DNA from: Melioribacter sp.
GTDB lineage: Bacteria > Bacteroidota > Ignavibacteria > Ignavibacteriales > Melioribacteraceae
Length of the DNA stretch: 64,000 nucleotides
Reading direction: 5' to 3'
Assembly: GCA_012026935.1 (NCBI GenBank)
Contig: VEPI01000036.1
Span: 44,047 to 108,046 of the forward strand
Shown: piece after piece, positions 1 through 64,000 of the stretch
Layout of the letters: each line of letters opens with the position of its first letter
Numbering within the stretch: position 1 is the first letter of the stretch
Program-made: the position numbers and the translations under genes
Notes under the pieces: generated by a model
Seen by the model: the letters and a program-made list of their open reading frames with translations, nothing else
Databases searched by the model: none
What the model was told of the DNA's origin: nothing

Positions 1-990
1 GACTGTTACTTTGTAATCTTCTAATGGTTGCCGTAAAACTTCTAATACATTTTTTTTGAATTCAGGAAGTTCATCTAAAAATAAAACACCATGATGCGCA
101 TACGAGACTTCGCCCGGGCGCGGAATTGTTCCTCCTCCAATAAGTGCTGCATCAGAGACCGTGTGGTGAGGACTTCTGAATGGCCGTTCAGTAATAAGCG
201 CTTTATCTTTAGCTAATATTCCAGCTACGGAATGAATCTTTGTGGTTTCAAGAGCTTCTTCAAAATTAAGCGGTGGAAGAATTGAAGGAAATCTTTTTGC
301 CAGCATGGTCTTACCCGAGCCCGGAGGACCAATCATTAAAATGTTATGTCCCCCTGCAGCAGCTATCTCCAATGCGCGTTTAACATTTTCTTGCCCTTTC
401 ACATCAGAAAAATCGAGTGCGTAAGTGTTGACCTGTGCAAACACATCTTCTTTGTTTGTATGAACGGGAATAAATTTTTCTTCTTCGTTTAGAAATTGAA
501 TTACTTCAATAAGATTATGAAGTCCAAAAACTTCAATGCCATCAACAATCGAAGCTTCCTTTACCGAATCTAACGGTAATATTATTTTTTTTATTTTTCT
601 TTTTCTTGCTTCAACAGTTATTGGAAGTGCACCTTTTATTTTTCGTAATGTACCGTCTAAAGAAAGTTCTCCCAATAAAATGGTTTCACTTAATAAATCT
701 TGTTTTACAATTTCATTTGAAGAAAGGAGTCCAATTGCAACTGCAAGATCAAATGCGCTTCCTTCTTTCTTGATGTCTGCAGGTGCAAGATTAATTGTAT
801 GTTTTCTGTGAGGTAATTCTATTTTTGAATTTTTGATTGCTGCTATAACCCGTTCACGGCTTTCTTTAACAGCATTATCCGGTAAACCTACAATAGTGAT
901 GGATGGAATTTGTTTTTCGGAATGAGTTTCTACTTCTACTAAGTAAGCATCTATGCCGAAAGTTGCCCCGGAAAAAACTTTGGAAAACAT
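1..990 (-). CDS. YifB/ComM-family Mg-chelatase-like AAA ATPase, truncated by the window edge
   Basis: Minus-strand reading from CAT at 988-990 gives [21 protein letters not shown]...[18 protein letters not shown], with a Walker A-like [21 protein letters not shown] and [17 protein letters not shown]; open to position 1. Confidence 0.9.
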
Positions 991-1067
991 TTATAACCCC
1001 CGGATTTATGATCTCAATCTTCAGAAAATACAACTAATAAATGTATTTAATAGAAAACTAAAAAATT

Positions 1068-1562
1068 TTATTTGAACTTTCTTAAAAATTCCAATCTATC
1101 TTTCAAATTTTCGACAGGTATTAAAAGTTTGTCTTTGCCAAAAATTGCATCATTTCTGTTTTTAAAAACCAATTCATATTCTTTGCTCATAACAATTGCT
1201 TCCTCGGGACAAACTTCTTCGCAGAAACCGCAGAAGATACAACGCAGCATATTGATCTCAAATTTTACCGGATATCTTTCTTTTTCCAATTCGGTTTCAG
1301 AAGCTTGAACTTCAATCGCAAGAGCAGGGCAAACCCGTGAACACAAACCGCATGCAACACAACGTTCAACCCCATTATTCTCTTGAACGAGAACGGGGCG
1401 TCCTCTATATGAAGCGGGTGGTTCAAATTTTACTTCAGGATATTGCAGCGTTACATTTGGTCGGAACATATTTTTAAGAGTTAATGCCATTCCTTTTGCA
1501 ATTTCCGGAATGTATAATTTCCCAAAAATGTTTAAATCTTTTTCTCTTTTTTGTCCAGACAT
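1068..1562 (-). CDS. nuoI: NADH-quinone oxidoreductase subunit I (two 4Fe-4S motifs)
   Basis: ORF with [12 protein letters not shown] and [12 protein letters not shown]; next to nuoH. Confidence 0.93.
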
Positions 1563-1581
1563 CTTTTTCCTTTAAAACTTT

Positions 1582-2613
1582 TTATAGATTAAATAGCATT
1601 ATCAATACGGCCACCCAAATTAAATTTGCAAGTGCTAACGGAAACATAACCTTCCAGCCAAGACTCATTAATTGATCATACCTAAACCGTGGTATTGACC
1701 ACCGTACCCAAATAAAGAAAAACAATAACGCACCCATCTTAACTAAAAATGCTGCAACTTGAATTAACGTTGTTAATGTTGTACTCAATCCAAGTTTATC
1801 AATATAAGGAACTTGCCAGCCGCCAAGATATAAAGTAGTAATCATACCGCACGCAATTATCATATTTGCATACTCTGCTAAAAAAAATCCGGCAAATTTA
1901 AATGAACTGTATTCGGTATGATATCCTCCGACTAATTCAGGTTCTGCTTCTGGTAGATCGAAAGGTAATCTATTTGTTTCTGCAAATGCAGAGACTACAA
2001 ATGTTATAAATCCTATTGGTTGAATAACTGCGTTCCACATCCAACCGTATTGTGATGCAACAATTTTCATCGGGCTTAAGGATTGCGACATTAATAAAAC
2101 CCCGGCAATTGAAAATCCCATTGATACTTCATATGAAATCATTTGAGCAGAAGAACGAATTCCGCCAAGCAAAGAATATTTACTTCCTGAGGACCAGCCG
2201 GCAAATGTAATTCCATAAACACCCAGAGATGTTAAAGCGAAAACATATAGCACACCGATATTTACATCAGCAACTACTAAATTAATTTTATATCCGAAAA
2301 TATCTATTGGCGGTCCAATCGGAATAACAGCATAAGTCGCGAACGAAACAAAAAGTGCAATGAACGGTGCAAGTGTGTGCAGCGGTTTGTTGGCAGCATC
2401 CGGAACAATATCTTCTTTAAGAAGAAGTTTAAATACATCTGCAAAAGGTTGAAGCAATCCTAACCAGCCTACCCTGTTTGGTCCAACTCTATTTTGAACC
2501 CATGCACTGATCTTTCGTTCAAAGTAAACCATGTATGCAACTGATAACAGTAATAGTACTACAATGATCAAAATCTTGATCAGCGAAATAATTATAATTT
2601 CCCAAATGTTCAT
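1582..2613 (-). CDS. nuoH: NADH-quinone oxidoreductase subunit H
   Basis: Membrane protein with ERKISAWVQNRVGPNRVGWLGLLQPFADVFKLLLKED and AETNRLPFDLPEAEPELVGGYHTEYS. Confidence 0.95.
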   Translation of the reverse strand: MNIWEIIIISLIKILIIVVLLLLSVAYMVYFERKISAWVQNRVGPNRVGWLGLLQPFADVFKLLLKEDIVPDAANKPLHTLAPFIALFVSFATYAVIPIGPPIDIFGYKINLVVADVNIGVLYVFALTSLGVYGITFAGWSSGSKYSLLGGIRSSAQMISYEVSMGFSIAGVLLMSQSLSPMKIVASQYGWMWNAVIQPIGFITFVVSAFAETNRLPFDLPEAEPELVGGYHTEYSSFKFAGFFLAEYANMIIACGMITTLYLGGWQVPYIDKLGLSTTLTTLIQVAAFLVKMGALLFFFIWVRWSIPRFRYDQLMSLGWKVMFPLALANLIWVAVLIMLFNL

Positions 2614-2628
2614 TAAACCAAACTCCGT

Positions 2629-4302
2629 TTATGCATTTGCTGTTTGTTTGATTTTTAATTGTGCGCCGTGTTTTCCAACTACATCGTAATCCAATCCTTT
2701 GAAAGCAGAATTTGAATTTGACATTTCAGCAAAAACTTCTTCAGCCATATTAAATTTCATTTTAAAACCAAGAAGTTGAGACAGAGCTACAAAAATTTTC
2801 CAGCTTGGCTTAGAATCAAATTTATGTCCTTGCATCCAACGGTCGAATCCCGTTCCAAATTTATCCCAGCGGCTCATTTCCATTCCGTCTAATGCACGAT
2901 CCATTTCTTCAGTTGCAACAGCGGGACGAATTCTCTGAACTCTTCCCTGAAAGTTTACAAATGTACCATTCTTTTCCGCAAACGTTGATGCCGGAAAAAC
3001 TATATCAGCCAACGCTGTTGTTTTATTTTCATTTGACGCATGTACAATTAATAGATCAAGATTTCCGATTGCCGATTGCCATTCCTTATCTAATGAAATT
3101 ACATCTTCTTCCATTACATACAGTGCTTTTATTTTCCCTTCTTTAATTCCTTTTAAAATTGCTGAGAAATTCATTCCACTTGCAACTGGTCTGACTCCAA
3201 CTAATTCTGCACCGAGTGAATTCGGAGTTTTATCTTCACGAATTAAAATATCATCTTGATCACCCGGAATAATATGATCAGCAAAATCAATATTTGTAAC
3301 ACCAAGCGATTTAGCAAATTTTGCTAACACATAATTGTCTTCGCAAGTTGCGTAAGCCGAACCTATGAATGCAATTTCACTGCTTTTATAATCTTTCAAA
3401 CTTTTTGCGGTAACATTTAATGCCTCACCCCAAGAAACTTTTTGAAGTTGTCCTTCTCTGCGAATGTATGTTCCGTCAATTCGATCACCGGCGTTTACAT
3501 TTTTAAATGTTTCAAGTCTTCCTCTATCACACATCCAATAACTGTTAACATCTTCGTTATGTCTTGGTGTTAATCTTAAGATCTCGTTATTTCGAACCCA
3601 AACTTCCGTATTGCATCCGCGCGAACAACCTACACAAATAGAATCTGTCTTAGACATTTCCCATACGCGGGATTTAAATCTAAAATCTTGATTTGTAAGC
3701 GCACCTACCGGACAAATATCAGTAGTATTTAAAGTGTAAGGATTATCAAACGATTCACCCGGAAAAGTAGTGATTGTTACTTTGTCTCCCCGCTGAACAA
3801 ATGTAAGCTGATTCTTCTTTGCAATCTCATCTGAAAATCTAATACATCTTGAACATGAGATACATCGTTCACCATCAAATTTAATGTGAGGTCCGAGTTG
3901 AACACGTTTTTCTTTTCTAACTTTTATTTCTTCGAATCTACTTTCACCCTTTCCGTTGACGTACGCATATTCTTGAAGTTTACATTCACCGGCTTCATCA
4001 CAGATCGGGCAATCAAGAGGATGATTGATAAGAATGAATTCCATTACTGCATTTCTTGCTTCAACTGTTTTCTGTGAATGTGTATGAACAACCATTCCTT
4101 CAGTTGCGTATGTTGAACACGAAATTGCAAGCTTCGGCATCTTTTCAATTTCTACTAAACAAACTCTGCAATTACCGGAAATTGATAAACTCGGATGCCA
4201 GCAAAAATGTGGAATTTCAATTCCGGCAAAACGAGCGGCCTCAATTATAGTTTGTCCCTGTTTAAATTCTATCTGTTTTCCGTCAACAGTTAATGTTGGC
4301 AT
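2629..4302 (-). CDS. nuoG: NADH-quinone oxidoreductase subunit G (molybdopterin oxidoreductase-like)
   Basis: 2Fe-2S ferredoxin N-terminus (CRVCLVEIEK), CISCSRCIRF, CVGCSRGCNTEV. Internal Met (MPTLTVDGKQ) at 4302 preferred over ORF start 4320. Confidence 0.9.
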   Translation of the reverse strand: MPTLTVDGKQIEFKQGQTIIEAARFAGIEIPHFCWHPSLSISGNCRVCLVEIEKMPKLAISCSTYATEGMVVHTHSQKTVEARNAVMEFILINHPLDCPICDEAGECKLQEYAYVNGKGESRFEEIKVRKEKRVQLGPHIKFDGERCISCSRCIRFSDEIAKKNQLTFVQRGDKVTITTFPGESFDNPYTLNTTDICPVGALTNQDFRFKSRVWEMSKTDSICVGCSRGCNTEVWVRNNEILRLTPRHNEDVNSYWMCDRGRLETFKNVNAGDRIDGTYIRREGQLQKVSWGEALNVTAKSLKDYKSSEIAFIGSAYATCEDNYVLAKFAKSLGVTNIDFADHIIPGDQDDILIREDKTPNSLGAELVGVRPVASGMNFSAILKGIKEGKIKALYVMEEDVISLDKEWQSAIGNLDLLIVHASNENKTTALADIVFPASTFAEKNGTFVNFQGRVQRIRPAVATEEMDRALDGMEMSRWDKFGTGFDRWMQGHKFDSKPSWKIFVALSQLLGFKMKFNMAEEVFAEMSNSNSAFKGLDYDVVGKHGAQLKIKQTANA

Positions 4303-4312
4303 ATTACTTTCC

Positions 4313-5563
4313 TTATGCAACTTTATGAAGCAATGGGTTTTTCGAAGACAAAATTACTCTTGTTAGGGTACCATTTTCAAATATTTCGTTGGATAAATTC
4401 CGAATATCTTTTGACGTTACAGCCTGGATATGTTTAACTGTTTCTTCAACTGATTTAATTTTATTAAAGTAAATCATTGATTGGGCTATTCTTAACATTC
4501 TATTAGTAGTGCTTTCCAAACTCATCAGCATATTACCAATTAAATATTCTTTCGCTCTATCTAATTCTATAAGCCCGACTTTTTTCTTCTTGATATTTTC
4601 AATCTCTTCATAGATTAACTCTTGTGCTTTATTAACCGATTTATCATTAGTAGAAAGATAAATGCCGAATGTAGAGATATCGAAAAAAGAATTGAGGAAT
4701 GAATTTATTTGATAAGCAATTCCGTTTTCTTCTCTTACTTTTTGAAAAAGACGCGAGCTGCTTCCTTCTCCTAAAATATGCGAGAGCACACTTACTTTAA
4801 CACGGCTCTTTTCTTTGTGTCCGTATGTTGATCTTCCTAAAATATAGTGAACTTGCTGAGTCTCTTTAGAAACATGAAGATCGCTGGTTGTATTTATAAT
4901 TAATCCCCGTTTATTATCATTTGCTGCTTTGAGATTTTTAGAAATATATTTCTTTGCAAACTTGATCAAATCTTTATGCTCAATATTTCCCGAAGCAACA
5001 ATGTAGAAATGATCACGGGTATAATTTTCATTTACATATTTAAATAAATCCTTTTGTTTGAAGCTGCGCAGATTTTTTTCCGTTCCGATTATCGGCATAC
5101 CCAAAGAATTGCCGTGAAAAATATTACTTTCAAATTTATCAAAGATCAATTCATCGGGAGAGTCTTCTATATCATATAGTTCATCAATAACTACAGCAGA
5201 TTCTTTTTCTATTTCTTTGGGATCGAAAATTGAATTCTGAACCATGTCGGCAAGTACTTCAAAAGTTTTTTCAACGTGATCGGTTAATCCTCTACCGTAA
5301 AAACATGTATGTTCTTTTGATGTGAACGCATTTAAATAACCGCCGAGAGATTCTATATCTTCCGCAATTTTTTTCGCTGACCGCTTTTTAGTCCCTTTGA
5401 AAAACATGTGCTCAAGAAAATGACTTATGCCGCTGTTCTCTTCCGTTTCATCACGCGAGCCAACATTAAACCAAAATCCTAGAGAAAATGATTTAACATA
5501 ATTTATTTTTTCTGAAATGACTTTTATTCCGTTAGACAGTTCGGTTACATTTATATTTTTCAA
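4313..5563 (-). CDS. M16 family zinc metallopeptidase (processing peptidase-like)
   Basis: HFLEHMFFKGT inverted zinc motif, typical N-terminal M16 sequence. Confidence 0.92.
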   Translation of the reverse strand: MKNINVTELSNGIKVISEKINYVKSFSLGFWFNVGSRDETEENSGISHFLEHMFFKGTKKRSAKKIAEDIESLGGYLNAFTSKEHTCFYGRGLTDHVEKTFEVLADMVQNSIFDPKEIEKESAVVIDELYDIEDSPDELIFDKFESNIFHGNSLGMPIIGTEKNLRSFKQKDLFKYVNENYTRDHFYIVASGNIEHKDLIKFAKKYISKNLKAANDNKRGLIINTTSDLHVSKETQQVHYILGRSTYGHKEKSRVKVSVLSHILGEGSSSRLFQKVREENGIAYQINSFLNSFFDISTFGIYLSTNDKSVNKAQELIYEEIENIKKKKVGLIELDRAKEYLIGNMLMSLESTTNRMLRIAQSMIYFNKIKSVEETVKHIQAVTSKDIRNLSNEIFENGTLTRVILSSKNPLLHKVA

Positions 5564-5693
5564 TTAGGATATATATTATAGTTAAGAAAATGTGGAGCAA
5601 ATATAGAGAAGGTTGGTTTGGTTATCAAATTACACTTTGGTCTTTTAATGATTCGTTAATTCATTTTTTCATATCTATTTCTTTTACTGGTTA

Positions 5694-5725
5694 TTGACAC
5701 TTTGCTTATTTTGTTTTTATCTTTG
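5694..5725 (+). promoter_or_regulatory. Putative trp operon promoter, TTGACA-N18-TATCTTTG
   Basis: TTGACA at 5694-5699 and TATCTTTG at 5718-5725 (fits TATAAT-like and Bacteroidetes TAnnTTTG). Confidence 0.55.
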
Positions 5726-5732
5726 CGCCACA

Positions 5733-5822
5733 ATGAAAACAATGATTAATACATATAACGCACTTGTCAGCAAAAATTGGCTCTGGTGGTGGCATAATTC
5801 AATAATGGAAAAATCAGTGTAA
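5733..5822 (+). CDS. trpL: trp operon leader peptide MKTMINTYNALVSKNWLWWWHNSIMEKSV (4 Trp in 5 codons)
   Basis: Short ORF read from sequence; TGG CTC TGG TGG TGG at 5778-5792, followed by a strong terminator and trpE; not in the supplied ORF track. Confidence 0.85.
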   Translation: MKTMINTYNALVSKNWLWWWHNSIMEKSV

Positions 5823-5848
5823 CTACCTAAGCATATAATTTAAATTTG

Positions 5849-5889
5849 AAACCCTTCTTAGTAAACACTGAGAAGGGTTTTTTGTTTTT
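5849..5889 (+). terminator. Intrinsic terminator (attenuator) upstream of trpE
   Basis: AAACCCTTCTTAGT-AAAC-ACTGAGAAGGGTTT (14-bp stem, one G:U) followed by TTTGTTTTT. Confidence 0.85.
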
Positions 5890-5901
5890 AAAGGATAATT
5901 T

Positions 5902-7380
5902 ATGGAATACAATTTATTTACAAAGTATGCTGCTGAATACAATATTGTCCCGGTTTATAAAATCATTTCAGCGGATTTACTTACACCTGTAGCTGCTTAC
6001 TTAAATATCCGCGAGGGTAATTCTACTTCCTTTCTTCTTGAATCTGTTGAAGGAATAGGAAGATTAGCGCGCTATTCATTTATTGGATTGAATCCATCAA
6101 CAATAATTTCCAATTATGGAAATGAACTCATTCTTAAAGCAAAAGATGGAACTGAAAAAAGAAATTGTAACTTATTCGATTATCTAAAAGAACGGATAAA
6201 TAATTTCAGCCACCCGGCAATTGAACAGCTTCCCTATTTCACAGGCGGAATTGTCGGATACATCGGTTTCGAAAATATTTCACTTATTGAAGATGTTATT
6301 GAATTCACCGGCAAAAATAATCTTGACGTTCCCGATTCCATACTTGGTTTGTATGAAACCATAATTGTATTCGATCATTTCAAACACCAAATTATTTTGA
6401 TCACAAATGTTAATACAACTGAGAAGAACAATCTTCAGAAAAAATATGATTCCGCAGTTGAACAACTTGAGAAGCTGCGGAACAAACTTTCTAAAACAAA
6501 TTCTTACAAATCTGATTTTAAGTCATTCCCAAGCACAATCTCCGAAAAAGAAGAAAAAGATTTCTGCGGACTGATAGAAAAAAGTAAGCAGAATATTTTG
6601 CAAGGAGATGTATTTCAAATTGTTCTCTCAAAAAAATTTCAAGCAGATTATGAAGGTGATTCATTTAACGTATACCGCGCATTACGGATGATAAATCCTT
6701 CGCCTTATATGTATTTCATGGAATTTGAAAACGATTTAAAAATAATCGGAACATCTCCGGAAGATTTGTTAAAAGTTAAAAATAGAAGAGCGGAAATTCT
6801 TCCAATAGCAGGGACAAGGCGGCGTGGTAAAAACGAAGAGGAAGATTCTTTATTAGAAAAAGATTTGATGAACGATCCGAAAGAGATTGCAGAGCATGTA
6901 ATGCTTGTTGATCTCGCTCGAAATGATTTAGGAAGAGTTTGCGAGTTTGATTCAATACATCTTTCGGAAAAAATGAGAGTTAATAGATTTTCACACGTTA
7001 TGCATATTGTTTCAAGAGTTGAAGGAATGCTACGCGATGATAAAGATTGTATTGATGCACTCAAAGCATCTTTCCCGGCGGGCACAGTTACCGGCGCTCC
7101 AAAGATCAGAGCAATTCAGCTTATCAACAAATACGAAAATTTACGGAGAGGGATTTACGCCGGTGCGGTCGGTTACATTGATTTCAGCGGCAATCTTGAT
7201 ATGTGCATTGCAATCCGCACGTTGTTTGCAAAAGAAAATAAAATTTATTGGCAAGCAGGTGCCGGCATTGTTGCTGACAGCAAACCGGAATTGGAGTTAA
7301 AAGAAATAAAAAATAAATCGGCTGTTTTATTAAGTGCATTAAAATGCGCAGAGGTGATAGATGAAAATCTTAGTAATTGA
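5902..7380 (+). CDS. trpE: Anthranilate synthase component I
   Basis: Chorismate-binding motifs, e.g. GTRRRGKNEEED, DPKEIAEHVMLVDLARNDLGRV, ASFPAGTVTGAPKIRAI. Confidence 0.95.
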   Translation: MEYNLFTKYAAEYNIVPVYKIISADLLTPVAAYLNIREGNSTSFLLESVEGIGRLARYSFIGLNPSTIISNYGNELILKAKDGTEKRNCNLFDYLKERINNFSHPAIEQLPYFTGGIVGYIGFENISLIEDVIEFTGKNNLDVPDSILGLYETIIVFDHFKHQIILITNVNTTEKNNLQKKYDSAVEQLEKLRNKLSKTNSYKSDFKSFPSTISEKEEKDFCGLIEKSKQNILQGDVFQIVLSKKFQADYEGDSFNVYRALRMINPSPYMYFMEFENDLKIIGTSPEDLLKVKNRRAEILPIAGTRRRGKNEEEDSLLEKDLMNDPKEIAEHVMLVDLARNDLGRVCEFDSIHLSEKMRVNRFSHVMHIVSRVEGMLRDDKDCIDALKASFPAGTVTGAPKIRAIQLINKYENLRRGIYAGAVGYIDFSGNLDMCIAIRTLFAKENKIYWQAGAGIVADSKPELELKEIKNKSAVLLSALKCAEVIDENLSN

Positions 7381-7927
7381 TAATTATGATTCATTTACTT
7401 TCAATCTGGTACAGTTGGTCGGACACTTCACAAAAGAAATAATTGTGAAGCGGAACGACAAAACTTCGCTTGATGAAATAAATGACCTGCATCCGGATAA
7501 AATTATTATTTCTCCGGGGCCCGGCACTCCAAAAGAATCCGGCTTATCTCTCGAAGTAATAAAACAGATCGGGCAAAAAATACCGGTGCTTGGGGTTTGT
7601 CTCGGTCATCAAGGAATTGGTTATGTGTTCGGAGGGAAAATAATTAAAGCACCAATTCTTATGCACGGAAAAGCTTCTAGAATTTCACACGATGGAAAAA
7701 AGATTTACTCAAACATTCCGCAAAATTTTGAAGCCGGACGTTATCATTCTTTGATTATTGATAGAAATACTCTACCGGAAGTTTTAGAAATAACCTCACA
7801 CTCGGAAGAAGAAATTATTATGGGCGTTCGTCATAAAAATTATCCGGTTGAAGGAATACAATTCCACCCGGAATCTATTTTAACAAATGTTGGTCATCAA
7901 TTAATAAAAAACTGGTTGACATTATGA
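7361..7927 (+). CDS. trpG: Anthranilate synthase glutamine amidotransferase component II
   Basis: DNYDSFTFNLVQ, ISPGPGTPKESG, VCLGHQ, GIQFHPESI. Confidence 0.95.
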   Translation: MKILVIDNYDSFTFNLVQLVGHFTKEIIVKRNDKTSLDEINDLHPDKIIISPGPGTPKESGLSLEVIKQIGQKIPVLGVCLGHQGIGYVFGGKIIKAPILMHGKASRISHDGKKIYSNIPQNFEAGRYHSLIIDRNTLPEVLEITSHSEEEIIMGVRHKNYPVEGIQFHPESILTNVGHQLIKNWLTL

Positions 7928-8946
7928 TCAAAAATTATATCGAAAAAGTTGCAGAACGGGAAAATCTAACTCTAAATGATGCGTATAATGTTATGCATAA
8001 AATAATGAGCGGTGAAGTAAATGAAACGCAAATTGCCGCGCTGCTTCTTGCATTAAAAACAAAAGGAGAAACCCCCGAAGAAGTTGCCGGCTTTGCTAAA
8101 GCTATGCGCGATTTCAGTGTGAAGATCAACAACCAAGACAAAAATATGATTGATGTTTGCGGAACCGGCGGTGACGGCTCAAATACATTTAATGTTTCTA
8201 CTGCTGTTTCATTCGTTGTAGCAGGTACAGGAATTAAAGTGGCCAAACATGGTAACAGATCTATTTCCAGTAAAAGTGGAAGTGCGGATGTTTTAACCGA
8301 ACTCGGACTAAATATTAATCTTTCCCCTTCTCAATCCGAACAGGCATTAGCTGAAATCGGAATCGCATTTTTATTTGCGCCAAATTTTCATCCTGCGATG
8401 AAATATGCTGCACCTGTTAGAAAAGCCCTCGGCATAAAAACAATTTTTAATGTACTGGGCCCATTAACCAATCCGGCCGGGACAAAAAAACAATTAATTG
8501 GAGTTTACAACTTAAAGACAGCCCAATTAATGGCCGAGGCAGCAAAATATCTTGATATGGAAAAAGTTTATTTCATCAATACATCTAACAGCTTCGATGA
8601 AATTTCTTTGACCGGTGAAACTGATGTGATTGAATATTCTTCTGATAACGGAATTAAAAATTTTAGAGTAAATCAAGATTCTTTCGGATATACGGAAATT
8701 AATATCAAAAAAATTCAGAGCGATTCCATAATTAATAATTCAAAAATCATGCTTTCGATTTTGCAAGAAAGAATAAAGAGCGAAGCTTATTACGTTGTAG
8801 CGGCAAATGCCGCATTAGCGCTTCATGTGGCCGGATATTCTGATGACATGATTGCATGTAAGGGTGCAGCTGAAGAATCAATCCTTTCCGGAAAAGCTTT
8901 TGAGAAATTAACCACATTAAAAAAATTCGGAGAAAATTTTCAATGA
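7924..8946 (+). CDS. trpD: Anthranilate phosphoribosyltransferase
   Basis: DVCGTGGDGSNTFNVST, KHGNRSISSKSGSADVLTELG. Confidence 0.95.
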   Translation: MIKNYIEKVAERENLTLNDAYNVMHKIMSGEVNETQIAALLLALKTKGETPEEVAGFAKAMRDFSVKINNQDKNMIDVCGTGGDGSNTFNVSTAVSFVVAGTGIKVAKHGNRSISSKSGSADVLTELGLNINLSPSQSEQALAEIGIAFLFAPNFHPAMKYAAPVRKALGIKTIFNVLGPLTNPAGTKKQLIGVYNLKTAQLMAEAAKYLDMEKVYFINTSNSFDEISLTGETDVIEYSSDNGIKNFRVNQDSFGYTEINIKKIQSDSIINNSKIMLSILQERIKSEAYYVVAANAALALHVAGYSDDMIACKGAAEESILSGKAFEKLTTLKKFGENFQ

Positions 8947-9737
8947 GCTTCCTAAGCGAAATATTAGAAGTGAAAAAAGAAGAAATAAAAAAACTGAAAG
9001 CGGAACGTACTCTAAATTCTTTCAGTGATGAAAAATATTTCTCAGCACCAACAATGAGTTTGAAAAATTCTCTCAACAGAGAGGACAGGCTCGGTTTAAT
9101 CGCAGAAATTAAAAAAGCAAGTCCGTCAAAAGGTGTGATCAAACCGGATTTTAATCATATAAAAATTGCAGAGACATATTTGAAATTCGGAGCTGATGCG
9201 ATTTCAATTCTTACCGATAAAAACTTTTTCCAGGGCGATATCCGGTACATTAGCGATATCGCCTCAATAAAAACTGTTCCGCTTCTTCGCAAAGATTTTA
9301 TTGTTGATGAGTATCAGATTTACGAAGCAAAAGCTTTTGGCGCCGATGCCGTTTTATTAATTGCCGAAGCATTATCGGCAGTGCAAATAAAAGAACTCTC
9401 ACATGCAGCAGCGGAATGTAATTTGGAAGTTCTATTAGAACTCCATTCAGCATCACAATTAACGAAAATTGATTTCAAAACAAATAACCTTATTGGCATT
9501 AACAATCGCAATCTTGAATCATTTGAATTAAGCTTGAATACTACAATAGAACTTTCAAAAAAAATTCCGCAAGAAGTAATTGTTGTGTCCGAAAGCGGAT
9601 TGTCTTCCGAATCAGCAATAAGAAAATTTTTAAAAACAAACGTAAAAGCAGTTTTAGTCGGCGAGCATTTTATGCAATCAAAAAATATGGAAGAAACTGT
9701 AAATGAATTTTTGCGCTGGTTACAATTTTCAAACTAA
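8943..9737 (+). CDS. trpC: Indole-3-glycerol phosphate synthase
   Basis: LIAEIKKASPSKGVI, SILTDKNFFQG, LLRKDFIVDEYQIYEA, IGINNRNLESF. Confidence 0.95.
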   Translation: MSFLSEILEVKKEEIKKLKAERTLNSFSDEKYFSAPTMSLKNSLNREDRLGLIAEIKKASPSKGVIKPDFNHIKIAETYLKFGADAISILTDKNFFQGDIRYISDIASIKTVPLLRKDFIVDEYQIYEAKAFGADAVLLIAEALSAVQIKELSHAAAECNLEVLLELHSASQLTKIDFKTNNLIGINNRNLESFELSLNTTIELSKKIPQEVIVVSESGLSSESAIRKFLKTNVKAVLVGEHFMQSKNMEETVNEFLRWLQFSN

Positions 9738-9765
9738 TTAACACAATTAAGCGGTTAAGAATATT

Positions 9766-10383
9766 ATGAAAGTAAAAATTTGCGGAACAACTAATATTAA
9801 AGATGCCATGCTAAGCGTTGAACTTGGAGCGGATATGCTTGGATTTATTTTTTATTATAAGAGCAAACGCTACATTCAATACAATGTAGCGGAATCAATA
9901 ATCAGACAACTGCCAGACTCTGTTTTGAAAATAGGAGTTTTTGTGAACAGCGCAATAGGAGAAGTAAATTCTGCAGCTGATAAAATTGGTTTATCTGCAG
10001 TTCAACTTCATGGCAATGAAACACCTTCTTATACAAAACAAATTAAAAGACCGGTTATAAAAAGTTTTAGAGTTGGCAGCAAATTTGATTTTACGCTTCT
10101 CGATAAATATGAAAACTGTTCCTTCTTACTCGATAATTTCTCTGAGAAAAAATTTGGCGGTACAGGCAAATCTTTCAATTGGAGTTTGATACCGAAGGAA
10201 TTCAAAAGTAAAATTATTCTTGCGGGAGGAGTTTCATCAAAAAATATTGAAGAAATTTTCGTAAACATTAAACCGTATGCGGTTGATCTCGTTTCTTCAA
10301 TTGAAAAATTTCCGGGCAAGAAGCATGAAGAAAAACTGAAAGAATTTTTTAACACCGTAAATAAGCTGAGGGATAAATGTTGA
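9766..10383 (+). CDS. trpF: Phosphoribosylanthranilate isomerase
   Basis: KICGTTNIKDAMLSVELGADMLGFIFY, VQLHGNE, LAGGVSSKNI. Confidence 0.93.
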   Translation: MKVKICGTTNIKDAMLSVELGADMLGFIFYYKSKRYIQYNVAESIIRQLPDSVLKIGVFVNSAIGEVNSAADKIGLSAVQLHGNETPSYTKQIKRPVIKSFRVGSKFDFTLLDKYENCSFLLDNFSEKKFGGTGKSFNWSLIPKEFKSKIILAGGVSSKNIEEIFVNIKPYAVDLVSSIEKFPGKKHEEKLKEFFNTVNKLRDKC

Positions 10384-11399
10384 TTCTGATGAACTTAAAT
10401 TCACCACGAGAACATATTAATCAAGTAAAGGAAAAAATAATTTCTTTAGGATGCACTCCGCACGAAATCCCGGGTGATTCCAAACTTGCAATTGGAATAA
10501 CGGGGCCATCGGATAAAGTAGCTAAAGAAGATTTTCAACTTCTACCTTCGGTGGAAGAGGTTGTTCGGGTTTCAAAAAAATATAAACTCGTAAGCCGCGA
10601 AATGAAAAATGATGACACACTAATTAATGTAAACGGAAATATTATTGGCGGAGAAGAATTGTTGATTATAGCCGGACCGTGTTCGGTTGAAAGCCGTGAT
10701 CAAATTTTTGATATAGCAGGACAGTTGAAGGAAATGGGAATAAAGTTTTTACGTGCCGGCGCTTACAAACCGCGATCAAGCCCGTATGCATTTCAAGGAT
10801 TAAAAGAAAAAGGGCTTGAGTATCTCGCAGATGTGAAGAAAGAATTGGGAATGAATATCGTAACGGAAGTATTAAATCAAAACACGATTGAAGCAGTCTG
10901 TAATATTGCAGACGTAATTCAATTAGGCGCGCGCAACATGCAAAACTTCACACTAATTGAAGAAATCGGAAAAACTCAAAAACCGATTTTGCTTAAACGC
11001 GGTATGTCCGCAACTGTTGAAGAACTTCTTCTTAGTGCCGAATATATTGTTTCCCAAAATAATTACAATGTAATTTTATGCGAGCGCGGTATCAGAACAT
11101 TTGAGAATGCTACGCGCAACACTCTTGATCTTAATGCAATCCCGGTTATCAAAAAACATTCTCACTTGCCAATCATTGTAGATCCATCTCACGGAGTTGG
11201 TATTTGGGATAAAATTCCCGCGATGGCCATGGCATCAATTGCTTCCGGCGCTGACGGATTGATTGTGGAGGTTCATCCTAATCCTGAAAAAGCTTTGTCT
11301 GACGGATTCCAATCTCTTAATCCGTCAACTTTTAAATCACTGCTTGCAAAGCTTCAAGAATTAGCTCCGGTTGTAAATAAAAAATTAACTTTGAATTGA
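10377..11399 (+). CDS. aroF: 3-deoxy-7-phosphoheptulonate (DAHP) synthase, single-domain type with N-terminal ferredoxin-like extension
   Basis: IAGPCSVES, LRAGAYKPRSSPYAFQG, LLKRGMSAT, PIIVDPSHGVG. Confidence 0.93.
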   Translation: MLILMNLNSPREHINQVKEKIISLGCTPHEIPGDSKLAIGITGPSDKVAKEDFQLLPSVEEVVRVSKKYKLVSREMKNDDTLINVNGNIIGGEELLIIAGPCSVESRDQIFDIAGQLKEMGIKFLRAGAYKPRSSPYAFQGLKEKGLEYLADVKKELGMNIVTEVLNQNTIEAVCNIADVIQLGARNMQNFTLIEEIGKTQKPILLKRGMSATVEELLLSAEYIVSQNNYNVILCERGIRTFENATRNTLDLNAIPVIKKHSHLPIIVDPSHGVGIWDKIPAMAMASIASGADGLIVEVHPNPEKALSDGFQSLNPSTFKSLLAKLQELAPVVNKKLTLN

Positions 11400-11405
11400 G
11401 CGAAC

Positions 11406-12599
11406 ATGAAAACAAATTATAATTATCCGGACAAGAACGGAAAATTTGGTCAGTACGGCGGAAGATTTGTTCCGGAAACACTTCTCCCCGCTTTGTATGA
11501 ACTTGATCAGTGCTATCAAGAAATTAAAAACGATTCTTCATTTATATCTGAATATGAAAAACTTCAAAAAGAATATAACGGAAGACCGACTCCGTTAACT
11601 TTTGCAGATCGCTTGACGGAACATTTTGGAACCGCAAAAATTTATTTAAAGCGTGAAGATCTTTGTCATACCGGCGCTCATAAATTGAACAATGCAATCG
11701 GACAAATATTAATTGCAAAGCGGCTTGGCAAAAAAAGAATTATTGCCGAAACCGGCGCCGGACAACATGGTGTTGCGGTTGCTACAGTCTGCGCAAAGTT
11801 TGGTTTGCAGTGTATAGTTTATATGGGCGAAACGGATATTATGCGGCAAAAACCAAATGTGTTTAGAATGCAACTTCTTGGCTCAGAAGTTCGTCCGGTA
11901 AATTCCGGAAGCAAAACTTTGAAGGACGCAACTAACGAAGCGATCCGCGACTGGGTTACAAATGTTAAAGACACTCATTACATAATCGGTTCCGTAGTCG
12001 GTCCTCATCCTTATCCAATGATCGTCCGGGATTTTCAATCAATCATCGGCATAGAAACGAAAGAGCAAATAATGAAAGCTGAAGGAAGACTGCCGGATGA
12101 TATTATTGCATGCGTAGGCGGCGGTTCGAATGCCATTGGAATTTTTTATCCGTTCATTAATGATGAAAAAGTAAATTTAATTGGTGTTGAAGCGGAAGGT
12201 TTAGGAATTGAAACCGGAAAACATTGTGCAACACTCAGCGTTGGTGAACCTGGAATTTTTCATGGAATGAAAACTTACCTTTTGCAAAACAGTGATGGAC
12301 AAGTTGAAGAAGTTCATTCTATTTCTGCCGGGTTGGATTATCCGGGAGTTGGTCCCGAACATTCTTTGTTAAAAGATATCTCGCGCGTAAAATATTTTTC
12401 TATCAAGGATGATGAAGCACTAAAAGGTGTTGATCTTTTAACACGGCTCGAAGGAATACTTCCGGCACTTGAATCTGCACATGCAATTGCCTTTCTTAAA
12501 AAATTGATGCCGGAAAAAAACAAAAACGAAATAGTAATTGTAAATGTGAGCGGCAGAGGCGATAAAGATTTGGCAACAATAATAAATCATTTAGGTTAA
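11406..12599 (+). CDS. trpB: Tryptophan synthase beta chain
   Basis: [46 protein letters not shown]. Confidence 0.97.
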
Positions 12600-12609
12600 T
12601 TGTACTTTT

Positions 12610-12681
12610 CAAGTCATCTTGAGCTTGTCGAAAGATGACTTGCACAATTTTATCGTCATACCTCGACAAGCTCGGTATGAC
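12610..12681. repeat. Pair of REP/BIME-like palindromes in the trpB-trpA gap, with mutually reverse-complementary loops
   Basis: CAAGTCATCTT-GAGCTTGTCGA-AAGATGACTTG (12610-12642) and GTCATACC-TCGACAAGCTC-GGTATGAC (12655-12681). Confidence 0.8.
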
Positions 12682-12722
12682 AAACGAAAAGAATTTTATT
12701 TATTATTTCTATGGAATAAAAA

Positions 12723-13505
12723 ATGAGTTTTATAAAAAATTATATCGAGGGGATAAATAACAATGCAAGAAAAGTATTATCAATTTTTCTTACGGCGGGA
12801 TTCCCGAATAAAAATAATTTTGTTGATTTGGCAAAACGAGTTTTTGATTCCGGTGCAGATATGATTGAACTTGGAATTCCTTTCAGCGATCCTCTTGCTG
12901 ATGGACCAATAATTCAAGCATCTTCAAAAATTGCGTTGGATAATGGAATAAAGCTAAAAGACGTCTTCAGTTTTTCAGAGGCAATCACAAGCGGGACAGA
13001 TAAACCGGTGATATTAATGGGCTATGCCAACCCAATCAGAAAATATGGAATTGAAAATTTTTTCCGGGACGCAAACAGTTGCGGAGTAAAAGGATTGATC
13101 ATTCCTGATGTGCCGCTTGAAGAATATGATTTTTTCTTTGAGAGCAGTACGCATAGTATAGATGTAATTTTACTTACAACTCCCGCTTCTTCTAAAGAGC
13201 GGATAAAAGCAATTGATGAAAAAAGCAGTGGGTTTGTTTATTGCGTAAGTATAACCGGTACTACAGGAGTAAAAGAGAATTTTTCCGACGAGGTTATAAG
13301 TAATATCAGCCGTACCAGATCGCTTATCAAAAAAAATAAAATGTTGATTGGGTTTGGTGTTTCCAAACCGGAAGATGTAAAAACTTTTTCACCTTATTGT
13401 GATGGAGTTATTGTAGGAAGTGCTGTTATAAAATCTCTGCTTAACAATGATAATTATGATACGACTTTAAGATTAATTTCACAGTTAAGTCAGGCGTGTG
13501 AATAA
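12723..13505 (+). CDS. trpA: Tryptophan synthase alpha chain
   Basis: MIELGIPFSDPLADGPIIQASS, PVILMGYANPI, GLIIPDVPLEE, GFGVSKPEDV. Confidence 0.96.
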   Translation: MSFIKNYIEGINNNARKVLSIFLTAGFPNKNNFVDLAKRVFDSGADMIELGIPFSDPLADGPIIQASSKIALDNGIKLKDVFSFSEAITSGTDKPVILMGYANPIRKYGIENFFRDANSCGVKGLIIPDVPLEEYDFFFESSTHSIDVILLTTPASSKERIKAIDEKSSGFVYCVSITGTTGVKENFSDEVISNISRTRSLIKKNKMLIGFGVSKPEDVKTFSPYCDGVIVGSAVIKSLLNNDNYDTTLRLISQLSQACE

Positions 13506-13591
13506 CAAAACTGTATTTTCGTACTAATGTTGTATCGGATATCTTTTTTATGGTTGTCAAGGTAACTGTCCTTTATTCAGATTTACGTGGA

Positions 13592-13667
13592 GAGACGGGA
13601 TACATCCCGTCTCGCTTGTTATTGAGACGCCACACTTCAGTAATTCAGTGCAGGTGTATGGCGTCTC
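13592..13667. repeat. Double GAGACG palindromic element between convergent trpA and dsbD
   Basis: GAGACGGGAT-AC-ATCCCGTCTC (13592-13613) and GAGACGCCACAC...GTGTATGGCGTCTC (13624-13667). Confidence 0.75.
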
Positions 13668-13671
13668 TACA

Positions 13672-15519
13672 TTATTCAACCGGAGAAATAATTTTCAAAA
13701 ATTCTCCAGCGTTTACAAATCCAGATAAGCGTTTAACCTCAGAGCCTTTCGCATCAATTATTAAAACCGTAGGCATTCCAACAACCTTAAATTTTTTCCT
13801 TAACGAATCATTCTCATCAGTGGTTTTTGTCATATCAACTTTATACTTGGAAAATCTTTCCAGTTCTTTTATAACTTTTGTGTTTGAAAATGTAATTGCA
13901 TCTAACTCTTTACAGGGAATGCACCAATCAGCATAAAAATCTATTACCATTCTTTCATTGTTCTTGAGAGATGATTCATATTTTATCTCGCTGAACTTTT
14001 GCCACTCAGGTGAAATAGTTTTTGATGGTATCAATGCATAAACTGATAATGCTATAACTAATAATGAAAATACTGTTTTGAATATTCTAAATCCTTTTAC
14101 ATTGTTTGCAGTCTTATCTAAAAAGAGAAGTATGATTGCAGTTATAAATCCGAATATTGGCAATGTATAACCGGAAATATTTTTTGGCAGAAGAGGATTT
14201 ACAAAATAAATTGCCATACTTAAAAGCAAGAATCCAAAAATATGTTTTACTCCTTCCATCCATAAGCCGGCACGCGGTAAATTTTTTATCTTTCCGGAGA
14301 AAAGTGCTAAAATTAAATACGGTGTTCCTAATCCCATTGCCATTACAAAAAACATTATGAATCCATAGAACGGATCTCCTTTAGCTGCAACATAGGTTAC
14401 CAATCCGAGTAAGAAAGGACCGATGCACGGTGCAGCGACAATTCCCATTGTTAAACCCATAAAGAAAGCTCCAAACGCTCCACCCTTTGCACCGCCTGCT
14501 CTCATTACCCAGCTATCTGGAAGTTTGAATTCATAAACTCCAAATTGGCTTAGTGCTAATGCGATAAATATCAACCCAAGTACAATTATCACAATCGGAT
14601 TTTGAAGTAGAGTTCCAAACACAGCACCGCTTAAAGATGTAACAACTCCAACAACAGAATATGTTAAAGCCATTCCGAGTACATAAAGTATTCCAAGTAG
14701 AAACAAACGGCTCGTTTTACCTTCTGCTTGTCCGCCGAAATATCCAATCGTAATCGGTATTAGCGGATAAACACACGGTGTAAGATTTAGAGCGAGTCCA
14801 GCAAGAAATACAAATATCAAACTTAAAAACAATCCACTTTTCTCTAATGTTGATGCAATTGAATTATCATTTTGTTTTTCAACTTTGAGAAATGCATTTT
14901 GTTTTTGAGGTTTGGGTGGAGCAACTCCTTCGTTTGATTGAGTTTTTATTTCTTGAGGAGTTATTTGATCAGTTTGGTTTTGCCTAACTTCATTTTTCGG
15001 TTCAGTTTTTGACTGACGTTCTTCTCCACCTGTAACCTCTATTACAAGTTCTGCGGTTATTGACGTTGGCGGCATACATGTTTGATCGTTACATCCTTGA
15101 TAACCGAATTGAATTGGAATTTTATATTTACCGCTTGCTGTCGTTTTACTTGTTGTAAATGTTAGTTCAATTTTAATATCATTCTCAAAAACCGAAACCG
15201 GTTTTTCAGAAATGGCAAGTTTACGTTCATCCGGCTTTGGATAAACAATTTTTGAAACCGGGAAAGATTTGTTGCCGGATTTTATTGTAGTTGGAATTAG
15301 AAACTCATCATTCGGTTTGTCGGAATTTATGTGCCAGCCGTTTTGTATAGATGCATTGAGTAATACTTTTAATTCAGTGCCGGCTTTAACTTTTAAATTA
15401 TTCTTTTCAAGTTTAACTGTAACTAACTGTGATTGTGCAAAGGAAACACAAAAAGAAATGACAACCAAAAACATAATCTGTGAGATACTATTTCTTAACT
15501 TCATTCTTTCTCCAAACAT
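13672..15519 (-). CDS. dsbD: Thiol:disulfide interchange protein DsbD
   Basis: N-terminal DsbD domain with CNDQTC, multi-TM centre (LTPCVYPLIPITIGYF, AAPCIGPFLLG), C-terminal thioredoxin FYADWCIPCKELD. Confidence 0.93.
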   Translation of the reverse strand: MFGERMKLRNSISQIMFLVVISFCVSFAQSQLVTVKLEKNNLKVKAGTELKVLLNASIQNGWHINSDKPNDEFLIPTTIKSGNKSFPVSKIVYPKPDERKLAISEKPVSVFENDIKIELTFTTSKTTASGKYKIPIQFGYQGCNDQTCMPPTSITAELVIEVTGGEERQSKTEPKNEVRQNQTDQITPQEIKTQSNEGVAPPKPQKQNAFLKVEKQNDNSIASTLEKSGLFLSLIFVFLAGLALNLTPCVYPLIPITIGYFGGQAEGKTSRLFLLGILYVLGMALTYSVVGVVTSLSGAVFGTLLQNPIVIIVLGLIFIALALSQFGVYEFKLPDSWVMRAGGAKGGAFGAFFMGLTMGIVAAPCIGPFLLGLVTYVAAKGDPFYGFIMFFVMAMGLGTPYLILALFSGKIKNLPRAGLWMEGVKHIFGFLLLSMAIYFVNPLLPKNISGYTLPIFGFITAIILLFLDKTANNVKGFRIFKTVFSLLVIALSVYALIPSKTISPEWQKFSEIKYESSLKNNERMVIDFYADWCIPCKELDAITFSNTKVIKELERFSKYKVDMTKTTDENDSLRKKFKVVGMPTVLIIDAKGSEVKRLSGFVNAGEFLKIISPVE

Positions 15520-15567
15520 TTTTTCTATATATAAGACAATATTTTTTGCTTAAACCACTATCACTGT

Positions 15568-15605
15568 GTAAAAAACCTCTCCAAAGTAGATAAACTTCGG
15601 AGAGG
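15568..15605 (-). terminator. Intrinsic terminator downstream of the redoxin gene
   Basis: Minus strand CCTCTCCGAAGT-TTATCT-ACTTTGGAGAGG followed by TTTTTT. Confidence 0.75.
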
Positions 15606-15679
15606 CACAAGAGGAGGCATTACCTATGCATCGAATAATTGAGAATCCTTTCAACCCAAAAGGAGTAGTGCCTCTAAAA

Positions 15680-17581
15680 TTATTTTATAAGATTAATTAC
15701 GGTATCAATTTCTTCAAGCATTGTTGCTAAATCTGCACCGGTTGATTTATATCGCATCTTTCCTTCTTTATCAATAAATATTTTTGTTGGAATAGCCATA
15801 ACTTCATACTGTGCAGTTATTTTACCATCCGGATCAATTATGCAATGGAATGGATATTTATTTTCTTTGAGATACTTTGAAGCATTTTCTCCCGGTTCAC
15901 CGGATTTTTCCCATGTATTAACAAACAAGAATTCGACATTATTATTATCTGAATATTTTTCTAGAGTTTTCTTCATTAACGGAAAAGATGCTTTGCATGG
16001 ACCGCACCACGTTGCCCAGAAATCCAAAATTACAATTTTCCCTTTTAGGTCAGATAAGGATACTTTTTTACCATCAAGATCGGTTAATGCAAAAGCTGGG
16101 GCGGATTTTTCTACCAAAGAAGATTTTATTTTTTCCTTAAACTTTGTTAAAAACTTTTCTTTAATAGCCGAAAGATATTTTTCATAACCGTCTTCCGATC
16201 CTTTAACTTTGGTATAAGCAATCTTGTGTGCTGCTAATAACTCTTCCAGAACTTTTCCGCTTGAAATCATCTCATCAATTATCTTCAAACCTTCTTCTGC
16301 TCTATCATTCTCTACAAGAAGTCTTGCATACAACTGCTTAAGTTCAGTACTGAAATTACTTAGTTTAAATCCTTCTTCTGCAATTTTAAGAGCTTCTTTG
16401 GAACTTTTGGTTTTTTCATATACTTTGGTTGCAGTTACATAAGAACTACCGGAAGAAAATTCTTTTGTCATATATCCATATTGACTTGCAGTTAACCAAT
16501 TGGGATTTGGTTTAGTTGAGTTAATTAATTTTTTGGCAAGCTTAAGAGATATCTCGTTGAGTTGTTCTGTAAAAGACATATCCCTGCCATTCGTTAAGCA
16601 TATTCCTGCTGCCAGGGCAAATGATCCATATTGCCATGTCCATTTCTCATCATCAAATTCAACATTCATACTTTTAAGATATTCTTTAGCTTCGTTAAGT
16701 TTTCCTTGTCTGCATTGTTCTATCAATATATTGGTTTCCAAATTATAACGACTTTCACTTTTGGGAAATTTATTTGTGAATTCTTTTAACAAAGCTTTTG
16801 CTTTTTCAATATCTGACAAGTTTTTGTAAACATTATTGTTTTCTTCTCTCTCAATTAATGCACCAGTTGGATATTTCTTTGCGACTAAGTCACGATATTG
16901 TTTTGATTTTTGTTCGTCTTTCAAAATACTGAAGTAAACATTTTGTAAGCCCATCAATTGTTTTTCGTCCAGCGATTCTTTTCCTTTCTCAATCTTCGCT
17001 AAAACTTTCTTTATCAAGCTGTTTGCGTTTTTATTTTCTTGAGAATTTATAATATCGCAATATTGCCAGATATAATACTTAACAAGAGGAGGATTCTCCG
17101 TAAACTCTTCTTTATATAACTTGTATGCACTTTTAAGATCCGCTTTGTCATTTACAACACCTTGATAACCAACAATGTAAGCGCTAGCGGCTTTTGTTCC
17201 TTTCAAGAGCTTTCCGCCTTTATCATACAATTGAATCGGAAAAGTTTTTTGCATTACTTGATTACCAAACTCTCTTTCAGCAGCAATAAATTTTATTCCG
17301 AGCGCTTGAGATGTATCGGGTATTTGGTATTTGTACTGCCAAAGGTTTCCTTCTTTCTTCATCCAGTATTCTTCAGCATTAAGAATACCATTCTTAACTG
17401 AGTAAATAATTACAGATGCCTCTTTATTTTCTAAATTAGTACCATCAGGAGAAAATTGTAGAGATATTGCATCGCCTGGTTTTGGTTTCTCTGGTGTAAA
17501 TATAAAATTTTTATCTTGAGCCAAACTTAATGCTGCAGTGAATAAAACAACAAATAAGATCAGGTTAATATTCCTTTTCAT
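15680..17581 (-). CDS. Signal-peptide TlpA-like redoxin with long alpha-helical (TPR-like) N-terminal region
   Basis: C-terminal LDFWATWCGPCKASFPLMKK and MAIPTKIFIDKEGK; N-terminal signal peptide. Confidence 0.85.
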   Translation of the reverse strand: MKRNINLILFVVLFTAALSLAQDKNFIFTPEKPKPGDAISLQFSPDGTNLENKEASVIIYSVKNGILNAEEYWMKKEGNLWQYKYQIPDTSQALGIKFIAAEREFGNQVMQKTFPIQLYDKGGKLLKGTKAASAYIVGYQGVVNDKADLKSAYKLYKEEFTENPPLVKYYIWQYCDIINSQENKNANSLIKKVLAKIEKGKESLDEKQLMGLQNVYFSILKDEQKSKQYRDLVAKKYPTGALIEREENNNVYKNLSDIEKAKALLKEFTNKFPKSESRYNLETNILIEQCRQGKLNEAKEYLKSMNVEFDDEKWTWQYGSFALAAGICLTNGRDMSFTEQLNEISLKLAKKLINSTKPNPNWLTASQYGYMTKEFSSGSSYVTATKVYEKTKSSKEALKIAEEGFKLSNFSTELKQLYARLLVENDRAEEGLKIIDEMISSGKVLEELLAAHKIAYTKVKGSEDGYEKYLSAIKEKFLTKFKEKIKSSLVEKSAPAFALTDLDGKKVSLSDLKGKIVILDFWATWCGPCKASFPLMKKTLEKYSDNNNVEFLFVNTWEKSGEPGENASKYLKENKYPFHCIIDPDGKITAQYEVMAIPTKIFIDKEGKMRYKSTGADLATMLEEIDTVINLIK

Positions 17582-17602
17582 AATATTTCCTTTGTAAGTG
17601 TT

Positions 17603-17639
17603 AAAAAATTATCCCGCTATAACAGCGGGATAATTTTTT
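17603..17639 (-). terminator. Intrinsic terminator downstream of the TonB receptor (structure symmetric)
   Basis: AAAATTATCCCGCT-ATAAC-AGCGGGATAATTTT flanked by A and T runs. Confidence 0.75.
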
Positions 17640-17648
17640 GTGTATGAA

Positions 17649-20405
17649 TTAATACTGGAAGTTGAATCCAAAACTGATTTGTCGTCCTATCATTGGGGCT
17701 GAACCGCTGATCCAATCCTGATTATCCAACAAATTTTGAACATCAACAAAAAGTAAGAGATTATTAAGAATCGAATAGTCCGCACGAAGATTAAATTTAG
17801 AGTAACCAGGAAATTCATTATAGTAGTTATAACTATTCGGATATGGTGCTGGCGAAACCCGTTCATTAACTGCTTTGTAATAACCATAATAATCCTGTGC
17901 AAAGACATTACCATTCCATCTATACTCTAAAGTTATAGTGCCTCCTTTATCTGACCATGATAAGAAAGATGGAATTCGGGAACTTAACCGGGCAAAGAAT
18001 GAACCTGATGGAATGTCTGGAATTCTTTTGCCAGGTCTAATATTTGGGTTTGAGGTTGAAGTAAATCCTTCGCCATATGTACTGGTGACAGATGTATATG
18101 ATAAGTCTAATGTAAACGGACTATAAAGGAATCTAGCAGAAAATTCCCATCCGCTATTATCTGCCTTAGTAACATTTTGATACTGATAATCAGTCTGTGA
18201 CGTAGTTGGATCATCAACTAACACTCTAACAATTAAATCCCCCATTTGTTGTTTGTAATATGTAACATTAAATACAACTGATGAGCTATAATAAATATCT
18301 GCGCCTAATTCATAACCTGATTGGTTTTGCGGTTTTAAATTTGGATTTGGTTGGTAGATAGTACTTGTTCCAACAGAACCCATTTTATAATAAGGATTTG
18401 CTGGTTCCGAAGATTTACCCCATGAACCTCTCGGCTTAAAAACAAAATCTCCTAATGTTTGAACATAAGTGAGTCCTACTCTCGGCATTGTGTACCATCC
18501 GAGATCATCACCGTAACCACTATTCTTTTCAGCACGAAGACCAGTTGTTAAAAACAGATCATTGTTGTAGCTCCAAACTGCTTCACCAAATAGACCGGTA
18601 GTAGTAGTTGGATATATAGATTTGTAACCAAAAGCTGCTTCCGACTGAGATGTATAATCTGCTTGCTTTGTTGAAAAAGTATTCATCATATCCACAAATC
18701 TATAATCTACATAGTCAAAACCTCCGGTGATATCAACATTAAAATCTGTACTTAAAGGTTGATTCAGATTCATAAAATACTTTATGTCATACTTTCTAAA
18801 ATCACGGGACATGGTAGGATAAATAAAAGTAGTCGGTCCATATTGTGATGCTGTATAAGTAGTATTTTCAAATCCATTCCGTGCATATCCAACAGTTAAA
18901 TTATGATATAACTTTTCACCAAGTATCTGTTTTAAATTCAGACTAGCAAGAACACCTTCTGAAAAGTTTTTATTATCAGACAATGCAAAGAATAACTTAC
19001 TTGGATAGCTCCAACCATCTGCTAAGGCGGTTTTATACAAATAATCGTTTTGAGAACTGCCACTGTTATTATAAGAGTATTGAAATTTTACATCTGCGAT
19101 AAGGTCAGCAAGTCTTGCCCTAACACCAGCATTAATATTCCAACCGCCAAAATCTATCCCGTTGTTTCTTTTATACCTTGAGACTGGGCTTATTGAACGA
19201 TCAACACCAAAACTATAACCTAATTCTCCTTGTCCACCAGAAACATTTAAAGAATAATCTTGATTTAGAGGATCACTATCGTACATCTTACTTTTTTGTG
19301 AAGTTAACATAGTGCGGAAATTAACTCTAAGATTATTCATACCTCCACGTTTTGTAAATATCTGGATAACTCCGCTGGAAGATCCAGCACCATAGAGCGT
19401 AGAAGACATAGGACCACGGCTAACTTCAATTTTGTCAATATCATTTGGGTTAAGTCCATCAAGAAAGGAGGGGTCTGATAATTCGACTCCGTCTACTATA
19501 TATTTAATTCCTGCACCTGGAACAACATTACTTAATGGTGCCCCGCCTCTTATATAAATGTAACTATATGCTGTACCACGCGTACTAAAAATTTCATTAT
19601 TTCCACCCATCATAATCCCAGGTATAGATTCCAAGACTGACCCTAAAGAAGTTAGATTTCTATTTTCTAATTCTTTTGCTGTAACTATAGTAATTGGGTT
19701 AGCAACAGCACGCATTGCACGTTCACTCAATGAACCGGTAACAACAACTTCATCAAGGTTAACCGTACTCTGACTAAGAGAAATATTTACCTCAATAGTT
19801 TGGTTTGCAGAGACTTCTACAGTTTTTACTGCAGTTGAATAACCTATATAAGAAACAGCCAATGTGTATTTACCTGGTTTTACATTATTAATTTCATAAT
19901 TACCTTTGTTATTTGTATAACCACCTAAAGTTGTTCCTTTCAACATAACAGATGCACCCAACAGCGTTTCTTTTGTAGAGGCATCCATAATTTTTCCTTT
20001 TATAGTTCCGGTTTCGATTGCCGTTACTAAATTTTCTGTTTGTCCTTGGTTTTTCTTTACAACTATCTGATCATTAATTCTGTTAAAAGTTAATCCGTAA
20101 TCTTTGGCAAATACTTCAAGTATGTTGTAGAGAGACTCATCATCTACAATAACTGTAGCTTTTTCTTTTAGAGGAAGTCCTTCTTCAAAAAAGATGAATT
20201 TAAAATTTGTTTTGCTTTCAATAATTTGTAAAGCTTCTTCAAGAGAAACATTTACAGCATTAACGCTTACTTTTACATCGCGTAAGTTTTGTCCTTCTGC
20301 CGGAGTAATAGCAAATAAAAGGTTTACCAAAAGACCTTGCAGAATCAACCCCAAGAAAGAATAATATGCTGTCATTTTAACTATCCGAATAAAATTATTT
20401 TTCAT
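17649..20405 (-). CDS. TonB-dependent receptor with N-terminal STN domain and carboxypeptidase-regulatory-like domain
   Basis: STN-like SLEEALQIIESKTNFKFIFFEEG, GTIKGKIMDASTKETLLGASVMLKGT, plug domain YIVDGVELSDPSFLDGLNPNDIDKIEVSRGPMSSTLYGAGSSSGVIQIFTKRG. Confidence 0.92.
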   Translation of the reverse strand: MKNNFIRIVKMTAYYSFLGLILQGLLVNLLFAITPAEGQNLRDVKVSVNAVNVSLEEALQIIESKTNFKFIFFEEGLPLKEKATVIVDDESLYNILEVFAKDYGLTFNRINDQIVVKKNQGQTENLVTAIETGTIKGKIMDASTKETLLGASVMLKGTTLGGYTNNKGNYEINNVKPGKYTLAVSYIGYSTAVKTVEVSANQTIEVNISLSQSTVNLDEVVVTGSLSERAMRAVANPITIVTAKELENRNLTSLGSVLESIPGIMMGGNNEIFSTRGTAYSYIYIRGGAPLSNVVPGAGIKYIVDGVELSDPSFLDGLNPNDIDKIEVSRGPMSSTLYGAGSSSGVIQIFTKRGGMNNLRVNFRTMLTSQKSKMYDSDPLNQDYSLNVSGGQGELGYSFGVDRSISPVSRYKRNNGIDFGGWNINAGVRARLADLIADVKFQYSYNNSGSSQNDYLYKTALADGWSYPSKLFFALSDNKNFSEGVLASLNLKQILGEKLYHNLTVGYARNGFENTTYTASQYGPTTFIYPTMSRDFRKYDIKYFMNLNQPLSTDFNVDITGGFDYVDYRFVDMMNTFSTKQADYTSQSEAAFGYKSIYPTTTTGLFGEAVWSYNNDLFLTTGLRAEKNSGYGDDLGWYTMPRVGLTYVQTLGDFVFKPRGSWGKSSEPANPYYKMGSVGTSTIYQPNPNLKPQNQSGYELGADIYYSSSVVFNVTYYKQQMGDLIVRVLVDDPTTSQTDYQYQNVTKADNSGWEFSARFLYSPFTLDLSYTSVTSTYGEGFTSTSNPNIRPGKRIPDIPSGSFFARLSSRIPSFLSWSDKGGTITLEYRWNGNVFAQDYYGYYKAVNERVSPAPYPNSYNYYNEFPGYSKFNLRADYSILNNLLLFVDVQNLLDNQDWISGSAPMIGRQISFGFNFQY

Positions 20406-20475
20406 ATTTTTACCCTGTGCTGGTTAGACATTTGTTTTGTTCTCCGTTTTCACGGGAACATGGTTTAACTACTGA

Positions 20476-20512
20476 GCCATGGCAATCTAGACCATTGTCA
20501 TGGCTTTTTTTT
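20476..20512 (+). terminator. Plus-strand terminator-like hairpin in the 5' region of the minus-strand TonB receptor gene
   Basis: GCCATGGCAAT-CTAGACC-ATTGTCATGGC followed by T8. Confidence 0.55.
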
Positions 20513-20548
20513 AAGTAACAATCATAAATTTTGTACCTCCTTGTTTTA

Positions 20549-20607
20549 ACCTCACCCCTTCCCCTCTCCTTGATAAGGAGAGGGTGGCCCGAAGGAACGG
20601 GTGAGGT
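20549..20607. repeat. Nested palindromic repeat in the fecR-TonB receptor gap
   Basis: Outer ACCTCACCC...GGGTGAGGT and inner CCCTCTCCTT...AAGGAGAGGG. Confidence 0.75.
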
Positions 20608-20611
20608 CGTG

Positions 20612-21667
20612 TTATTTTTTGTAGAATACGATCTTCTTAGTTACATTATTTTCTTTAACTGTTTTGTATTGAAGTCCGGTTAATTTTTTTAGTGATTCAG
20701 AAACTGTCCACAAAGATTCATTCTGAAAATTTGCAGTAATTTTTTGGCTGCTGAATGATTTATCCTGCAGTTCGAACTTCACGCCGTACGTCCGTTCCAG
20801 TTTGACAAGTACACTTGCAAACGGCTCTTTACGGAAAACAAGTTTGTTGTCTTTCCAGCCAACGGCAGTCTGCTCATCAAATTGATCGAAGGTGCTTATC
20901 TCTTTCACTTTGTTATAGACAAGCTGTTGCCGGGGTTTTAAGATTACTATTCTTTCTTCGGAGTCCGCTTCCTTTTTAGCAACTTCAACTTTACCTTCAA
21001 CAAGAGAAACAGAAATTTCTTTTTCATTAGGGAAAGCGCTTACATTAAATTTTGTACCAAGAACTTTTGTGGAGAGATTTCCGGAATGTACAATAAACGG
21101 ATTTGTTGTATCGTGGTGAATTTCAAAATACGCTTCACCCTCTAGAAAAACTTCTCGTGAAGAGTTAGTGAAGTGTTCAGGATATTTTAGTTTGCTATCG
21201 GCATTAAGAATTATTCTTGAACCATCGGATAATGAAACAATCCATTTTTCTCCCATCTTTGTTGTTTTCTCATTCCAACTAATTTCTGTTTGAACTTTTC
21301 TATCAAAGATTCCGAATTGTTGTGCAGTAAAATACCCGCCAATAATAATAACGAGAACTGCGGCAATCTTTAACAACTGTTTTGCAGTTGGATAGATGGT
21401 AAAAGATTTGAAGTTACTATTAGAATCCGAAGTGCTTTCTATTTCTGCTAATACATCATTCCAAGATTTTTGTGTTTGATCTTCTAAATTTTCTTTAGTG
21501 CGGGCATCCCAAATTTTTTGCAAATATTCAATTTCCGATTTGCGGGCTTCGTTTAATTTCATCATTTCTTCAACTTTTAACCGCGCCTCATCAGAACATT
21601 CGCCGGCAATGTAATTTGAGACTAACTGCCACTCGCTTTCATTAAATAAATTTTTATTGAGTCCCAT
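20612..21667 (-). CDS. FecR-family anti-sigma factor
   Basis: Single TM, FecR domain (SLSDGSRIILNADSKLKYPEHF, GEAYFEIHHDTTNPFIVHSGNLSTKVLGTKFNVSAF). Confidence 0.92.
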   Translation of the reverse strand: MGLNKNLFNESEWQLVSNYIAGECSDEARLKVEEMMKLNEARKSEIEYLQKIWDARTKENLEDQTQKSWNDVLAEIESTSDSNSNFKSFTIYPTAKQLLKIAAVLVIIIGGYFTAQQFGIFDRKVQTEISWNEKTTKMGEKWIVSLSDGSRIILNADSKLKYPEHFTNSSREVFLEGEAYFEIHHDTTNPFIVHSGNLSTKVLGTKFNVSAFPNEKEISVSLVEGKVEVAKKEADSEERIVILKPRQQLVYNKVKEISTFDQFDEQTAVGWKDNKLVFRKEPFASVLVKLERTYGVKFELQDKSFSSQKITANFQNESLWTVSESLKKLTGLQYKTVKENNVTKKIVFYKK

Positions 21668-21812
21668 TTTTTAAAATCCTCTTACAAATAATTATTATTT
21701 CATAGATAATATGCATCTATCTATATAAGACACATTTATGGGAATCTACCCCTATTCTATAAATAGAGTTTTTACACGTTGTAACAAATTTTAAGAAATG
21801 GAAGCTTTGTGG

Positions 21813-22436
21813 TTAAATAACGTTGTTAATTGATTTAATATAGAAGTAAATCACTGGTAGTAAGTAAGAAAGTCTGCTTCTTAATATTTTAAATGCACGT
21901 GCCATTTGATTCTCAACTGTTTTTGCCGAGATCTCCAGAACCTGTGCTATTTCTGCGTACGTTAACCCATCGTCTCGGTGAAGAGTAAATACAAGCTTTG
22001 TTCTCCCCGGTAATAATTCCACGGCAGATTGAACTGCTTCTGATAATTCTTTTTGTTCTAATACTTCAGATGGGGTCTTTGTTGATGACGTGATTATGTT
22101 TAACTCTTCATCTTCCATCGAACGGATTGTTAAATATTTTTCTTTTGATTGTTTGGAGCGTAAATAATTGAATGCTCTGTTTCTTGCAGAAGCATAAAGA
22201 TATGCGTTAAGAGAACTTTGAATTACAAACCTATCTTTTCTTTGCCATAGTTCAATAAATAATTCTTTTACAACATCATCTGCAATTTCTTTAGACATAA
22301 GGTAACGATTAACGAACCAAAATAATTTTGGATAATATTCTTCGAATAATTTTTTAAATGCAGCTTTGTCCCCCTCCCGTATTTTTTCGATCCACTCTAA
22401 TTCAATTATCTTTTTGTCGGGATTGCCCATGATCAC
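21813..22436 (-). CDS. ECF-family RNA polymerase sigma factor
   Basis: Sigma region 2 FEEYYPKLFWFVNRYLMSKEIADDVVKELFIELW and region 4 TLHRDDGLTYAEIAQVLEISAKTVENQMARAFKILR. Confidence 0.93.
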   Translation of the reverse strand: MIMGNPDKKIIELEWIEKIREGDKAAFKKLFEEYYPKLFWFVNRYLMSKEIADDVVKELFIELWQRKDRFVIQSSLNAYLYASARNRAFNYLRSKQSKEKYLTIRSMEDEELNIITSSTKTPSEVLEQKELSEAVQSAVELLPGRTKLVFTLHRDDGLTYAEIAQVLEISAKTVENQMARAFKILRSRLSYLLPVIYFYIKSINNVI

Positions 22437-22555
22437 AAAAATATATGCTAGTTTAACACTTGATAAATGTTATGCACAACATACAAAATCATAATTGCAG
22501 TTGGAAAAGGTATAATGGTGATTTATAATTCTTGATTTGTAGAAAATAATGTATC

Positions 22556-23773
22556 CTAAACTTTTACGGCAAACTTCTCAACATACTTTTCATGAAACTG
22601 TGCAATTGCTTTGTAAGCTTTCTCTAAAATATTTTCGGGAGGAAGGAATACAATTCTAAAATGATTTGTTCCCGGCACTTGCCCAAATCCGCTTCCCGGA
22701 ACTACAACTACGCCCGTTTCTTTTATAAGTTCTGAAGTCCAATGATTATCATTAGAGATATTTTCTATTCTAGGGAAAGCATAAAACGCACCTTCAGGCG
22801 CAACACAAGAAATTCCCGGAATTGCATTTATCATTTCAACCGTAAGATTTCTTCTTCTCGTAAGTTTTTGCTTAGCAATATCCAGATGAGTTTGATCTCC
22901 GAGCAGAGACGGTGCAATTCCATATTGAGCAGGATGGTTTGCACACAAGCGTGCACGTAAAATTTTATTTATTGCTTCAATATATTCTTTTAGGACAGAT
23001 TTGTTTCCGCTGGCTATTCCCCACCCGATTCTAAATCCCGGCACCATATAATTTTTTGAAAGTCCGCCGAAAGTTATCATCGGCACTTCTGAATTTAACG
23101 ATGCAATTGAAGTATGCTTCTTTCCGTCCATCAAAAGTTTATCGTAAATCTCATCAGCAAATATTACAAGATTATGTTCAATGGCGAGTTCAATAATTTG
23201 TTTTAATGTTTCCGGCGAATTGTTCGAGCCGGTTGGATTATTCGGATTGATTAATATTATTGCCCGTGTCTTAGAATTGATTTTACTTTTTATATCTTCA
23301 ATATCCGGCTGCCATCCGTTACTCTCATCCAAGTAATAGGGGTTTTCCATCGTCTGCAGTTTACTTTGGATCGCAGTGTAGAGAGGATAACCGGGAGTTG
23401 GTGTTAAAACATTTTCACCGTTGTTCACTAAAGCTGTTAGGCAAATATCAATTGCTTCGCTGGCGCCTGTAGTTACAAAAATATCTTGAACATTTTTAAT
23501 CCCTTTTTTTTCAGCTTCCTTGGCAATTGCATCTGTTGCTTGTTTTATACCCGATGACGGTGAATAACCGTTATAATTTTTTCTCATGGCTTCATAAGTT
23601 GCTTCCACCAAATGTTTGGGAGGTTCAAAATCAAAAATATTAGGGTCGCCAATATTCAGGTATAACATTTCTTTTCCGGTCTTAGCAACTTCATTGGCAA
23701 GAATTATTACATCGCGTACTGCATAAGTAATATTCTCTGTTCTTACCGCAGGTTTGATTACAAAATTTGACAT
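22556..23773 (-). CDS. PLP-dependent class I/II aminotransferase (alanine aminotransferase-like)
   Basis: YLNIGDPNIFDFEPP, NPNNPTGSNN, FADEIYDKLL, FGGLSKNYMVPGFRIGW. Confidence 0.9.
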   Translation of the reverse strand: MSNFVIKPAVRTENITYAVRDVIILANEVAKTGKEMLYLNIGDPNIFDFEPPKHLVEATYEAMRKNYNGYSPSSGIKQATDAIAKEAEKKGIKNVQDIFVTTGASEAIDICLTALVNNGENVLTPTPGYPLYTAIQSKLQTMENPYYLDESNGWQPDIEDIKSKINSKTRAIILINPNNPTGSNNSPETLKQIIELAIEHNLVIFADEIYDKLLMDGKKHTSIASLNSEVPMITFGGLSKNYMVPGFRIGWGIASGNKSVLKEYIEAINKILRARLCANHPAQYGIAPSLLGDQTHLDIAKQKLTRRRNLTVEMINAIPGISCVAPEGAFYAFPRIENISNDNHWTSELIKETGVVVVPGSGFGQVPGTNHFRIVFLPPENILEKAYKAIAQFHEKYVEKFAVKV

Positions 23774-23787
23774 TACTTTCCTTTAGT

Positions 23788-24129
23788 TTATAATCCTAAC
23801 AATAATTTTAATTTATGTTCAACTTCATTAAGAGATGATGCAGTTACATTTCCCATATACTCAATGAATCTTTCTTTGGATATAGAACGCACATCTTCAC
23901 ATTTGATATAACTTTCTGTTTTTAATCCACTTTCTTCTATCGAAATACAAACATGAAGCGGAATTCCTTTTTTCTTCGAAGTAATAGGAATTACAATCAC
24001 TAAATCCGCCATGCTATTATTAAAAAAATCTACTGAGATAACCAATACCGGTCTAATACCCGACTGCTCTCTTCCTTTGGTTGGATTTAAATTCACCATC
24101 CAAATATCACCGCGACTAGGAATTTTCAT
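23788..24129 (-). CDS. MazF/PemK-family endoribonuclease toxin
   Basis: PSRGDIWMVNLNPTKGREQSGIRPVLVIS, VIPITSKKKGIPLHVCI. Confidence 0.9.
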   Translation of the reverse strand: MKIPSRGDIWMVNLNPTKGREQSGIRPVLVISVDFFNNSMADLVIVIPITSKKKGIPLHVCISIEESGLKTESYIKCEDVRSISKERFIEYMGNVTASSLNEVEHKLKLLLGL

Positions 24130-24138
24130 GAGAACCCT

Positions 24139-24378
24139 TTACTGACCGTCCTTAAGAGTTCTTGACCAAAGTCTTCTTTCATTCAGTTCTTCTCTCCATG
24201 CTTTTTTATCCGTCCTTAGCTGCAAGTATGCTTCACTCACTTCATTCCAAAACTGAACTTCCTTATAATGCTCAAGTGCCTTGGAAATAATAGTCTGCAT
24301 TGGTTCTCCAGAATTTTTTTTTATCTCCTGAAGAAGCTTATGAGTTCTGGAATCTATACGGACCGTGGCTGTTGACAT
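24139..24378 (-). CDS. Ribbon-helix-helix-like antitoxin paired with the MazF-like toxin
   Basis: TATVRIDSRTHKLLQEIKKNSGEPMQTIISKALEHY; 9 nt upstream of the toxin, same strand. Confidence 0.8.
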   Translation of the reverse strand: MSTATVRIDSRTHKLLQEIKKNSGEPMQTIISKALEHYKEVQFWNEVSEAYLQLRTDKKAWREELNERRLWSRTLKDGQ

Positions 24379-24448
24379 TACTTATCCTTTTTTTGTTACA
24401 ACTTAATCTACAAAATTGTAAACAAATAATGAAACTCGTTTTTCTACG

Positions 24449-27436
24449 TTAATTCGGTTTAATAATTATTCCCTTATTATGATGCCCGTTAATCTTAATT
24501 GTTATAGGTTTTTCCATTCTGATATATTTTGTAAAATTTTTTTTCTCCGTAAAATTTAATTGCTGCAGCCAATCCCAATCAATAAATCCCTGCTCTGCAA
24601 AATTATCTACAGTAAAATAACCGATTTTAAATGCAGTAAGATTCTGGAAAAAATGTGAACCCTGGGACGGAGAAACATTAAAGTCAGTAAAGTTAGATTC
24701 AATTATTGCCTTCGCACCGTTTATCTGTTCCCATGTAACAGGAATTCCCAACCAAGGATCCAGCGTTCCCCATCTTCCAAGTCCAATTAATAAATATGGT
24801 TTCCCTTCTCCAACTAACATCGCATTAAATTGGGCTATCTCATGTGCAACTTCACGGGATAATTTTCTATCAAATTTTTCTATATCAACAAAAACAATAT
24901 CTCTTACATTATTTATCAATCCGTGTCCTAGAACTTGATCACTTTTGCAAAGAAGATTTTGCGATTCAAATTTATCCAGCTCCAATTCTTCTATTTCACT
25001 GCTAACAACGAGAGGACGCATTTGAAGTAAACTGAATTCCTTCGGTTTTCCTTCCGGCACAGTAAGATTAACTGCAAATTCAAGTTCAACCGGAGAACCG
25101 GTTCCCCAACTGCCCATTTCTAAAAGTAAATCTAAAATTTCCGGAAGAGGAAATACTTTGTATTTTAAAATTGGTGCAAGAGTAAATATTTTCGGTCCGG
25201 GATGTTCAACACCGTCATATATTGTTCTGTTATCATGCGAATAAGTAGATCCTACAGTTGCAAGTGTATTGTCATTTTCAGCTTCAGTGAGTGGATATTT
25301 TTTTATCAACCGTTCTTCATTAATGTTTTTATCGGTGTACTCTTCTTTAAGATCAAGAGCATAAAAATCATGCGGTGAATATTTTAAAAGATCATTTAGG
25401 CTGCCAAACTGCATAGGATGTGTTGGATACTTCGGACAAAATCTAAAACTTAGTCCTCCATCAACGATTGTTTTTCCAAGGCCGGGTGCAACTGCTACAG
25501 TTCCATCTGTAGATTTTAGCGGCGAGTTCGGATAAAAATTATAAGATTTTGCAACTCCGGAAAATTCAGGGTAATATTTTCCGTTGTGTTCCGCACCAAC
25601 CAATTTTTGAATTATCACCGCCATCTTTTCTTCTTCGAGACGGTATGTTGTAACTTTAATATAATCTTTCGATTTCTTGAAGAAGACCGATACATAAATC
25701 CGTTTAATTGCATGAAGTAATTGCTTCAGTCTAACATTGAGATCCGGATGATTATTTGGAAGCATAAAAGTTTCATATACACCTGCAAACGGCTGTCCTT
25801 GCGAATCCTCCAGCAAACTTGAAGAACGGACTGCTAAAGGTTCATTAACAATTTCTAAAAATGATTTTAATTCGTTAAGGGCATTCTTAGTAAATTTTTT
25901 AGCACTAAAAAATCTTTTCATTAGCTCATCATCATCATGCGAGCGCAATGCAAAATCAAGAAGATTATTATCATTAAGGAATTGATCGAAAACGTCTGTT
26001 GCTAAAACTACTGCTGAAGGAACAAATATTTTAACTTTATCAAATCTGTAGCGAATCTCAAAATTTGCAAGAAGGTTATTAACAAATCCTAATCCCCTCG
26101 CCTTTCCCCCTAAGGAACCACCGCCAATACGCGCGAAAGTTGTAGTTACATCAAATGTTTCTTTATTGAAATCCGAGATTACACCGATCTGCCGGGATTT
26201 AATAAACTCACGAACATATTCTATTAATAATTTTCTTAATGCATCTGCAGATTCAAAATCAGAAACTTTCTTTGGACGCAGCTGATGTGCGAGCCAAAAT
26301 TCCGTTCTGGCTTTTAACCAATTTGAAAAATGGTTTCTTGAAGCATGATATAAAATGCTTTCTGCCGGTACTTTTTCGAGTTGTTCTTTCAATTCATTTA
26401 ATGTTTGTGCTCTTCCTACTTCATTAGCATTATTATCTCTAAATACAAAATCTCCAAACCCGAAATGATTTATCATAAATCTTTTAAGATCTTCAAGAAG
26501 TGTAGGTGAATTTTTTTTCAGAAAAGTTGTTCCAACGGCAAGTGCATCTTTTTCTTTGGAAAGATTTGTTGACTGCAATAGGATTGGAATATCAGGTTGC
26601 CTTTCCTTTACCTTTTGTGCAAAAACGATACCCGCTTCAGCATCCGGTTTGGAGTTATGTGTAAACTCAATATCTGAAATTATTCCAAGGATATATTCTT
26701 CATACTTCTCAAAATAATTCCATGCTTCTTCGTAAGTAGAACAAAGCAGAATTTTGGGACGTGCACGCATTCTCAAAAATTTATGAGATAGATTTACTCC
26801 TTCTGAAATTAAACTTTGCGATTGCTTCAGTACTTCCGTATAAATTATAGGCAGATAGGAAGAATAAAATCTAATATTATCTTCAATCAGAATTATAGAT
26901 TGAAGACCCACCTGCTGAGTATCGTGTTCAACATTATACTTATCTTCTAAAAATTTAATTATACCGAGTACAATTCTATAATCACCCTGCCAAATAAAAA
27001 CTTTATCAAAAACAGAAATGTCTTTTGTGGAAATTAAATCGGTCATTTCACGGTTATCGTAACTTAGCAGCACAACCGGAATATTTAAGCCGCTCATTTT
27101 TACTTTCTTAGCGAAAGTTATGGGTGACATATCTTCAATATGAAGAGTGGTAATGATCAAATCGAAACGTTTTTCATCCATCGCCATATTTAATGCTTGC
27201 TCACCATTCGATACTTGAATCAATTCCGGTGAATGACTCAAATTCAATCCTTGGTATTCTTGCCGTATCAATTCGTAAAGTCGTTCATCTTCTTCAAAGA
27301 TATAGGAATCATACAAACTGGAAACAAGAAGAATGTCGCGAATGCGAAAGCGCATCAAGTTATGAAAGTCTTGAAACTTTGAATAGCGGCTTTTCTGTAT
27401 TAATTCTTTATCGAACTTTATTGTTTGAGAAGACAT
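24449..27436 (-). CDS. Receiver-like domains fused to PEP synthase/PPDK-type ATP-grasp (PEP/pyruvate-binding) domain
   Basis: SIILIEDNIRFY...GIISDIEF...IPILLQSTN...FLKKN receiver pattern; FARIGGGSLGGKARGLGFVNNLL, LAVRSSSLLEDSQGQPFAGVYETFM ATP-grasp pattern. Confidence 0.8.
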   Translation of the reverse strand: MSSQTIKFDKELIQKSRYSKFQDFHNLMRFRIRDILLVSSLYDSYIFEEDERLYELIRQEYQGLNLSHSPELIQVSNGEQALNMAMDEKRFDLIITTLHIEDMSPITFAKKVKMSGLNIPVVLLSYDNREMTDLISTKDISVFDKVFIWQGDYRIVLGIIKFLEDKYNVEHDTQQVGLQSIILIEDNIRFYSSYLPIIYTEVLKQSQSLISEGVNLSHKFLRMRARPKILLCSTYEEAWNYFEKYEEYILGIISDIEFTHNSKPDAEAGIVFAQKVKERQPDIPILLQSTNLSKEKDALAVGTTFLKKNSPTLLEDLKRFMINHFGFGDFVFRDNNANEVGRAQTLNELKEQLEKVPAESILYHASRNHFSNWLKARTEFWLAHQLRPKKVSDFESADALRKLLIEYVREFIKSRQIGVISDFNKETFDVTTTFARIGGGSLGGKARGLGFVNNLLANFEIRYRFDKVKIFVPSAVVLATDVFDQFLNDNNLLDFALRSHDDDELMKRFFSAKKFTKNALNELKSFLEIVNEPLAVRSSSLLEDSQGQPFAGVYETFMLPNNHPDLNVRLKQLLHAIKRIYVSVFFKKSKDYIKVTTYRLEEEKMAVIIQKLVGAEHNGKYYPEFSGVAKSYNFYPNSPLKSTDGTVAVAPGLGKTIVDGGLSFRFCPKYPTHPMQFGSLNDLLKYSPHDFYALDLKEEYTDKNINEERLIKKYPLTEAENDNTLATVGSTYSHDNRTIYDGVEHPGPKIFTLAPILKYKVFPLPEILDLLLEMGSWGTGSPVELEFAVNLTVPEGKPKEFSLLQMRPLVVSSEIEELELDKFESQNLLCKSDQVLGHGLINNVRDIVFVDIEKFDRKLSREVAHEIAQFNAMLVGEGKPYLLIGLGRWGTLDPWLGIPVTWEQINGAKAIIESNFTDFNVSPSQGSHFFQNLTAFKIGYFTVDNFAEQGFIDWDWLQQLNFTEKKNFTKYIRMEKPITIKINGHHNKGIIIKPN

Positions 27437-27501
27437 AATGAAAACTCAAAATCGGTTGGCAAAAGGTAAGCAATCTTGTTTTTTATATCTATTATATAAT
27501 G

Positions 27502-27521
27502 AGGGGCGATTTCTCGCCCCT
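27502..27521. repeat. Perfect palindromic hairpin downstream of gdhA
   Basis: AGGGGCGA-TTTC-TCGCCCCT; reads as a GAAA tetraloop on the minus strand; no immediate T-run. Confidence 0.7.
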
Positions 27522-27540
27522 TGCTTTCTATTCTATAATA

Positions 27541-28926
<1,386 letters not shown>

Positions 28927-29374
28927 TTAATTGAGTTAAAAATAGAATGAAGTTAAAGAAAATGTTTTTGTGGGAATAATATTGATGCCTTTTCGAAATG
29001 AATGATTTCGATAATAAGTACAACAGGATTAAAAATTTATTTTTGAAGAAGTAACAAAATACCATAACAGGATAATAGGCTTCTATTTTCTCAAAGCAAA
29101 TTAAACCCATTATAAAATTTGTGCAAGAGAAAAAAAGCTTTTTCTAAAAAATAAATCCTTAAAAAATGTTAATTAATATGTTGAAATAAAATAAAAAGGT
29201 GAGACTTATTATTATTTATGGGGTGATTTATCTAAGACGATCTACGTTTTAGTTTATTCCAATCTAAATGTTAAAATTATAAGTATGATCGTGAACAGTA
29301 TATCTAAAATTTTTTTTGTTATTCTATAATCCGGCAAACACTTTATTGAAGAGGAAAAATTTTATTCACACTAC

Positions 29375-30148
29375 TTAGAATAATAATGTCCACAACAAAT
29401 AATCGAGAATGAGAATAAAAGCAGAGCTGAGAACAAATGAACGGATCGTGGAAGAACCAACTCCTTCGGCACCGCCTTCAGTCCTAAACCCAATATGACA
29501 GCCTAACATAGAAGTAACTCCTCCGAATATCATTCCTTTTATTAATCCGAAACCAAAATCACTAAATAGGAAATAACGCTTAACAGAAAGAAAAAATACA
29601 TTAAACGAAACACCTAGAAAATAATTCGAAATAAAATATGCACCTGTAACCGAAACGACATCGGCAAAGACTACTAATACAGGCATCATTAATATCGAAG
29701 CTAATACCCTTGGAGTAGCAAGAAAGGCAACAGGACTAATTCCCATTGTTTCAAGAGCATCAATTTGTTCAGTCACTTTCATTGAACCAATTTCTGCCGC
29801 AATAGAAGCGCCGACTCTTCCTGCAATTACAATAGCTGTTAGAACAGGACCTAACTCTGTAATAATTGATCTGCTTGTTGCAGCACCTAGAAAAGATAAA
29901 GGGGCCAATCCTTTCAATTGATAAGCAGCCTGCCATGCAGCAACACCTCCGGTAAAAACTGCTATAATAAAAACCAATGGAATTGAGTTAACGCCAATGT
30001 GTTCCATCTGGTAAAAGAAATTTCGCCGATTTTTAAAAAGGTGAGGAATTGATTTTATAATTTCAATAAAAAGCTGAACGAATTGTCCAAACTCTTGGAA
30101 AAAGTTTAACGTTTTTCTACCTACATTTTGAACAATTGTTGTTATCAT
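29375..30148 (-). CDS. mlaE: MlaE/YrbE-family ABC transporter permease
   Basis: FTGGVAAWQAAYQLKG, ITELGPVLTAIVIAGRVGASIAAEIGSMKVTEQIDALETMGISPVAFLATPRVLA. Confidence 0.93.
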   Translation of the reverse strand: MITTIVQNVGRKTLNFFQEFGQFVQLFIEIIKSIPHLFKNRRNFFYQMEHIGVNSIPLVFIIAVFTGGVAAWQAAYQLKGLAPLSFLGAATSRSIITELGPVLTAIVIAGRVGASIAAEIGSMKVTEQIDALETMGISPVAFLATPRVLASILMMPVLVVFADVVSVTGAYFISNYFLGVSFNVFFLSVKRYFLFSDFGFGLIKGMIFGGVTSMLGCHIGFRTEGGAEGVGSSTIRSFVLSSAFILILDYLLWTLLF

Positions 30149-30480
30149 AAGACTAAATATAATTTCGATACAAAACTAAGAAAGTTGTTTGAATTTTGGA
30201 TTAAAAAGTTTTCAAACTCATTTTATCTTATAATAATTTATTAGATATCTAAAACTAAGATAACAAACTTTTAACATTGGCAATTACTTTTAATTTTATA
30301 TATTTTTTACTTTAGAAAGTCACAATCACATAATTGATTTGACTTATGAATAAACTATAATCTATTATTCTTGATCATTTTGTTATTGGCGAGTTAGTTA
30401 TCAAACAAAATCCAGTTGTAAACAAACCGAGTTTTTTGTTTAATTAATTCCATTCCATAAAAGGAAAGAATGGTGAAGCT

Positions 30481-31551
30481 ATGAATGAATTCAATATCGA
30501 AATTCTTGAAAGAGAAACTAAAGTTAAATTGCCGGAGAATTTAGTATTTGGTAAAATTTATGCCGATCATATGTTTGAAGTTGATTACGATTCAGAACTT
30601 GGAGGATGGCATAATCCAACAATTAAAAAATTCGAACCGCTTGAACTTAGTCCTGCTGCTATGGTTTTTCATTATGGCCAATCAATTTTTGAAGGTCTGA
30701 AAGCATACAAACAAGTTGATGGTAGAATCGCTCTTTTCCGTCCCGAAAAAAACGTTGAGCGATTAAATCGTTCCGCAAAAAGAATGTGTATGCCGGAAAT
30801 CGATCCCGAACTTGTTCTTCAAGCAATGCTTGAATTAGTTCGAATTGATAAGGACTGGATTCCGGCAAAACCGGGACACTCGCTATATATTAGGCCTGTG
30901 ATGTTTGCTTCTGAACCTCTTCTCGGGGTCCGTACTTCAGAAAATTTTAAATTTATTATTATGCTTAGTCCCGTCGGGCCATATTATCCCGAAGGATTCC
31001 GGCCCGTTCCAATTTTAGCTACCGACAAATATGTACGAGCGGTTCGCAAAGGAATTGGCGAAGCAAAAACTGCCGGCAATTACGCAGCAAGTTTGATGGG
31101 ACAACAGGAAGCAAAAAAAGAAGGTTATTCACAAGTTCTTTGGCTTGATGGTATTGAACAAAAATATATTGAAGAAGTTGGCGCAATGAATATTTTTATT
31201 CAATTTAAGAATGAAGTTACTACTCCAATGTTAACAGGCTCTATTCTACCCGGAATAACTAGAATGTCTGTTCTCCAAATTCTTAAAGATTGGAAGTATA
31301 ATGTAACTGAAAGAATGATTAGTATGGATGAGGTTATTAATGCCTATAAAAAAGGCGATTTGATTGAGATCTTTGGAACGGGAACCGCAGCAATAATTTC
31401 TTCGGTTAGTAAATTGAAATACAAAGAATCCTTACTGCAATTTAACGACAAAGAGGCCGGTGAGCTAGGTACAAAATTGTATAATGAATTATCCGATATT
31501 TATTACGGAGAAATAGAAGACCGACATGGTTGGATGACTTATATAGATTAA
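30481..31551 (+). CDS. ilvE: Branched-chain amino acid aminotransferase
   Basis: FHYGQSIFEGLKAYKQVDGRIALFRPEKNVERLNRSAKRMCMP, GEAKTAGNYAASLMGQQEAKKEGYSQVLWLDG. Confidence 0.95.
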   Translation: MNEFNIEILERETKVKLPENLVFGKIYADHMFEVDYDSELGGWHNPTIKKFEPLELSPAAMVFHYGQSIFEGLKAYKQVDGRIALFRPEKNVERLNRSAKRMCMPEIDPELVLQAMLELVRIDKDWIPAKPGHSLYIRPVMFASEPLLGVRTSENFKFIIMLSPVGPYYPEGFRPVPILATDKYVRAVRKGIGEAKTAGNYAASLMGQQEAKKEGYSQVLWLDGIEQKYIEEVGAMNIFIQFKNEVTTPMLTGSILPGITRMSVLQILKDWKYNVTERMISMDEVINAYKKGDLIEIFGTGTAAIISSVSKLKYKESLLQFNDKEAGELGTKLYNELSDIYYGEIEDRHGWMTYID

Positions 31552-31567
31552 TTCCGGAGTAGTTTTT

Positions 31568-32668
31568 TTGATTAAGAAAATATTTTTTTTAATAACGGTC
31601 GTATTTTTTTTAACTGCGACCGTTTTTTATTCTAAGAATAGCCCCAGACCAAAAAACATCATATTATTAATTGGTGATGGGATGGGACTAGGTCAAGTTT
31701 CCACTTCAGTTCTCTTTTCTAAAAATGATCAATTCAAAAAATTCTATACAATCGGACTTGTAAACACTTGTTCTGCAGATAATTTAATTACAGATTCTGC
31801 CGCAGGTGCAACCGCCTATGCTACCGGATACAGAACAAATAATGCTGTTGTAAGTCAGGATCAGCAAGGAAATTATCTTCAAACCATTTTGGAGACAGCT
31901 AAAAATAAAAAGATGAGTACCGGTTTGGTTGTATCAAGTTCAATTACAAATGCAACGCCAGCTTGTTTTTATTCTCATGTAAAACATAGAAATATGGAAT
32001 TTGATATTGCAGAACAATTCGTTCACAGCGAAATTGATTTTGTTATTGGCGGGGGGTCTGATTTTTTTGTTCCTCTGGACTTCGGCGGTAAACGTGAAGA
32101 TCACAAAAACTTTTTAGATACTCTTTCTTCATATGGATATAAAGTCTATCAAGATTTTTCTGAGATGTCTGAGTTTAGCGTAACAAAAAAAGTTGCCGCT
32201 ATTCTTGGGCACAATGGTATTGCTAAAGCAAGTGATCGAAATTATTCTCTCGGCGATATGACAAAGAAGGCAATCTCTCATTTAAATAAAAATAAACACG
32301 GCTTCTTTTTGATGATCGAAGGATCTCAAATTGATTGGGCTGGTCACAATAATGATGAAGAATATTTACTTAAAGAAATGGATGATTTTAATAAAGCGGT
32401 TGAAACGGCACTTGAGTTTGCTAAGAAAGATGGAAATACTTTAGTTGTAATCACTGCAGATCATGAAACCGGTGGAATGTCAATTACATCAGGTAATATA
32501 AAAGAAAATAAAATTAATCTGGGCTGGATGACAAAAAAACATACGGCTAACTTAGTTGGTGTTTTTAGTTATGGAATTGGCGCAGAAAGTTTTAATGGAA
32601 TTCAAGATAATTTTATTATTGGCAGAAAACTTATCAATTATATAGACCCCAAAAAGAGCTGGAAATAG
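31568..32668 (+). CDS. Alkaline phosphatase (TTG start)
   Basis: Signal peptide; NIILLIGDGMGLGQV, TDSAAGATAYATGYRTNN, ITADHETGG. Confidence 0.93.
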   Translation: MIKKIFFLITVVFFLTATVFYSKNSPRPKNIILLIGDGMGLGQVSTSVLFSKNDQFKKFYTIGLVNTCSADNLITDSAAGATAYATGYRTNNAVVSQDQQGNYLQTILETAKNKKMSTGLVVSSSITNATPACFYSHVKHRNMEFDIAEQFVHSEIDFVIGGGSDFFVPLDFGGKREDHKNFLDTLSSYGYKVYQDFSEMSEFSVTKKVAAILGHNGIAKASDRNYSLGDMTKKAISHLNKNKHGFFLMIEGSQIDWAGHNNDEEYLLKEMDDFNKAVETALEFAKKDGNTLVVITADHETGGMSITSGNIKENKINLGWMTKKHTANLVGVFSYGIGAESFNGIQDNFIIGRKLINYIDPKKSWK

Positions 32669-32709
32669 GCTTACCAAGTTCAGAACACAAAATCCTTTAA
32701 AAATTTCCC

Positions 32710-32758
32710 TTGACAAGTGTTCATGTGTTCACTATATTTTAGGTGAACAAAGGAACAC
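32710..32758 (+). promoter_or_regulatory. lexA promoter TTGACA-N17-TATATT overlaid by a large imperfect palindrome (candidate SOS operator)
   Basis: GTGTTCATGTGTTCAC (32717-32732), 10-nt spacer, GTGAACAAAGGAACAC (32743-32758); arms complementary at 14/16 positions; spacer holds the -10 element. Confidence 0.75.
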
Positions 32759-32762
32759 TATT

Positions 32763-33398
32763 ATGAAAAATGAACTTACTGACCGACAGCAAGAAATTCT
32801 TGATTTCATTCAAGAATATTTAGGCACCAAAGGATTTCCCCCAACCTTCCGAGAAATAGCGAAACATTTCAATCTTGCAAGTACATTTGGAGTTAAGCGC
32901 CACATTGATGCACTTGTTAAAAAAGGATTTCTTTCTAATGAAAGTAAAACCAGCAGGACTCTTTCTTTAATAGGCGATGTGCATAATAAACTAAAGCAAA
33001 CTTCAGATAATACAATTGGAATACCAATTGTTGGCCGTATTGCAGCGGGACAACCAATACTTGCCGAAGAAAATATTGAAGGAAATATATTCTTTGATAC
33101 TTCAATGGTGAAAGCAAAAACAGAATGTTTTGGTTTAAAAGTCCGCGGTGATAGTATGATCAATGCCGGAATTTTTGAAGGAGATCTTGTAATTGTTTCT
33201 CCTCAACAAAATGCAACGAACGGTGACATTGTAGTAGCATTACTTCATGATGAAGCAACAATGAAACGATTCATTATAAATGAAAATATAGTTTACTTGA
33301 TGCCTGAAAATGAAAAATATAAACCAATAGAAGTTAATCAACGCGAAGATTTTTCCATCATTGGTAAAGTAATCGGCGTTTTTAGAACTTATAACTGA
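32763..33398 (+). CDS. lexA: LexA repressor
   Basis: N-terminal wHTH (ELTDRQQEILDFIQEYLGTKGFPPTFREIAKHF), S24 catalytic domain (GRIAAGQPILAEENIEG, LKVRGDSMINAGIFEGDLVIV, DIVVALLHDEATMKRF). Confidence 0.95.
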   Translation: MKNELTDRQQEILDFIQEYLGTKGFPPTFREIAKHFNLASTFGVKRHIDALVKKGFLSNESKTSRTLSLIGDVHNKLKQTSDNTIGIPIVGRIAAGQPILAEENIEGNIFFDTSMVKAKTECFGLKVRGDSMINAGIFEGDLVIVSPQQNATNGDIVVALLHDEATMKRFIINENIVYLMPENEKYKPIEVNQREDFSIIGKVIGVFRTYN

Positions 33399-33415
33399 TT
33401 TGAATGGAGGATAAA

Positions 33416-33664
33416 ATGAAATCATTCTTATTCATGAGAGCAATCATAAACCGAAATAGAGTAAAATTTTTATACAATTTTCAAGAAGTTATTCTGGAAC
33501 CTTATTATATCAGTAGAAATAAAACTGGTAAGAAAGTATTGTACGGTAAAATTGGTAATTCAAATGAGATTAAAATATTCGAGTACGATAAGATGTGTAA
33601 CATCAAAGTATTTGTTTATGAAAAATTTTCTCCTGTAATACCAATAATTCCAAGCTTAAATTAA
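33416..33664 (+). CDS. Small protein of unknown function, WYL-domain-like
   Basis: ATG at 33416 preceded by GGAGG; IINRNRVKFLYNFQEVILEPYYISRNKTGKKVLYGKIGNSNEIKIFEYDKMCNIKV resembles a minimal WYL fold by eye. Confidence 0.6.
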   Translation: MKSFLFMRAIINRNRVKFLYNFQEVILEPYYISRNKTGKKVLYGKIGNSNEIKIFEYDKMCNIKVFVYEKFSPVIPIIPSLN

Positions 33665-33670
33665 AAAAAT

Positions 33671-34060
33671 ATGATACCTAAATTAAAAAGAGAAAAAGTT
33701 GATTATTTGATTGACCACTTGTGGCAGCATGGTTATTTAACGTTAAGTCGTAAGTACGGTAAATATTTGCCTACGCCTCCTATGATTGGAGACTACGAAG
33801 TTGATGCTGTTGCAAAATATAAAAAGAAAATTGCTATTGGATTAACCGTCTCCGAAGAAGAATTGAATGAGCATTCTTTTTTAAGCAAACTAAATTTTCT
33901 TGCAAATTACAATGCACGTTTTCCACAGAACAAAATTACTTTATTCCTCGGCGTTCCAAACAATTCTATAGTTAAAGCATCTCTATTAATCTCATCACTC
34001 AACGAAGAAACTCAAAAACATATAAAGATTGTTACTCTTCCAGAGACAAAAGCAGATTAA
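33671..34060 (+). CDS. Small protein of unknown function with a possible degenerate restriction-endonuclease-like fold
   Basis: GDYEVDAVAKYKKKIAIGLTV resembles the core of PD-(D/E)XK proteins, with the usual (E)xK replaced. Confidence 0.6.
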   Translation: MIPKLKREKVDYLIDHLWQHGYLTLSRKYGKYLPTPPMIGDYEVDAVAKYKKKIAIGLTVSEEELNEHSFLSKLNFLANYNARFPQNKITLFLGVPNNSIVKASLLISSLNEETQKHIKIVTLPETKAD

Positions 34061-34148
34061 ACATTATTTACCATTGATCTATTAATCTTGACATTTACCA
34101 TCATGCGAACTATTTTTTCGGGCTAAAATTCGAGGGTGAAAAGTTAAG

Positions 34149-34976
34149 TTGGCAATAAAACTTAGCACGACCGACAAGAAGTTAATCGAAGAAGTTAAAG
34201 CAAAAGGCAATATTCCTCAGCATATTGCAATAATTATGGATGGCAATGGCAGATGGGCTAAAAAACGCAGTCTTCCACGAGTTGCCGGACATAAAAGAGG
34301 TGTTGATTCTGTACGCGAAACTGTTGAAACGTGTGTAGGACTTGGTGTTAAAACCCTAACCCTATATACCTTTTCTACTGAAAATTGGAAAAGACCGGAA
34401 GATGAAGTCTCTACTTTAATGCGTTTGATTGTAAAAAGTCTTCAAAATGAAACTGATGAACTCAACACAAATAACATTAGATTAACAACTATTGGCGACA
34501 TCAAATCATTACCGGCAATTGTTCAAAAAGAACTATATGCTGCTTTAGACAAAACTGCAGGCAATTCAAAAATGACATTAAATCTTGCTTTGAGTTACAG
34601 TGGAAGATGGGAACTTGTTGAAGCAGTAAAACATATAACCGATGCAGCGATAAAAGGTAAATTAAAAACTGAAGAGATAAATGAAAGTCTAATCTCTCAA
34701 TTTTTAACTACATCCGGAATGCATGACCCGGATTTATTGATCAGAAGCGGTGGTGAATTTAGAATAAGCAACTTTCTTTTGTGGCAAATAGCTTATTCAG
34801 AAATTTTTGTGTCTGATATCTTATGGCCTGAATTTAGATGTAAACACTTATTAGAAGCTGTAAAAGATTTTCAGAAAAGAGAAAGAAGGTTCGGATTAGT
34901 TAGTGAACAATTATTGACCAACTACAAAAAAGTTCAGAATGTTAAAACACACTCCAAGAAAGCAGCAAATACTTAG
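34149..34976 (+). CDS. uppS: Isoprenyl transferase / undecaprenyl diphosphate synthase
   Basis: HIAIIMDGNGRWAKKRSLPRVAGHKRGVDSVRE, TLYTFSTENWKRP, DLLIRSGGEFRISNFLLWQIAYSEIF; TTG start. Confidence 0.96.
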   Translation: MAIKLSTTDKKLIEEVKAKGNIPQHIAIIMDGNGRWAKKRSLPRVAGHKRGVDSVRETVETCVGLGVKTLTLYTFSTENWKRPEDEVSTLMRLIVKSLQNETDELNTNNIRLTTIGDIKSLPAIVQKELYAALDKTAGNSKMTLNLALSYSGRWELVEAVKHITDAAIKGKLKTEEINESLISQFLTTSGMHDPDLLIRSGGEFRISNFLLWQIAYSEIFVSDILWPEFRCKHLLEAVKDFQKRERRFGLVSEQLLTNYKKVQNVKTHSKKAANT

Positions 34977-37437
34977 TCTAATTATTTTATTAATAATTTC
35001 GTTAGCCCAAGTTGATGCACAGACCCAAAAGGTTAATTATAAAATTCTCGGCATTTCTGTCGTCGGTAATAAATCAGCTGATGCTGCAACTATTATTGCC
35101 AATACAGGATTAAAAATTGGTGATGAGATTAGTATTCCCGGTGACCAAACCAATAATGCAATTAAAAGATTATGGAATTTGGGAATATTTCAGGATGCAG
35201 AAATTATTATTGAAAAGAAAATTGATACCGGAATTTTCATCCAAATTAAAGTACAAGAATATCCACGCCTTGAAAAATTTGTTTTAAAAGGTAATGATGA
35301 GCTTAGCGAAGATAATATCAATAAAAAAATTACAATCGTCCGCGGTCAAACCTTAAAACCACAAGAAATTGTACGGTTGATAAATAAAATTAAAACTTTA
35401 TATGAAGATGACGGATATCTTAACGCAACAATTATTCCTCATAATTATAATTACTTTGAAGCTGACACTACTGAAAAAGAAATTACTGTGACCTGGCGGG
35501 ATGAAAAAGATCTCTCCAAGGAATTAAAAACAACTTATGAAGTTGATAAAGCTTCATCTATAAACTCCATAAACAGAATCAAAGAGCGTATACTTGTTTT
35601 GCTTGATATAAAAGAAGGCGATGAGATAACAATTCGTAATATTATTTTTAACGGAAACAATGCATTTGACGACGGAACTTTGCGTAGTGAATTTGATGAC
35701 ACAAAAGAATCTGCATGGTGGAAATTTTGGACCTCCCCAAAATTTAAACGTGATAAGTTTGAAAAAGACAAAGAATTACTAACAAAATTTTATAGAAAAA
35801 AAGGTTACCGAGATTTTATCGTTCTCCACGATAGTACCGTTTTTTCCGAGGACAAAAAACAAATCGATGTTATTGTTGATGTGTATGAAGGTGATCAATA
35901 CAAAGTACGTAATGTTATTTGGGAAGGTAATTCAGTTTATCCGAGCGAAGAATTAAATGCAAGATTGGATTTCAAAAAAGGTGATGTCTTTGATTACGAA
36001 AAATTTAATCAGAATTTACACTACAATGAGAAGCAAACCGATGTATCATCAATTTATCAAGATACGGGATATCTCGGCTTCCAACTCGATGCAAAAGAAG
36101 AAAAATGCGCTAAAGATTCAGTTGATATTAGAGTAAAAATAAATGAAGGGAACCGTTTTAAAATCGGTAAAGTTGATATAACAGGAAATGATAAAACAAA
36201 AGATAAAGTAATACGACGGGAGTTATTTACTATCCCGGGAAATTTCTTTAGCCGCGGATATATTTTAAGAAGCATCCAGCAGCTTTCAAATCTTCAATAC
36301 TTCAATGTGGAACAACTTTATAAAGGAGTGGACTACCGTCCTTCAAACGATAGTACTGTAAATATCATTTATAAAGTTGAAGAGAAATCAAGTGATTATT
36401 TAAATGCTTCAATTGGTTACAGCGGAGCTTTTGGATTCAGCGGTGCTGTTGGTTTTACTTTAACAAATTTTTCACTCGCTGAGCCATTCCAAATGGGTGG
36501 TGGACAAGTATTAAATTTTAATTGGCAATTTGGCGTTGGTAATTTTTACAGAACATTCTCTCTTGGTTTTACAGAGCCTTGGTTTATGGATACACCAACA
36601 TCTCTTGGTTTTGATCTTTTTGATACACGGCAAAGATATGTTTACGATCTGCAGCAATCAGGTATAACTTTTAGAGTTGGAAGAAGATTAACCTGGCCAG
36701 ATGATTTCTTTTATATTATGGGAACGATACGTTTTCAATATAACGATGTAATTGATGGAGCAGGTTATTACCCGACAGGATTAACTAGACAATATTCGCT
36801 TGGTACAACAATTTCAAGAACGGATATTGATAATCCTATCTTCCCCTCCAGAGGTTCAAAGTTTTCGTTAAGCGGCGAATTAACCGGTGGGCCATTTTTA
36901 CCGGGAAATGTTGATTATTTTAAGATTGATTTTAAATCAGAGTGGTATAAATCAATTTTTAATTCTAACAGATTTGTACTTTACACTTCGGCAGAACTCG
37001 GTTATATTGGGGAGTTAAAAGATAGAACTCCTATACAACCATTCGAATATTTTTATATGGGAGGCAGCGGATTAATAATTGCTACTACTTCTTTACGAGG
37101 TTATGAAGACCGTAGTTTGGGTTTGAGAGACCCCGTAACAAATAATGTTACAGGAAGTAGTGTAATGGCAAAATTTACTTCGGAATTTAGAGTAGCTTTG
37201 GCGTTAGAGCCGATTCCGATTTATTTACTTGCTTTTGCAGAAGCAGGTAATGTTTATTTGGATATGAAACATACTGACCTTTTTAATTTGAAACGTTCAG
37301 TAGGTGTGGGTGCAAGAATTTTATTGAATCCGATTGGATTAATCGGTTTCGATTACGGATATGGATTTGACAGAAAAAGTGTTGACGGAAATGATCCGCA
37401 ATGGATTTTTCATTTCCAATTTGGAAAAGGTTTTTAA
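34939..37437 (+). CDS. bamA: Outer membrane protein assembly factor BamA
   Basis: Signal peptide, POTRA repeats, C-terminal barrel (LGTTISRTDIDNPIFPSRGSKFSLSGELTGG ... FHFQFGKGF). Confidence 0.95.
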   Translation: MLKHTPRKQQILSLIILLIISLAQVDAQTQKVNYKILGISVVGNKSADAATIIANTGLKIGDEISIPGDQTNNAIKRLWNLGIFQDAEIIIEKKIDTGIFIQIKVQEYPRLEKFVLKGNDELSEDNINKKITIVRGQTLKPQEIVRLINKIKTLYEDDGYLNATIIPHNYNYFEADTTEKEITVTWRDEKDLSKELKTTYEVDKASSINSINRIKERILVLLDIKEGDEITIRNIIFNGNNAFDDGTLRSEFDDTKESAWWKFWTSPKFKRDKFEKDKELLTKFYRKKGYRDFIVLHDSTVFSEDKKQIDVIVDVYEGDQYKVRNVIWEGNSVYPSEELNARLDFKKGDVFDYEKFNQNLHYNEKQTDVSSIYQDTGYLGFQLDAKEEKCAKDSVDIRVKINEGNRFKIGKVDITGNDKTKDKVIRRELFTIPGNFFSRGYILRSIQQLSNLQYFNVEQLYKGVDYRPSNDSTVNIIYKVEEKSSDYLNASIGYSGAFGFSGAVGFTLTNFSLAEPFQMGGGQVLNFNWQFGVGNFYRTFSLGFTEPWFMDTPTSLGFDLFDTRQRYVYDLQQSGITFRVGRRLTWPDDFFYIMGTIRFQYNDVIDGAGYYPTGLTRQYSLGTTISRTDIDNPIFPSRGSKFSLSGELTGGPFLPGNVDYFKIDFKSEWYKSIFNSNRFVLYTSAELGYIGELKDRTPIQPFEYFYMGGSGLIIATTSLRGYEDRSLGLRDPVTNNVTGSSVMAKFTSEFRVALALEPIPIYLLAFAEAGNVYLDMKHTDLFNLKRSVGVGARILLNPIGLIGFDYGYGFDRKSVDGNDPQWIFHFQFGKGF

Positions 37438-37457
37438 AAACATTATTAGAGGTTAAA

Positions 37458-38000
37458 GTGAAAAAATCTATTTTATTTGTACTTATTTTATTTACTGTCT
37501 CTGCATTTGCACAGATACAACAAGCTCAAACAACTACTTTAAAACTTGGCTGGGTAGATTCACAGATTATACTAGCTCAGTTGCCGGAAGCTATAAAAGC
37601 AAAAGCTGACCTTGAAGGCATGGTATCTAAATGGAGAAAAGATCTTGACAGTATGCAGACCGATTATCAAAAATTTCTTGCAGATAATCAAAAACAAGCT
37701 GAGACTATGAAGAAAGAAGAACTTCAAAAGGTTCAACAGAAATTAGCGGAAAAAGAACAAAAATATACACAGTACAATCAAGCAAAATTTGCTCAGCCAA
37801 ACGGCGAACTCTATCAAAAACAAGAACAATTATTAGCCCCAGTTAAAGAAAAAATATACAAAGCGATTGACGAAATTTCTAAAGATATGGGAATGCAATT
37901 TGTTTTTGATAAAGCATTAGACGGAGTTCTTGTAAAAGCTGACCCTGAATTTGATATTACATATAAGGTTCTTGATTTTCTTAAAAGAGGTAAAAAATAA
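37458..38000 (+). CDS. OmpH/Skp-family periplasmic chaperone (copy 1; GTG start)
   Basis: Signal peptide from GTG 37458 (VKKSILFVLILFTVSAFAQ), coiled-coil Skp-like sequence. Confidence 0.88.
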   Translation: MKKSILFVLILFTVSAFAQIQQAQTTTLKLGWVDSQIILAQLPEAIKAKADLEGMVSKWRKDLDSMQTDYQKFLADNQKQAETMKKEELQKVQQKLAEKEQKYTQYNQAKFAQPNGELYQKQEQLLAPVKEKIYKAIDEISKDMGMQFVFDKALDGVLVKADPEFDITYKVLDFLKRGKK

Positions 38001-38016
38001 TTACCGGAAATAAATT

Positions 38017-38532
38017 ATGAAAAAGCTTGGATTATTTTTATTCGTAATTCTATCGGTTGTATCATCAGTTAAACTTTACAGTCAACCAAAGATTGGTTAT
38101 GTTGATAGCGATACAATTATGAAACAACTTCCTGAAGCTCAGGATGCACAGAAAAAACTTGATGCAATTATAAAAGATTGGCAGGAAGAACTTTCCAAGA
38201 TGGAAAGAGATTGGAAAACCAAGTATGATGATTACGATAAACGGAAACTTATTCTTAGCGATCAAAAGCGTGCTGAGATTGAAAAAGAATTAGTTACTCT
38301 GGAAAATCAAACTTCCAAGTATAGGCAGGATAAATTTGGAGTTAAAGGCGAACTCTTTCAGAAACAAGAAGAGTTGATGAAGCCGATTCAGAATAGAATT
38401 TTTACTGCTATTCAACAAGTTGCAAAAGAAAATGATTATGATTTTATTTTTGATAGAAGCGGCGATATCATCTTTCTCTATGCTAAAGAAGAATATGATG
38501 TTACAGCCATGGTGATTGAAAAACTTAAATGA
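38017..38532 (+). CDS. OmpH/Skp-family periplasmic chaperone (copy 2)
   Basis: [25 protein letters not shown]..., parallel to copy 1. Confidence 0.9.
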
Positions 38533-38539
38533 GTTTTTT

Positions 38540-39598
38540 ATGAAGATAAAATTAAAAGAAGCCGCCGACTTAGTCGGCGGTGTCGTTATTGGCGATTCAC
38601 AAACTGAACTAACCGGAATAGCCAAAATTGAAGAAGCAAAAAAGGGTGATTTAACTTTTCTTTATTTATCAGCGTACGAAAAATTTTTAAATTCAACAGG
38701 GGCATCGGCTGTTCTTATCAGTCCTGAATTTAAAAAAACACGGACCGACATCAATTATATTGAAGTAAAAAATCCAAATGTTGCTCTTCAAAAAATTATT
38801 ATAACTTTCCTTCAGCCAAAAATTAATCTTAAGGGAATAGATAAGACCGCTTCAATTCATGATTCTGTAATAATTGGTAAAAATGTATCGGTTGGTAAAA
38901 ACGTTGTTATCGAGGCTGGTGCCGTTATCGGTGATAATTCGATTATTTATCACAATTCAGTATTAATGGAGAATGTAAAAGTCGGTTCTAATTGTTTGCT
39001 TTATCCTAATGTTTCTGTAAGAGAAAATTGTGTCATTGGGAATAACGTTATCATTCATTCAAATACAGTAATTGGATCTGATGGTTTCGGATATATTCCT
39101 GATGAAAAAGGTGTTTATAAAAAAGTACCGCAAATTGGAAATGTTGTTCTTGAAGATAATGTTGAACTCGGTTCTAATGTTTCGATAGATCGTGCTGCAT
39201 TAGGCTCTACAATAATTAAAAACGGAGTTAAGATTGATAATTTAGTTCAGATTGCTCACAACGTTTCCATTGGCGATAACACAGCAATAGCTTCTCAAAG
39301 TGGAATAGCCGGCAGTACAACAATTGGTAAAAATTGTATTCTTGCCGGCCAAGTAGGAATTGTTGGCCACATCGAAATTACAGATAAAGTAATTGTAGGC
39401 GCGCAATCGGGTGTATCAAAATCTATTACAAAGCCCGGCAAGTATCGCGGCTCACCTGCAGATGATATGGGTAAAATGCTGAAATTGGAAGCTCATCTAA
39501 GAAACGTTCCTGTTTATGCAGAAAAAATTAAAAAGTTAGAAGAAAAAATTGCATCTTTGGAAGAGAAAATTTCTCAATTAATTTCTAAAGGAACCTGA
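38540..39598 (+). CDS. lpxD: UDP-3-O-acylglucosamine N-acyltransferase
   Basis: Hexapeptide repeats; [48 protein letters not shown]; start at ATG 38540. Confidence 0.94.
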
Positions 39599-41004
39599 TG
39601 CTGGAACTTCAACGAACAATCAAAAAACCAGTCTCTATTTCGGGAACAGGATTACACACCGGAACATCATGTACAATGACTTTTAAGCCCGCACCGGATA
39701 ACTCAGGTATTAAATTCATACGGATTGATCTTGGTGGTAAACCTGAAATACCCGCTAATGCTGATTTTGTCGTAGATATTTCGCGAGGTACTACTCTTGG
39801 CTTAGGTGATGCAAAAGTTTATACAGTTGAACACGTTTTAGCAGCTGTTGTAGGACTACAAATAGATAATCTTGTTATTGAATTGGATGGAATGGAACCA
39901 CCGATAGGTGATGGAAGTTCTCTCCCCTATGTAGAAAAATTGTTAGAGTCAGGATTTGTAACACAGGAAACTCCTAAAGATTATTTAGTAATAGACCAGA
40001 CGGTTGAATACCATAATGAGAAAGAGAAAGTTGATATAGTTGCTTTGCCATTAGATGGTTTTAGAATATCACTAATGGTGGATTATGAAAATCCTTCTCT
40101 CGGAAGTCAGCACTCAGGTTTATTCGACCTTGAAAAAGAATTTACTGGCGAGTTTGCACCCGCAAGAACATTTTGCTTTTTGAGCGAAGTTGAAATGCTA
40201 ATTGACCAGGGATTAATTAAAGGTGGAAATATTGATACTGCTGTTGTAATTATTGATCATGATATTGATGAAAAAGGTTTGTTGCGATTAAAAGACAAAT
40301 TGAATTTAGACCACGATTTGAAAGTATTCAATGGTTATTTAAATAATAACAAACTTCGATTTAAAAATGAACCTGCAAGACATAAAGTTCTAGATATGAT
40401 CGGTGACCTTGCTTTGATTGGTGTTCCTATAAAAGCGCAAGTACTTGCTGCTCGTCCCGGTCATAAAGCCAATGTTGAATTTGCAAAAAAGATTAGGCAA
40501 TTATACCATCAGAAAAAATTTGTTCGCAAGTATCTATTTGTTAAGAAAGAAGGGGTCGTTTTTGATATTAATGCAATACATAGAATTCTTCCCCATCGCT
40601 ATCCTTTCTTACTTGTTGATAAAATCATTGAACTTCAACTTGATAAAAAAGTAGTGGGAATTAAAAACGTTACCATAAACGAACAATTTTTTAACGGACA
40701 TTTTCCTGGTCAACCGGTTATGCCCGGTGTTTTAATTATTGAAGCTATGGCTCAAGTAAGCGGTATATTATTATTGAATTCATATTTGGATCCTGAAAAT
40801 CATCTTGTTTATTTCATGAGTATTAACAATGCTAAATTTAGAAAACCGGTTATGCCCGGAGATCAACTTGTGTTAGAAGCAGAAATGATTGCAGTGAAGA
40901 GCGGCAAATATTTTTCGATTAAAGGTTCGGCATACGTAGATAATAACCCCGTTGCAGAAGCTGAATTCATGGCCGCGATGGTACCAAAACAAAATAACAC
41001 GTGA
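39598..41004 (+). CDS. Bifunctional LpxC deacetylase / FabZ 3-hydroxyacyl-ACP dehydratase fusion
   Basis: LpxC: ISGTGLHTGTSCTMTFKPA, VEHVLAAVVGL, KVLDMIGDLALIG; FabZ: ILPHRYPFLLVDKI, FNGHFPGQPVMPGVLIIEAMAQ. Confidence 0.95.
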   Translation: MLELQRTIKKPVSISGTGLHTGTSCTMTFKPAPDNSGIKFIRIDLGGKPEIPANADFVVDISRGTTLGLGDAKVYTVEHVLAAVVGLQIDNLVIELDGMEPPIGDGSSLPYVEKLLESGFVTQETPKDYLVIDQTVEYHNEKEKVDIVALPLDGFRISLMVDYENPSLGSQHSGLFDLEKEFTGEFAPARTFCFLSEVEMLIDQGLIKGGNIDTAVVIIDHDIDEKGLLRLKDKLNLDHDLKVFNGYLNNNKLRFKNEPARHKVLDMIGDLALIGVPIKAQVLAARPGHKANVEFAKKIRQLYHQKKFVRKYLFVKKEGVVFDINAIHRILPHRYPFLLVDKIIELQLDKKVVGIKNVTINEQFFNGHFPGQPVMPGVLIIEAMAQVSGILLLNSYLDPENHLVYFMSINNAKFRKPVMPGDQLVLEAEMIAVKSGKYFSIKGSAYVDNNPVAEAEFMAAMVPKQNNT

Positions 41005-41020
41005 AATTAAAATTATAAAA

Positions 41021-41797
41021 ATGTCAAATATTCATCCGTCCGCTATTGTAAGTCCCAATGCAAAATTAGGTGAGAATGTAATTGTAGAACCATTCGCATG
41101 GATTCATGATAATGTTGAAATTGGAAATGACTGCTGGATTGGTCCTCACGTAATAATTTATGATGGTGCAAGAATTGGTAACGAAGTAAAAATTTATCAA
41201 AGCGCATCTGTCTCCCATCAACCGCAAGATAAAAAATATAACAACGAAGAAACTTTCTGCTTCATTGGCGATAAAAGCCGTATACACGAGTTCGCAACTA
41301 TTCACCGCGGTACAAGTGGAACAGGTAAAACTACTCTTGGAAAAAGTGTTTTGATAATGGCATATGCTCACGTAGCTCATGATTGTGTTATTGGAGATAA
41401 CTGTATTCTTGCAAATGCAGTTCAGCTCGGCGGCTTTACTCAAGTTGATGACTGGGCAATTATTGGTGGCTCGGTTCCTGTCCATCAATTTGTAAAAATT
41501 GGAAAACATGTAATTGTTGGCGGCGGAACAAAAATCGGGAAGGATATTCCACCTTTTATTATGGCTGCCGGTGAACCGATTAAATATTACGGATTGAACT
41601 TGGTCGGATTAAAGAGGAGAGGTTTTACTTCAGACCAATTGGAAAAAATAAAAATGATTTATAAAATAATTTACGATTCACATCTAAATTTTTCACAAGC
41701 TAAAGAAAAATTAATGAATGAAATGCCTGAAGATATTTTTGCCAAAGAGGTAATTAACTTCATGAATCTGAGTACAAGAGGATTAATTGGTAAATGA
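41021..41797 (+). CDS. lpxA: UDP-N-acetylglucosamine acyltransferase LpxA
   Basis: IHPSAIVSPNAKLGENVIVEPF, MAYAHVAHDCVIGDNCILANAVQLGGFTQVDDWAIIGGSVPVHQFVKIGKHVIVGGG. Confidence 0.94.
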   Translation: MSNIHPSAIVSPNAKLGENVIVEPFAWIHDNVEIGNDCWIGPHVIIYDGARIGNEVKIYQSASVSHQPQDKKYNNEETFCFIGDKSRIHEFATIHRGTSGTGKTTLGKSVLIMAYAHVAHDCVIGDNCILANAVQLGGFTQVDDWAIIGGSVPVHQFVKIGKHVIVGGGTKIGKDIPPFIMAAGEPIKYYGLNLVGLKRRGFTSDQLEKIKMIYKIIYDSHLNFSQAKEKLMNEMPEDIFAKEVINFMNLSTRGLIGK

Positions 41798-41828
41798 TTT
41801 TTGATAAGCAGATAATAATTGCATTGAT

Positions 41829-42605
41829 ATGGTAAACATACATTCCACAGCAATTGTAAGTTCGAAAGCTCATCTTGGTGAAAATGTAACAATCTCCCCC
41901 TTTGCTATAATTCATGATGAAGTTGAAATCGGCGACAATACTTTTATTGGTCCCAAAACCGTTGTTTATGATTATACCACGATCGGTAATAACGTAAAAA
42001 TATTTCAGAATGCCTCAATAGGTCACACCCCGCAAGATCTAAAATTCAAGGGCGAGATTACACACTGTTACATAGGTGATAATTCCATCATTCACGAGTT
42101 TGTAACTATTCACAGAGGAACAGCTGCTTCTCTTAAAACTACAATTGGTAAAAATGTTTACATTATGGATTATAGCCATGTTGCACATGATTGTGTTGTT
42201 GAAGACAATTGTATTATTGCGAACTTAACTCAAATTGCAGGACATGTTCATATTTATCAAAATGCAGTTATTGGTGGTAACGTAAAAATTTTACAGTTCA
42301 TGCGTATAGGCAAGTTTTGTATGATTCAAGGTAGCAGAACTATCAATAAGGATATACCTCCATACATTCTGGCCGGAACAGAAGAAGTTCAGTATGGCGG
42401 CTTAAATTCAATTGGCCTGCGTAGAAATGGATTTTCTTCGGATCAGATTCAACACATAAAAAAAATATATAATTATATTTTTGAATCTAAACTTAATATC
42501 TCTCAAGCGAAAGAAAAGATATCAGCAGAATTTTCTAACGATCCATTTGCAATAGAAATTCTTGCATTTATTAATGAGAGTAAAATCGGAATTATAAGTA
42601 AATGA
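41829..42605 (+). CDS. LpxA-like acyltransferase paralogue, diverged
   Basis: Full-length LpxA-like: MDYSHVAHDCVVEDNCIIANLTQIAGHVHIYQNAVIGGNVKILQFMRIGKFCMIQGS; tandem to lpxA. Confidence 0.88.
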   Translation: MVNIHSTAIVSSKAHLGENVTISPFAIIHDEVEIGDNTFIGPKTVVYDYTTIGNNVKIFQNASIGHTPQDLKFKGEITHCYIGDNSIIHEFVTIHRGTAASLKTTIGKNVYIMDYSHVAHDCVVEDNCIIANLTQIAGHVHIYQNAVIGGNVKILQFMRIGKFCMIQGSRTINKDIPPYILAGTEEVQYGGLNSIGLRRNGFSSDQIQHIKKIYNYIFESKLNISQAKEKISAEFSNDPFAIEILAFINESKIGIISK

Positions 42606-43351
42606 TTTGGCATTTTATAGATTCATATGAGAACACAGGCAAGTACAATATGGATTTTGATATTGAACTTGCTAAGAATTGTAAACCAACCGATGCATTT
42701 TTTAGAATTTACAGATGGAGTCCTTACTGCATTTCGTTAGGGGCAAACCAAAGTTTTAGCGACATCAACCAGGAAAAAACCAAAGCCGATGGAATTGATA
42801 TTGTAAAACGTCCGACGGGCGGACGTGCAATACTTCATGCAGAAGAATTAACCTATTCTGTCGTTCTTCCTTTGAATTATGAATTCTCTCCGCGCGAAAT
42901 ATATTTTAGAATCTCCAACGCACTTATGCGCGGATTGGAAATTTACAATCCAGTTCTTGCAAAATCACAACTTGAAGATTACCAGCCAAACTTTCCAAAA
43001 CTTTTGGAGGAACCATCCGGAGTTTTATGCTTTGCAAGTACGGCAAGAAACGAAGTAAAATTTAACGGTAAGAAACTGATTGGAAGTGCTCAGAGAAAGT
43101 TAAATAACGTAATTCTTCAACATGGTTCAATATTGTGCGGGCCATTTCATAAAAAACTTGTTAATTACATTAACTCTGATGCAATTACTAAAAATGAATT
43201 ATCGTCTGAATTGAATAATAAAACTACAGAGCTCGGATCCATTCTAAATGAGGAAATTGATTACCAGAAATTGAAAACCTGTTTATTGGTTGGATTTGAA
43301 TTGGAATGGCAGATCAAGTTCGAGCCGATTGTAGAGGCAGTTTCAACATGA
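42602..43351 (+). CDS. Lipoate-protein ligase A / octanoyltransferase-like family protein
   Basis: RWSPYCISLGANQSF, IDIVKRPTGGRAILHAEELTYSVV, GKKLIGSAQRKLNNVILQHGSIL. Confidence 0.88.
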   Translation: MIWHFIDSYENTGKYNMDFDIELAKNCKPTDAFFRIYRWSPYCISLGANQSFSDINQEKTKADGIDIVKRPTGGRAILHAEELTYSVVLPLNYEFSPREIYFRISNALMRGLEIYNPVLAKSQLEDYQPNFPKLLEEPSGVLCFASTARNEVKFNGKKLIGSAQRKLNNVILQHGSILCGPFHKKLVNYINSDAITKNELSSELNNKTTELGSILNEEIDYQKLKTCLLVGFELEWQIKFEPIVEAVST

Positions 43352-43503
43352 TCCATAGAGCACAATATTTTAAGCCCTACATTGCAGATAAACCATAGAG
43401 TCATACAACCCGGAAAAATTTATAAATCATTTCCATCCCTTCATTCTTAATGTTAAATTTCCCGATAGAAATCGCAGCTATTCACTAACAGATACTTTCT
43501 GAA

Positions 43504-44604
43504 ATGAAAAAAATATTGTTTCTATTTTTCATATTGTTTTTAATAAATATTTATGCTCAAGATCAATCCGACCTTGAATTTTTTCTTAGCGGCGCTCAAG
43601 TTATGGATATTACCAGCGATGGTTCTAATCTCTGGTTTGCAACAAATGGAAATGGTATTTTCAAATATATACCTAAAACAAATGCCTGGATGCAGTATTC
43701 AACTTCATTTGGAAATTTACAGCATGATTTCTTTTATTGCATCGCCGCTAATGAAGATTATGTTTGGGCCGGCTCAACCGATGGTCTTTTTATTTTAGAT
43801 AAGAAGAATAACTCATGGACAAAAAGAAAATTTGGCCTCGGCGGGCAGTTAGCTAATTGGATTCGTTCATTGGCTTATGATAAATATGAAAAAGTTCTCT
43901 GGATCGGACGATTTAAATATCTTACCAAGTTCGATCTGAAAGAAAAAAGATATAGTGATTACGATCTAACTGTTAAAGGAAACGAAAAGACTAACACAAT
44001 TAAATCTATACAAGTAGATGGCGACTCTCTTGTATGGTTTGGAACAGAAGCCGGTTTACACAAGTATGATAAATCAAAGGACCTTAACAATAAAAATTCA
44101 TTAACTTTTTATGACACTAAATACAATTACTTTGAAGGAGAAGGCGAGCAAGTTTCCATTACATCAATTTTATTCGAAAGAAAATTTGTCTGGATCGGAC
44201 TCGATGAATTTGTTACACCGGAACGCCCTGAATTCAATCTTGGCGGTTTGTTCCGTTTCAATAGAAAAAATGATTGGCTCCGATTTGACGACTCAAAAGG
44301 TTTGCCCGCAAATGGTATTTATGATTTAGAACGAACCGGTAAGTATATTTGGGTGTCGTTATATCAGTTTGGTAAAAACACAAAGGAAACTTTTGGAAGA
44401 GGAATTGTTTTGATAGACAGAATGACAAATCAAATAATTCCAATTCGCGATGATCGGATTCCGCAAACAGTTTACTCTATCTTTTTCGATGGAACAAAAT
44501 TGTGGCTCGGAACAGAATCCGGACTGATTAAAGTTAATTTCTTCAATAAGCTTGCACAGTGGGTAGGAACTCGTAGCAGTGCTAAAAGCGGAGTGAAAAA
44601 ATGA
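43504..44604 (+). CDS. Secreted beta-propeller protein with two-component-regulator-propeller-like repeats
   Basis: Signal peptide and repeats such as LWFATNGNGIFKY, VWAGSTDGLFILD, VWFGTEAGLHKYD, LWLGTESGLIKVN. Confidence 0.75.
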   Translation: MKKILFLFFILFLINIYAQDQSDLEFFLSGAQVMDITSDGSNLWFATNGNGIFKYIPKTNAWMQYSTSFGNLQHDFFYCIAANEDYVWAGSTDGLFILDKKNNSWTKRKFGLGGQLANWIRSLAYDKYEKVLWIGRFKYLTKFDLKEKRYSDYDLTVKGNEKTNTIKSIQVDGDSLVWFGTEAGLHKYDKSKDLNNKNSLTFYDTKYNYFEGEGEQVSITSILFERKFVWIGLDEFVTPERPEFNLGGLFRFNRKNDWLRFDDSKGLPANGIYDLERTGKYIWVSLYQFGKNTKETFGRGIVLIDRMTNQIIPIRDDRIPQTVYSIFFDGTKLWLGTESGLIKVNFFNKLAQWVGTRSSAKSGVKK

Positions 44605-45596
44605 TGAACGTCTCATTCAAAAAATTGAATTCACTTAAAAACAATTTTTTCGGAAAACGTGTTGCCATCATCGGCGATCTTATGCTTGATTGTTATTTCT
44701 GGGGAGGTGTTTCAAGAGTTTCACCGGAAGCACCTGTTCCTGTTGTGGAAGTTGATGAAGAATTTTTCCGCTTCGGTGGTGCAATGAATGTAGCATATAA
44801 TATTTTAAAACTCGGCGGTACTCCCTACCCTATCGGTGTAATTGGAAATGACAATGACGGAAAAATTATTCGTAAACTGATGAAGGAAACAGGAATAACC
44901 GATAAAGGAATTGTAATTGATCCGAAGCGGCCAACTACTGCAAAGACAAGAGTTATTGCGGATAAACAACACATTGTAAGAATAGATAAAGAGAAAACAG
45001 CAGCAATATTACCGACAATAGAAAGGAAAATATTAGGATTACTTAAAAAAGAACTAAATAAACTTGATGCAATTATTCTTCAAGATTATAATAAAGGTGT
45101 GCTTACCGGAAATTTAATAAAACAAATCATTAAGCTTGCAGACAGCACAAATATTATTGTAACCGTTGATCCTAAATTCATGAATTTCTTTTCATATAAA
45201 AATGTAACTGTTTTCAAGCCGAACAGAAAAGAAACAGAAGACGCTTTTGGAATCAGAATTAAAACAGAAGAAGATATTACTAAAGCCGGGTTTAGACTGC
45301 TTGAACAGCTCAATTGCAAAAACGTACTACTTACATTGGGTGAAAAAGGAATTGCACTTTTCGAAAAAGGAAAACCCGAGAGAAGAGTTCCTACCATTGC
45401 AAGAAAAGTTTCTGATGTATCAGGTGCAGGCGATACTGTCATCTCTACGTTAACAATGGCGCTTAGTGCAGGTGCAGAAATTTTTGATGCCGCATATTTA
45501 GCTAACTATGCCGGCGGTTTGGTTTGCCAGGAAGTTGGAATCGTTCCGATAGAATTAAATACTTTGTTTAAAGCAGTGTCTAAAGAGTTAAAATGA
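44601..45596 (+). CDS. rfaE1: D-glycero-beta-D-manno-heptose-7-phosphate kinase
   Basis: PfkB fold: GDLMLDCYFWGGVSRVSPEAPVPVVEV, ILQDYNKGVLT, SDVSGAGDTVISTL. Confidence 0.93.
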   Translation: MMNVSFKKLNSLKNNFFGKRVAIIGDLMLDCYFWGGVSRVSPEAPVPVVEVDEEFFRFGGAMNVAYNILKLGGTPYPIGVIGNDNDGKIIRKLMKETGITDKGIVIDPKRPTTAKTRVIADKQHIVRIDKEKTAAILPTIERKILGLLKKELNKLDAIILQDYNKGVLTGNLIKQIIKLADSTNIIVTVDPKFMNFFSYKNVTVFKPNRKETEDAFGIRIKTEEDITKAGFRLLEQLNCKNVLLTLGEKGIALFEKGKPERRVPTIARKVSDVSGAGDTVISTLTMALSAGAEIFDAAYLANYAGGLVCQEVGIVPIELNTLFKAVSKELK

Positions 45597-46072
45597 GTAA
45601 CATAAAAAACATTAACGAGCTTGCAGAAATCAGAAATGAACTGAAACTGCAAAACAAAAAGGTTGTATTTACAAACGGGGTGTTTGATATTTTACACGCC
45701 GGACATGTAGATTATTTAACCAAGGCCAAAGCCAAAGGCGATATCTTAATTGTGGCAGTTAATTCCGATTCATCCGTAAAAAAAATTAAAGGAGAACTTC
45801 GGCCAATTGTACCGCAGGGTGAACGGGCTTTTATTATTTCTTCACTCAAACCGGTAGATTATGTTGTAATTTTTAATGAAGAAACTCCATATGAAATAAT
45901 TAAAAAAATTATTCCCGATGTGTTAGTTAAAGGCGGTGATTGGCCTGTAGAAAATATTGTAGGAAGAGATATTGTTGAAGCAAATGGCGGAAAAGTTGAA
46001 ACAATAGAATTTATTAATGACCGTTCTACCACCAACATAATTAAAACAGTTCTTGAAAGATTCAAGAAGTAA
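45593..46072 (+). CDS. rfaE2: D-glycero-beta-D-manno-heptose 1-phosphate adenylyltransferase
   Basis: VFTNGVFDILHAGHVDYLTKAKAKGDILIVAVNSDSSVKKIKG. Confidence 0.93.
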   Translation: MSNIKNINELAEIRNELKLQNKKVVFTNGVFDILHAGHVDYLTKAKAKGDILIVAVNSDSSVKKIKGELRPIVPQGERAFIISSLKPVDYVVIFNEETPYEIIKKIIPDVLVKGGDWPVENIVGRDIVEANGGKVETIEFINDRSTTNIIKTVLERFKK

Positions 46073-49000
46073 TGGCTGACCAAGAAAAAAATATTACTGA
46101 TGATGTTAAACAGACAAATACTAAAGTTAAAAGAAGTCTGTTTCGTAAAATTGTAAATGTTTTCATCGGCATTTTTTTAGGATTAATATTACTCTCTTTA
46201 ATTCTTCTCGGTTATACACAAACAAAAACATTCAGAGAAACACTCCGCGAGAAAATTATTTCATTAGTTAATGAAGAAATCAACGGTAAATTAAATATTG
46301 AAAAATTAAACGGTACTATTTTTACATCTCTCTTTCTGCAAAATACATCTGTGCTGGTTGGCAATGATACTCTCTTCTACGCAAGAAATGTTGAACTTAA
46401 GATTAGTCCTTTACAGATATTATTAAAAAAGATTTACGTTAGAAAAATTCTTCTGGAAGACGTTAAGATTGCAATGCTTCAAGATTCCACCGGAGCTTGG
46501 AATTTTTCCAAATTAATAAAACCAAAACCGGAGGACACCACAAAATCATCATTCCCGTTTTTTGTTCAGGTAAATGATTTACAACTGCATAATGTTCAAT
46601 TCATCCGTCAGTCTTATACTAATTATAAATCGCAGCAAAGTTATCCGACAATGAATATGAATGATCTTCGAATAAATAATTTACACTTTAACGCTCAAGC
46701 CTTTGTTGATGTTGATAACTCCAATTATTTACTAATCTTAAAAGGACTGTCCTTCAAACCAAATCTTACTCGTTTTAATTTGAAAAATATTTCGGGCGAA
46801 TTTGCAATAGCTAAAAATTTTGCTAGTATTAATAATCTCTATTTTTTAACAGACAGCAGTGAATTAAAGTTAAATGCCCGGATTGATAGTCTAAATTTAT
46901 TTGGAAAGGTTCAGTTAGAAGATTTTAAAAATTATCCGGTTACAATTAATGCAAATGCAAAATCCTTCAACTTTGATGATCTCTCATCATTTATAGGAAG
47001 TACTGAAATATTAAAGGGTAATCCCTCGATGGAATTAAAAGCCCGCGGAAAGTTTGGCAATTTCAAAATTGAAAAACTTGCAGTTGATTACCGCAATACA
47101 CACTTCAGGATTGAAGGTAAAGTTTTACATCTCAATTCACCCCGCGATTTATTTATTCAGGCTAAGGTTTATGAAACTGATTTTAGTTACGAAGATGTTA
47201 ATGCTCTGCTTCCAACTTTGAAATTACCAGAGTACGCTTTGCTTCATATGACAGGGATTAATATTGAATTTGACGGGCAGCCAACAAATTTCAAAACAAA
47301 GTTTTTAGGAAATATTGAGAATGGTAAAGTTTCATTTGATGCTTCTATAAACGTTAGTTCTAATCCAATTACTTATAATATCAACTTTGAAACGAATGAA
47401 TTAGATCTTGCACCTGTCATAAAAACGAATACTTCTTTAACCTCCAAAGGAAGTTTAATCGGGAAAGGGGTCTCGCCTGCTGATATCAATGCTGATTTTA
47501 AATTCAATGCCAACAATTCATCATTTAATGGTCATCCGCTCGACAAATTTACTGTAAATGTTAATGCTGCAAATAGGATTATGGATTTAAGTGTTGATGG
47601 ACTTAGTAACAATGCGAGCGCCCTCGTAAAAGGTAACATTTCATTTGATAAGGATACAATACCTTCATACAATTTAGTTGGTCAGTTAAAGAAATTAAAT
47701 CTTGCTACTTTCTTAAAAGATCAGAAGTATGACAGCAATTTGAATTTTTATTTTTCTGCCGACGGTAAAAATTTTGATCCTGATAAACTTACCGGTTCAT
47801 TTTCATTTGGCGTAGATTCTTCGCGCTTCCGAGGTAAAAAAATTGATTACTCGAATATTCAATGTGTTTTCAAAAAAGATCTGCTTAACCGCGAAATATT
47901 ACTTACTTCAGACTTTGTTGATTTCAAAATTGACGGTGACTTTTCACTTAAAAAAGCTATCTCTCTTATTTCATACGAAACAACAACTATTAGCGGCATA
48001 ATTGCAAAAAAAGTCAGCGAATTAAATCCCATTTCTATTGTCAGTAATCAACAAAGTAATATAGAGATTGATACTGCTGTACCAGATATAGTTAATGAGA
48101 ATCTAAAATTTAATTATGATTTTAAGTTTAAGGATTTCGAATTAATAGCAATGCTTCTTGGAAATGACCAGCTTGATATTTCCGGTAACGGCAAAGGGAT
48201 TATTAAAAACGAAAATGGAAATTTCTCAGTCTCGAACGAAATGAAATTGGATTATTTAGTAATGATGCAAGATAAAACTACAATTTATCTTTCAGATATT
48301 GATTCCGATATTAATTTCACGCGTGATAACAATTCACTCTCTTTTGATAAATTATTCGGGACTGCCTCATTGACCGGAAAACGATTCTATTCCGGCAGTA
48401 ATATAAAATCAATTTCTGCTGATATAACATTTAATCAGAGTAAATTATTTTTCAGCGGATCTGCAAATATTGAAGATATGATTTTTGCCGAAGCCGACGG
48501 CATGATTAACATGACTCCGAATGAACAATTACTTTCTCTTAATAAGTTATCTGCTACTTATGACGGATTAGAGTGGTCGAACAAAGACACTGTAAAAATT
48601 CTTTTTAATCCCGACTTCTTCAAAATACTTCAATTCACTGTTCAGCATGATACATCAACAATTAATCTTGACGGAATAATTGAACGATCGGGAAATCAAA
48701 ATTTGAACATTACAGCAAGCCGGATTTCAGGTAATCTATTGGAAAGATACTTATTGGGTTATAAAGATAACTTGCTAATTGCAAACGGATCCTTGAATGG
48801 AAGGATTGAAGGTAGGTTAGAAAATCCGGTAATGAAAATTTTATTTGATCTTAAAGATTTACAAATCTCTTCTTCAAAGCTTGGAAGTATAAAAGGATCA
48901 TTAAATTATTCAGATAAAAAACTAACGACTGACTTTGAATTTCTTGACTTGAATGCAAATGAACAAAAACCTTTGCTTACACTTAAAGGTAGCTTGCCAA

Positions 49001-50583
49001 TAGACTTAAGCTTAGCAAATGTTAGTAAACGATTTGTTGATAACGAACCCTTTAGTATTAAACTAAAGTCCGATAATTTTGATTTAAGTTCACTTGGCAG
49101 AATAATTCCAGGAATTACGGACCAGAGAGGAATTCTTTTTGCTGATGTTGATCTCAGCGGATCATTTAAGGATCCGATTTTTAAGGGGTTCATTAATTTA
49201 ACCGATGGACGTTTTAAATCACTTTACAATAATTTAGATTACAGCTGTTCTGCAAAAATTCATTTCGAGAATCAAGAAATGAAACTGGATGATATGACTT
49301 TATCTAATGCAGGCGGCTCAAAATATTCCGGTACCATTTACGGAGCGGGCGGAATTTCATTCAACGGATTCAGTCTGAAAGATATGGATCTTCATTTCAA
49401 TGGTAATCTTGCAGTGCTTGGACAACAATCGCAGATGGTTAGCCCTAATTTCTATGGTGATCTAATAATTGGGAGTGATGGCGATTGGATTTTGAGCAAA
49501 CCAGGCAATCGAATTCTGTTCAAAGGAAATTTCTTAATGGAGAATACCGATTTGGTTTATACAACTCAACAGGCTAACGGTGAATTACAAAATAAGAATT
49601 TCAATTTTATTTTTATTCAGGACTCTACAAAAATTGATCGTGAGTTAGCACTTTTTCAGAAAGTTTTATTAAAAGAGAAAGCGCTACAGGAACAATCGTT
49701 TCTGAAGACAGAGAAACCTCTCAACTTTGATTACGAGATCGGAATAAGTGCAGATAATAGTGCAAAACTTGTCTTTATACTTTCTCAGGCTGCTAATCAA
49801 AAACTATTTGTTGAAATGCGCGGCGATTTGAAATACTCAAGTTATGGCGGAGAGTCAAGAGTGCAAGGTGCGTTCGAACTTTTACAAGGTTCAAAATTAG
49901 AATTCTTTAAAACATTTGAAGCAACCGGATTTATCCGTTTTGAAAACGACGTTACAAATCCATATTTAGATATTGTTGCAACTTATACCAGCGATTATAT
50001 AGACCCTCGAGGCGATGGTAAACCTCAAGATGTTGCCATTAAAATTAAAATTAAAAGCCCCCTTTCCGAATTAGGAAAAAGTTTAGCCGGGAATACGGAG
50101 AGTATTGGTGTTTATGTTGGAACTAGAAATATTCAAAACAACATTAGAGATGCCCGTTATGATTATGCCGATGCCTTTTCATTTATTCTTATCGGTAAAT
50201 TTAAGGATGATCTAACAGCTCAGGATAAAGCACAAGTAGCAGGACAAACAAATGCAATTGGAAGTACTGCAACTTCATTTTTAGGATCTGTTTTAACAAA
50301 TTTCTTAAACTCACAGGTTGGAGATCTTGTAAACAATATCCAGATCAATCAATCCGGCGAGTACACAAAATTTTCACTTTCAGGAAGGATACAAAATCTC
50401 CGGTATAGTTTTGGCGGTACAACGGAAGTCTTTCAAAATATAAATAAAGCAAACATTAAAGTTGAATATCTTTTTAATCCTAAATTTTTAATTAGGCTTG
50501 AAAGAAAAGATCCCATTGTTACTTCATTTGGCTTGGATGAAAAAATAAATGAAATGGCTCTTAAATATAAATTCGAATTTTAA
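46072..50583 (+). CDS. Translocation/assembly module TamB-like protein
   Basis: N-terminal TM anchor; long beta-rich AsmA/TamB-like protein; C-terminal RLERKDPIVTSFGLDEKINEMALKYKFEF. Confidence 0.85.
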   Translation: MADQEKNITDDVKQTNTKVKRSLFRKIVNVFIGIFLGLILLSLILLGYTQTKTFRETLREKIISLVNEEINGKLNIEKLNGTIFTSLFLQNTSVLVGNDTLFYARNVELKISPLQILLKKIYVRKILLEDVKIAMLQDSTGAWNFSKLIKPKPEDTTKSSFPFFVQVNDLQLHNVQFIRQSYTNYKSQQSYPTMNMNDLRINNLHFNAQAFVDVDNSNYLLILKGLSFKPNLTRFNLKNISGEFAIAKNFASINNLYFLTDSSELKLNARIDSLNLFGKVQLEDFKNYPVTINANAKSFNFDDLSSFIGSTEILKGNPSMELKARGKFGNFKIEKLAVDYRNTHFRIEGKVLHLNSPRDLFIQAKVYETDFSYEDVNALLPTLKLPEYALLHMTGINIEFDGQPTNFKTKFLGNIENGKVSFDASINVSSNPITYNINFETNELDLAPVIKTNTSLTSKGSLIGKGVSPADINADFKFNANNSSFNGHPLDKFTVNVNAANRIMDLSVDGLSNNASALVKGNISFDKDTIPSYNLVGQLKKLNLATFLKDQKYDSNLNFYFSADGKNFDPDKLTGSFSFGVDSSRFRGKKIDYSNIQCVFKKDLLNREILLTSDFVDFKIDGDFSLKKAISLISYETTTISGIIAKKVSELNPISIVSNQQSNIEIDTAVPDIVNENLKFNYDFKFKDFELIAMLLGNDQLDISGNGKGIIKNENGNFSVSNEMKLDYLVMMQDKTTIYLSDIDSDINFTRDNNSLSFDKLFGTASLTGKRFYSGSNIKSISADITFNQSKLFFSGSANIEDMIFAEADGMINMTPNEQLLSLNKLSATYDGLEWSNKDTVKILFNPDFFKILQFTVQHDTSTINLDGIIERSGNQNLNITASRISGNLLERYLLGYKDNLLIANGSLNGRIEGRLENPVMKILFDLKDLQISSSKLGSIKGSLNYSDKKLTTDFEFLDLNANEQKPLLTLKGSLPIDLSLANVSKRFVDNEPFSIKLKSDNFDLSSLGRIIPGITDQRGILFADVDLSGSFKDPIFKGFINLTDGRFKSLYNNLDYSCSAKIHFENQEMKLDDMTLSNAGGSKYSGTIYGAGGISFNGFSLKDMDLHFNGNLAVLGQQSQMVSPNFYGDLIIGSDGDWILSKPGNRILFKGNFLMENTDLVYTTQQANGELQNKNFNFIFIQDSTKIDRELALFQKVLLKEKALQEQSFLKTEKPLNFDYEIGISADNSAKLVFILSQAANQKLFVEMRGDLKYSSYGGESRVQGAFELLQGSKLEFFKTFEATGFIRFENDVTNPYLDIVATYTSDYIDPRGDGKPQDVAIKIKIKSPLSELGKSLAGNTESIGVYVGTRNIQNNIRDARYDYADAFSFILIGKFKDDLTAQDKAQVAGQTNAIGSTATSFLGSVLTNFLNSQVGDLVNNIQINQSGEYTKFSLSGRIQNLRYSFGGTTEVFQNINKANIKVEYLFNPKFLIRLERKDPIVTSFGLDEKINEMALKYKFEF

Positions 50584-52683
50584 ATGAAAAAAGAAATCAA
50601 AGCATTTTTTAAAAACCATCCTTCCTTAAAACTCAAGTCGAAAGAACTTGCAAAAAAATTAAATGCAACCGATGAATACGCTTACGCTGAACTGAAACAT
50701 TTCCTTCATGCACTAGCAGATGAAGGATTCCTTCAGAAAGAAGGTAAACGTTATCAACTGAATAAGTTCGATACAGGAAAATTGGTCGGTACTCTTCAAA
50801 TAATTAACGGCGGCGAGTATGGATTTGTTTTGCTTAAGGACAAACAGATAAAAGACATTTTTGTAGCGGGGAAAAACTTAAATACCTCTTTTAATGGAGA
50901 TACAGTTGAAGCTGTATTAATTGCATCACGCCGCGGTAAAAGTTTGGAGGGAGAAATTGTTCGTGTTATTGAAAGAAAGCGAAATGAAATTGTTGGAACT
51001 TTACATAAAAGTAAATCATTTTATTTTATTGCACCGGATGACGATAAAATCCACCGTGATATTTATGTCCCTTCCGATAAATTAAGCGGTGCAAAAGAAG
51101 GTGAAAAAGTAGTTGTCGGCGATATTGAGTGGAAAGCTCCACTTCTAAATCCTGAAGGTAGAGTAATTGAAATTTTAGGGAAAGCAGGAAGTTACGATGC
51201 TGAGATTGCATCAATTGCGCGCGAATTTGGTTTGACATATAAATTCCCCAAAGCAGTTTTAAGTGAAGCAGAATTATTTACGGATATAATTCCTCAAACC
51301 GAAATAAACAGCCGTGTAGATTTTCGTAATAAAACAGTTATCACCATTGATCCCGAGGATGCAAAAGATTTTGATGATGCAGTTTCAATAGAAGTACTCC
51401 CTAACGGGAATAACTTAATAGGAATTCATATTGCAGACGTAAGTCATTACGTTCGACAAGGTACCGAGCTTTACGATGAAGCTCTAGAGCGCGGGACAAG
51501 CGTTTATATTGTCGGCAAAGTTATTCCAATGCTTCCCGAAAAATTATCTAATAATATCTGTTCATTAGTCCCGTATAAAGACCGGCTTACTTTTTCCGTT
51601 ATTGTCGAAATGACGCCGCGCTGTAAAATAGTTTCTTATGAAATTCAGAAAACTATTATTAACAGTAAGAGAAGATTTACTTACGATGAGGTTCAGGAAA
51701 TTATTGAGAGCGGTAAAGGTGATTTTAAGGATGAGATCATACGGTTAAATCAAGTCTCAAAAACTCTCCGTGAAAAAAGGATGAAGAAAGGAAGTATCAA
51801 TTTCTATTCACCCGAAGTTAATTTTATGTTGGATGAGAATGGTGTTCCCATCGAAATAAAGATTAAGGAAGTCCGTGAAAGCCATAATCTTATTGAAGAA
51901 TTGATGTTATTGGCAAATCAAATAGTTGCAGAACATGTTAAGGCAAAAGCGAACAAAAAAGCTATTCCTTTTGTTTATAGAATACATGATTTGCCGGATA
52001 AAGAAAAGATAATTGAGTTCTCAAGATTTGTTAAATCTCTTGGTTACCATTTCGATCCTAATTCTGCCAACAAATCAGCTCAGTTTCAGTTGTTGTTAGA
52101 GGAAGTAAAAGGAAAAGAAGAAGAAGCAGTTGTTAATGAGATTGCAATTCGATCAATGGCTAAGGCAGTTTATTCAACAAAAAACATTGGACATTATGGA
52201 CTTGGTTTTAGGTATTACACACATTTCACATCACCTATACGGCGCTTCCCCGATCTCATTGTCCATCGTTTGATATTTGATTATAATCAGGAGAAGCTAG
52301 GGAAAAATTTATCACTGGAAGAATTAGAAGAAATTTGTGATCATGCATCAGCTCAAGAAAGGAACGCTGTAAATGCTGAGCGTCTTTCTGTAAAATTGAA
52401 ACAAATTGAGTATTTGAAAAGTAAAGTAGGTGAGGATTTTCACGGAGTTGTTTCCGGCATTACACACTTCGGAATTTTTATTGAACTAAGTCATACGCTT
52501 GCGGAAGGATTGATAAGATTAAGAGATATGAATGATGACTATTATATTTTTGACGAAAAAAATTATTCAATTATAGGAAAAAGAACAGGAAGAAAAATCC
52601 GTTTGGGTGATAAAGTGAGTGTTAAACTTGTTCGCGTAGATCAGGAAAAACGCGAAATTGATTTTGTTTTACTTTCAGACTAA
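50584..52683 (+). CDS. rnr: Ribonuclease R
   Basis: TIDPEDAKDFDDAVSIEVL, HIADVSHYVRQGTELYDEALERGTSVY, FTSPIRRFPDLIVHRL, C-terminal S1 domain. Confidence 0.95.
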   Translation: MKKEIKAFFKNHPSLKLKSKELAKKLNATDEYAYAELKHFLHALADEGFLQKEGKRYQLNKFDTGKLVGTLQIINGGEYGFVLLKDKQIKDIFVAGKNLNTSFNGDTVEAVLIASRRGKSLEGEIVRVIERKRNEIVGTLHKSKSFYFIAPDDDKIHRDIYVPSDKLSGAKEGEKVVVGDIEWKAPLLNPEGRVIEILGKAGSYDAEIASIAREFGLTYKFPKAVLSEAELFTDIIPQTEINSRVDFRNKTVITIDPEDAKDFDDAVSIEVLPNGNNLIGIHIADVSHYVRQGTELYDEALERGTSVYIVGKVIPMLPEKLSNNICSLVPYKDRLTFSVIVEMTPRCKIVSYEIQKTIINSKRRFTYDEVQEIIESGKGDFKDEIIRLNQVSKTLREKRMKKGSINFYSPEVNFMLDENGVPIEIKIKEVRESHNLIEELMLLANQIVAEHVKAKANKKAIPFVYRIHDLPDKEKIIEFSRFVKSLGYHFDPNSANKSAQFQLLLEEVKGKEEEAVVNEIAIRSMAKAVYSTKNIGHYGLGFRYYTHFTSPIRRFPDLIVHRLIFDYNQEKLGKNLSLEELEEICDHASAQERNAVNAERLSVKLKQIEYLKSKVGEDFHGVVSGITHFGIFIELSHTLAEGLIRLRDMNDDYYIFDEKNYSIIGKRTGRKIRLGDKVSVKLVRVDQEKREIDFVLLSD

Positions 52684-52701
52684 AGTCTTAAAAGGTGAAT
52701 T

Positions 52702-55700
52702 ATGAAAAATACATTTAGAACAATTTTAATATATACATTTTTCTCAACAGCCCTATTTGCTCAGTTTGGTCAAAATAAAGTAAATTATAAAGATACTGAG
52801 TGGTTCTACATTCAGACCAAACATTTTGATATTTATTTTACTGTTGGAGGAGAAAAGATTGCGGAATTTACAGCTTCAGCATCTGAAGATGCTCTTTCGA
52901 GAATTCAAAAGGATCTGAACTACCAGCTAAATAATAGAGTCTCACTAATTGTTTATAACAGCCATAATGATTTTCAAGAAACTAACGTTACCGATGAATA
53001 TACAGGAAAAGGTACAGGCGGTTTTACAGAGCCATTTAAAAATCGTGTTGTATTCCCTTTCGAAGGTTCTTATAAAAAATTTCAGCATGTTATTGCCCAC
53101 GAGTTAGTACACGCAGTGATGCGAGATATGTATTTCGGCGGAACTATTCAGAATATTATTTCAAAAGGGATTACTCTTCAGGTTCCCACTTGGTTTATGG
53201 AAGGAAGCGCTGAATATCTTTCGCAGGGCTGGGAAACCAATACAGATATGTTCATACGTAATTCTATTATTAGCGAAACCCTTCCTGATATAAATCAGCT
53301 TGATGGATATTTGGCATACCGCGGCGGTCAATCCGTATTCAGATATATTGCTGATACTTACGGCAGACAAAAAGTCGGAGAGATTATAAGCAAAATTCAA
53401 AATTACGGTACACTTGAGCAAACACTCAAAGCAGCTATTGGTATTGGAATAGAAGAATTAAATGAAAGGTGGAAAAAAAGTTTAAAGAAACAGTTCTGGC
53501 CTGATATTGCTGTTAAACAAGATCCAGATGAACTTTCTAAAAGATTAACCGATAATAAAAAAATTGGAGGATTTTATAATACTAGCCCTGTTCTTTCACC
53601 GCAAGGTGATAAAATTGCATTTATCTCGGACCGTGATATTTATCTAGATGTGTATATTATGGATGCGCAGGATGGAAAAGTTCTTAAAAAAATTGTTGAA
53701 AGCGGAAAGACTACCGACTTTGAAGAGTTAACTGTTCTTCACCCTTCATTAACATGGTCTCCTGATAATAAACGTATTGCTCTTTCTTCAAAATCGGGAG
53801 GATATGATGTAATTACAATTATTGATGCAGAGACTGAAATTAGTTACGAGCTTCCTTTCAAACTACCCGGCATTGAAACAATTAATTGGTCGAGAGACGG
53901 AAATAAATTAGCTTTTATAGCTTACAACTCTCAGCAATCAGATGTTTACATTTATGATTTTTCAACTAAGAATCTTATAAACCTAACTGATGATATTTTT
54001 AGCGATACTGATCCGATATGGACACCGGACGGGAAAAAAATTATTTTTTCATCCGACCGTGATAACGATTTAAAACAGACTACACCTACAGCGGACTTCC
54101 AAATGTTTAATCACCCATTTAAGCAACTCGATATTTACTCAATTGATATTGAGACAAAAAATATTGAACGCATTACGGATTGGAAATATAGTGATGAAAA
54201 ATCTCCGGCAATTTCTTCCGATGGTAAAGAATTATTATTTGTGTCTGATAAAAATGGTATAAATAATATTTACAGAATAAAGATTGATTCGATAGAAAAT
54301 AATTTATCACCTATTCCAAAAGCACTTCCAATAACTAATTCTCTTAGCGATCTTGGTCAGTTATCACTTTCATACGACGGTAAAAAATTAGTTTTTGCTG
54401 CTCTTTATAATTTGGGGTATAACATTTTTATGCTGAACAATCCGTTCGATATGAAACTTGAAACCGATTCTCTTAAGTATACCGATTATATGAAATCAAT
54501 TGTTTCTGCAAAAAATAAAAATGAAGAAAAATCTTCATTTCAAACAATTACTTTGAAAGACTCTACCGACCAGCAAAAGGCAGCAATTGCTGATTCAACA
54601 AATCAAAAAACAAAAATATTTGTAGGACAATTTGAGAAGGATAAAAAATCTGTTAATGATTCTACACAAACCGATTATAGTAAATATGTTTTTGTACACG
54701 ATCCGGCAGAAAGCGACAGTGCAAGAATTGAAAAAAGAAATCAGATTTTCCGCGAGACTTTGGATAAGAACGGCAATTTTCTAGTCAACAGATATAAAGT
54801 AAATTTCTCACCGGATTTAATTTACGCCAATGCCGGTTACAGTACTCTTTACGGATTATTAGGTACAACCGTTCTCTCATTCAGCGATGTTTTAGGAAAT
54901 CATCGCTTAATTGGTCAAACAAGTTTGCAGGTTGATATTAAGAACAGCGATTACGGATTAGCTTATTACTATTTAAAAGAGCGGGTTGATTTTGGTATTC
55001 AAGCATTTCATACAGCAAGATTTCTTTACAGGGATTCAAATTTAGGTTCAGAATTATACCGGTTCACTAATTTCGGTTTAATCGGTATGGCAAGTTATCC
55101 ATTAGACCGCTTTCACAGAATGGACTTCGGTTTAAGTGTATTAAGTGTTAGTGCAGATAATTTGGATAATTCATCTGTCCCTTCCGATCATAACACATAT
55201 ATATTACCTTCATTTAGTTTTGTCCAAGACAATGTATTGTGGGGATATACTTCTCCAATAGAAGGAACGCGCTATTCACTTACTTTATTTGGTGATCCGG
55301 GATTTAGCCGAAGCACTCAAAGTTTTTATTCTTTAGTATTCGATTACAGAAACTATTTCCGTTTTTGGTTCGATAACGGATTTGTATTCAGACTTTCCGG
55401 CGGAATTTCCGGCGGTGCAAATGCACAGAGATTTTTTATCGGCGGAACCGAAAATTGGATTAATAGAACATTCGCAACCGGCGGTATTCCAATATCCAAT
55501 GCGAATGATTTTGCATTTTTAACCCCTGCTCTTCCTTTACGCGGTTATGATTATGCCGAACAATTAGGCACTAAATACGGCTTACTGAATTTAGAATTAC
55601 GTTTACCAATTATTCGATATTTATTAACCGGCGGGTTACCGCTTTTCTTCCAGAATATTTTGGGCGTTGCTTTTGTTGACGTCGGTTCTGCTTGGGATAA

Positions 55701-55890
55701 CACAAGCAAATTACAATTAATTGGTAAAGATGAGAATGGAGAAGCCGTAACAAAAGATCTATTGATTGGTACGGGTGTTGGTTTTAGATTATATATGTTG
55801 TTCTTATGGAGATTGGATATTGCTTGGAAATTTGATTTAAATAAATTTTCTTCACCACGTTATTATTTATCAATCGGATTAGATTTTTAG
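52702..55890 (+). CDS. Multidomain protein: gluzincin-like metallopeptidase, PD40/TolB-like propeller and C-terminal outer membrane barrel
   Basis: HELVHAVM...WFMEGSAEY (HExxH...E); KIAFISDRDIYLDVYIMD, KIIFSSDRDND, ELLFVSDKNGINNIY propeller blades; C-terminus YYLSIGLDF. Confidence 0.8.
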   Translation: MKNTFRTILIYTFFSTALFAQFGQNKVNYKDTEWFYIQTKHFDIYFTVGGEKIAEFTASASEDALSRIQKDLNYQLNNRVSLIVYNSHNDFQETNVTDEYTGKGTGGFTEPFKNRVVFPFEGSYKKFQHVIAHELVHAVMRDMYFGGTIQNIISKGITLQVPTWFMEGSAEYLSQGWETNTDMFIRNSIISETLPDINQLDGYLAYRGGQSVFRYIADTYGRQKVGEIISKIQNYGTLEQTLKAAIGIGIEELNERWKKSLKKQFWPDIAVKQDPDELSKRLTDNKKIGGFYNTSPVLSPQGDKIAFISDRDIYLDVYIMDAQDGKVLKKIVESGKTTDFEELTVLHPSLTWSPDNKRIALSSKSGGYDVITIIDAETEISYELPFKLPGIETINWSRDGNKLAFIAYNSQQSDVYIYDFSTKNLINLTDDIFSDTDPIWTPDGKKIIFSSDRDNDLKQTTPTADFQMFNHPFKQLDIYSIDIETKNIERITDWKYSDEKSPAISSDGKELLFVSDKNGINNIYRIKIDSIENNLSPIPKALPITNSLSDLGQLSLSYDGKKLVFAALYNLGYNIFMLNNPFDMKLETDSLKYTDYMKSIVSAKNKNEEKSSFQTITLKDSTDQQKAAIADSTNQKTKIFVGQFEKDKKSVNDSTQTDYSKYVFVHDPAESDSARIEKRNQIFRETLDKNGNFLVNRYKVNFSPDLIYANAGYSTLYGLLGTTVLSFSDVLGNHRLIGQTSLQVDIKNSDYGLAYYYLKERVDFGIQAFHTARFLYRDSNLGSELYRFTNFGLIGMASYPLDRFHRMDFGLSVLSVSADNLDNSSVPSDHNTYILPSFSFVQDNVLWGYTSPIEGTRYSLTLFGDPGFSRSTQSFYSLVFDYRNYFRFWFDNGFVFRLSGGISGGANAQRFFIGGTENWINRTFATGGIPISNANDFAFLTPALPLRGYDYAEQLGTKYGLLNLELRLPIIRYLLTGGLPLFFQNILGVAFVDVGSAWDNTSKLQLIGKDENGEAVTKDLLIGTGVGFRLYMLFLWRLDIAWKFDLNKFSSPRYYLSIGLDF

Positions 55891-55912
55891 AAGAAGTAGA
55901 TCATTTTATGAT

Positions 55913-56149
55913 TTACTTCTTTTCACTACTGTGAGAATCAGATTTTTTTTCGATCGGTTTAGTTGTAGACTTCTTATAATCGGTTTGATAGAAACCGCTT
56001 CCCTTAAATATCGGTATTGAACCCGCGCCAATTAACCTTTTAATATGCCCTTTACACTTAGGACATATTGTTAAATGTTCTTCAGAAATTCTCTGAAAAT
56101 GCTCAAACGTATAACCGCAGTCTAAACATTTATAATCGTATGTAGGCAT
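55913..56149 (-). CDS. FmdB-family zinc ribbon protein
   Basis: MPTYDYKCLDCGYTFEHFQRISEEHLTICPKCKGHIKRLIGAGSIPIFKGSGFYQTDY; internal Met start preferred. Confidence 0.92.
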   Translation of the reverse strand: MPTYDYKCLDCGYTFEHFQRISEEHLTICPKCKGHIKRLIGAGSIPIFKGSGFYQTDYKKSTTKPIEKKSDSHSSEKK

Positions 56150-56272
56150 TTTCTTCCTTAAATAATAATTTTCAAAAACATTGAACGAAAAAATAAACAG
56201 TGAGATTAACAAATCAAACTTCTATTTTGTTAACCATTTTTTTTGCATATTTGTTCAAAATAATTTTGGACC

Positions 56273-56935
56273 ATGAAACTTAGAATCTTATTCCTGCTGG
56301 CAATCTCTGTATTACTTAATAGCTGCCTAAATTACACACAGGTAACAACTATCAAAACAGATGGATCCGGAAGTATGTTCATCCATTATTGGATGAAATG
56401 GGCTACATCAAAAGATTCATCGGTTGTAGAACAGCTTGGGATTTTCAGCAAAGATTCTGTCTTTAAGGAATTTTCTTCTGAATACAGTTCCATAACAAAT
56501 GTTGAAGTATATAAAGATCCCGCAGACAGCAGTATTCATGCTAAAGTAGAACTCAACTTTAATAGTTTGGATTCATTAAATCTTACACCTGCATTCCGTA
56601 AGTCTGAATTATCCATTAAAGATGGACCCAAAAACACAAAGATATTTTCTCAGTTTATTCCATCAATAGCAACAGGTTTTGGGTTTGAAAGCAAAAATTT
56701 TTCAATTTCTTACATTTATTATTTACCCGGTGAAATATTAAGTCATAATGCTACTGAAGTTGACAGAAATAAACTCACATGGAAATACTCATTAGATGAA
56801 ATCGGTACAGGTAAATATATAACTGCTACCTACCGCGCATTCAAACTAAAAGAAACTCCAACTTGGATATTTATTTGTGCTCTATTTGTATTAGTGGTAG
56901 TTATAATTTATTTATTCAGTAAAAGGATGAAATAA
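56273..56935 (+). CDS. Putative lipoprotein of unknown function with C-terminal TM segment
   Basis: Lipobox-like LLNSC; C-terminal WIFICALFVLVVVIIYLFSKRMK. Confidence 0.7.
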   Translation: MKLRILFLLAISVLLNSCLNYTQVTTIKTDGSGSMFIHYWMKWATSKDSSVVEQLGIFSKDSVFKEFSSEYSSITNVEVYKDPADSSIHAKVELNFNSLDSLNLTPAFRKSELSIKDGPKNTKIFSQFIPSIATGFGFESKNFSISYIYYLPGEILSHNATEVDRNKLTWKYSLDEIGTGKYITATYRAFKLKETPTWIFICALFVLVVVIIYLFSKRMK

Positions 56936-56970
56936 CCTTCGTATTACAAGCAAACTCTAACGCTCTTAAG

Positions 56971-57001
56971 TTGACAACCCTTTTTGATTTCTTTATATTT
57001 G
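56971..57001 (+). promoter_or_regulatory. Putative prs promoter TTGACA-N17-TATATTTG
   Basis: TTGACA 56971-56976 and TATATTTG 56994-57001. Confidence 0.65.
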
Positions 57002-57037
57002 GCCACCATTTTTAGAAATAGGATCTGATTTTAAGCT

Positions 57038-57979
57038 TTGGAGCAGCAACCGTTTATATTTTCCGGTACTTCCAATAGGGAACTTACCCTTAAAATCTGC
57101 AATTACCTGAATTTAGCCCAAGGTACTATAGACGTAAGAAAGTTTAGTGATGGTGAAATCTGGGTTAAGTTTATGGAAAACATTCGTGGTCGTGATGTGT
57201 ATATCGTACAGTCAACACATCCGCCGGCAGAAAATCTAATGGAATTACTGATCACGATTGATGCTGCAAAACGGGCGTCTGCTACTAAAGTTACTGCAGT
57301 TATACCATATTTTGGTTATGCCAGACAGGATAGAAAAGATCAGCCAAGAGTTTCTATTAGTGCAAAACTTGTTGCAAATTTAATTACGGTTGCCGGCGCA
57401 GATCGTGTTATAACAATGGATTTGCATGCTGCTCAAATTCAAGGATTCTTTGATATACCATTTGATCACTTATATGCTTCTCCGGTTTTCACTGGATTAT
57501 TTAAAGATTTGCCAAAAGATTTAGCAGTAGTTTCTCCCGATATCGGAGGAATAAAACTTGCCCGTTCTTATGCAAAAAGATTAGATGCAGGTTTAGTTGT
57601 TATTGATAAAAGAAGACCAAAACATAATCAAGTTGAAGCCATGAATATTATTGGAGACGTAAGCGGTAAAAATGTTCTTATTGTTGATGACCTAATTGAT
57701 ACTGGCGGGACTTTTGTTGCTGCAGTTAATACATTGAAAGAAAAAGGTGCTAAAGAAATTTATGGTGCCGTTACACATCCCCTGCTTTCAGGCGATGCTA
57801 TAAAAAAAATTGAGGGTTCTGCAATTACTAAATTATATGTAACTGACAGTATTCCTTTAAAAAATGAACTTAGTAAAAAGATCGTTGTTAGAACTGCATC
57901 GGGTTTATTAGCTGAGGCAATTGTTCGTTCACACAGAAACGAATCTATAAGTTCACTATTTGAAATTGATAAAAATTAG
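57038..57979 (+). CDS. prs: Ribose-phosphate pyrophosphokinase (TTG start)
   Basis: KFSDGEIWVKFMENIRGRDVYIVQSTHPPAENLMELLI, FGYARQDRKDQPRVSISAKLVANL, VLIVDDLIDTGGTF. Confidence 0.96.
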   Translation: MEQQPFIFSGTSNRELTLKICNYLNLAQGTIDVRKFSDGEIWVKFMENIRGRDVYIVQSTHPPAENLMELLITIDAAKRASATKVTAVIPYFGYARQDRKDQPRVSISAKLVANLITVAGADRVITMDLHAAQIQGFFDIPFDHLYASPVFTGLFKDLPKDLAVVSPDIGGIKLARSYAKRLDAGLVVIDKRRPKHNQVEAMNIIGDVSGKNVLIVDDLIDTGGTFVAAVNTLKEKGAKEIYGAVTHPLLSGDAIKKIEGSAITKLYVTDSIPLKNELSKKIVVRTASGLLAEAIVRSHRNESISSLFEIDKN

Positions 57980-58010
57980 AAAAGAAATTATTTCAGGAGA
58001 TAATTAAGCA

Positions 58011-58664
58011 ATGTCAGAATTATTAGTACAAGCAAACGCAAGACCTCTCACTACAAAAGGTGCTGTTAACCAATTGAGAAGAGACGGTAACGTTCCGGGA
58101 ATTTACTATGCAAAAGGCGTTGATCCGATTGCAATATATATAACTGAACGTAATCTTAAACCCCTTGTTTTCACATCTGAGACACACATTATCAATCTTA
58201 AAATAGATGATGGCGAAGAGAGAAAATCAATATTAAAAAATATTCAGTTCGATCCTGTTACAGACAGAGTAACACATTTTGATCTTCTGGGTATATCTGC
58301 AGATCAAGAAATCGAAATTGAAGTACCTGTCATTCTTGAAGGACAAGCTGTTGGTGTCCGCGAAGGCGGTATTGTTCAACATACTATTCACAAATTGAGC
58401 ATCTCGTGTTTACCGGGAGATATTCCGGAACATATTGTAATTGATATTTCCGAGTTAAGTTTAGGAAAATCCGTGCACATTCGCGATCTTCATTTTGATA
58501 AAGTAAAATTCTTGCAGTCAGAAAATCAAATAATTGTTTCCGTTGTTATGCCGCGAGCAATTGTTGAACCAACACCTGCAGAAGTTGTTCCGGGTGAAGA
58601 GAAAGTTGAACCTGAGGTTATTGGCAAGGGTAAACCAACTGACGAAGAAGAAGAAGAGGAATAA
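58011..58664 (+). CDS. rplY: 50S ribosomal protein L25 (Ctc form)
   Basis: Typical L25 N-terminus and TL5/CTC C-terminal domain, acidic tail DEEEEEE. Confidence 0.92.
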   Translation: MSELLVQANARPLTTKGAVNQLRRDGNVPGIYYAKGVDPIAIYITERNLKPLVFTSETHIINLKIDDGEERKSILKNIQFDPVTDRVTHFDLLGISADQEIEIEVPVILEGQAVGVREGGIVQHTIHKLSISCLPGDIPEHIVIDISELSLGKSVHIRDLHFDKVKFLQSENQIIVSVVMPRAIVEPTPAEVVPGEEKVEPEVIGKGKPTDEEEEEE

Positions 58665-58671
58665 ATTAAGT

Positions 58672-59280
58672 TTGCATAGTATTGTAGGATTAGGAAATCC
58701 AGGCAAGAGATACGATTTTACCAGGCACAACGTAGGTTTTCAAATACTTGATCTGTTTGCGGAAAAAAATAAAATAAAATTTAAAACCTCTAAAAAGGAT
58801 TATTTTTATTCGGAAGGTCTGTTTAGATCTTCCGATTTTTTTTTGGTAAAACCTACAACTTACATGAACTCAAGCGGTGTTGCGGTTTCAGATTTTGTTA
58901 ATGAGTATTCTATTGATTTGAAAGACCTCTTAATTGTTTACGACGATGTAAATCTTCAACCGGGACAAATTAGATTAAGAAAATCCGGAAGCGACGGTGG
59001 TCATAACGGAATCAAATCAATTATTTATCATCTTCAGTATGATACTTTCCCCCGTTTGAGATTTGGTATAGGAAGTGAATTTGAAAAAGGTGATATGGCT
59101 GAATTTGTTCTAGCAAAATTTAACAATAACGAGACGAATTTAGTTAAAGAAAGCTTGGGCTTCGCGGTTGAATTAATTGAACAATTTATTACCGGGGGTT
59201 ATAAATCAATGTTGGATTTTTTCAGTAAACAAATAAAAGATAAGAATACCGACGAAAACCTAAATATTGACGGTAATTAA
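58672..59280 (+). CDS. pth: Peptidyl-tRNA hydrolase (TTG start)
   Basis: IVGLGNPGKRYDFTRHNVGFQ, KPTTYMNSSGVAV, VYDDVNLQPGQIRLRKSGSDGGHNGIKSI; the ORF-track start at 58534 overlaps rplY. Confidence 0.94.
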   Translation: MHSIVGLGNPGKRYDFTRHNVGFQILDLFAEKNKIKFKTSKKDYFYSEGLFRSSDFFLVKPTTYMNSSGVAVSDFVNEYSIDLKDLLIVYDDVNLQPGQIRLRKSGSDGGHNGIKSIIYHLQYDTFPRLRFGIGSEFEKGDMAEFVLAKFNNNETNLVKESLGFAVELIEQFITGGYKSMLDFFSKQIKDKNTDENLNIDGN

Positions 59281-59406
59281 CTTTAAAAGAACTTTAATTA
59301 AATATTGCACCACTACATAAATAATCATATTTTTTGAGCCCAAATTATAAACCCTGCTTCCCGAATAAATCGGGAGGCCATTAGACCATAGGGAGGTGAA
59401 GTAACA

Positions 59407-59796
59407 ATGCGTAAAAGAACCTACGAAAGCGTTATCATTATTAACGCTGCTCTCGAAGACGATCAAGTCGAAACAACAATCTCACGAATGCAAGAAACAA
59501 TTACTACACACGGCGGAGAACTTATTGAGGTGGATAAGTGGGGTAGAAAACGTCTTGCATATCCTATCAAAAAAGCTAAAAGCGGTTACTATGTTGTGTT
59601 CAGATTCAGCGCAACAACTGATCTGGTTGCAACACTTGAACGTAATTACAGGTTGGATGAAAATATTATAAGATATTTGACCATTCAACTGGATAAATTT
59701 GCACTTGAAGCAATTGCAAAACAAAAAGAAGCTTCTAAAAATGCAGAACTGAATGCTCAAGAAGCTCAAACTAAAGTAACTGAAAGCCAAGTATAA
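59407..59796 (+). CDS. rpsF: 30S ribosomal protein S6
   Basis: YESVIIINAALEDDQVETTISRMQE..., VDKWGRKRLAYPIKKAKSGYYVVFRF. Confidence 0.96.
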   Translation: MRKRTYESVIIINAALEDDQVETTISRMQETITTHGGELIEVDKWGRKRLAYPIKKAKSGYYVVFRFSATTDLVATLERNYRLDENIIRYLTIQLDKFALEAIAKQKEASKNAELNAQEAQTKVTESQV

Positions 59797-59824
59797 TTTA
59801 ATATTAAGATAAGTAACGGAGGAA

Positions 59825-60298
59825 ATGATGGCTGAACTTAAGATGCCAGAACTAAATAGTGTTATTGTTGCAGGTAACTTAACTAAAGATCCTGTATTCA
59901 GACAAACTTCAAACAGTACACCTGTAGTAAATTTCCATGTAGCTGCTAACAGACGTTATAAAGACAGCAGTAATCAATGGCAGGAAGATGTTTGTTATGT
60001 TGGTGTTGTTGCTTGGAATAAATTAGCCGATAGTTGCAGAGATCGTCTTAAAAAAGGAAGTGCAGTTTTAATTGATGGAGAACTTCAAAGCAGAACTTTC
60101 AAAACTGATGACGGTAAAAACAGAACTATCGTTGAAATAAAAGCAAAGAGAATTCAATTCTTAAATAAATTTAGCAAAACCACCACCAACGGTGAAGATG
60201 TTATTGTAGAATCCGATGAAGCAGATTATGAGGATAATTCATTCGATAAATTTTTAACTGATGAGGAATCCGACTTAATGAAAGGGAGTAAAGCATGA
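59825..60298 (+). CDS. ssb: Single-stranded DNA-binding protein
   Basis: [37 protein letters not shown], between rpsF and rpsR. Confidence 0.94.
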
Positions 60299-60537
60299 GG
60301 CCGACACAACAAAGAAATAACGGGATGAAAACTCAGAAAAAAGTTAAAAGAATAATTGATAGTTATATTGACTACAAAGAATCGAAACAACTTCAGAGAT
60401 TTCTAACCGATCAAGGTAAAATAATTCCTCGCAGAATTACCGGACTAACAGCGAAACAACACAGAGAATTAGTTCAGGCAATTAAGAGAGCAAGACAATT
60501 AGCAATTTTGCCATTCGTTTCAGAAGCAGTTAAGTAG
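60295..60537 (+). CDS. rpsR: 30S ribosomal protein S18
   Basis: [55 protein letters not shown]. Confidence 0.96.
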
Positions 60538-60547
60538 GAGAGATAAG

Positions 60548-60991
60548 ATGAAAGTAATATTAAGAAAAAATTTCGATCAGCTTGGAAAAGTTGGCGACGT
60601 ATTAACTGTAAAAGACGGTTATGCCAGAAATTATTTAATCCCCCGTCAAATTGCTTATCAAGCAACAAAAGGAAATATTTTAGCACTTGAAGAAGAAAAG
60701 AAACAGATCACTAAAAAAGAAGCAAAGGAATTAGAAGCTGCTCAAAAATTTGCGTCCGATCTTGAAAAAGTATCTATTACTATTCCCGTTAAGGTCGGCG
60801 AAGAAGATAAGATTTTCGGAACGGTTACAAACCAAATGATCTCTGATTCATTAAAAGAAAAAGGGTTTGATATTGAGAAGAGAAAAATTGAAATAACAGA
60901 ACCGATCAAATCACTTGGAATTTACAGTGTTTCTATAAAACTTCACCCGAGTGTTTCTGCTACAGTTAAGACTTGGGTTGTAAGAGAATAG
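60548..60991 (+). CDS. rplI: 50S ribosomal protein L9
   Basis: MKVILRKNFDQLGKVGDVLTVKDGYARNYLIPRQIA. Confidence 0.96.
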   Translation: MKVILRKNFDQLGKVGDVLTVKDGYARNYLIPRQIAYQATKGNILALEEEKKQITKKEAKELEAAQKFASDLEKVSITIPVKVGEEDKIFGTVTNQMISDSLKEKGFDIEKRKIEITEPIKSLGIYSVSIKLHPSVSATVKTWVVRE

Positions 60992-61008
60992 ATAAAAATA
61001 TTTTATTG

Positions 61009-61034
61009 CCCCGATTATTTTTCGGGGTTTTATT
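61009..61034 (+). terminator. Terminator-like hairpin after rplI
   Basis: CCCCGA-TTATTTT-TCGGGG followed by TTTTATTT. Confidence 0.7.
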
Positions 61035-61082
61035 TAAGCAATATTTTAACACTAATTTTAAAACTAAAAAACATATACCAGA

Positions 61083-62993
61083 ATGAAAGAGCTAAGATTT
61101 AGAATCATTTTGATTGTAGGCGCAATTGCTCTCTGTTTATACTTACTCTATCCTACTTACAAAGACTATCAGAACACTAAGACAGTTATTGCTCAGGTAG
61201 AAGGATTACAGCCAAGTATTAAAAAGAACAATCCCTCACTCACAAATGCTCAGATCAAAGATATTATTGCATCTAAGAAAGACAGCATTCTAACAAACAA
61301 TCCTGATTATCGTTCAGCCAGAGAAAAGAGAATGAAACTTGGTCTCGATCTCCAGGGCGGAATGTATCTTGTAATGGAAGTTAACACTGCTAAGCTTTTA
61401 GAAAAATTAGCAAGGGATCCCGATGATCAATTCAAACAAATCTTAAAATTATCAGAAGCTGAATCTAAGGATTCCGATGAAAATGTTGTCTCCATTCTTG
61501 AAAGAAAGATGAAGCAACAAGGAATAAGGATGAGCAGATATTTCGGTTCGATCCGTGAAGATGATGCTGTAATTACTTCAAAACTGCTTCAGCAGGAATC
61601 GGATGCTGTAACAAGAGCGATAGAAATTATCAGCAATAGAGTTAACCAATACGGCGTATCCGAACCAAGTATTCAAAAACAAGGCTCAAGAAGAATTGTT
61701 ATTGAGTTGCCCGGTATTGCAAGAGAAGAAGAAGCAAAAAGATTATTACAAGGAAGTGCTTTATTGGAATTCAAATTAGTTAAAGATGCTGCTTTTGCTA
61801 TTCCGATTATGAATCAAATCGATCAAGCACTCGCAGGTAAAGCAGGCAAAGACTCAGCTTCAGCTAAAAAAGATGTTGCTTCAAAAACTGATACAACAAA
61901 GAAAGATCAAAAATTAACTAACGAACAATTTGCAAAGGAACATCCGTTCTTTGCTGTTGCCCGTTTACTCGATCCTCAAGGAAGAATTGCCGATGCTTAT
62001 GTTAAAGAAAGTGATAAAAGTAAAATAAACGCATTCCTAGAAAATCCTGAAGTGAAGAAAGTAGTTCCGGATAATATTGAATTTATTTATGATCAAAGAC
62101 CGGAAAAAGATCCAAGCGGAGAAAAATATTTCCGCATGTATATGGTAAATAAAGAAGCATCACTCACAGGCGGAGTTATTGTTGATGCTCAGTCCAACAT
62201 TGATCCGTCAACCTCTGCCCCTGTAGTTAATATGCAAATGAATACTGAAGGTTCACGCGATTGGGCTCAGATCACCGGATCAAATATTAATAAACGATGT
62301 GCAATTGTTCTTGACGGAGTTGTTTATTCGGCACCAAACATTATCGGTAAAATTCCTTCGGGCAATTCACAAATTACCGGTTCAGCAAACCTTGAAGAAG
62401 CAAAGCTGCTTGAGATAGTTTTAAAAGCTGGTGCACTGCCTGCACCTATTGATATTCTTGATCAAAGAACAGTTGGTCCATCACTCGGGCAAGATTCTAT
62501 TAGTAAAGGATTAAATTCCACCTGGATCGGTTATTTAGTAGTAGCAATATTTATGATATTCTACTATAAGAAAGCCGGAACATTTGCATCGTTTGCTTTA
62601 ATAGTCACAATTTTATTATTGATCGGTGTACTTGCGGGATTTGGGGCTACACTTACATTACCGGGCATTGCCGGCATTGTTCTTACAATGGGTGTGGCAG
62701 TGGATGCAAATGTAATTATTTATGAAAGAATTAGAGAAGAATTATCATCCGGTAAAACTGTAAAAGCTGCAGTTGACAGCGGGTTTAAACTTTCATTTGC
62801 CCCAATTTTTGACTCGAATATTACTTCATTTTTTACCGGACTAATTCTTTATCAATTTGGATCCGGCCCTATTCAAGGATTTGCATTAACTCTTATGATA
62901 GGATTGATAACTAGTTTGTTTGCTCAACTTGTTGTAGTCAGAGTGATATTTGATTTTATGGTTGTTAAAGGTTATAAAATTAACGTCGGTTAA
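61083..62993 (+). CDS. secD: Protein translocase subunit SecD
   Basis: KLGLDLQGGMYLVMEV, AIEIISNRVNQYGVSEPSIQKQGSRRIVIELPG, GVAVDANVIIYERIREEL. Confidence 0.96.
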   Translation: MKELRFRIILIVGAIALCLYLLYPTYKDYQNTKTVIAQVEGLQPSIKKNNPSLTNAQIKDIIASKKDSILTNNPDYRSAREKRMKLGLDLQGGMYLVMEVNTAKLLEKLARDPDDQFKQILKLSEAESKDSDENVVSILERKMKQQGIRMSRYFGSIREDDAVITSKLLQQESDAVTRAIEIISNRVNQYGVSEPSIQKQGSRRIVIELPGIAREEEAKRLLQGSALLEFKLVKDAAFAIPIMNQIDQALAGKAGKDSASAKKDVASKTDTTKKDQKLTNEQFAKEHPFFAVARLLDPQGRIADAYVKESDKSKINAFLENPEVKKVVPDNIEFIYDQRPEKDPSGEKYFRMYMVNKEASLTGGVIVDAQSNIDPSTSAPVVNMQMNTEGSRDWAQITGSNINKRCAIVLDGVVYSAPNIIGKIPSGNSQITGSANLEEAKLLEIVLKAGALPAPIDILDQRTVGPSLGQDSISKGLNSTWIGYLVVAIFMIFYYKKAGTFASFALIVTILLLIGVLAGFGATLTLPGIAGIVLTMGVAVDANVIIYERIREELSSGKTVKAAVDSGFKLSFAPIFDSNITSFFTGLILYQFGSGPIQGFALTLMIGLITSLFAQLVVVRVIFDFMVVKGYKINVG

Positions 62994-63014
62994 ATTTTAG
63001 GAGAAATTTCATAG

Positions 63015-64000
63015 ATGCGACTTTTTGAGAATTTAAATATTAATTTCATGGGTAAACGCAGCATATTTTATGTTGTGTCTGCTACAATTCTCCTTTTAGG
63101 TTTTATTAGCATCTTCGTAAAAGGAGTTGAATTCGGAATAGACTTCAAAGGTGGTTCCGAAATTGCGCTTCAATTTGAAAAACCAGTAGATATTGAAAAA
63201 ATTAGAGCTGAAATTGACAAACTGGGTATTGGAAATGTAGAGGTAAAAACTTTCGGCGGCACAACAGGTATTCTATTGAGAACTGAATTACAAGAACTTC
63301 CTAAACAAGTTTTACCGAAAGTCAGATCAAAAATTGAAAATGTTATAAGTAATGTATACCCCGGAATTGAAAAAAGAATCACAGATTCTTCATCCACGTC
63401 TATAACTTATTCATTTCCAGATCCTGCATCTGCAACAGTATTGAATAACAGATTATTTGAAGCTGGATTCAATTCAGCTAAAGTTTCCGATGAACCTACC
63501 AATACTGCAGTTTCGGTTCGTCTGGGTATTGCAGAATTAATTAAAGATAATCTTTCAGAAAAATTTAAGGATAACCCTTTTACTGTTCTTAAAGAAGATA
63601 GAGTTGGACCTAAAGTCGGTAAGGAATTAAAACGAGACGCGGTTTTATCTGTGCTGTTGTCTTTAGTTGTAATTTTAATTTATCTCGGTTTCCGATTTAA
63701 GTTTACATTTGCATTCGGTGCTGTAATAGCTCTGTTCCATGATGTGTTGATTACACTAGGGATATTTACAATTCTTTACGGCTTGATACCTGGATTTAAC
63801 TTAGAAATATCCGTGAGCGTTGTAGCCGCATTTTTAACCTTGGTCGGTTATTCAATCAACGATACAGTTATCGTTTTCGATAGAGTAAGAGAACAGATGA
63901 AAATTCATAAGACTCTTTCCGTAGAAGAAAATATGAATCACGCTATCAATAAAACAATGAGCCGAACAATCATTACTGTGTTCACAGTTTTATTAACTAT
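63015..64000 (+). CDS. secF: Protein translocase subunit SecF, truncated by the window edge
   Basis: ATG at 63015; GVEFGIDFKGGSEIALQFEKP, TLVGYSINDTVIVFDRVREQMK; open to the window end. Confidence 0.95.
   Translation, partial: MRLFENLNINFMGKRSIFYVVSATILLLGFISIFVKGVEFGIDFKGGSEIALQFEKPVDIEKIRAEIDKLGIGNVEVKTFGGTTGILLRTELQELPKQVLPKVRSKIENVISNVYPGIEKRITDSSSTSITYSFPDPASATVLNNRLFEAGFNSAKVSDEPTNTAVSVRLGIAELIKDNLSEKFKDNPFTVLKEDRVGPKVGKELKRDAVLSVLLSLVVILIYLGFRFKFTFAFGAVIALFHDVLITLGIFTILYGLIPGFNLEISVSVVAAFLTLVGYSINDTVIVFDRVREQMKIHKTLSVEENMNHAINKTMSRTIITVFTVLLT

What the first reader, a model, noticed from the sequence alone, without database searches (positions are those of the whole stretch)
32710..32758. 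Large 42-bp imperfect palindrome wrapped around the lexA -10 box, built from GTTC/GAAC repeats
Left arm GTGTTCATGTGTTCAC and right arm GTGAACAAAGGAACAC match as an inverted repeat at 14 of 16 positions, and each arm is itself a direct repeat (GTTC-N4-GTTC; GAAC-N4-GAAC). The spacer TATATTTTAG contains the -10 of a TTGACA-N17-TATATT promoter. LexA is classically autoregulated, so this is a strong candidate operator, but this spacing differs from the E. coli CTGT-N8-ACAG, the Gram-positive GAAC-N4-GTTC and the alphaproteobacterial GTTC-N7-GTTC boxes.
Basis: partly seen in the sequence, partly recalled or inferred. Interest (0 to 1): 0.65.

Follow-up and report, generated by a model that had tools for sequence, protein, structure and literature searches.

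The report
Double LexA operator at lexA promoter
In an uncultured Ignavibacteriales bacterium, the gene for the DNA-damage repressor LexA carries two copies of a lineage-specific binding site in its own promoter, so LexA almost certainly switches itself off; the kind of system is well known, but this version of the site appears not to have been described.

Summary
In detail: two 16-bp arms match at 14/16 around a TTGACA-N17-TATATT promoter just upstream of lexA. A bare palindrome like this is not rare in 64 kb (about 2.5 expected by simulation); conservation is what makes it real. In 58 of 59 distinct lexA promoters of Ignavibacteriales relatives the structure resolves into two separate 18-bp palindromes, AGTGnnC-N4-GnnCACT. 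Box 1 fills the -35/-10 spacer and box 2 covers the start site and ribosome-binding region. They lie exactly 26 bp apart in 52 of 58. The GTTC-N4-GTTC direct repeats are incidental and not conserved. A matrix built only from lexA boxes finds one box upstream of a DnaE2-type polymerase half-gene in 27 of 30 relatives, and of several dinB genes, but none at recA (0/29). So the unit is a single 18-bp LexA box, a flank-extended variant of the Gram-positive GAAC-N4-GTTC type. This genome has lost the dnaE2 cassette, and lexA is the only promoter in it with a strong box. Relatives also carry a second LexA whose own promoter has a different box (ACCATAC-N4-GTATGGT): duplication with motif divergence. 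Binding itself was not tested.

The parts
32710..32715 (+). -35 hexamer TTGACA of the lexA promoter
   Evidence: 11/12 sigma-70 match; TTGAC conserved in relatives
32716..32733 (.). LexA box 1, AGTGTTCATGTGTTCACT; fills the whole -35/-10 spacer and touches the first base of the -10
   Evidence: (matrix score 22.5)
32733..32738 (+). -10 hexamer TATATT
   Evidence: TATATT conserved
32742..32759 (.). LexA box 2, GGTGAACAAAGGAACACT; 26 bp centre to centre from box 1; would cover the predicted start site (about 32745, inferred) and the AAGGA ribosome-binding region
   Evidence: (matrix score 19.7)
32763..33398 (+). lexA, 211 aa: winged HTH plus S24 peptidase; A95-G96 scissile bond, S131/K168 catalytic pair by alignment to E. 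coli LexA
   Evidence: PF01726, PF00717; alignment to solved LexA structures

Best explanation
The stretch is a double autoregulatory LexA operator. Each of the two 18-bp palindromes AGTGnnC-N4-GnnCACT binds one LexA dimer. Box 1 lies exactly in the -35/-10 spacer and box 2 over the start site and ribosome-binding region. Bound LexA would therefore exclude RNA polymerase and keep lexA low. After DNA damage, RecA-stimulated self-cleavage of LexA at A95-G96 would release the promoter. Shown here: the sequence, its conservation, its recurrence at dnaE2/dinB in relatives, and the intact cleavage and catalytic residues. Inferred: binding, repression and induction.
For: 58 of 59 distinct lexA promoters carry both boxes, 26 bp apart in 52. 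The box columns are far more conserved than flanking DNA. A matrix trained only on lexA boxes finds a box 39 to 181 bp upstream of the start of homology in 27 of 30 dnaE2 C-half genes, against 0 of 29 recA genes, and at dinB in several relatives. Across 57 genomes the exact pattern occurs 96 times against 23 for the reversed control (tallied from the per-genome counts). The complete TTGAC-box-CTAT arrangement is in 32 of 43 genomes of the order and 0 of 202 outside the order in the class. LexA keeps the DNA-binding domain and the S24 catalytic residues. A distant LexA (42% identity, L182) with a similar recognition helix (GVRRHIDAL against GVKRHIDAL) also has an AGTG-type site (score 22.3) in its promoter, while several Firmicutes/Actinobacteria LexAs with other helices show GAAC-N4-GTTC.
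Against: No binding or expression data. In this genome no strong box is found at any promoter other than lexA; recA, uvrA and the Y-family polymerase lack it. Part of the conservation of box 2 (AAAGGAG) could reflect ribosome binding, and part of box 1 the promoter itself.
Confidence: 0.93

Rival explanations
1. One single large operator: the 42-bp inverted repeat is bound as a unit by a higher-order LexA assembly, with GTTC-N4-GTTC direct repeats as the recognition element.
For: The two inner half-sites (GTTCACT ... AGTGAAC) are the best conserved, and the 26-bp spacing is fixed in 52 of 58, so some interaction between dimers is possible.
Against: Outer GTTC elements are not conserved. Single 18-bp boxes occur alone at dnaE2 and dinB. 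The spacing may be fixed simply by the need to flank the -10. By inference, 26 bp is about 2.5 helical turns, which puts the dimers on opposite faces and does not favour a simple joint complex.
Confidence: 0.06
2. The boxes are operators for another regulator (for example a different repressor of lexA), not for LexA itself.
For: No direct binding evidence. Second LexA paralogues exist in many relatives.
Against: The boxes persist in the window's genus, where neither a LexA2 paralogue nor its motif was found. LexA2 promoters carry a different box. The targets (lexA, dnaE2, dinB) are canonical LexA targets.
Confidence: 0.03
3. Chance palindrome over a promoter.
For: About 2.5 such inverted-repeat register hits are expected per 64 kb.
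Against: Conserved in 58 promoters and re-found by a trained matrix at independent genes.
Confidence: 0.01

Closest known systems
Gram-positive LexA (Cheo/DinR) box, GAAC-N4-GTTC, B. subtilis CGAAC-N4-GTTCG (PMC3323433, PMC3091678)
   Same: Palindromic, C-N4-G dyad spacing; ideal single copies in relatives (AGTGAACAAATGTTCACT) contain GAAC-N4-GTTC; used at lexA.
   Different: The invariant part is the outer GTG/CAC with A/T flank; the AA/TT of GAAC is variable. Most Firmicutes lexA promoters score below zero with the Ignavibacteriales matrix (highest 7.0), while several carry GAAC-N4-GTTC.
Fibrobacter succinogenes LexA box TGCNC-N4-GTGCA (from memory, not checked in a paper)
   Same: Copies of the form AGTGCAC-N4-GTGCACT would satisfy both consensus sequences.
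   Different: The two variable positions after GTG are mostly not CA here; extra A/T flank. A relationship was not tested.
Cyanobacterial LexA box AGTACWNWTGTACT (PMC3091678)
   Same: Same general palindrome with AGT...ACT ends.
   Different: Shorter (14 bp), AGTAC rather than AGTGnnC.
Non-canonical Bacteroidetes LexA with CTAA-N5-TTAG or GGA-N5-TCC motifs (PMC8565304)
   Same: SOS repressor, S24 peptidase, motif divergence after duplication.
   Different: Those proteins have a CI-like N-terminal domain; this one is a canonical winged-HTH LexA (PF01726) with an N4-spaced box.
Alphaproteobacterial GTTC-N7-GTTC direct repeat (PMC8565304)
   Same: Contains GTTC words.
   Different: Direct repeat with 11-bp register; here the unit is palindromic and GTTC repeats are incidental.

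Membership tests
Canonical LexA repressor | Winged-HTH LexA DNA-binding domain plus S24 peptidase domain | tested here: met
   PF01726 E 1.9e-20; PF00717 E 1.8e-37
Canonical LexA repressor | Ala-Gly scissile bond and Ser-Lys dyad | tested here: met
   A95-G96, S131, K168 aligned to E. coli LexA in solved structures
LexA autoregulatory operator | Conserved box overlapping the lexA promoter across relatives | tested here: met
   58 promoters; promoter arrangement in 32/43 genomes of the order
LexA autoregulatory operator | Same box at other SOS genes | tested here: met
   Relatives only: dnaE2 C-half 27/30, several dinB. In this genome not found at recA, uvrA or the umuC-like gene
LexA autoregulatory operator | Direct LexA binding and damage-induced derepression | not testable with these tools
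   needs EMSA, footprint and expression data
Gram-positive GAAC-N4-GTTC box | Both half-sites GAAC/GTTC at N4 | tested here: not met
   No GAAC-N4-GTTC in this lexA promoter; each box has one such half only. The C-N4-G spacing is shared
Alphaproteobacterial GTTC-N7-GTTC box | Direct repeat with N7 | tested here: not met
   Spacing is N4 and the repeats are not conserved
E. coli CTGT-N8-ACAG box | CTGT-N8-ACAG | tested here: not met
   absent from the promoter sequence

The most novel reading that the evidence does not exclude
Ignavibacteriales evolved two LexA repressors with separate operators (LexA1: AGTGnnC-N4-GnnCACT; LexA2: ACCATAC-N4-GTATGGT) that divide one error-prone polymerase (DnaE2, encoded as two half-genes) and DinB between them. 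In the lineage of this genome, loss of LexA2 and of the cassette has left a LexA whose only promoter target is itself.
Probability: 0.3. Interest if true: 0.65.

Novelty: new variant of a known kind. Interest (0 to 1): 0.45.

Why it matters
It adds a LexA-box variant for an order of canonical-LexA bacteria related to the Bacteroidetes with their non-canonical LexA. It also exposes a natural series (one LexA; two LexAs with different boxes; cassette kept or lost) in which the proposed route of LexA motif change by duplication can be followed genome by genome. The small apparent regulon (lexA plus error-prone polymerases, without recA or uvrA) suggests an SOS response centred on mutagenesis.

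Tried and rejected
A strict pattern in the own genome gave extra hits, inside coding frames and at about chance number. recA: inside a pgsA-pgpA-cinA-thpR-recA-recX gene run with no box in 12 kb. The Y-family polymerase of this genome (G000:C159) and its closest relatives: no box. uvrA: best score 2.2 at the own UvrA locus; highest in any of 30 loci 12.5, one weak site near uvrA of G037. A direct-repeat reading was rejected because the outer GTTC is not conserved. Literature: searches for Ignavibacterium/Chlorobi with LexA found no report of this box, but the library is incomplete and the Verrucomicrobia LexA paper is not held. A first version of the conservation script failed and was repeated.

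Full report
Observation. The sequence is as described: TTGACA 32710-32715, AGTGTTCATGTGTTCACT 32716-32733, TATATT 32733-32738, GGTGAACAAAGGAACACT 32742-32759, ATG of lexA at 32763. The arms pair at 14 of 16. The promoter scores 11/12. The downstream gene is a full canonical LexA with the Ala-Gly cleavage bond and Ser/Lys pair aligned with E. coli LexA. By simulation, inverted repeats of this quality are not rare in 64 kb of this composition (mean 2.5 register hits), so conservation has to decide.

Organism. Named relatives of the LexA are Ignavibacteriales, mostly Melioribacteraceae MAGs. The window's genome has 3.18 Mb in 176 contigs.

Conservation and anatomy. lexA promoters were read from 30 related genomes and further named contigs. 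After removing duplicates, 58 of 59 show two palindromes, AGTGnnC-N4-GnnCACT, 26 bp apart in 52, 25 in three, 28 in two and 29 in one. The outermost GTG and CACT columns are nearly invariant, while the two positions after GTG vary. Mean information is 1.3 and 1.5 bits per column in the boxes against 0.23 upstream. The outer half of each box is degenerate (GTTC, GCTC, GTAC, GCAC and GAAC all occur), while the inner halves GTTCACT and AGTGAAC are near consensus. Box 1 fills the -35/-10 spacer; box 2 covers the inferred start and the AAGGA ribosome-binding region, so some of its conservation may be due to translation.

Independent targets. A pattern search of 57 genomes found 96 exact boxes against 23 for the reversed control (my sum of the per-genome counts). 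Most non-lexA sites that were read lie about 10-120 bp upstream of a gene for the C-terminal half (fingers, HHH, OB domains) of a DnaE2-like polymerase, or of dinB; a few lie inside other genes. A matrix trained only on lexA boxes scores 12 or more upstream of 27 of 30 such dnaE2 half-genes and 0 of 29 recA genes. One of the three exceptions (L232, genome G043) has the LexA2 box instead. Seven dinB genes, most of them divergent from dnaE2, also have the box; dinB genes that sit in a lexA2 gene run do not. Because these are single 18-bp copies, the binding unit is 18 bp, not 42 bp.

Own genome. Sites other than the lexA pair that score 10 or more fall inside coding frames, the exception being one weak site (score 10.4) overlapping a gene start. 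recA, uvrA and the one Y-family polymerase gene have none. The dnaE2 cassette is absent (only the main DnaE) and LexA2 is absent. So the only strong promoter target seen is lexA itself. Weak sites with two or more mismatches were not exhaustively placed.

Second LexA. About half of the relatives have a second LexA, near 40% identical, often in a gene run with a DUF72-like gene, dinB and the DnaE2 N-terminal half (gene names partly from my reading of the sequences). Of 23 LexA2 loci read, 19 have an exact CCATAC-N4-GTATGG just upstream, two have it with one or more mismatches and two have it further away. The motif is absent from all 12 genomes of the window's genus. Both boxes share the C-N4-G core spacing.

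Recognition helix. LexA1 proteins read STFGVKRHIDAL; a distant LexA (L182, 42% identity) with STQGVRRHIDAL also has an AGTG-type box (score 22.3). Firmicutes and Actinobacteria LexAs with SS/STVHGHL-type helices score low with this matrix, and several carry GAAC-N4-GTTC; LexA2 (NRATVQQHL) goes with the ACCATAC box. This fits helix and box changing together, but is correlation only.

Range. The arrangement TTGAC-box-CTAT is present in 32 of 43 genomes of the order and in 0 of 202 genomes of other families in the class.

Comparison. Reported LexA motifs include GAAC-N4-GTTC, CTGT-N8-ACAG, GTTC-N7-GTTC, TTAC-N3-GTAA and GGTT-N10-AACC (PMC3323433, PMC8565304), and the cyanobacterial AGTACWNWTGTACT (PMC3091678). 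The present box is closest to the Gram-positive one in spacing but fails its defining half-sites at this promoter. I therefore call it a new variant of a known kind. I found no report of it, within an incomplete library.

Noticed in passing
L281, L282, L283, L284, L287, L323-L340 (relatives): A second LexA (about 40% identical) whose own promoter carries a different palindrome, ACCATAC-N4-GTATGGT; usually the only exact copy in the genome. Absent from the window's genus.
   Followed up: partly
L278-L280, L283-L286 (relatives): The DnaE2-type error-prone polymerase is encoded as two half-genes of about 550 aa (N-terminal PHP half and C-terminal fingers/HHH/OB half), often divergent or far apart, with the N half next to dinB.
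   Followed up: partly
L232 (genome G043): The dnaE2 C-half promoter carries the LexA2 box in place of the LexA1 box, a possible case of regulator exchange.
   Followed up: partly
L204 (own genome, G000:C89): recA lies in a gene run with pgsA, pgpA, cinA, thpR and recX and has no LexA box, so recA is apparently outside LexA control.
   Followed up: partly
window 17603-17639: Perfect 16-bp inverted repeat with a 5-bp spacer followed by T residues; looks like an ordinary intrinsic terminator.
   Followed up: no
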